DNA from: an uncultured Pelagibacteraceae bacterium
GTDB lineage: Bacteria > Pseudomonadota > Alphaproteobacteria > Pelagibacterales > Pelagibacteraceae
Assembly: GCA_902606665.1 (NCBI GenBank)
Contig: CACLHE010000003.1
Span: forward strand, 1 to 38,237
Direction of reading: 5' to 3'
Length of the DNA: 38,237 bases
This document shows positions 1 through 38,237 of this stretch, one piece after another (position 1 is the stretch's first letter; every line of letters begins with the position of its first letter). The translations under genes and the position numbers were made by a program. Under the pieces are notes generated by a model. The model was not told the DNA's origin. It ran no database searches and saw only the letters and a list, made by a program, of their open reading frames with translations.

Positions 1-1092
1 GAATTTTATAAGAAAGGAAATAATTTATATAATATCAGTGCAGCAAAAGAATTAAGAGATAAAAATGAAGAAGTTTATATAGTTGAAGGTTACATGGATG
101 TTGTAAATTTACATAAATTCGGAATTAAAAATGTTGTTGCTAATTTAGGAACAGCAATGACTGAGAGACAAATAGAATTGATTTGGAAATTTTTTAAAAA
201 TCCAATTATTTGCTTAGATGGGGATAGTAGCGGGCAAAAAGCTGCAGTCAGAGCAGCAGAAAGATTATTTCCAATCATGAGACCAGATCTTAATATTTAT
301 TTTCTTAAATTGCCCGAAAATTTAGATCCAGATGCTTATGTTAACCAAAAAGGAAAGGACTCGTTTATAAAACTTTCTGAAAGCAAAGTAGACATACTAA
401 ATTTTATTTGGGATTCGTATTATTCTGAAGTAGATAGAAATAACCCTCAAACTTTAGCAATATTTGAGAAAAAAATTAAATCTATTTGTAGAGAAGTTAA
501 AGATAAAACTCTAGGAAAATATTTTCTTGATAATTTTATAAGAAAGATAAATGAGCTTACTCCTTATACTAATTTTAAAAAAGGCAACTTTATAAAATTT
601 AAAAAGAATTTAAATCCACTTCAAGAAACTAAAGATATATATATTAAAAGAAACAGATTTGAAGAAAAAGAATTAAAAGAATTTTCTATTCTATTTTTAA
701 TAATTAACAACCTGGACATCTTCAGAAAAAAAATAGAATTAATTTCCGAAATAACTTTTTCATATGATAAAATGAATGAATTTAAAAAAAAATTGGTTGA
801 TTATTTATTGTCTGAAGAATTTTTTGATAAAAAAAAGTTGAATGCTGAGGATGTAGATAAAAAATATCTTGAGCTTATAAATCTTATAAATGCGAATGCC
901 CCTATTAAGATAATTTTAGAACATAAAAACGAGTCAGAAATTATTACAATATTTAATGAGATAATTGATGAAATTAAGAAAATTGAACTTCAAAGAAAAA
1001 TAGAGTCGCTGGAAGACAAAGTTTCTGTAAATCTTGATGAAAACCTTTATTCTGAGCTTTTATCTCTTAGAAATCAGTTAAAAGGAGTATAA
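1..1092 (+). CDS. dnaG: DNA primase, 5'-truncated by window edge
   Basis: Frame 1 is open from base 1 (EFYKKGNNLYNISAAKELRDKNEEVYIVEGYMDVVNLHKFG...); TOPRIM motifs VEGYMDVV and CLDGDSSGQKAA; directly upstream of rpoD as in the classic macromolecular synthesis operon. The listed ORF start (94) is an internal Met. Confidence 0.95.
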   Translation, partial: EFYKKGNNLYNISAAKELRDKNEEVYIVEGYMDVVNLHKFGIKNVVANLGTAMTERQIELIWKFFKNPIICLDGDSSGQKAAVRAAERLFPIMRPDLNIYFLKLPENLDPDAYVNQKGKDSFIKLSESKVDILNFIWDSYYSEVDRNNPQTLAIFEKKIKSICREVKDKTLGKYFLDNFIRKINELTPYTNFKKGNFIKFKKNLNPLQETKDIYIKRNRFEEKELKEFSILFLIINNLDIFRKKIELISEITFSYDKMNEFKKKLVDYLLSEEFFDKKKLNAEDVDKKYLELINLINANAPIKIILEHKNESEIITIFNEIIDEIKKIELQRKIESLEDKVSVNLDENLYSELLSLRNQLKGV

Positions 1093-1161
1093 ATAAGCTA
1101 TAGATTTTATTTATTTAATAATTATATATGAGTCCTGGATTTCGTTGTTATAGGTAATAAA

Positions 1162-3060
1162 GTGGATAGATTAATTACAAAATCATTTAAAAGATTATTA
1201 GACAAAGGTATTCATAGAGGATTCATCACCTATGAAGAATTAAGAAAGTCACTTGGAAAAAGACATTTTAGTCACGAAAATCTTGAGAAAGCATTCTTAC
1301 ATATCTTTGATAATAAAATTTGTCTTGTTGAAAAAAAATCTGAATATAGCGTAACCAAAAAGAAGGAAGCTGCATCTTTAAATGAAAAAAAAGATAAAGA
1401 GGCAGAAAAAAGCGATGATCCAATAAGAATGTATTTAAGGGAGATGGGTGGAGTTGAACTCCTTTCTCGAGAAGGAGAAATTGCAATAGCAAAAAGGATA
1501 GAGGCTGGTAAAGATGTAATGACAAGTGGGCTTTTTCAAAGCCCCATAACTGCTAAAAAAGTTTTTGAGTGGAGAGAAAAATTAGAAAAGAACGAGTTAT
1601 TAGTCAGAGAAATTATTGATATAGATTCTACTTATATAGAAAATGAAGATTCTGACCCAATATTAAAAAAAAATAAAGAAAAAGACGAAGCAAATTCAGA
1701 AAAGCCAGACAAGACAAAAAAAGAATCTTCAGAAACAAAAGATGATAAAGATTCTGGGGAAGAAAAAAATAGAGAATATGATTCTGAAGACGAATTTAAT
1801 CTTTCATTAGCAGCAATGGAGGAGGAGATTAAACCAAAAGTAATTTTAACATTTAATATACTTCATAAAAATTATTTAAAACTTATTAAACTCCAAAATG
1901 AAAAATTGGAATACGCACTAGACGGTAAAGAGTTTTCACGCGCTAGAGAAAAAAGCTACAAAAAAATACAAGATTTTATAATTGAAAAAGTAAAAACTTT
2001 ACAACTTAATCCTTCTGTACTGGAAGAACTTGTTCAATCGCATTATCAAGAAAATAAAAAAGTAATATCTTTAGAAGGTGTTTTATTGCGATCTGCAATG
2101 GATAATAAAATTTCTAGAGACGAATTTCTTAAATATTATATTGGAAATGAAATAAATCCAAAATTCGAATCATTTCTTAATGAAAATGACCTCTGGAAAA
2201 GTTTTTTCAAAAAGAAAAAAAAAGAAATTCATGAGATTAGAGAGAGATTATCTGAATTTAGTAAAAAAATTAGACTACCAATTTATGAATTCAAAAGATT
2301 AGTTCATAAAATTCAAAAAGGAGAAAAAGAATCAAGAATAGCCAAGAAGGAGATGGTAGAAGCTAATTTAAGACTGGTTATATCAATAGCAAAAAAATAT
2401 ACAAATAGAGGCTTGCAATTTTTAGATTTAATTCAGGAAGGAAATATTGGTTTAATGAAAGCCGTAGACAAATTTGAATATCAGAGAGGATATAAGTTTT
2501 CTACTTATGCGACTTGGTGGATTAGACAAGCTATTACAAGATCAATAGCAGACCAAGCTAGAACAATTAGGATACCAGTGCACATGATCGAAACAATTAA
2601 TAAAATAGTTAGAACTTCTAGACAAATCTTAAGTGAGAGAGGAAGAGAACCTACTCCGGAAGAGCTTGCTAAAAAGTTAGCAATGCCTTTAGATAGAGTA
2701 AGAAAAGTTCTAAAAATTTCTAAAGAGCCCGTATCTCTAGAAACTCCAGTAGGAGATGAGGAGGATAGTAGTCTCGGAGATTTTATTGAAGATCAAAATG
2801 CACTTCAACCTTTGGATGCTTCGATTAGATCAAATCTAGGAGAATCCACTACAAAAATTCTTGCAACATTAACGCCAAGAGAAGAAAGAGTTCTTAGAAT
2901 GCGTTTCGGAATTGGTATGAATACAGATCACACATTAGAGGAAGTAGGTTTGCAATTTTCAGTGACAAGAGAAAGAATAAGACAGATCGAAGCCAAAGCT
3001 CTTAGAAAACTTAAGCATCCAAGTAGATCAAAACATTTAAAAAGCTTCTTAGAAAAATAA
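1162..3060 (+). CDS. rpoD: RNA polymerase primary sigma factor (sigma-70), GTG start
   Basis: Region 2 ([66 protein letters not shown]) and region 4 ([51 protein letters not shown]). Confidence 0.98.
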
Positions 3061-3074
3061 AATTTTAATCTACA

Positions 3075-3962
3075 ATGATTAAATTATTTTGGAATACTCA
3101 AAATCAAAAAAAATCTATTACTGAAAACGAGCAAATCAAAAGCAAAGAAGAATTAGATTTCAAATGGGGAATTTATCATCAAAAAAATTCTGACAAATGG
3201 ATTTATGAAATCTTAAAAAAGATAAAATATAACATTATAAATGACGAAAAAAATTTAGAAAAAGATGATACTTTAATAATTGTAGACTCTAGTCCTGAAA
3301 GAAAAAATGAGCTCTACAATAAGTTAAAATTAATTTGCTCAAAGTTAATATTAATTCATTTGGGAGATGAAGCGAGTTCTCATGATTTATCTTCCATTTA
3401 TAGTAAATTTAGCTATGTTTTAAGAACTTTTTGTTCAAGCAAATATTTCAACAGTAATAATGTTAAATGCATACCTATAGGTTACAAGTCAGGTATTATA
3501 AATAAGAATAAAAAAAATAGAAAATATAAATGGGCATTTACTGGCACACCTCATAAATCAAGTAGACATGATTTGCTTTTTCAACTTTCTAATATAAAAC
3601 CTTTTTTTTGCCATAAGACTGAGAGGTTTAATACTAAAATTATCTCGACAGAGGAAATGAGCGAAGTACTTTCTTCGACTGAATTTCTACCTTGTCCAAA
3701 TGGTTTTTATCATCCAGAAACTTATAGACTATATGAAGCACTGCAGTGTGGTAGTATTCCAATAGTTGAGGATTCGTATAAGTATTATGATCGTTTGTTT
3801 CCGAACAATCCGTTTATAAAAATTGGCAAATGGGCAGATGCAAAGCCTATAATAAACAGCTGGGAGAACGATCAAATAATAAAAAAACAAGAAGAGTGTA
3901 ACAACTGGTGGAATAATTATAAAATTGATCTTCAGGATTTATTAAAAAATAAAGTCATTTAA
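3075..3962 (+). CDS. Exostosin-like (GT47-type) glycosyltransferase domain protein
   Basis: C-terminal motif FYHPETYRLYEALQCGSIPIVEDSYKYY typical of exostosin/GT47-like proteins; starts 14 nt after the rpoD stop. Confidence 0.65.
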   Translation: MIKLFWNTQNQKKSITENEQIKSKEELDFKWGIYHQKNSDKWIYEILKKIKYNIINDEKNLEKDDTLIIVDSSPERKNELYNKLKLICSKLILIHLGDEASSHDLSSIYSKFSYVLRTFCSSKYFNSNNVKCIPIGYKSGIINKNKKNRKYKWAFTGTPHKSSRHDLLFQLSNIKPFFCHKTERFNTKIISTEEMSEVLSSTEFLPCPNGFYHPETYRLYEALQCGSIPIVEDSYKYYDRLFPNNPFIKIGKWADAKPIINSWENDQIIKKQEECNNWWNNYKIDLQDLLKNKVI

Positions 3963-4318
3963 TGGATAGTAGTAAGCTAAAAAGTATTGATAAATTGATA
4001 AATGATAAAAAGCTCGACCAAGCTCAAATGGAATTATCAAAACTGGGGCCAGAATTTTTAAAAAATACACAATATCTGTATTTACGAAGTAAGATTTTTT
4101 ATATTAATAAATTATACTATCTTGCTTTAGATACTTTATTGATTGCTTTGGAATTTGGAGAAAATGAGAAAATTTATATTTTAATTTCTAAAATTTATAA
4201 AATTTTAGGAAATTTTGAATTAAGTAAAAAAGTGGCAAATCCGGAGCTTAGAATAAATGCTATAACCGCATTAAAAAATGAGTTAACAGGTATTTCACAA
4301 AAAGGATACGAAATATAA
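3962..4318 (+). CDS. Small helical, TPR-like protein of unknown function
   Basis: 118-aa ORF overlapping the previous stop (TAATG); repeated helical pattern (LDQAQMELSKLG...YYLALDTLLIALEFGENEKIYILISKIYKILGNFELSKKV). Confidence 0.5.
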   Translation: MDSSKLKSIDKLINDKKLDQAQMELSKLGPEFLKNTQYLYLRSKIFYINKLYYLALDTLLIALEFGENEKIYILISKIYKILGNFELSKKVANPELRINAITALKNELTGISQKGYEI

Positions 4319-4395
4319 AATTAATTATTGTTAATAGATTTAGCTAGTAGCTTGAAACAACTTACAAACTCAAGTAAAACCATATTAATAAATAA

Positions 4396-4472
4396 GGGCC
4401 TGTAGCTCAGCTGGTTAGAGCAGTACACTCATAATGTATTGGTCCCAGGTTCGAATCCTGGCGGGCCCACCA
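4396..4472 (+). tRNA. tRNA with CAU anticodon, probably tRNA-Ile2 (lysidine-dependent); elongator tRNA-Met not excluded
   Basis: Cloverleaf: acceptor GGGCCTG/CGGGCCC, D arm AGCTCAGCTGGTTAGAGCA, anticodon loop CTCATAA (CAT at 4430-4432), TTCGAATC T loop, encoded CCA, T-run after. Variable region (ATTGGTC) resembles Ile2 more than elongator Met. Confidence 0.95.
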
Positions 4473-4500
4473 AATTTTTTTCATAATAAAGCAATTAAAA

Positions 4501-5202
4501 TTACCATTCTCCGATTGATGCACGTAATACATACTTCTTTACAAAGTAGTCTCTCATATGTTTTCCATGAAAGCCAAATACTGTATTTACATCTTGACCA
4601 TAAAGGTGATCAATATTTTCCATTGAAAATTGAGCAGCAATTTTTGGTGGAGCAAATTGGATTCCACTGTCTATCATTTTTTTATAAAGGTAGTGGCAAA
4701 TTACTACATCTTCAGATTTTAGAGGAAAATTTAAAGAGTCAAAATCTATTTTAGAGGTAGCTTCTACTAATTTGCGACTTCGTAAAGAAAAACCTCCATT
4801 ACCAACAGGATTTTTTTTTAAATCTAAAAGCACATCAGGGTTAACCTGGATCTTATCTGGCCAAGGGCCACCTATATAGTCAAAATTAAGAAACTCATCC
4901 TTCCATAGATGAGCATTTACTACAAATCCATCCGCTTGCACAATTAGACAATGAGAAGTTTTAAAATATTTATGTAAATTTTGGAAAATCAATTTATTAT
5001 AACTATCCACGTTATTTAATGGTGGTATTTCAACATACTCTATATCAGGATATTTTTTTTTTGGCTCGGAGGGGCACAGAAGCTTAGCTTCACTAAATTC
5101 GATATTATGTAATGAAATTCTAATAGATAACTGAGCAGCTTCTATCTCAGAAGAAGTTGCTGCTAAAATTGTCACATTGGGTAGTTTTAATTTTTTTTTC
5201 AT
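4501..5202 (-). CDS. DUF5672-like glycosyltransferase-associated protein
   Basis: 233 aa with CLIVQADGFVVNAHLW...FDYIGGPWP...VGNGGFSLRSRKLVEA...EDVVICHY, motifs typical of DUF5672 proteins. Confidence 0.7.
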   Translation of the reverse strand: MKKKLKLPNVTILAATSSEIEAAQLSIRISLHNIEFSEAKLLCPSEPKKKYPDIEYVEIPPLNNVDSYNKLIFQNLHKYFKTSHCLIVQADGFVVNAHLWKDEFLNFDYIGGPWPDKIQVNPDVLLDLKKNPVGNGGFSLRSRKLVEATSKIDFDSLNFPLKSEDVVICHYLYKKMIDSGIQFAPPKIAAQFSMENIDHLYGQDVNTVFGFHGKHMRDYFVKKYVLRASIGEW

Positions 5203-5210
5203 AATTTTAA

Positions 5211-6098
5211 TTAATTTTTAACTCGAGAATCAAAAATTTTTAAAATATTTTTTGCTATACAAATTTTATCAAATTGGATTTTGTATTTTTTTCCCATTTC
5301 AAAAGAGATTTTTCTCATACTTTCATAATCTTTATCAATTTCACTAATTTTATTTACTATAGACTCAGGTTTAGGTTCGCAAATAAATTCTAAAGGAGAA
5401 AATTCTTTTGCAGTCAGATTGTCAGAACAGGTAATTGGAATAGTTCCACATACCATAGCTTCTATCATTGATAAGCCTATTCCTTCAGCTTTAGAAGGCA
5501 ACAACACAAATTTTGATGAATTATATAGGTTATTTAGCTCAGCATCAGTCACAACTCCAAGATAATTTCCAAAACCAGGATTTTCAGAGCCACAAATTTT
5601 TACTCGACTAATTTCATTTTTAATTTTAGAAAGACTTTCTTTTACTAAATTAATTCTTTTTATAGGATCATTAGCTCTACCAACATACAGAAAATTATTA
5701 TTTTTATTAATTTTGTTATTGTAAAAAATATCTTTTATAGGATTGTAAATTACTTCTATTTTTTTATTTAGAAATTTAGAAAGATCTTTTTTTACCTTAT
5801 AACTTATAACTGAGACTGCATCAGCCTTTAATAAAAAATAATCAACTAATAATTTTGTTTGTTCCTCAACATTTGGAAAATGCCAAGGGACATCTAGAAA
5901 GTTAAGTATTAAAAAGGAATTAGGAAATTTTTTTTTTAATAAATATGCTTTTTTATAACCAGTGGGATCATTTGCATATATTAAATCAGGAGATTCTTCA
6001 GATATTACGTGACCTAAATTTAGCATTGCTTCTTTAATTCTCGGTACTTGGCAAGTAAATCCATCAGCTCCAAATATAAAGAATTTAATTGGTTCCAT
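5211..6098 (-). CDS. GT4-type glycosyltransferase (GT-B fold)
   Basis: FLYVGRANDPIKRINLVKESLSKI...NLYNSSKFVLLPSKAEGIGLSMIEAMVCGTIPITCSDNLTAKEF: Glycos_transf_1 signature. Confidence 0.8.
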   Translation of the reverse strand: MEPIKFFIFGADGFTCQVPRIKEAMLNLGHVISEESPDLIYANDPTGYKKAYLLKKKFPNSFLILNFLDVPWHFPNVEEQTKLLVDYFLLKADAVSVISYKVKKDLSKFLNKKIEVIYNPIKDIFYNNKINKNNNFLYVGRANDPIKRINLVKESLSKIKNEISRVKICGSENPGFGNYLGVVTDAELNNLYNSSKFVLLPSKAEGIGLSMIEAMVCGTIPITCSDNLTAKEFSPLEFICEPKPESIVNKISEIDKDYESMRKISFEMGKKYKIQFDKICIAKNILKIFDSRVKN

Positions 6099-6159
6099 GA
6101 ATCAATTTTATAAGTTTATATATTAAATAAAACAAGATACATTATAGCAATACAATACC

Positions 6160-6993
6160 ATGATAGTTGATGCTTTTACCTTTTTTAATGAAAAGGAATT
6201 AGTCGAGCTTAGAATAAGATATCTTAACGATATAGTTGATTACTTTTTAATAGTTGAAGCAGATCATACTCACACTGGTAAAGAAAAAAAGTGGAATTTT
6301 CCTGAATTACTTAAAAATAATCTTAAACAATTTTCACATAAAATTCAGTACTGTCAAATGAATGCAGATCTTAAAAAAGCTGAGGCAGAAAAAAGTCCTA
6401 ATTATATTGGCAAAACTCTTGGACGATCATGGAGATTGGAAACTATGCAAAGAAATTATTTAAAAGATTCATACAGAAAAATTTCTTCTGGTGATGATAT
6501 TATTATTATTAGCGATTTAGATGAAATACCCTCAAAAGATAAAATAGGTTTTATAAAGTCTAGTGATTTTAAAACAATTGCACCAATTGCTTTTGCACAA
6601 TCACTATTTCACTTGAATTGCAAATTTTTAGATTTAGAAAAATGGGTAGGAAGTGTTGTTATAACAAGCCAACTTATAGAAAAATATGAACCACAAATTT
6701 TTCGTGATTATAAAAATAGAATATCTCGTTTTACTGATGCAGGTTGGAGCTTTTCATCATTTGGAGGAACCGAAAGAGTAAAAGCAAAACTAGAAGCTTT
6801 TTGTCACGAAGAATATAATAAAGAAGAGTACAAGAGAGAAGAACACTTAAAAAAATGTATGGAAACAGGCTCAGATTTATTTAACAGACAAACAAATAAA
6901 AAAAAAATAGACGAAAATTTTTTCCCCAAAGATCTATTGAAGTTAATGAAGGAAAATCCAACCTTTTATTTTGGTCCTAATGCTACTATTTAA
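6160..6993 (+). CDS. GT17-family-like glycosyltransferase, copy A
   Basis: MIVDAFTFFNEKELVELRIRYLNDIVDYFLIVEADHTHTGKEK...IISDLDEIPSKDK...DAGWSFSSFGGTERVKAKLEAFCHEEYN: GT17 pattern. Confidence 0.8.
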   Translation: MIVDAFTFFNEKELVELRIRYLNDIVDYFLIVEADHTHTGKEKKWNFPELLKNNLKQFSHKIQYCQMNADLKKAEAEKSPNYIGKTLGRSWRLETMQRNYLKDSYRKISSGDDIIIISDLDEIPSKDKIGFIKSSDFKTIAPIAFAQSLFHLNCKFLDLEKWVGSVVITSQLIEKYEPQIFRDYKNRISRFTDAGWSFSSFGGTERVKAKLEAFCHEEYNKEEYKREEHLKKCMETGSDLFNRQTNKKKIDENFFPKDLLKLMKENPTFYFGPNATI

Positions 6994-7018
6994 TAAATAG
7001 CTTATATATAATAGCAAT

Positions 7019-7843
7019 ATGCTTATAGATGCTTTTACTTATTTTAATGAAAAAGAGTTAGCCGAACTAAGAATAAAATATCTTAATTCTATAGTTGATT
7101 ATTTTGTTGTGATTGAATCAAACATAACTTTTACAGGCAAAGAGAAAAAATGGAATTTTCCCGAAGTTTTAAAAAATAATTTAAAGGATTTTTCAAACAA
7201 AATACAATATCACCAGCTGAATATAAAAATTGATGAAATAAAAAATGAGGAATCATGGATTATTGATAATATAAAAGGAGATGATTTTTGGCGAATTGAA
7301 AATTTTCAAAGAAACTATATTAAAAAAGTATGCAATAAATTCTCTGATGATGACATTTTAATTATAAGCGATTTAGATGAAATACCTTCAAAAAAAAAAT
7401 TAAACTTTATTTTGTCTTCAGATTTTAAAAAAATTTCACCTATTGCTTTAGAACAACATCTATTTCATTTAGATTGTAATTATTTAAGATTAGAAAGTTG
7501 GCGAGGAAGCATTGTAACTACAATGAAAATGTGTAACGAAAAATCTCCTCAAATTTTCAGAAGATTAAGAAATAGAATATCACACTTTACTGATGCCGGC
7601 TGGAGTTTTTCTTCTTTTGGTGGCTACGAAAGGGTTAAAGAAAAAATCGAATCGTATGCTCATTCGGAACATAACAATGACAAATTTAAAAGTCGTGAAC
7701 ATATCGATAACTGTCTACGAACGGGAGCCGATCTATTTCATAGAAAAGTACAATCAAAAAAAGTAGAAAAAAATTTTTTTCCAGAAGATTTATTAAAATT
7801 AATGGATCAAAATCCTATTTTTTATTTTGGATCAAAGAATTAA
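7019..7843 (+). CDS. GT17-family-like glycosyltransferase, copy B
   Basis: Co-linear with the preceding ORF: MLIDAFTYFNEKELAELRIKYLNSIVDYFVVIESNITFTGKEKKWNFPEVLKNNLKDFS...ISDLDEIPSKKK...FTDAGWSFSSFGGYERVKEK. Confidence 0.8.
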   Translation: MLIDAFTYFNEKELAELRIKYLNSIVDYFVVIESNITFTGKEKKWNFPEVLKNNLKDFSNKIQYHQLNIKIDEIKNEESWIIDNIKGDDFWRIENFQRNYIKKVCNKFSDDDILIISDLDEIPSKKKLNFILSSDFKKISPIALEQHLFHLDCNYLRLESWRGSIVTTMKMCNEKSPQIFRRLRNRISHFTDAGWSFSSFGGYERVKEKIESYAHSEHNNDKFKSREHIDNCLRTGADLFHRKVQSKKVEKNFFPEDLLKLMDQNPIFYFGSKN

Positions 7844-7847
7844 TAAA

Positions 7848-8579
7848 ATGATTTATGTATCCTTAAGCACAATTCCACAAAGAATAGGAAACTTAAATAA
7901 AACGGTTCAATCTTTATTAATACAAACTAAAAAACCAGATAAAATTTTTATTAATATACCCTTTAAATACAAACGTTTTGCCGAGACTATCAATAGTGAT
8001 AAAATTCCAAAATTTGATAATAATATTGTTGAAATTGTAAGATGTGAAGATTGTGGCCCAGGAACGAAATTATTAGGTTCGCTGGAAAAATTTGAAAAGG
8101 ATTCTCTAGTGATATTAGCCGATGATGATCATAGTTATGAAAATTATATGATAGAAAAATTTTTTTATTTTTATTTAAAGGAACCAGATAATGCCTATAG
8201 TTTTTATGTACATCCCCTAGGAAATTTTGGCATAGGCCAGGGAGCAGACGGGTTTGCAATAAACACAAATCATTTAAAAGGAATTAAAGATTTTTATAAC
8301 AAAGTAGTAAAAGATTACGAAGAACTATTTTTGTATGATGATTTATGGATTTCTTATTTTTTATATTTTTTTAAAAAAAATAAAGTACTTTCTTTGCGAG
8401 AACACCTTAAAAAAAATGTAGATGGAAAATCATCTTTGATTTATAAAAAACATATAATAGCTTCAGGCCTAGTGGAAACTTATGCTAAAAATTTAATTGA
8501 AGCAGTGAATAAAAGAGATAAAATTGCAGTTGAGAGTTTTAAATATATGCAAAATAAAACAAAAGATTTAAGTTTTTGA
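7848..8579 (+). CDS. Putative GT-A-type glycosyltransferase
   Basis: MIYVSLSTIPQRIGNLNKTVQSLLIQTKKPDKIFINIPF...VILADDDHSYENYMIEKFF: GT2-like start and acidic DDDH motif. ATG at 7848 preferred over the TTG at 7827, which overlaps the upstream gene. Confidence 0.65.
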   Translation: MIYVSLSTIPQRIGNLNKTVQSLLIQTKKPDKIFINIPFKYKRFAETINSDKIPKFDNNIVEIVRCEDCGPGTKLLGSLEKFEKDSLVILADDDHSYENYMIEKFFYFYLKEPDNAYSFYVHPLGNFGIGQGADGFAINTNHLKGIKDFYNKVVKDYEELFLYDDLWISYFLYFFKKNKVLSLREHLKKNVDGKSSLIYKKHIIASGLVETYAKNLIEAVNKRDKIAVESFKYMQNKTKDLSF

Positions 8580-9551
8580 TTTTCTTGCTTTATCAAAAAA
8601 ATTTTTCCACTCAATAGACCTTTTCTCCCAAGAATATATTGAATTAATAGTTTCTCTTTGTTGTTTTAATTTTTTTTGTGTTTTATCAGACCAAAAATTT
8701 TTAATACTATCCAAAAGTGCTTCGCTATATTTTATTTCAAGATTTTCAGGTTTTTTTTCAAAGTTGATTATTTTTCCAAATGGCGAGCATGTTTCATTAA
8801 GAGCACCAAGGTTAGTAGTTACAACTTCACAACCAGCAGCCATAGACTCAATTGCTGCTATACAACTTGTTTCTGGCCAAATACTTGGATGAGCAAAGAT
8901 GTGCATTTTTTTTAGTTGTTCTATTATTTTTTCATTTTTTAAAAAACCAAAGTAATTAACATTTTTTGTATTTTTGCATTCATTAAAAAGATCCTCAAAA
9001 GTATTTCCAAGCATGGAATCAAATTTTTTTCCATAAATTATTGTTGAAGAACAAACATTCAGTTCAACATTTTCCAAGTTTAAGCTTTTGAAAACTTTTA
9101 ATAAAATTTTTAATCCTCTCCAAGGAGTGGTGTGATAAATTAAGTTTATTTTATCGGAAGGCTTTTCTATAAAGTTTATTTTTTCTATAGCATTTCTAAT
9201 GACTATAGATTTATTTTTAGGAACACGAAAATAATTTATATGCTGTTCCCGATTCCAGTTAGAGTTATAAATAATCCAATCTAATTTTTCTATAAAATCT
9301 TTTGAAGCTAGGTTCTTGGCTTCTTTTTGGTTAATGAAATGGTGCATCCAAAGAACATTGATTTTATCTTTTTCTATTAGATCATAATTTGCATTATTTA
9401 GGATAAGATTTATATCTTTAAAACTTTCATCAGGCAGATATTTTAGTAGTAACCTTAGCTGACTTTCACTTCCTCCGAAAGAATCCTTAAATGAAACAGG
9501 TCTTGTTTTGTCGCTATCTGCTTTTTCTAAAATTCTAGATTTTTCTTCCAC
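8568..9551 (-). CDS. GT4-type glycosyltransferase
   Basis: FGGSESQLRLLLKYLP..., MHIFAHPSIWPETSCIAAIESMAAGCEVVTTNLGALNET: GT-B C-terminal signature. Confidence 0.8.
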   Translation of the reverse strand: MEEKSRILEKADSDKTRPVSFKDSFGGSESQLRLLLKYLPDESFKDINLILNNANYDLIEKDKINVLWMHHFINQKEAKNLASKDFIEKLDWIIYNSNWNREQHINYFRVPKNKSIVIRNAIEKINFIEKPSDKINLIYHTTPWRGLKILLKVFKSLNLENVELNVCSSTIIYGKKFDSMLGNTFEDLFNECKNTKNVNYFGFLKNEKIIEQLKKMHIFAHPSIWPETSCIAAIESMAAGCEVVTTNLGALNETCSPFGKIINFEKKPENLEIKYSEALLDSIKNFWSDKTQKKLKQQRETINSIYSWEKRSIEWKNFFDKARKSKT

Positions 9552-9568
9552 AAAAGAATCTTAATAAA

Positions 9569-10162
9569 TTATTTGTTTATAAATTCCTTTAATGTATCAA
9601 ATAGTTTAATTACTTCACCATTATTCGTTTGAATTACAGAAGCAAATTCTTCCTTCTGAGTTCTTGCTAAACTCAATCCCTCTATAATTAGATCTCTAAT
9701 CAAAGGTTTATCAGGATTTTTTGTATAGACTCTCCAATCTATTTTAACTTCAGGCTTTTTATCAGTAGCAAGCAAGAGACTTTTAACCATGGTGTACTTT
9801 GGATTTAAAACTTCTGCTGAAAGAACATCAATTTTTGGGTCAGAGTAATCAGTTAATCTTGATGTAAAGCTCTTTAAAAAATATTTTTCAAACAAATTTA
9901 AATATTCTTTTAATTGTTCATCATTAAGATCTTTTCTGTAGCTGCCCAAAGTGTAAAAAGCTATACCTTTGATATCTACAGTTTTTAAAGCCATTTCGGA
10001 AAGTCTTTTTGTTTTAAATTCTTTTGTATTTGAATTTATAAGAACTTCTTTTGCTTCGTTTACTATCTCTTGAATAAATTGTTTCGGATCACTGCTATAA
10101 GCAAAGCTCTCTTGAATTAAACTAAAAATAAAAAAAATAATAATGAAAAATTTTTTTTTCAT
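9569..10162 (-). CDS. mlaC: MlaC/Ttg2D-type phospholipid-binding protein
   Basis: Signal peptide MKKKFFIIIFFIFSLIQESFAYS; MALKTVDIKGIAFYTLGSYRKDLNDEQLKEYLNLFEKYFLKSF...VDWRVY-like core (KIDWRVYTKNPDKPLIRDLIIEGLSLARTQKEEFASVIQ) typical of MlaC; adjacent to mlaA. Confidence 0.85.
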   Translation of the reverse strand: MKKKFFIIIFFIFSLIQESFAYSSDPKQFIQEIVNEAKEVLINSNTKEFKTKRLSEMALKTVDIKGIAFYTLGSYRKDLNDEQLKEYLNLFEKYFLKSFTSRLTDYSDPKIDVLSAEVLNPKYTMVKSLLLATDKKPEVKIDWRVYTKNPDKPLIRDLIIEGLSLARTQKEEFASVIQTNNGEVIKLFDTLKEFINK

Positions 10163-10180
10163 AAAATTTATTTTTTTGAA

Positions 10181-10981
10181 TTAATTAGTATCTATTTCTT
10201 CCCAATCACTGTCGTCTTGGGTCTCAGTTGTTGATGTTGAGTTTGCTATTTTTTGTTTTCTATTCTGTAAATATAAACTTTTCAATGAAGCATAAAGATC
10301 GATAGAGTTGTTCTCAAGACTGTCCCAAGATTCTATATTTTTTGCTCTAAAATCTACAGCGCCAGTTCCTCTATAATAATAATAGTTATGTTCAGAGTAA
10401 TTACTGTTACCTATACCGCCTTTTATTTCAGTGTTATGAGTAATTTGATAAACCGGATCTAAAAATGTATTGCCAATTAAGCCAATAGCATCTCTTGCTG
10501 TCGTAGGACCTAAAATCGGTAAAACAAAGTAACAACCACTTTCAGTTCCCCAAGCACCTAATGTTTGTCCAAAATCTTCTTTTCCTTGATCCTCAAATCC
10601 CATTTTTGTTGCTGGATCAAAAACTCCTAAAATACCTGCAGTCGTATTAATACCAAAACGCGCAGCAGTATTTCCTGCTCTACCCAAATCTCCTTGTAAA
10701 ATATTATTTGAAATGGTTAAAAGTGAACGCAAGTTATCAACTGCATTTCCAGTTCCTTTTCTTATTGGAGCAGGTAGAGCTCTATAACCTTTTGCTATAG
10801 GCTCAAATATAACTTTGTCCAGTCCATGATTTAATTTAAACATAGCTCTACTTACTCCTTCAAAACATTCTTTAGTAGAAGATCCAGATTTACTTAAATC
10901 TTCGCTTCCAGTAGATCCAGCGTTAGCCGGAAACATAAGCAATAGCCAAATAGACAGAATATATAAAATCTTTTTAATCAT
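10181..10981 (-). CDS. mlaA: MlaA/VacJ family outer-membrane lipid asymmetry protein
   Basis: SRAMFKLNHGLDKVIFEPIAKGYRALPAPIRKGTGNAVDNLRSLLTISNNILQGDLGRAGNTAARFGINTTAGILGVFDPA...DFGQTLGAWGTESGCYFVLPILGPTTARDAIG. Confidence 0.93.
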   Translation of the reverse strand: MIKKILYILSIWLLLMFPANAGSTGSEDLSKSGSSTKECFEGVSRAMFKLNHGLDKVIFEPIAKGYRALPAPIRKGTGNAVDNLRSLLTISNNILQGDLGRAGNTAARFGINTTAGILGVFDPATKMGFEDQGKEDFGQTLGAWGTESGCYFVLPILGPTTARDAIGLIGNTFLDPVYQITHNTEIKGGIGNSNYSEHNYYYYRGTGAVDFRAKNIESWDSLENNSIDLYASLKSLYLQNRKQKIANSTSTTETQDDSDWEEIDTN

Positions 10982-11008
10982 TTGTTCTCAATTCTCATGC
11001 TATATATA

Positions 11009-11033
11009 TTATCTGTTAACAGTAAACAGATAA
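11009..11033. promoter_or_regulatory. Candidate operator: perfect 9-bp inverted repeat TTATCTGTT-AACAGTA-AACAGATAA
   Basis: Direct reading; lies in the divergent intergenic region between mlaA (-) and the amidase gene (+). The function is inferred. Confidence 0.45.
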
Positions 11034-11085
11034 ATTATGACAACATTTGGTTGTATTTATAAGTTTTTGATGAAATGTTATCAAG

Positions 11086-11820
11086 ATGAAAATAAACAAT
11101 TATTACTCTCCAAATTTTGATAAAAACAAAAGGTCAGCTAATTCAATAAAAATAATTGTAATACATTATACAGGAATGCAATCTGAACGTGAATCTCTGC
11201 TTAGATTAAGCAACCAAAAATCAAAAGTTAGCAGCCACTATCTAATAAATCAAAGTGGAAAAATTTATAGAATGGTTCCTGACAATAAGATTGCTTGGCA
11301 CGCGGGAAAATCTTGCTGGGGAAAACACAAGAACATAAACAAAAATTCAATTGGTATTGAACTGGTTAATAAAGGACATCAATTTGGTTATACAAGTTTT
11401 AAAAAAAAACAATTATTGAGCTTAATAAACATTTGTAAAAAATTGATTAAAAAATATAAAATAAAAAGAAAAAATATTGTTGGTCATTCTGATGTTGCTC
11501 CACAAAGAAAAATTGATCCGGGTGAAAAATTTCCTTGGGTAAAATTAGCTAAAAAAAATATTGGAATTTGGCATAATCAAAAAATTAATTCATTAAAAAG
11601 ATTAAGAAAAATTAAGATAGTTAATACGATGGATAAAAAAAAATTTGTAAAAAATTTAAAAAATATTGGATATTGTTTTTATCCAAAAAATAAGATGTTT
11701 TTTGTTAAAACTTTGAAGGCATTTCAAAGACACTATAGAAAAGGATTAATCAATGGAGTTTTAGATAAAGAGTGTCTTGTTATTGCTCAAAATCTACAAA
11801 AAACTATAAAAAACTCTTGA
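11086..11820 (+). CDS. N-acetylmuramoyl-L-alanine amidase, AmpD/AmiD-type (Amidase_2)
   Basis: IIVIHYTGMQSERESLLRLSNQKSKVSSHYLINQSGKIYRMVPDNKIAWHAGKSCWGKHKNINKNSIGIELVNKGH...IVGHSDVAPQRKIDPGEKFPW. Confidence 0.93.
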   Translation: MKINNYYSPNFDKNKRSANSIKIIVIHYTGMQSERESLLRLSNQKSKVSSHYLINQSGKIYRMVPDNKIAWHAGKSCWGKHKNINKNSIGIELVNKGHQFGYTSFKKKQLLSLINICKKLIKKYKIKRKNIVGHSDVAPQRKIDPGEKFPWVKLAKKNIGIWHNQKINSLKRLRKIKIVNTMDKKKFVKNLKNIGYCFYPKNKMFFVKTLKAFQRHYRKGLINGVLDKECLVIAQNLQKTIKNS

Positions 11821-11852
11821 TTTATTTGCTTTTTTTCATTAATTAGTGTTTT

Positions 11853-12209
11853 GCCAGACAATTGATTAGTCGCTTTTGTTGAATAAACAAGAGAGGAAAG
11901 TCCGGGCTCTATAAGAACACGGTGCCAGATAACTTCTGGCGAGGGAAACCTCAGGGATAGTGCCACAGAGAATAGACCGCCTTATCAAGGCAAGGGTGAA
12001 AAGGTGCGGTAAGAGCGCACCGGTTTTTTGGTAACAAAAAACGCATGGAAAACCCCACCGGGAGCAAGACCAAATAGAGATAGCAAGGCTTTATGCCGAA
12101 AACAGTTCTTAGTTAGCTATCTGGGTTGGTTGCTAGAGGTTAAATGTGAATTTAATCCCAGACAAATGACTGATTTAAATGACAGAACCCGGCTTACAGA
12201 TTGTCTGGC
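11853..12209 (+). ncRNA. rnpB: RNase P RNA (bacterial type A)
   Basis: Conserved GAGAGGAAAGTCCGGGCTC, GAGGGAAACCTCAGGGATAGTGCCACAGAGAATAGACCGCC, AAGGGTGAAAAGGTGCGGTAAGAGCGCACCGG and GACAGAACCCGGCTTACAGA. The P1 helix is perfect: GCCAGACAAT (11853-11862) pairs with ATTGTCTGGC (12200-12209). Confidence 0.97.
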
Positions 12210-12364
12210 TTATCGTTATAATTATCTACACACTAGAAAATAGAAAATAATCAATTGTTCACGTTTTGATTCCTTAAAGATTCAAGTCTGTACTAAAAAA
12301 TCAACCTACAGGTTCTTTGTTAAAATGGTCATTTTTTTAACTAAAAAGGTCAATAATTAGGGTA

Positions 12365-12393
12365 TTGACGTATAGGTTGAAAACCCATATTAT
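12365..12393 (+). promoter_or_regulatory. Sigma-70 promoter for the mraZ-ftsZ operon: TTGACG (12365-12370), 17-bp spacer, TATTAT (12388-12393)
   Basis: Near-consensus -35 and -10 hexamers at optimal 17-bp spacing, about 95 bp upstream of the mraZ ATG. Confidence 0.7.
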
Positions 12394-12408
12394 CCCATGT
12401 ATTCCCAA
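12384..12408 (-). promoter_or_regulatory. Candidate MraZ box: three TGGG direct repeats (minus strand) with 10-bp period
   Basis: Plus-strand CCCA at 12384-12387, 12394-12397 and 12404-12407; on minus, TGGGA-N5-TGGGA-N5-TGGGT. Matches the known MraZ operator architecture and overlaps the -10 element. Confidence 0.75.
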
Positions 12409-12489
12409 GGGAGGGGGATACGGTGCTTAAAAAGCTAAATCAAAAATTAATAGTTGATTTCTTTTGGGGCAACTTTGACTTAAAAAAAC

Positions 12490-12954
12490 ATGTTTCTATC
12501 AACCTACGAAAACAAAATAGACAAGAAATGGAGGGTTTCAGTGCCAGCCAGTTTTAGATCTTATTTGCACAGCATGGGTTACAATGGAGTAATTTGTTAT
12601 CCATCTTTTAATAATCCTGCCATTGAAGCTTGCTCACAAAACAGAATAGAAAAAATTTCTAATTCTATAGATTCACTAAATCCGTTTGAGGAAAAAAGAG
12701 ATATTTTTGCAACTTCCGTATTAGCTGAAAGTGTTAATCTTCAATTTGATAGTGAAGGAAGAATTTCCATTCCAGACAAATTATTAAATCATGCAAAAAT
12801 TAAAGAAACCATGCTTTTTGTTGGACAAGGTACAACTTTTCAAATTTGGGAACCTAAACTTTTTGAAAAATTCAAAGCACAAGCTAGAAAAAAAGCTAAT
12901 TTGAATAGAGCAAGTCTTAAATGGGAAAATCAATTTAAAAAGGAGGGCAAATGA
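12490..12954 (+). CDS. mraZ: Transcriptional regulator MraZ
   Basis: MFLSTYENKIDKKWRVSVPASFRSYL...FDSEGRISIPDKLLNHAKIKETMLFVGQGTTFQIWEPKLFEKF: twin AbrB-like MraZ repeats. Confidence 0.96.
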   Translation: MFLSTYENKIDKKWRVSVPASFRSYLHSMGYNGVICYPSFNNPAIEACSQNRIEKISNSIDSLNPFEEKRDIFATSVLAESVNLQFDSEGRISIPDKLLNHAKIKETMLFVGQGTTFQIWEPKLFEKFKAQARKKANLNRASLKWENQFKKEGK

Positions 12955-14453
12955 CAATAAGTATAAAAGGTCCAGAATTAAAAGAATTAAAACCAAGAAT
13001 TTTAGTTTTAGGAGTAGGTGGAGCTGGAGGAAATGCCATTAATGGCATGATAGACGCAGGAATGGAAGGCGTTGAGTTCGTTGCAGTAAATACTGATGCA
13101 CAAGATTTAATAAATAATAAAGCTACTGGAAAAATTCAGCTTGGGGCTAATTTAACAAAAGGGTTGGGTGCGGGCGCCAAACATGAAATTGGCCAAGCTG
13201 CAGCTGAGGAGTCGCTGAACGATATAGTTGATTATATTAAAGGTAGCAATATGGTTTTTGTCACTGCAGGAATGGGTGGAGGAACAGGAACAGGAGCATC
13301 ACACGTTATTGCAAGAGCTGCAAAAGAATTAAATATTCTTACTGTAGGAGTTGTAACTCTTCCTTTTTCTTTAGAAGGACCAAAAAAAATGAGAATAGCA
13401 CTTAAAGGATTAGAAGAATTAAAAAAACATTTAGATACTAATATCGTTGTTCCAAATCAAAACCTTTTTAAAATTGTTAATGAAAAAACAACTTTAAAAC
13501 ATTCATTCGGACTATCAAATGATGTTTTAAAATTTGGAGTTCAAAGTGTTACAGATTTAATGGTAAGACCAGGCTTAGTTAATTTAGATTTTGCTGATGT
13601 TGAAACCGTCATGAAAGGAATGGGAAAAGCGATGATGGGAACCGGAGAAGCAGAAGGAGAAAAAAGAGCAGAGGAAGCAACTAATGCAGCTTTACTGAAT
13701 CCACTAATTGATGAATATTCATTAAAAGGAGCAAAAGGCCTTTTAGTTAATATTACAGGAGGTTCAGATCTTACTTTGTTTGAAGTAGATGAGGCTGTAA
13801 ATAAAATTCGTGCAGAAGTAGATCCAGAAGCTGAGTTAATTTTTGGTTCAATCGAAGACGAAAGATTAAATGGAAAAATTAGAGTTTCGATTGTTGCCAC
13901 TGCATTAGATGGACAAGAACCAGAAACTAAACCTGTTGTTAGTATGGTACATAGATTGTACAACAGAAATAGCGGCTACAGCAATAACTTGGTGGGTAGC
14001 ATGACAACCAATCAAGCTACTTTAAATGCGACCGATGGGGCCACAGCTTTAAATTTAGATAATGTAGTTGAAGAAAGTGCAAATGCTAAAGGTGAAATAG
14101 TTCGCGACGACACAAAGGAAAATGAAAGCGATCCTTCTCTAGAAAATATTTCTATAGAAAATGCCACTTATCTTCAAAATATAAAAGATAGTCCAAATAC
14201 AGAAGATTTAAAAGAAGATGATAAAATGGAAACATTTGAGGTGGATAGCATTGAATTAGCTACTCCAGAACTTTTTTCTGAAGAAAAGGAAGATAGTTCT
14301 TTCAATCAAGATCAAAATACGGCTGATCCAACAATTTTTGATAATCCAAAATATGAAGAAGATACTCCAACAAAAGAGCAAGAAATGTTTGAAGAATCTA
14401 ATTTGGAGGAAGATTTTGAAATACCAGCTTTTTTACGAAGACAAAAAAACTAA
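12951..14453 (+). CDS. ftsZ: Cell division protein FtsZ
   Basis: GVGGAGGNAINGMI, VNTDAQ, LGAGAKHEIG, FVTAGMGGGTGTGASHVIA, RPGLVNLDFADVETVM and the conserved C-terminal peptide EDFEIPAFLRRQKN. ATGA overlap with the mraZ stop. Confidence 0.97.
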   Translation: MTISIKGPELKELKPRILVLGVGGAGGNAINGMIDAGMEGVEFVAVNTDAQDLINNKATGKIQLGANLTKGLGAGAKHEIGQAAAEESLNDIVDYIKGSNMVFVTAGMGGGTGTGASHVIARAAKELNILTVGVVTLPFSLEGPKKMRIALKGLEELKKHLDTNIVVPNQNLFKIVNEKTTLKHSFGLSNDVLKFGVQSVTDLMVRPGLVNLDFADVETVMKGMGKAMMGTGEAEGEKRAEEATNAALLNPLIDEYSLKGAKGLLVNITGGSDLTLFEVDEAVNKIRAEVDPEAELIFGSIEDERLNGKIRVSIVATALDGQEPETKPVVSMVHRLYNRNSGYSNNLVGSMTTNQATLNATDGATALNLDNVVEESANAKGEIVRDDTKENESDPSLENISIENATYLQNIKDSPNTEDLKEDDKMETFEVDSIELATPELFSEEKEDSSFNQDQNTADPTIFDNPKYEEDTPTKEQEMFEESNLEEDFEIPAFLRRQKN

Positions 14454-14475
14454 ATGGAAGATAGGAAAGAAATTT

Positions 14476-15489
14476 ATGAATGCCACCATGTCATTGGAAC
14501 ATATAAAACATTATCCAGTGATGCTCGATCAAGTATTAAGCATTATTTCCCCTCAACATGGTGGCACCTTTATTGACTGCACGTTTGGCGGAGGAGGATA
14601 TTCTCAGGCTATTCTTAACTTTCCAGAAACAAACGTTTTAGCAATAGATAGAGATAACTTAACCAAAGAAAAAGCAGATTTACTTTCAAAGAAATTTCCA
14701 AAAAGATTTAATTTTTTCCAAGAAAAATTTAGCAATTTAGGTCAAATAGCTCAAAAGAATTTAAATCCTAAAGCTATTATATTTGATCTTGGTCTATCTT
14801 CATTTCAGATAGCAGATCAAAAAAGAGGCTTTTCATTTGAATCTAAAAACTTTTTAAACATGGAAATGGGTATTAATGAATATTCAGCCTATGATGTTAT
14901 CAACACTTTGGACAGAAAAAGCTTAGCTGAAATAATAAAAGTTTTAGGTGAGGATAAAGATGGAAAAATAATAGCAAATAAAATTGATAAATTCAGATCT
15001 ATTAAACCAATTAGATCTTCGAAAGAATTATCTGATATAATTCAAGAAGCAAAAAAAAATTATAAAAATTTCAAGAAAAATCCCTCAACAAAAACATTTC
15101 AAGCCATAAGAATATTTGTAAACCAAGAGTTGACGGAGCTAGTATTAGGATTAATAGAGGCCGCAAAACTACTTTCTGACGGAGGTTTACTAATCGTTGT
15201 TAGTTTTCATTCGCTGGAAGATAAAATTGTAAAAAATTTTTTTAATATTTATTCTGAATTTGCAAAAAACCCATCAAGATATGTACCGACAAAAGAAATT
15301 AAATCTAGTTTATTTAAGAAAATTTCAAAAAAACCAAGTGTAGCTGACACAAAAGAACTTAGAGAAAATATTCGATCAAGATCTGCAAAGCTTAGATATG
15401 CGATTAGAAATAATAATTCATTTTTTAATCCTCATGAATTTAAAAATAAATTTATTAATTATTTAAAGTTGGAAGGTAGTAGCATATGA
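14476..15489 (+). CDS. rsmH: 16S rRNA m4C1402 methyltransferase RsmH
   Basis: HYPVMLDQVLSIISPQHGGTFIDCTFGGGGYSQAIL...AIIFDLGLSSFQIADQKRGFSF...VVSFHSLEDKIVKNFF. The 14338 ORF start lies inside ftsZ; ATG at 14476 preferred (upstream AGGAAAG). Confidence 0.95.
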   Translation: MNATMSLEHIKHYPVMLDQVLSIISPQHGGTFIDCTFGGGGYSQAILNFPETNVLAIDRDNLTKEKADLLSKKFPKRFNFFQEKFSNLGQIAQKNLNPKAIIFDLGLSSFQIADQKRGFSFESKNFLNMEMGINEYSAYDVINTLDRKSLAEIIKVLGEDKDGKIIANKIDKFRSIKPIRSSKELSDIIQEAKKNYKNFKKNPSTKTFQAIRIFVNQELTELVLGLIEAAKLLSDGGLLIVVSFHSLEDKIVKNFFNIYSEFAKNPSRYVPTKEIKSSLFKKISKKPSVADTKELRENIRSRSAKLRYAIRNNNSFFNPHEFKNKFINYLKLEGSSI

Positions 15490-16178
15490 TAAATGAAAAT
15501 AAATGGGTCAATTCTCTACCTAAAAATTCTACAATACAAAACAAGTCAATAAATCAATTGGATTACGATAGATGGATAAGCACCATCCCAAAGAAAAATG
15601 CTTATAGCTCAATAACAAAATATTCTTTTGTTTTTTGTTTATTTATATGTGGTTTATTATGTGTATCTATTATTAAAAATGAAACCAGAAACTTTCAAAA
15701 AGAAATAAATAATTTAAAAGCTTCCAATAATGTAATTAAATTCAATTTATCACAAGCGATTTTAGATAATGAGGTAATTAAATCACCAGAAAATGTATCT
15801 CGATTAGCCAAAAAATATTTGAGTGATGAGTTTCTACCTTATAAAAGATCACAAATCGAAATGTTAAATAATTCTAAAAAAAATATTGAAACAAAAAAAA
15901 TAAAAAATACTTCAAATAATGTTAAATCTCAGATTAAAAAAAATATTATAAAGAGAAAAGAAGATATAGCTAAACTAAAAGTATTATATTCAAATCCAGA
16001 TACGATACCAAACGAAATAAGAAAACAAGTTACGAAAGAAATAAAAGAGAAAAAAACTGAAATAAAAACTATGTACCAAGCACCTAAAGAAACATTTACT
16101 ATTGAAAAAATTGCAAAATGGAGCTCAGTTCAAGTTGTCAAAGCTATTCTTGGTATGCCCATCATACCAGGAAGATAG
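15486..16178 (+). CDS. ftsL: FtsL-like bitopic division protein with long C-terminal extension
   Basis: Position between rsmH and ftsI; short cytoplasmic N-terminus, one TM (YSFVFCLFICGLLCVSII), then a coiled-coil segment. Assignment mainly by synteny and topology. Confidence 0.65.
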   Translation: MINENKWVNSLPKNSTIQNKSINQLDYDRWISTIPKKNAYSSITKYSFVFCLFICGLLCVSIIKNETRNFQKEINNLKASNNVIKFNLSQAILDNEVIKSPENVSRLAKKYLSDEFLPYKRSQIEMLNNSKKNIETKKIKNTSNNVKSQIKKNIIKRKEDIAKLKVLYSNPDTIPNEIRKQVTKEIKEKKTEIKTMYQAPKETFTIEKIAKWSSVQVVKAILGMPIIPGR

Positions 16179-16184
16179 TTTTTA

Positions 16185-17900
16185 ATGAAAAATAAAAAAA
16201 AAACTTTTTATTTTGAAGATTATAACGATTACGAATTTTCAGATAGTAAAAAAAATAATAAAATAAAGATTTCTTTAAATAGAGTAGCTTTTTTATCTTT
16301 TATTTTTTTTAGTTTAATACTCATTTTTGGTATAAAAATTATCTATTTATCTTTGTCACCTGAAAAAAGTTTTTATAAAAAATATGCAAAAGGAGAATTT
16401 CAAAAAGAAAGAAGAGATATTGTTGATAGAAATGGATCAGTTTTAGCAACAAATGTAACTCTTTATGATGTAGGAGTAAGGCCAAAACTATTAAACAAAA
16501 AGGAAAAAAAAAACTTACTTATTAAACTAGGTGTATTATTTCCAGAACTTAACTTAGCTGATATTCAAAATAAATTAGATAAAGAAGATTTTTTTTCAAT
16601 TGGAAAAAGATTAACGCCAAAAGAAAAAGATCAATTTTGGTTGATGGGTAATAAAGCTTTTGTTTTTGATCCAAAACCTTCTAGAATTTACCCTCAACAA
16701 AATCTCTTTAGCCATATATTGGGGCAGACGGATGATACAAATAATGGCATCTCAGGAATAGAAAAATTTTTTAATGAAAAATTAAATGATAAAGAAAAGA
16801 TCAACTCATCTCTGCGTTTGACTTTAGATTCAAATTTGCAACATTTAATTAGAAATGAATTAGTAAAGGCAGAAAATATTTTCTATAATGTAGGGAGCGG
16901 TGCAATTTTGATGAATGTTGAAAATGGCAACATACTTTCTCTGGTATCATTGCCAGATTATGATCTTAATAGACGCGTTTTAATCGATGATAATATTTAT
17001 TCAAATAAAATTACCCTTGGTGTTTATGAGCTAGGATCAGTGTTTAAGACTTTTACAATAGCCGCAGGTTTGGAAAATAAAGTTATAGAAACAAACACAG
17101 TATTTAAAAATTTAGAAAATAGTCTGAAATGCGATAAGTATACAATAAGTGAACATGATAAATTACCAAAAAATTTAAATACTGAACAAATATTAATTCG
17201 CTCCTCTAATATTGGTGCAGTTAGAATAGCTCAAAAAATTGGTATAGAAAAATATAGAAATTTTTTAAAAATCTTAGGTATACTTGACACAATTAAATTT
17301 GATCTAGAAGAAATTGGAACCCCTCTCTCGTTCAGGTGGGGAAAATGTAAACTTGCAACAACATCATATGGGCACGGTATTACGACTACTCCTCTTCAAC
17401 TAGCCAAAGCTTATGCTATTTTAGGTAATGGAGGATATAAAATTGACCCATCGATTGTTTTAAATAAAATAAATTCTTCTAAAAAAAAGGAACAGTTGAT
17501 TTCTAACAAAACTAGTAACGAAATAAATTCAATGCTAAGAAAAGTTGTGAACCTTAATGAGGGAACGGCAAATTTTGCAAATGTCGAAGGTTACGAAGTT
17601 GCTGGCAAGACTGGGACAGCAGTAAAGTATAATTCAAAAGAGAAATTAAACACATTCGTATCTCTCTTTCCTTCCACAAAGCCAAAATATGTACTACTTG
17701 TAATGTTGGATGAACCAAAATCTGCACCAAACTATATTTATGAGTTTCCACCATCATTAAAATTTCCAAAAGGATACAAATATAAAGGTGAAATGAGAAA
17801 TACCTCAGGCTGGAATACAGTTGTTGTTGCAGGCAAAATTATAGAAAAAATTGGTCCAATTTTAGCCATAAATAACTTAGAAGCTTCCAAAAGTTTTTAA
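16185..17900 (+). CDS. ftsI: Peptidoglycan transpeptidase FtsI/PBP3
   Basis: RRDIVDRNGSVLATN, catalytic SVFK (YELGSVFKTFT), SSN, KTGTAVKY; position in dcw cluster. Confidence 0.95.
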   Translation: MKNKKKTFYFEDYNDYEFSDSKKNNKIKISLNRVAFLSFIFFSLILIFGIKIIYLSLSPEKSFYKKYAKGEFQKERRDIVDRNGSVLATNVTLYDVGVRPKLLNKKEKKNLLIKLGVLFPELNLADIQNKLDKEDFFSIGKRLTPKEKDQFWLMGNKAFVFDPKPSRIYPQQNLFSHILGQTDDTNNGISGIEKFFNEKLNDKEKINSSLRLTLDSNLQHLIRNELVKAENIFYNVGSGAILMNVENGNILSLVSLPDYDLNRRVLIDDNIYSNKITLGVYELGSVFKTFTIAAGLENKVIETNTVFKNLENSLKCDKYTISEHDKLPKNLNTEQILIRSSNIGAVRIAQKIGIEKYRNFLKILGILDTIKFDLEEIGTPLSFRWGKCKLATTSYGHGITTTPLQLAKAYAILGNGGYKIDPSIVLNKINSSKKKEQLISNKTSNEINSMLRKVVNLNEGTANFANVEGYEVAGKTGTAVKYNSKEKLNTFVSLFPSTKPKYVLLVMLDEPKSAPNYIYEFPPSLKFPKGYKYKGEMRNTSGWNTVVVAGKIIEKIGPILAINNLEASKSF

Positions 17901-20750
17901 ATGCTTTTAGGTCAATTATTAAAATCAGTAAATAAAAAATATCAAACAATAGATGTTAGAGGTATTTCTTTTAACAGTTTAAGTGTTAAAAAAAAATATT
18001 TGTTTTTTGCAATTGAAGGAAACCAAACATCAGGAAATAAATTTGTTAATGAGGCTATAAAGAAAGGAGCTTCAGCAATTATAAGTACAAGAAAAATACA
18101 ATATAAAAACTACGGAATACCTATAATTTTAGTTAGAGATGTTAGAAAAAGTCTTGCAGAAGCATGTTCAAATTTTTACATAAAAAAACCTAATAATATA
18201 ATTGCAGTTACTGGCACAAACGGAAAATCATCTGTAGCACATTTTTTTTATCAAATACTTAATTTTAATAAAATTTCTGGAGCTTCAATTGGAACTTTAG
18301 GAATACTTTCAAAAAAATACAAAAAAAAGACGAATTTAACATCAATGGACCCTTTGCAATTAAATAAAAATCTTTCAATTTTATCAAAAAAAAAAATTAA
18401 AAATGTAATTTTAGAAGCATCAAGTCATGGCCTAGAACAAAAAAGACTAGATAATTTAAAGATAAAAACAGGAATTTTTACCAACCTCAGTCATGATCAT
18501 CTAGATTATCATAAAAATATGAAATCCTATTTTAATTCAAAAATGTATTTATTTAAAAATTTACTAAGCAAAAAATCCAAAATTATTACCGATGAAAATA
18601 ATAAAGAATTTAGATTTATAAAAAAAATTGCAAAAAAAAGAAAAATAAAAATGATTACGATAGGTTCAAAGACAGGAAATATTAAAATTCTAGGTGTTAA
18701 ATATAAAAAAAATAATCAGATAGTTAATTTTTCTATTAATTCAAAAAATTATACTATAGAAATACCTTTGATAGGTTATTTTCAGTTAAAAAATTTATTT
18801 ATGGCTGTTTTGGCAGCATCTCTATTTAGATTAAATATAAATAAAATTTTTAGTCAATTACATAAAATTAAACCAGTTCCTGGTAGATTAGAATGTGTGG
18901 GGAGTTTAAATAATAATTCCAATATCGTAGTAGATTTTGCACACACCCCGGAAGCTTTAGAACAAAGCTTAATTTCTTTAAAAAAGCAATTTAAAAATGA
19001 AATTATAATAGTGTTTGGATGTGGCGGTGAGAGAGATAAAAAAAAAAGATTAGTTATGGGTAGAATTGCTAGCAAATATTGTCGAAAAATTTTTATTACA
19101 GATGATAATCCAAGAAATGAAAATCCTAAAAAAATAAGGGATGAGGTCATGAAGGGTTGCAAGAAATCTGCAGTGAGCATAGGAAGTAGAAAAAAGGCAA
19201 TAAAAACAGCAATTAAAGAAATTAAATTTAACGAAACACTTTTGATAGCAGGAAAAGGTCATGAGGAAACCCAAAATTATGGAAAAAAAATTATAAATTT
19301 TTCAGATAAAAAATTAATAAAGAAGATTATTAACAAGAGAAAATATCATAAAAAAAAATATGATTATAAAGATTTTCTGCTTAAAAAGGCTTTTTTTAAT
19401 AATAATATAAATAAAGTTAATTATAATGGAGTTTCAATTAATACGAAAACTTTAAAAAAAAATAATTTATTTTTTGCTATCCGAGGAAAAAATATGGACG
19501 GACATAATTTTGCAAAAGAGGCAGCAAAAAAAGGTGCAGTAAGAATAGTCGCAAGTAGAAAAATAAAAAAACTTCCTAAAAATAAAGTTATTACAGTTAA
19601 AAATACTTTTTCTTCATTAAATAATTTAGCAAAAATTACTAGAGATTTTTCTACTGCCAAAATAATAGGAATAACGGGTAGTACAGGTAAAACTACTCTA
19701 AAAAATCTTGTAAGTTTTGCTCTAAAAAACTATGGAAAGGTTTACCACTCTCCACATTCTTATAACAATAGATTTGGAGTACCACTTAGCATTTCTAATT
19801 TGAGCAATAATATTGATTATGGAGTATTTGAAATTGGTATGGATAAAAAGGGTGAAATAAAAAATTTATCAAGAATTGTTAAGCCTGAAATCGCAGTTAT
19901 TACAAATATTTCAGGTGCTCATTTCAAAAATTTTAAGACATTAAAAGATATAGCAAGAGCTAAAGGTGAAATTATTGATAATATTACTAAAGGAGGTAAT
20001 TTAATTTTAAATAAAGATGATAAGTTCTTCACTTTTTTATCAAATATTGCAGAAAAAAACAAAATCAAAGTAACCACTTTCAGTTTAAAAAAGAAATCTG
20101 ATATTTATTTATCAAGTATTAAAAAAATGAGGAATCACAATAGATTAAAAATATATATAAATAATAAAATTTTTTATTTTAATATAAAACACTCAACTAA
20201 TAATTTTATACAAAATATACTAGCCTGCGTCTCTATAATGTCTGTTTTGAATTTAAATTTTAAAAGAATGAAAAATAATTTTTTTGATTTTAAAATTCCC
20301 GAAGGTAGAGGTGATATTATAACTGTAAAAAAATTTAATAAGAAATTTAAATTTATTGACGAAAGTTATAATGCAAATCTTTTATCTATGACATCAGCAA
20401 TTAATAATATGAATTATTATAAATTTATAAAAAATAATAGAAGAATAGTCTTTTTGGGCGATATGTTAGAACTTGGAAGCAAGTCTAAAAAAACTCACAA
20501 GGTTTTGTCAAAAGTAATTAATAAAAGCAAAATTGATAAAGTATTTGTTTACGGAAGGCATATAAAAGAAACTTTCAAACGTTTAAAACCAAACAAAAAA
20601 GGTAAAGTATTTGCAAATATAAAGGAAGCAAATGATCACTTTAGTAAAATATTAACCAATAACGACCTACTTATGGTAAAAGGATCCAATGCAACGGGTT
20701 TAAATCAGTTTTCAAAAAATATTAAAAAAGGTCAAATTAGTGCTATATAA
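17901..20750 (+). CDS. murE/murF: Bifunctional fused MurE (meso-DAP ligase) and MurF ligase
   Basis: Single 949-aa ORF with two Mur ligase cores: TGTNGKSSVAHFF plus DNPR motif (ITDDNPRNENP, meso-DAP specificity signature), then a second set from about residue 480 with GITGSTGKTTLKNL, PHSYNNRFGVPLS and ESYNANLLSM (MurF). Confidence 0.93.
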   Translation: MLLGQLLKSVNKKYQTIDVRGISFNSLSVKKKYLFFAIEGNQTSGNKFVNEAIKKGASAIISTRKIQYKNYGIPIILVRDVRKSLAEACSNFYIKKPNNIIAVTGTNGKSSVAHFFYQILNFNKISGASIGTLGILSKKYKKKTNLTSMDPLQLNKNLSILSKKKIKNVILEASSHGLEQKRLDNLKIKTGIFTNLSHDHLDYHKNMKSYFNSKMYLFKNLLSKKSKIITDENNKEFRFIKKIAKKRKIKMITIGSKTGNIKILGVKYKKNNQIVNFSINSKNYTIEIPLIGYFQLKNLFMAVLAASLFRLNINKIFSQLHKIKPVPGRLECVGSLNNNSNIVVDFAHTPEALEQSLISLKKQFKNEIIIVFGCGGERDKKKRLVMGRIASKYCRKIFITDDNPRNENPKKIRDEVMKGCKKSAVSIGSRKKAIKTAIKEIKFNETLLIAGKGHEETQNYGKKIINFSDKKLIKKIINKRKYHKKKYDYKDFLLKKAFFNNNINKVNYNGVSINTKTLKKNNLFFAIRGKNMDGHNFAKEAAKKGAVRIVASRKIKKLPKNKVITVKNTFSSLNNLAKITRDFSTAKIIGITGSTGKTTLKNLVSFALKNYGKVYHSPHSYNNRFGVPLSISNLSNNIDYGVFEIGMDKKGEIKNLSRIVKPEIAVITNISGAHFKNFKTLKDIARAKGEIIDNITKGGNLILNKDDKFFTFLSNIAEKNKIKVTTFSLKKKSDIYLSSIKKMRNHNRLKIYINNKIFYFNIKHSTNNFIQNILACVSIMSVLNLNFKRMKNNFFDFKIPEGRGDIITVKKFNKKFKFIDESYNANLLSMTSAINNMNYYKFIKNNRRIVFLGDMLELGSKSKKTHKVLSKVINKSKIDKVFVYGRHIKETFKRLKPNKKGKVFANIKEANDHFSKILTNNDLLMVKGSNATGLNQFSKNIKKGQISAI

Positions 20751-21825
20751 TTTTTTAACTTCTTTAGTAGATCAATTTTCTATATTTAATGTTTTTCGAT
20801 ATTTAACCTTTAGAACAGGACTTTCAGTAATATCTTCAATGATAATAGTTTTTGTGGTTGGAGGACCTTTTATAAGATTTATTGAATCTCATAAAATTAC
20901 AGGCCCTATAAGAGATGATGGTCCCATAGGTCATATAGTTAAAAAAGTTGGTACGCCTACAATGGGAGGCTTACTCATTCTTATTGGGATACTTTTTGGT
21001 ACTTTGTTATGGGCTGATTTAAATAATATTTATATTTGGGTCTTGATAACTGTTGCAACCAGTTTTGGTTTACTCGGAGCCATTGATGATTACTTGAAAA
21101 TAAAACACAAAAACTCAAGGGGAATATCATCTGGAATGAAAATTTTATTCCAAATTTTACTTTCATTGATCGCAGTCCTTTTATTAATGAAATTTGGGGA
21201 TAATGATCATTTAAAAAATCTATACTTTCCTTTTTTTAAAAATTTAGTAATTCATTTAGGGTTATTTTTTATTCCTTTTGGTATTTTTATTATTGTTGGT
21301 TCTTCTAATGCTGTGAATTTAACTGATGGTTTAGACGGTTTAGCAACCGTACCAGTAATGCTCGTTGCTTTATCCTTTACACTAATTTGTTATGTTACTG
21401 GTAATACTGTTTTTTCAGAATATTTAAAAATACCCTACATAGCAAATGTTGGAGAAGCTTCTATTTTTTGTGGATCTGTCGTTGGATCATGTTTGGGTTT
21501 TTTGTGGTACAACGCTCCACCTGCAAAAATTTTTATGGGAGACACAGGATCTCTTTCTTTAGGAGGGTCTTTGGGAGCTGTAAGTATAATTTCTAAACAT
21601 GAAATTGTGCTGGCAATTATTGGAGGACTATTTGTACTCGAAACAGTTTCAGTTATTATTCAGGTTATTTCTTTTAAGCTTACTGGAAAAAGAGTTTTTA
21701 TGATGGCTCCTCTACATCACCACTTTGAAAAAAAAGGATGGGCCGAATCTACTGTTGTTATTAGATTTTGGATTATATCTATAATTTTAGCATTAATAGG
21801 TTTAGCCACGCTGAAATTAAGATAG
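20740..21825 (+). CDS. mraY: Phospho-N-acetylmuramoyl-pentapeptide transferase, GTG start
   Basis: GPIRDDGPIGHIVKKVGTPTMGG, GAIDDYLKI, NAVNLTDGLDGLATVP, APLHHHFEKKGWAE. Confidence 0.97.
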   Translation: MLYNFLTSLVDQFSIFNVFRYLTFRTGLSVISSMIIVFVVGGPFIRFIESHKITGPIRDDGPIGHIVKKVGTPTMGGLLILIGILFGTLLWADLNNIYIWVLITVATSFGLLGAIDDYLKIKHKNSRGISSGMKILFQILLSLIAVLLLMKFGDNDHLKNLYFPFFKNLVIHLGLFFIPFGIFIIVGSSNAVNLTDGLDGLATVPVMLVALSFTLICYVTGNTVFSEYLKIPYIANVGEASIFCGSVVGSCLGFLWYNAPPAKIFMGDTGSLSLGGSLGAVSIISKHEIVLAIIGGLFVLETVSVIIQVISFKLTGKRVFMMAPLHHHFEKKGWAESTVVIRFWIISIILALIGLATLKLR

Positions 21826-21828
21826 TAA

Positions 21829-23142
21829 ATGGTCTCTTTACAAAAATATCAAAACAAAAAGATTGCCATATACGGCATGGGCTTAACTGGATTATCAACA
21901 GCGAGATTTTTAAAAAAATCAGGTGTAAAGATATTTTGTTGGGATGATAATATCAAAGTAAGAAATAAAATAAAAAATTTAAAACTACCTCTTAAAAAAT
22001 TCTGGCAAAACAAAAATATAGTTGATAACATTGTTGTAAGCCCAGGCATAAATGTAAACAAATGCAAGATAAAAAATTATCTAAAGAAAAATCTAATTAA
22101 AATAATTACTGATTTAGATCTGTTTTTTGATCTAAATAAAAAGGGTTTAATTATTTCTGTTACAGGAACCAATGGAAAATCTACTACCTGTAAGATAATT
22201 GAAAAAATTTTAAAGATTGCAAAATATAATGTTTTCACATTAGGAAATATCGGCAAACCTATTTTATCTTTTAATAAAAACAAAAAAAAAAGTGTTTTTA
22301 TAATTGAGGTTTCTTCATATCAGCTTCAGTACTCAAAATTATTCCGTTCTAACCATGCAGCCATATTAAATATTTCTCCCGATCATCTAGAAAGACATAA
22401 AAATTTAAAAAATTATATAAAGATTAAGTCAAAAATATTTTTTGCACAAAATAAGTCAGATTATTCCTATATAAATTCATCAAATAAATATTCAAAAATA
22501 ATAAAAAGAATATTTAAAAAAAATAAGCTAAAATCAAAATTAATCCCAATCAATAGTCTGAATAGAAATTTTTTAATTAATAATATAAATAATAAATATT
22601 TTAACAGTAAAGGAAATATTGAAAATATGACTTTTGCAATTAAAATAGCTAAAAAACTTAAAGTTAAGGAAAGTTTAATTATTAAGGCTTTAAACAGATT
22701 TAAAGGGCTTCCACACCGTCAGGAAATTTTATTTTCAAAAAATAATTTATTATGCATCAACGATTCAAAAGCAACAAGCTTTGAAGCCTGCCAACAATCT
22801 TTGTCAAATTATCAGCAAATTTATTGGATAGTAGGTGGCTTGCCTAAGCATAAAGATCAAATTTATTTAAAAGGTATTAAACAAAGAATTGTAAAAGCAT
22901 ATATTATTGGAAAAAGTATTTCATTTTTTAAGAAACAAATTGGAAAAGACGTAGCAGTTTCAGTTTCTAAAAATATGAAAACTGCGATAAATAATATTTT
23001 TAAAGATATAAAATTAAATAAGCATTCGAGAAAAACTATATTATTAAGTCCGAGCGCTGCATCATTTGATCAATTCAAAAATTTTGAAGATAGAGGAAAT
23101 TACTTCAAAAAAGTAATAAAAGAAAAACTAAAAGGAAATTAA
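21829..23142 (+). CDS. murD: UDP-N-acetylmuramoylalanine--D-glutamate ligase
   Basis: IAIYGMGLTGLSTARFL, SVTGTNGKSTTCKII, SPDHLERH, NDSKATSFEACQQSL. Confidence 0.96.
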   Translation: MVSLQKYQNKKIAIYGMGLTGLSTARFLKKSGVKIFCWDDNIKVRNKIKNLKLPLKKFWQNKNIVDNIVVSPGINVNKCKIKNYLKKNLIKIITDLDLFFDLNKKGLIISVTGTNGKSTTCKIIEKILKIAKYNVFTLGNIGKPILSFNKNKKKSVFIIEVSSYQLQYSKLFRSNHAAILNISPDHLERHKNLKNYIKIKSKIFFAQNKSDYSYINSSNKYSKIIKRIFKKNKLKSKLIPINSLNRNFLINNINNKYFNSKGNIENMTFAIKIAKKLKVKESLIIKALNRFKGLPHRQEILFSKNNLLCINDSKATSFEACQQSLSNYQQIYWIVGGLPKHKDQIYLKGIKQRIVKAYIIGKSISFFKKQIGKDVAVSVSKNMKTAINNIFKDIKLNKHSRKTILLSPSAASFDQFKNFEDRGNYFKKVIKEKLKGN

Positions 23143-24288
23143 ATGTTTAGTTTTGGCAGAGAAAATACTGGTCTAATAGCAAAATGGTGGAGAAATGTAG
23201 ATAGACAAATTTTATTTTTATTTATTTTTCTTTTACTGTTAGGATTATTCTTTTCTTTTTCATCAACTACATCAGTGATGTCTGAAAAGATGAACAAGGA
23301 AACATATTTCTTTTTTATTAAGCATTTAATTTTTGTTTCTTTTTCATTACTTTTAATATTTTTTATTTCAATTCAGGATAAAGATAAATTAATCAAATTT
23401 TTAACTTATTTATTTTTTGTTTCAATAGCACTTTTATTCCTAACTCTTTTAATTGGTGTAGAAATAAAAGGTTCTAAGAGGTGGCTAGCTTTCGATCCCC
23501 TTCCAAGATTTCAACCGGTCGAATTATTAAAACCATTATTTATAATTTTTGCTGCTAAAATTATAATTCTTAATGAAAAATCTAATATATATAAAAGGTA
23601 CCTTTATTCTTTTTTAATTTTACTGTTAATTATGATGATTTTAGTAAATCAACCAGATCTAGGACAAACTTTTTTGTTAACATTATCGTGGATTACAATG
23701 ATATTTGTTTCAGGATTTAATATGTATTTATTAGCAGTATTAGGTTTTACATTTGCAATTACGGTTACTCTTCTAATATTTTTTTTGCCAGAAAAGTTTG
23801 GTTATGTGATCTATAGAGTTAATATATTTTTAGATCCAAAATCAGGAGATAACTTTCAATCTCAAAAAGCGCTGGAGGCGATTAAACAGGGTGGCTTAAC
23901 CGGTCAAGGTATGGGAGAAGGTATTTTAAAAGATAGAGTGCCCGAAGCACACACTGATTATATTATTGCTGTAATCTCTGAAGAGTTTGGAGCAATATTT
24001 GTTTTATTTATTGTAATTATATTTTTATTTATTGGTTACAAGGTTTTAAATAAGGTTTTTGCTGGTAATAACGAATTTCTAAAACTAGCTTTAGTTGGTC
24101 TGGTTACTCTATTAATAATTCAAACTTTTATTCATATAGGTGTCAATATTAGGTTATTTCCAACAACAGGTATGACTTTACCTTTTTTAAGTTACGGAGG
24201 TTCTTCTCTTGTTGGAAGTTCTATAATAGCAGGAATAATTTTAAATTTTACCAGAAAAGATTCTACAAGGTATTTCAAAAATGAGTAA
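23143..24288 (+). CDS. ftsW: SEDS family glycosyltransferase FtsW
   Basis: Polytopic; VEIKGSKRWLAFDPLPRFQPVELLKP, QPDLGQTFLL, PEAHTDYIIAVISEEFG, TGMTLPFLSYGGSSL. Confidence 0.96.
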   Translation: MFSFGRENTGLIAKWWRNVDRQILFLFIFLLLLGLFFSFSSTTSVMSEKMNKETYFFFIKHLIFVSFSLLLIFFISIQDKDKLIKFLTYLFFVSIALLFLTLLIGVEIKGSKRWLAFDPLPRFQPVELLKPLFIIFAAKIIILNEKSNIYKRYLYSFLILLLIMMILVNQPDLGQTFLLTLSWITMIFVSGFNMYLLAVLGFTFAITVTLLIFFLPEKFGYVIYRVNIFLDPKSGDNFQSQKALEAIKQGGLTGQGMGEGILKDRVPEAHTDYIIAVISEEFGAIFVLFIVIIFLFIGYKVLNKVFAGNNEFLKLALVGLVTLLIIQTFIHIGVNIRLFPTTGMTLPFLSYGGSSLVGSSIIAGIILNFTRKDSTRYFKNE

Positions 24289-25360
24289 AAAAATAATATT
24301 TTCTGGCGGAGGAACAGGCGGCCATATATTTCCAGCTATCAATTTAATGAAACATTTTTTTGATAAAAAGTACAACGTTGTATTAATTACAGATGATAGA
24401 GGGAACAATTTTATTCAAAAAAATTCACAATTTAAATCTTATATATTAAATACAGATACACCTACAAATAAAAATTTTTTTAAAAAATTTTTTTCTTATA
24501 TTCTAATTTTTTTTGCAATTATTAGATCGATCTTCATTATAAAAAAAGAAAAACCAGATTTAATATTTGGATTGGGAGGTTATGTATCTTTTCCCATTTG
24601 TTTTGCATCAAGATTCTTTAATATACCATTGATTATTTATGAGAATAATATGGTTTTTGGCAGAACAAATAATTATTTATCATCTTTTTCAAAAAAAATT
24701 CTTATAGCAAAAAAATTAGAAAAAGAATTTTATGAAAAATATAAAAATAAAACTTTTGAGGTGGGTTCAATTTTAGATAAAAATATTATTAATTATTCAA
24801 GTTTTAAAGAAGATATGAATAATGAGAAATTTGTAATATTAGTTCTTGGAGGAAGCCAAGGAGCGGAAATATTTGCAAACATTATCCCCCAGGTTTTAAA
24901 AATGATCAAAGAATCTGGTTATAAAGTAGAAATTAATCAACAATGTTTAAAAAATCAAAAAAATTATTTAATAGATTTTTATAATAAGATTAATATTAAA
25001 AATTACATTTTCGAATTTGATAAAGATATTTTAGAACTTGCCAAGTCTTCAAAGCTAGCAATTACAAGATGTGGAGCTTCCACAACCGCAGAACTAGTTC
25101 ATACACTTACACCTTTTATTGCTGTACCTTTGCCACATTCAATTGATAATCATCAGCATTTAAATGCTAAGTATTATGAACAAAAAGGCTGTTGTTGGAT
25201 TTTAGAGCAAGGAGATTTTAATATTCAAAATCTTTTTAATTTAATTAAACAAAATATAGAAAATAAAAGTAGATTACAAAATATACGCGAAAATATGAAA
25301 AAAAATTTTAACAAAAAAGTTTATGAAAATGTTGAAAATGAAATTAAGGAATTTATTTAA
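24281..25360 (+). CDS. murG: UDP-GlcNAc transferase MurG
   Basis: FSGGGTGGHIFPAINL, FGLGGYVSFPICFA, VLGGSQGAEIFANIIP, ITRCGASTTAEL, DNHQHLNAKYYEQKG. Confidence 0.97.
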   Translation: MSKKIIFSGGGTGGHIFPAINLMKHFFDKKYNVVLITDDRGNNFIQKNSQFKSYILNTDTPTNKNFFKKFFSYILIFFAIIRSIFIIKKEKPDLIFGLGGYVSFPICFASRFFNIPLIIYENNMVFGRTNNYLSSFSKKILIAKKLEKEFYEKYKNKTFEVGSILDKNIINYSSFKEDMNNEKFVILVLGGSQGAEIFANIIPQVLKMIKESGYKVEINQQCLKNQKNYLIDFYNKINIKNYIFEFDKDILELAKSSKLAITRCGASTTAELVHTLTPFIAVPLPHSIDNHQHLNAKYYEQKGCCWILEQGDFNIQNLFNLIKQNIENKSRLQNIRENMKKNFNKKVYENVENEIKEFI

Positions 25361-25362
25361 AT

Positions 25363-26760
25363 ATGAGAATTAATATTGGAAGCAATGAAGTAATACATTT
25401 TATTGGTATCGGTGGAATTGGCATGAGTGGTTTAGCGCAGATAATGAATAATATGGGATTTACTATCCAAGGTAGTGACTTAAGTCAGAATAAAAATACA
25501 GATAGATTAATTAAGTCAGGAGTAAAAGTATATTTTGGTCACCATCAAAAAAATTTAAAAAAAGCTACTATGATTGTGGTGTCATCAGCTATAAAAAAAA
25601 ATAATAAAGAATTGTTAAGAGCAAAAAATAAAAAATTACCTATTTTTAAAAGAGGAGATATGCTTGCGAATATTGTTTCATTAAAAAAAAATATTGTAGT
25701 TACAGGCTCACATGGAAAAACAACAACAACATCTTTAATAGCAAATATTTTATCTGAAGCAGGATTGGATCCAACAGTAATTAATGGTGGGGTAATAAAT
25801 TCACTTAAAAATAATGCACAACTGGGAAAGGGTGAATGGGCAGTAATAGAGTCAGATGAGTCGGATGGAAGCTTTTTAAAGCTTCCAATTTCCTATTCTA
25901 TTGTAACTAATATAGACAAAGAACACTTAGATTTTTATGGAAGTTTTAAAAAGTTAAAAAAAAGTTTTTGTACCTTTATTGAAAAAACACCATCTTTCGG
26001 AAAATCTTTAGTCTGTATTGATAATAAAAATTTAAAAAATTTATTATCAAAAACTAAAACTCGTAATTTTTTAACTTATGGATTTAATAAAAAATCGAAC
26101 TATCAGATTACAAATGTTAGAAAAAAAACTAATCACTCAATTTTTGATTTGAAATTGAAATTACCCTCACAAATATTAAAAAATATAGATAATATAGTTG
26201 TCAATCTCATTGGTGATCATAATATTACTAATGCAACGGCTTCAATAGCTGTTGCTTTAAATTTAGGCATCAAAATAAACAAAATAAAAAAAGCACTTAG
26301 AAAGTTTTTAGGAATTCAAAGAAGGTTTACAAAAGTTTTTTCTCTTAACAATATAGAATTCTATGATGATTATGCCCATCATCCAACTGAAATTAAAGCT
26401 GTTATAACTAGCGCAAGGCAGGTTCATAAAAATAGAAAAATAATTTGTGTTTTTCAGCCTCATAGATATTCTAGAGTAAAATCCCTAAAAAATGAATTTG
26501 CATCATCATTTAAATTAAGTGATACAGTTTTATTATGCCCAGTTTATTCAGCTGGAGAAAAAAAGACATATAATTTTAATCAAGATGACTTTTCCAGTTT
26601 AATTTCAAAAAAATCTCGAATTCAGGTAATAAATATAAAAAATAAAAATGAATTAAAGAATTATTTTATAAAAAATTTATTAAGAGATGAAATGGTCATT
26701 TGCATGGGGGCAGGAAGCATATCAAATTGGATAAGAGAAATAGGAAATGAAATGAAATGA
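25363..26760 (+). CDS. murC: UDP-N-acetylmuramate--L-alanine ligase
   Basis: FIGIGGIGMSGLAQIM, VTGSHGKTTTTSLIA, ESDESDGSFLKL, DDYAHHPTEIKAVI, FQPHRYSRVK. Confidence 0.97.
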   Translation: MRINIGSNEVIHFIGIGGIGMSGLAQIMNNMGFTIQGSDLSQNKNTDRLIKSGVKVYFGHHQKNLKKATMIVVSSAIKKNNKELLRAKNKKLPIFKRGDMLANIVSLKKNIVVTGSHGKTTTTSLIANILSEAGLDPTVINGGVINSLKNNAQLGKGEWAVIESDESDGSFLKLPISYSIVTNIDKEHLDFYGSFKKLKKSFCTFIEKTPSFGKSLVCIDNKNLKNLLSKTKTRNFLTYGFNKKSNYQITNVRKKTNHSIFDLKLKLPSQILKNIDNIVVNLIGDHNITNATASIAVALNLGIKINKIKKALRKFLGIQRRFTKVFSLNNIEFYDDYAHHPTEIKAVITSARQVHKNRKIICVFQPHRYSRVKSLKNEFASSFKLSDTVLLCPVYSAGEKKTYNFNQDDFSSLISKKSRIQVINIKNKNELKNYFIKNLLRDEMVICMGAGSISNWIREIGNEMK

Positions 26761-27668
26761 ATTTGATTTCGAATCTAAAAGAAATAAAAAAAAAAATTTC
26801 AGGGCAAATTTTATTTAATGAATATCTTTCAAAGTATTCTTGGTTCAATATTGGTGGACCAGCGAAAGTAATATTTAAACCAAAAGACTTAAATGAACTA
26901 TCTGTTTTTTTAAAACATTTAAAAGGGTATAATAAAATTAAAATATTAGGCGTGGGATCAAATACTCTGATCAGAGATGGAGGTTTTGATGGAATTATAA
27001 TTAAGCTTGGAAAATCTTTTTCTCATATATCTTTATTTGATAACAATAAGATCATAGCCGGCACCTCAGCGTTAGATAAACAAGTATCAAATTTTGCACT
27101 TCACAATTCACTTTCTGGTTTTGAATTTTTATCTTGTATACCCGGTTCCATTGGAGGAGGTATAAAAATGAATTCTGGTTGCTATGGAAATGATATTTCT
27201 AAAATTTTGGTTTCAGTTCAAGCAATGGATATGGAAGGAAAGATAAGAGTAGTAAATTCATCAGATATAAAATTCTCTTATAGAAAATGTAATATGAAGA
27301 AAGATTTAATTTTTGTAAGCGCAACTCTTCTCGGAAAGAATGATAATAGTAAAAGTATTGAAAAAAAAATTAATGAATTAGTTGAAAGAAAAAAAATAGA
27401 TCAACCATCAAAAATAAAAACCTGCGGAAGCACTTTCAAAAATCCTGAAAAAAATAAAGCGTGGTCTCTTATAAAAGAATCTGGGTGCGCAGGAATGTCA
27501 GTAGGAGACGCATGTATTTCTCAAAAACATTGTAATTTTTTTGTTAATAAAGGTAAGGCCAGATCAAAAGATCTGGAGGATTTAATTAAAAAAGTTAAAA
27601 ATGCAGTTTTAAACAAGACAGGTATTGAACTTGAATTAGAACTAGAAATTATCGGAGAAAATTTATGA
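26757..27668 (+). CDS. murB: UDP-N-acetylenolpyruvoylglucosamine reductase
   Basis: YSWFNIGGPAKVIFKPKD, LGVGSNTLIRDGGFDG, IPGSIGGGIKMNSGCYG, CGSTFKNP, GMSVGDACISQKHCNFFVNKGKA. Confidence 0.96.
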   Translation: MNLISNLKEIKKKISGQILFNEYLSKYSWFNIGGPAKVIFKPKDLNELSVFLKHLKGYNKIKILGVGSNTLIRDGGFDGIIIKLGKSFSHISLFDNNKIIAGTSALDKQVSNFALHNSLSGFEFLSCIPGSIGGGIKMNSGCYGNDISKILVSVQAMDMEGKIRVVNSSDIKFSYRKCNMKKDLIFVSATLLGKNDNSKSIEKKINELVERKKIDQPSKIKTCGSTFKNPEKNKAWSLIKESGCAGMSVGDACISQKHCNFFVNKGKARSKDLEDLIKKVKNAVLNKTGIELELELEIIGENL

Positions 27669-28585
27669 GAAACTTAATTGTAGTTCTTCAAGGCGGAATC
27701 TCAGGAGAAAGAAAAATCAGTTTTTTGACAGGGAAAGCCTGCTCTAAGGCTTTAAAAAAAATGGGATATAAAGTTAAAGAATTAGATGCAAAAGGAAATT
27801 TTATTAAAAAGTTAAAAAAAATAAAACCAAAACTTGTCTTTAATGCACTTCATGGAAGGTACGGTGAAGATGGATTTGTTCAGGGAATTTTAGAATCTTT
27901 AAAAATTCCTTATACTCACTCAGGAATTTTATCATCCAGTTTAGCAATGAATAAAGAATTATCTAGAATTTTATTCATAAAAAATAAAATAAAAACACCA
28001 AAGTATTTTTTATTAAAAAATAAAAAGGAAAATTTTTTAACTAAAATGATGAAAAAAAAGGGTATTAAATTTCCAATTGTAATTAAACCAATTAACGAAG
28101 GTTCAAGTTTAGGAGTCAGTATTTGCAAAAATAAAATACAATTTAATAAAAATTATATTAAAATCAAAAATGAATATGATTCAATTATTGTTGAAGAGTA
28201 TATTCCTGGACAAGAGATTCAAGTAGCTATTATGGGAAAGAAACCTTTAGGAGCAATAGAACTCGTTCCAAAAAGAGAGTTTTATGATTATAAAGCAAAA
28301 TACTCTTTTAAAGCAAAAACTAAGCATATAATGCCGGCCCCTATTACGAAAAAAAAATACAAAGAAGTGCTCAGTTTGGCAATGAAGGCACACAAAGTTA
28401 TAAAATGCAGGGGTATAACAAGATCTGATTTTAGATTTTTTAAAAATAAATTTTATTTATTAGAAATTAACACACAGCCTGGAATGACTAACCTTTCTCT
28501 TGTTCCAGAAATAGCACGTTATTGTGGTATAAGTTTTGAAAAGTTAGTTGATTGGATAGTTAAAGATGCTGGCATCAATAGATGA
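27665..28585 (+). CDS. ddl: D-alanine--D-alanine ligase
   Basis: VLQGGISGERKISFLTG, FNALHGRYGEDGFVQGILESLKIPYTHSGILSSSLAMNKELS, IKPINEGSSLGVS, EINTQPGMTNLSLVPE. Confidence 0.96.
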   Translation: MRNLIVVLQGGISGERKISFLTGKACSKALKKMGYKVKELDAKGNFIKKLKKIKPKLVFNALHGRYGEDGFVQGILESLKIPYTHSGILSSSLAMNKELSRILFIKNKIKTPKYFLLKNKKENFLTKMMKKKGIKFPIVIKPINEGSSLGVSICKNKIQFNKNYIKIKNEYDSIIVEEYIPGQEIQVAIMGKKPLGAIELVPKREFYDYKAKYSFKAKTKHIMPAPITKKKYKEVLSLAMKAHKVIKCRGITRSDFRFFKNKFYLLEINTQPGMTNLSLVPEIARYCGISFEKLVDWIVKDAGINR

Positions 28586-29265
28586 AAAAGTTTTATAGAA
28601 TATTTATATTATTAGTATTACTTATTTTCTTATCTACATTCAATCCAAAAGAATTAAATATTACAGTAAAAAAAAATGATGATTTTTTTAAAATAAAAAG
28701 TGTAGAAATAAGAAACAATTTATTAATTAAAGAAAAAGAAATAATCCAAAAGTTAAGCAATATTTATAAAAAAAATATTTTTCTTTTAAAAAAGCAAGAT
28801 ATAGAAGAGCCATTAAAAGATATCGATTTTTTTGAAAAAATTGAGGTAAAAAAAAAATATCCAGATAAGATTGTAATAACAATTTTTGAAACATTTCCAG
28901 TTGCAATTTTGTTTAAAAATAAAGGCAAGTATTTTTTGGATAGCTCATCTAATCTAATCCTTTTTGATGATAAAATAATTAGTAAAGAATTACCAAGTGT
29001 TTTTGGTGAAGGAGCTGAGAAAAAATTTATATATTTTCATGACAAATTAAAAGAAAACAATTTTCCTTATGAAAAAATAAAAAATTTTTATTATTTTAAA
29101 ATAGGACGTTGGGATATAGAACTTGGTGAAAAAAAAGTAATAAAATTTCCAAACAACAACGAAAATGAAGCAATTAATAAATCTATTAAATTATTAAAAA
29201 ATCAAGATTTTCAAAAATATAGCATGATAGATTTAAGAGTAGATGGTAAGATAATAGTAGAGTAA
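28582..29265 (+). CDS. ftsQ: Cell division protein FtsQ
   Basis: N-terminal TM, POTRA-like FKIKSVEIRNNLLIKEKEIIQKL...FEKIEVKKKYPDKIVITIFETFPVAI; between ddl and ftsA. Confidence 0.88.
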   Translation: MKKFYRIFILLVLLIFLSTFNPKELNITVKKNDDFFKIKSVEIRNNLLIKEKEIIQKLSNIYKKNIFLLKKQDIEEPLKDIDFFEKIEVKKKYPDKIVITIFETFPVAILFKNKGKYFLDSSSNLILFDDKIISKELPSVFGEGAEKKFIYFHDKLKENNFPYEKIKNFYYFKIGRWDIELGEKKVIKFPNNNENEAINKSIKLLKNQDFQKYSMIDLRVDGKIIVE

Positions 29266-30482
29266 TGAAATCTGAGGATATAATAGGTATAATTGAATTA
29301 GGAAATGTAAATATTAAATGTATTATTATTAATTTGAGTAATAATAAGACTGAAATACTATCAACATCCACAACACCATCTGACGGCATTTATAACGATG
29401 TTATTATAAATATGTCAAAAGCTTCGAAAGCAGTTAGATCTTGTATAAGCAATGCCGAGAAAATTGCTAAAATATCTTTAAAAAAAATAAACGTGGTTAT
29501 TGAACAAACAGATTTTTTATGTACAAAATTTTCAAAACATAAAAAAATTGATGGATCAAAAATTCATAAAGAAGATATTGAATTTCTATTAAAGGAAGCA
29601 AAAAAACAATTAATTTTAAATGATAACAAACAGTCTATAATTCATATTTTTAATTATAATTATATTGTAGATGGAAAAAAATTTATTGAAGAACCAATAG
29701 GTGTTTACGCTGATTTTTTAACTCATGAGATAACTTTTATTACCGTTCCTAAAAACAATTTAAAAAATATAGTTCAAGTTTTTATTGATTGCGATCTTGA
29801 AATAGCAAGAATAGTTTCACGCTCATATGCATTAGGAGCTAAATTATTAAGTTATGAAGAATTAGAATCTGGATCCATTATAGTGGACCTAGGATCTGAG
29901 AAAACAAGTTTTGGATTTTTCAAAAATTTGGCACTTACTCATTCTATTACTTTTCCAATTGGAATTAACCATATTAATAAAGATATTTCAAAAGTATGTT
30001 CATTAAGTTTGTCAGAGTCAGAAAAAATAAAAAATAATATAGATTTATCATTCAAAAATAATCAAGATCTTTTTGATGAAAATGGTTATTTAAAAGATTT
30101 TTATTTTACCGATTCAAGTTTTAGAAAAATAAGCCAAAAATTAATTTTCGATATTATAAATGCTAGATTAGATGAAATCATCGATTTATTAAAAAAACAG
30201 CTATCAACTGCTGGATTTAATAAAAAGCCAGGAACGAGTTTTTTTATTACAGGTGGTGGATCCAATCTACTTAATATTGAAAAATATTTTGTCAATTTTT
30301 TTGGTTTAAATGTTAAAAAAATAAATAAAGATGCTGATAACTTAGAAAAAAGCTTTTCCTCCTGCCTTGGAGCCTTGAAGATAATCAAGGATGGCTGGGA
30401 GACTGAAGCAATAGCCGAAATCAGTAATAAAAAAGATGAAAAAATAAGCTTTTTTGCAAAAATTTTTAGCATTAATAGATAA
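29265..30482 (+). CDS. ftsA: Cell division protein FtsA
   Basis: IIGIIELGNVNIKCIIINL, GSIIVDLGSEKTSFGFF, FFITGGGSNLLNIEKYF, C-terminal amphipathic tail KISFFAKIFSINR. Confidence 0.92.
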   Translation: MKSEDIIGIIELGNVNIKCIIINLSNNKTEILSTSTTPSDGIYNDVIINMSKASKAVRSCISNAEKIAKISLKKINVVIEQTDFLCTKFSKHKKIDGSKIHKEDIEFLLKEAKKQLILNDNKQSIIHIFNYNYIVDGKKFIEEPIGVYADFLTHEITFITVPKNNLKNIVQVFIDCDLEIARIVSRSYALGAKLLSYEELESGSIIVDLGSEKTSFGFFKNLALTHSITFPIGINHINKDISKVCSLSLSESEKIKNNIDLSFKNNQDLFDENGYLKDFYFTDSSFRKISQKLIFDIINARLDEIIDLLKKQLSTAGFNKKPGTSFFITGGGSNLLNIEKYFVNFFGLNVKKINKDADNLEKSFSSCLGALKIIKDGWETEAIAEISNKKDEKISFFAKIFSINR

Positions 30483-30552
30483 AATTTTGCTGTAGTCTTC
30501 AGTAACATAATTTGTGTTTCAACAATTTCAGACCTTTTGTATATCCATATAG

Positions 30553-31479
30553 ATGGTTCAAGATTTTCAAAAAACTTTAAAAGAATCAGCGCAACTCGAA
30601 GGTGTAGGTCTACACAATGGTGTAAAAGTAAATATTTCTCTAAAACCAGCTGAAGTTAATTCAGGAATTAAATTTAAAAGAATAGACGTTGATAGTGAAA
30701 GAAATATTATTGATGCAACTTTCGAAAATGTAAATTCACCAGTGCTATGCACTAAAATACAAAATTCAAATAATATATCAGTGTCAACAATAGAACATTT
30801 AATGGCAGCTTTTTATGGAGAAGGAATTGATAATGTTTTGGTAGAGATTGATGCACCTGAGGTTCCTATAATGGATGGTTCTTCCTTTGATTTTGTAGAG
30901 GCTATAAGGTCAGCTGGCGTAGAAAAACAAAATCATCTAAAAAAATTTATCAAAGTTTTAAAAAAATTAGAAATAAAAGATGGTAACAAATTTATTTCTA
31001 TTGAACCTTTAAACAGAGATTTAATAATAGATTTTGAAATAGTTTACAAAAATTCCTTAATAAGAACTCGGAGAAAACAATTTAAATTAAGCACTAGTGA
31101 TTTAACTGAAATATATAATTCTAAGACATTTTGCTTATATGAAGATATTGACCATATTAAAAGTCAAGGATTAGCAAAAGGAGGATCATTGGAGAATGCA
31201 ATAGTAGTAAGTGAAAATAAAATATTAAATGAGGACGGACTTAGATATAGGGACGAATTTGTTAATCACAAAATTCTGGATTGCATAGGAGATCTTATGC
31301 TATCAGGACACAGAATTTTTGGACATATTAAAACTTCACAAGGCGGCCACCAGCTTACTAATAGATTGCTGAGAGAATTTCTATCTAATAAGTCAAATTG
31401 GGAGTTTGAAAATTTTGATAACAAACAAAAAGATCAAAAAGGCAATGTTTACCCAAGGCCTATAGCAATTAACGCATAA
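30553..31479 (+). CDS. lpxC: UDP-3-O-acyl-GlcNAc deacetylase
   Basis: LEGVGLHNGVKVNISLKPAEVNSGIKFKRID, STIEHLMAAFYGEGIDNV, EVPIMDGSS, VNHKILDCIGDLMLSGHRIFGHI. Confidence 0.97.
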   Translation: MVQDFQKTLKESAQLEGVGLHNGVKVNISLKPAEVNSGIKFKRIDVDSERNIIDATFENVNSPVLCTKIQNSNNISVSTIEHLMAAFYGEGIDNVLVEIDAPEVPIMDGSSFDFVEAIRSAGVEKQNHLKKFIKVLKKLEIKDGNKFISIEPLNRDLIIDFEIVYKNSLIRTRRKQFKLSTSDLTEIYNSKTFCLYEDIDHIKSQGLAKGGSLENAIVVSENKILNEDGLRYRDEFVNHKILDCIGDLMLSGHRIFGHIKTSQGGHQLTNRLLREFLSNKSNWEFENFDNKQKDQKGNVYPRPIAINA

Positions 31480-31542
31480 CTAAATATCAGCAAAGAAAAT
31501 TGTAATAATTAAATATTTTGATAAAATAATACTTTATCTAAA

Positions 31543-36108
<4,566 letters not shown>

Positions 36109-36112
<4 letters not shown>

Positions 36113-38148
36113 TTAATTCTTTTTAAGTTTTTTTTTTGTAATCTAGCCCATCCTGGACTTCTTATCCCTTCACTATAATCTATATCTTGATTAAAAAATA
36201 AATCTTCATTGCTTGATTCTATCTGATCTTCTTTTTTTATATTTTTTTCTGGTAGTTCGTTAATAAATCTTGAAGCTAAAGAATCAACCCAATCTCCTCT
36301 GTACAATCTGTTCATTGCAAAAGATATAAAAGATTCTTTTTTAGCTCTCGTGACTCCTACATAAGCAAGTCGCCTTTCTTCTTCTAAAGCCAAATCTCCT
36401 TTTTCCTCTAAGGATTTTTGGTGGGGAAACAAACCTTCTTCCCAACCAGGTAAGAAAACTGCATCAAATTCTAAACCTTTAGCACCGTGCATAGTCATTA
36501 AATTAACTTTTTGACCATTCCAATCCTGATCGATAGAAGTTGCCAAAGCAACATGTTCTAAGAAACTTTGTAGATTATCAAAGTCACGCATACCTTTGAT
36601 TAATTCTTTTAAATTTTCTAATCTACCTTCACTTTCTAAATCTTTTTTACCTTTCAACATTTTTGAATATCCAGATTCGTCTAATATAATTTCCATTAAT
36701 TCATAATGTTTTTTTTTTTTGAGATCAGATCTCCATTTATTAAATAAATTCAAAATTTTTAATAACCCTAATTTTGTTTTTGGTTTGATTTTATCTAATT
36801 GTAAAAGTTCAACAGCTGAATTTTCTAAAGATTTTTTATTCTTTCTACCCCATTCATGAAACTGTTTTAGGGCACCATCTCCTATAGATCTCTTAGGTAC
36901 ATTTATAATTCTTTCAAAAGCCAAATCATCATTTTTTTGATTTACTATTCTTAGAAAAGCAACACTATCTTTAATTTCTGCCCTCTCATAAAATTTAGTT
37001 CCACCAACTACGCGATAACCCATCCCAATTTTCAAAAATCTTTCTTCAAATTCTCTCGTTTGGAAAATAGCTCTCACTAATATAGCTATATTGTTTAAAG
37101 AATATTTTTTTTTAAGTTTAGATTCAATAATATCACTAACTCCTGTAGCTTCTTCTTTTCCATTTTTATAACAGGTAAGCTTGACTAATTCTCCATCTTT
37201 ACTGTCGGTCCATAATTTTTTTCCCATTCTATCTTTATTATTTGAAATTAATTCTGAGGCTGCACTCAGTATATTTTGTGTCGATCTATAGTTTTGTTCA
37301 AGTTTAATAATTTTAGTATTTTTATATATTTTACTGAAATCTAAAAAGTTTTTTATTTCAGCTCCTCTCCAACTGTAAATTGATTGATCATCATCTCCAA
37401 CGCAGCAAATATTGTTATTTTTTTTAGCAAGTAGATTTAACCATTTGCTTTGAATGTAGTTAGAGTCTTGATATTCATCGACAAGAATATATTTAAAGTT
37501 ATTATGATACAGCTCAAGTATGTCAGGATTGTTTTCAAACATTTTTACGCAAAGTAAAATTAGATCACCAAAATCACAAGAGTTTAAAATTTTTAAGCGT
37601 TCTTGATAAAATTTATAAACGTTCAATATAGCTTTTTCTAATGGCAATCCTTTTTTTGTAACAACATTTCTGGGAAGCAAACCTTTATTTTTCCATTGGT
37701 TAATTAGAGATAAAATAAATTGAGGTGATATTTTTTTTATGTCAAAATTTTCAGCCTTGCATATATTTTTTATTAGTCTCAACTGATCTTCCTGATCAAT
37801 GATTGTAAAACGTGAATTTAGGTCAACAGCCTGCGCATGTTTTCTTAAAATTTTAGCGCTTACAGAATGAAATGTTCCGAGCCAAGGTAGAGACTTTGTT
37901 TTCTGGTTTAATAATTTTAGTACACGATTTTGCATTTCTTTTGCTGCTTTATTTGTAAATGTCACGCAAAGAATTTGATTTGGCCAAGCTTTCTTTTGTT
38001 TAATGATGTGGACAACTCTAGATGTTAAAACTTTTGTTTTGCCAGAACCAGCACCTGCTACTATTAAGCAAGGTCCATCGAGACCAATTATTGCCTCTTT
38101 TTGATTTTTATTTAGATAATCTAAATAATTTTGTTTGCTAATTTCCAT
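36109..38148 (-). CDS. uvrD: ATP-dependent DNA helicase UvrD/PcrA/Rep family
   Basis: GPCLIVAGAGSGKTKVLTSR (Walker A), VTFTNKAAKEMQ, ILVDEYQDSNYIQ, CVGDDDQSIYSWRGAE, LEQNYRSTQNIL, MTMHGAKGLEFDAVFLPGWEEGLFPH, LAYVGVTRAKK. Confidence 0.96.
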
Positions 38149-38237
38149 TAAATTTATATTTTACCATTCTAAATAAAAATAAATTTAAGAAAAGTGAAAT
38201 AAATGAAATACAACGGTCTTAAAATATTTAAGTTCTC

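Follow-up and report, generated by a model that had tools for sequence, protein, structure and literature searches.

The start of the mraZ-ftsZ operon in Pelagibacteraceae appears to be controlled at two levels, and we put the probability of this two-layer explanation, which draws on sequence comparisons, at roughly 70%. The first layer is an MraZ operator lying across the promoter of the operon, and the second is a short leader open reading frame (ORF) that begins directly behind the operator, runs in the +1 frame into mraZ and would pass ribosomes to an internal GTG at codon 18 of mraZ, here called GTG18. The DNA analyzed, referred to as the window, is a stretch of 38,237 nt from an uncultured Pelagibacteraceae bacterium. 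An original prediction for this stretch had addressed the operator; the translational layer just downstream of it is absent from that prediction.

An array of MraZ boxes at the mraZ promoter

The promoter, the boxes and the genes of the locus are arranged in the window as follows.

11854-12212, plus strand: rnpB, the RNase P RNA, as the upstream neighbour (RF00010, E = 6e-101)
12365-12370, plus strand: -35 element TTGACG (window sequence and promoter scan), at an aligned position conserved in SAR11 relatives
12384-12387, minus strand: MraZ box 1, CCCA, read as TGGG on the minus strand (window sequence, shuffle test)
12388-12393, plus strand: -10 element TATTAT, occupying the gap between MraZ boxes 1 and 2 (window sequence and promoter scan)
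12394-12397, minus strand: MraZ box 2, CCCA, minus-strand TGGG (window sequence, shuffle test; 135 of 135 relatives)
12404-12407, minus strand: MraZ box 3, at or just past the predicted transcription start (window sequence, shuffle test; 135 of 135 relatives)
12490-12954, plus strand: mraZ, full-length frame of 154 aa from ATG1, without a Shine-Dalgarno site (PF02381)
12951-14453, plus strand: ftsZ (Tubulin and FtsZ_C domains), with its own strong Shine-Dalgarno site at 12940-12947 (energy -12.3)

Across the array, the minus strand reads TGGGA-N5-TGGGA-N5-TGGGT, and CCCA starts at 12384, 12394 and 12404, in the exact 10-bp period that had been predicted. The predicted promoter was likewise recovered: TTGACG and TATTAT are spaced by 17 bases and form the best promoter match of the region (10/12), while promoter-like matches in general were no commoner in the promoter scan than in shuffled sequences. 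The original prediction also had the array overlapping the promoter from the -10 element to the start site; the overlap holds, but the array begins before the -10 element, with box 1. The 6 bp separating boxes 1 and 2 are precisely the -10 element, and box 3 follows closely on the predicted start at about 12400. The pattern TGGGN6TGGGN6TGGG occurs once in the 38 kb, both strands included, and in none of 100 dinucleotide shuffles, which together with a genome-wide scan with a reversed-pattern control rules out a chance triplet. The three direct TGGG repeats, 10 bp apart, stand at a promoter match in front of a genuine mraZ gene (PF02381, E = 2.9e-22).

The gene order in the window is mraZ, ftsZ and then mraW, and the mraZ stop and ftsZ start overlap in an ATGA at 12951-12954. 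That ftsZ comes second in the operon, as stated in the original prediction, proved general, since ftsZ directly follows mraZ in 136 of the 136 SAR11 loci with enough sequence; the canonical dcw order, with mraW after mraZ and ftsZ near the far end, is therefore not that of SAR11. Most other alphaproteobacterial loci have mraW next after mraZ, and one locus from another AT-rich alphaproteobacterial lineage (L193) has ftsZ there, as in SAR11. Among eight SAR11 genomes, ftsZ was single-copy in all. Two further observations concern the gene content of the locus and of the relatives. A 949-codon ORF at 17901-20750 reads, from its translation, like a MurE-MurF fusion with two ligase ATP-binding motifs. 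One metagenome bin (G032) holds two different mraZ genes (L013 and L046), 88% and 78% identical to that of the window, and is probably mixed.

Conservation of the operator

The array is kept in 135 distinct Pelagibacteraceae mraZ upstream regions, with boxes 2 and 3 present in all 135; this pair served as the alignment anchor for the relatives, so that its presence in every sequence is itself the result. A column tally of 116 of these regions shows no variation in boxes 2 and 3, CCCA as box 1 in 91 and ACCA in 25, a T at the first base of the gap between boxes 1 and 2 in 100%, and TTGAC at the -35 position in most relatives, at times shifted by one base. The 19 regions outside the tally, mostly from the clade of the window, have the triplet about 106 bp before the ATG. 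Box 1 is hence imperfect in some SAR11 arrays, and the Pelagibacteraceae mraZ promoters examined carry at least two exact boxes and a third that is CCCA or ACCA. The relation of the array to the promoter is fixed, whereas anything from about 35 to 106 bases separates it from the mraZ ATG among relatives, which ties the array to the promoter and not to the gene. Loss of the triplet from close relatives, named in the original prediction as evidence against it, was not seen in these 135 regions, and the reading as the MraZ-box operator of the mraZ-ftsZ operon gains support from both this conservation and the adjacency of ftsZ.

Scanning 23 SAR11 genomes for the exact triplet returned it in 18, once per genome and just upstream of mraZ, and the reversed pattern gave no match in any of the 23. 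One genome of a second SAR11 family carries a five-box array, which counts as three overlapping pattern matches. The mraZ operator is the only full array in each genome scanned. Other Alphaproteobacteria have two to five boxes upstream of mraZ in most loci, on the same strand relative to the gene, and the orientation of the boxes is accordingly that of the class and not peculiar to SAR11. This recurrence of orientation and placement marks the array as an ordinary MraZ operator, that is, one of a known type to which binding of MraZ is predicted.

As a further candidate, we considered a hairpin in the 5' mRNA, in which the CCC of box 3 (window 12400-12420) would pair with a downstream GGG. Stems of at least five pairs form in 24% of the relatives against 2.7% of shuffled sequences, with some compensatory changes; the hairpin was rejected as enriched but not general, and RNA folds were not significant.

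A leader ORF overlapping the start of mraZ

Behind box 3, the window contains the following signals for translation.

12410-12417, plus strand: Shine-Dalgarno site 1, GGAGGGGG, directly after box 3 and serving the leader ORF (duplex energy with the anti-Shine-Dalgarno sequence -12.0 kcal/mol)
12423-12557, plus strand: leader ORF of 44 aa with a GTG start at 12423, in the +1 frame relative to mraZ, with a TAG stop at 12555-12557 inside mraZ
12530-12535, plus strand: Shine-Dalgarno site 2, GGAGGG, inside mraZ (-9.8 kcal/mol in the window)
12541-12954, plus strand: proposed internal ORF from GTG18, giving as a putative product MraZ without residues 1-17 (GTG18 in 135 of 135)

The leader thus has both a ribosome-binding site and a start codon. 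An upstream start codon in its frame is present at 134 of 135 Pelagibacteraceae mraZ loci, the one exception being L005, a genome with an A8 run, and leader lengths among the relatives range from 7 to 70 bases and are all 1 modulo 3. Counting ATGs only, we found one between the operator and ATG1 in the leader frame in 127 of the 135 genomes, in frame 0 in 23 and in frame +2 in 6. Its Shine-Dalgarno site averages -5.1 over the family, against -12.0 in the window. Immediately ahead of ATG1, the clade of the window strongly conserves TTGACTTAAAAAAAC (12475-12489), whose TAA and TGA close frames 0 and +2 while the leader frame stays open. The A7 run that precedes ATG1 is not shared between clades, and transcriptional slippage there was ruled out.

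The leader frame is kept open. Over mraZ codons 1-19 (to +59 or beyond), the +1 frame is open in 135 of 135 genomes, whereas synonymous codons drawn at random at the codon usage of the family would leave it open in 0.43%. This is the only 19-codon stretch of mraZ with an open +1 frame in all genomes; elsewhere, away from the first codons, the best stretch is open in 44 of 134. Codon choice follows the same line. Codon 6 ends in C in all 135 while its residue varies between Y, F and H, codon 8 is AAC in all 135, and codon 11 is GAC in 134, the lone GAT (L129) preceding a GTG, where no stop arises; background use of C-ending codons is about 22%. At codon 10, Ile is ATA and never ATT, and Leu is never CTT, although ATT and CTT are common elsewhere in mraZ and are exactly the codons that would yield TGA in the leader frame.

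On a tree of 133 mraZ genes, third bases changed 0, 0 and 1 times at codons 6, 8 and 11, compared with 7-39 times at the other two-fold (NNY) sites except codons 2 and 22 (2 and 4 changes); because of the kinship among the genomes, many of them single-cell or metagenome assemblies, the counts are not independent, and the tree corrects for this only partly. Codons 4, 5, 9, 10, 16 and 17 changed 19-49 times, and this free variation of neighbouring third bases argues against a general nucleotide constraint. From these sequence patterns, the +1 leader frame is under selection to stay open and to be translated, and dual-frame translation of the mraZ start is strongly supported.

In the second SAR11 family, as in the other AT-rich Alphaproteobacteria of the sample, a stop interrupts the leader frame within 8-29 bases, so that, as far as sampled, only Pelagibacteraceae have the device. 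Nine loci of the second SAR11 family (L161-L167 and L171-L172) have a TTG led by GAGG, 39-42 bases upstream and in frame with mraZ, which suggests an N-terminal extension of MraZ there instead of an out-of-frame leader. A search of mainly open-access literature found no paper describing the leader ORF, and a short frame that overlaps the mraZ start and ends at an internal start site is, as far as we found, previously unremarked.

Leader stop, GTG18 and its Shine-Dalgarno site

A stop of the leader is found at +59 or +65 in 135 of 135 genomes, the five without a +65 stop all having one at +59, and its first base lies 8 or 14 nt downstream of that of codon 18 in every genome. Codon 18 itself is GTG in 135 of 135, where 7% would be expected, and its third base did not change on the tree, compared with 46 changes at Val16 and 24 at Val111.

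In relatives, GGAAGG or GGAGGG precedes codon 18, and the mean duplex energy of this second site over the family is -8.97, compared with -6.21 for random synonymous sequences and -0.9 at other mraZ codons; ATG1 reaches -1.6 over the family and +0.7 in the window, all energies being computed with CACCUCCUUU and hence approximate at the outer bases, as the SAR11 16S rRNA ends in ...TGGATTACCTCCTT. Arg15 is mostly AGG (100 of 135) and Arg23 mostly AGA (118 of 135). At codon 14 (12529-12531), the genus of the window often has Trp, and sometimes Met, Arg or another residue, for the usually conserved Gly14, and the TGG AGG at codons 14-15 makes the internal Shine-Dalgarno site perfect in that genus. 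A stop codon thus lies close to a start codon with its own Shine-Dalgarno site, the layout of termination-reinitiation, and by their conservation GTG18 and its Shine-Dalgarno site are under selection.

The MraZ N-terminus and a putative short form

Residues 1-17 of MraZ are strongly conserved while third bases are free (entropy 0.22, 0.16 and 0.81 at codon positions 1, 2 and 3), and ATG1 is invariant among Pelagibacteraceae mraZ genes, from which we conclude that the cell makes and needs full-length MraZ. An AlphaFold2 model of MraZ (mean pLDDT 76) places two strands at residues 8-10 and 15-17, followed by a helix over residues 20-28; it matches solved MraZ structures but with an rmsd near 9 Å, and only its local secondary structure was used. 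In this model, GTG18 falls on a structural boundary. D11 and R15 are invariant in MraZ, and the hairpin that carries them is, by the general properties of the MraZ/AbrB fold, presumed to be DNA-binding. MraZ begun at codon 18 would, according to the model, be without this first beta-hairpin. Such a short product may also be unstable or unused.

Proposed mechanism and rival explanations

In the proposed mechanism, MraZ bound to the array over the -10 element and the start site would block RNA polymerase and thereby limit its own synthesis and that of FtsZ. Ribosomes would load at the strong Shine-Dalgarno site right after the operator, translate the leader ORF in the +1 frame across the first 19-21 mraZ codons and terminate at +59 or +65, beside the second strong Shine-Dalgarno site and GTG18. 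They would most likely reinitiate there in the mraZ frame, which would yield MraZ without residues 1-17 and let the ribosomes carry on towards ftsZ, while full-length MraZ would be made from an ATG without a Shine-Dalgarno site, probably less often. The arrangement could serve two purposes that do not exclude each other, namely supplying an MraZ subunit deficient in DNA binding, or letting ribosomes pass to ftsZ at low repressor output, and the sequence fits either.

Each of these purposes can be drawn out into a fuller account. One possibility, which we hold tentatively, is that two MraZ proteins come from one gene, a full-length repressor from the weak ATG and a leader-coupled short form from GTG18, which would lack the DNA-binding hairpin, join the MraZ ring and tune the repression of ftsZ. 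Held just as tentatively, the leader could be a decoy that diverts ribosomes from the weak mraZ ATG, with GTG18 recapturing them for ftsZ and for protection of the mRNA and with no functional short MraZ. The strong Shine-Dalgarno sites of the leader and of ftsZ, set against a very weak ATG1 in the window, and the position of ftsZ directly downstream in 136 of 136 loci fit a decoy, which would also explain why the frame is open, the stop fixed and GTG18 present with no need for a functional short protein, but it does not itself explain why the restart should lie exactly at the structural boundary, though that may be chance. Activation of this promoter by MraZ we consider unlikely. MraZ activates in Neisseria elongata, where deletion of mraZ lowers dcw expression (PMC9395523), but it represses in E. 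coli and M. genitalium (PMC8475190), and the array covers the -10 element and the start site, a position expected to block the polymerase. Repression is therefore the likely sign of MraZ control here, as judged from the position of the array.

Two other explanations of the overlapping frames were rejected. Programmed +1 frameshifting, which would fuse the leader peptide to MraZ, is very improbable: an offset of exactly +1 and the slippery TTT or CTT codons in front of some stops would suit it, yet a conserved slippery site at the shift point was not found, 40 of 135 genomes stop at +59 after non-slippery codons, a shift at the stop codon would put other residues in place of the conserved N-terminus, and frameshifting does not require the invariance of both ATG1 and GTG18. 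That the invariant C and G bases form a DNA or RNA motif instead of reflecting translation is scarcely credible. The fixed bases do fall inside a 40-base stretch, but the third bases of codons 4, 5, 9, 10, 16 and 17 nearby vary freely, and codon 6 keeps its C while the residue changes among Y, F and H. Rejection of such a motif was decided by the single GAT at codon 11, which occurs where no stop would arise, and by the avoidance at Leu10 and Ile10 of just those codons that give TGA.

Under the two-layer explanation, one array, one repressor and one operon would set the supply of FtsZ, with a family-wide translational device in front. Few regulators are present in SAR11, the most abundant cells of the ocean. 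Should the device operate as proposed, it offers a concrete, testable account of the ratio of repressor to FtsZ in a streamlined cell, and the annotated start of mraZ hides a second frame and a second start.

Comparison with known systems

The inhibitor of Tn5 transposase is an internal-start regulator, a shorter in-frame product without the N-terminal DNA-binding residues. Pelagibacteraceae MraZ would resemble it in product layout, its short form being putative and read from the gene. Leader-gene pairs that use termination-reinitiation (PMC4833913) share with the present case a short leader and a stop near a downstream start with its own Shine-Dalgarno site, whereas the Pelagibacteraceae leader extends over the annotated start of the gene, in a different frame, and terminates at a codon within that gene. 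The mraZ leader of R. sphaeroides with the sRNA UpsM (PMC5089854) is likewise an alphaproteobacterial mraZ leader with a small ORF; it differs in being long and having a terminator, and its small ORF, in another arrangement, is reported only in R. sphaeroides species.

The operator itself has close counterparts. The E. coli MraZ operator upstream of mraZ was described by Eraso et al. 2014, as relayed in PMC8475190 and PMC7761207, and the E. coli sequence likewise has three TGGG repeats with a 10-bp period at the mraZ promoter. In E. coli, however, the coding strand carries the TGGG repeats, which lie past the -10 element, whereas in SAR11 and other Alphaproteobacteria they are on the opposite strand and straddle it, and SAR11 differs further in having ftsZ second in the operon. 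The M. genitalium MraZ-promoter complex (PDB 9r4j, 9sz7) involves the same family and fold and a box array at the mraZ promoter, and a single genomic site is described there too (PMC8475190), while the box of Mollicutes is a different one, AAAGTG[T/G] (PMC8475190).
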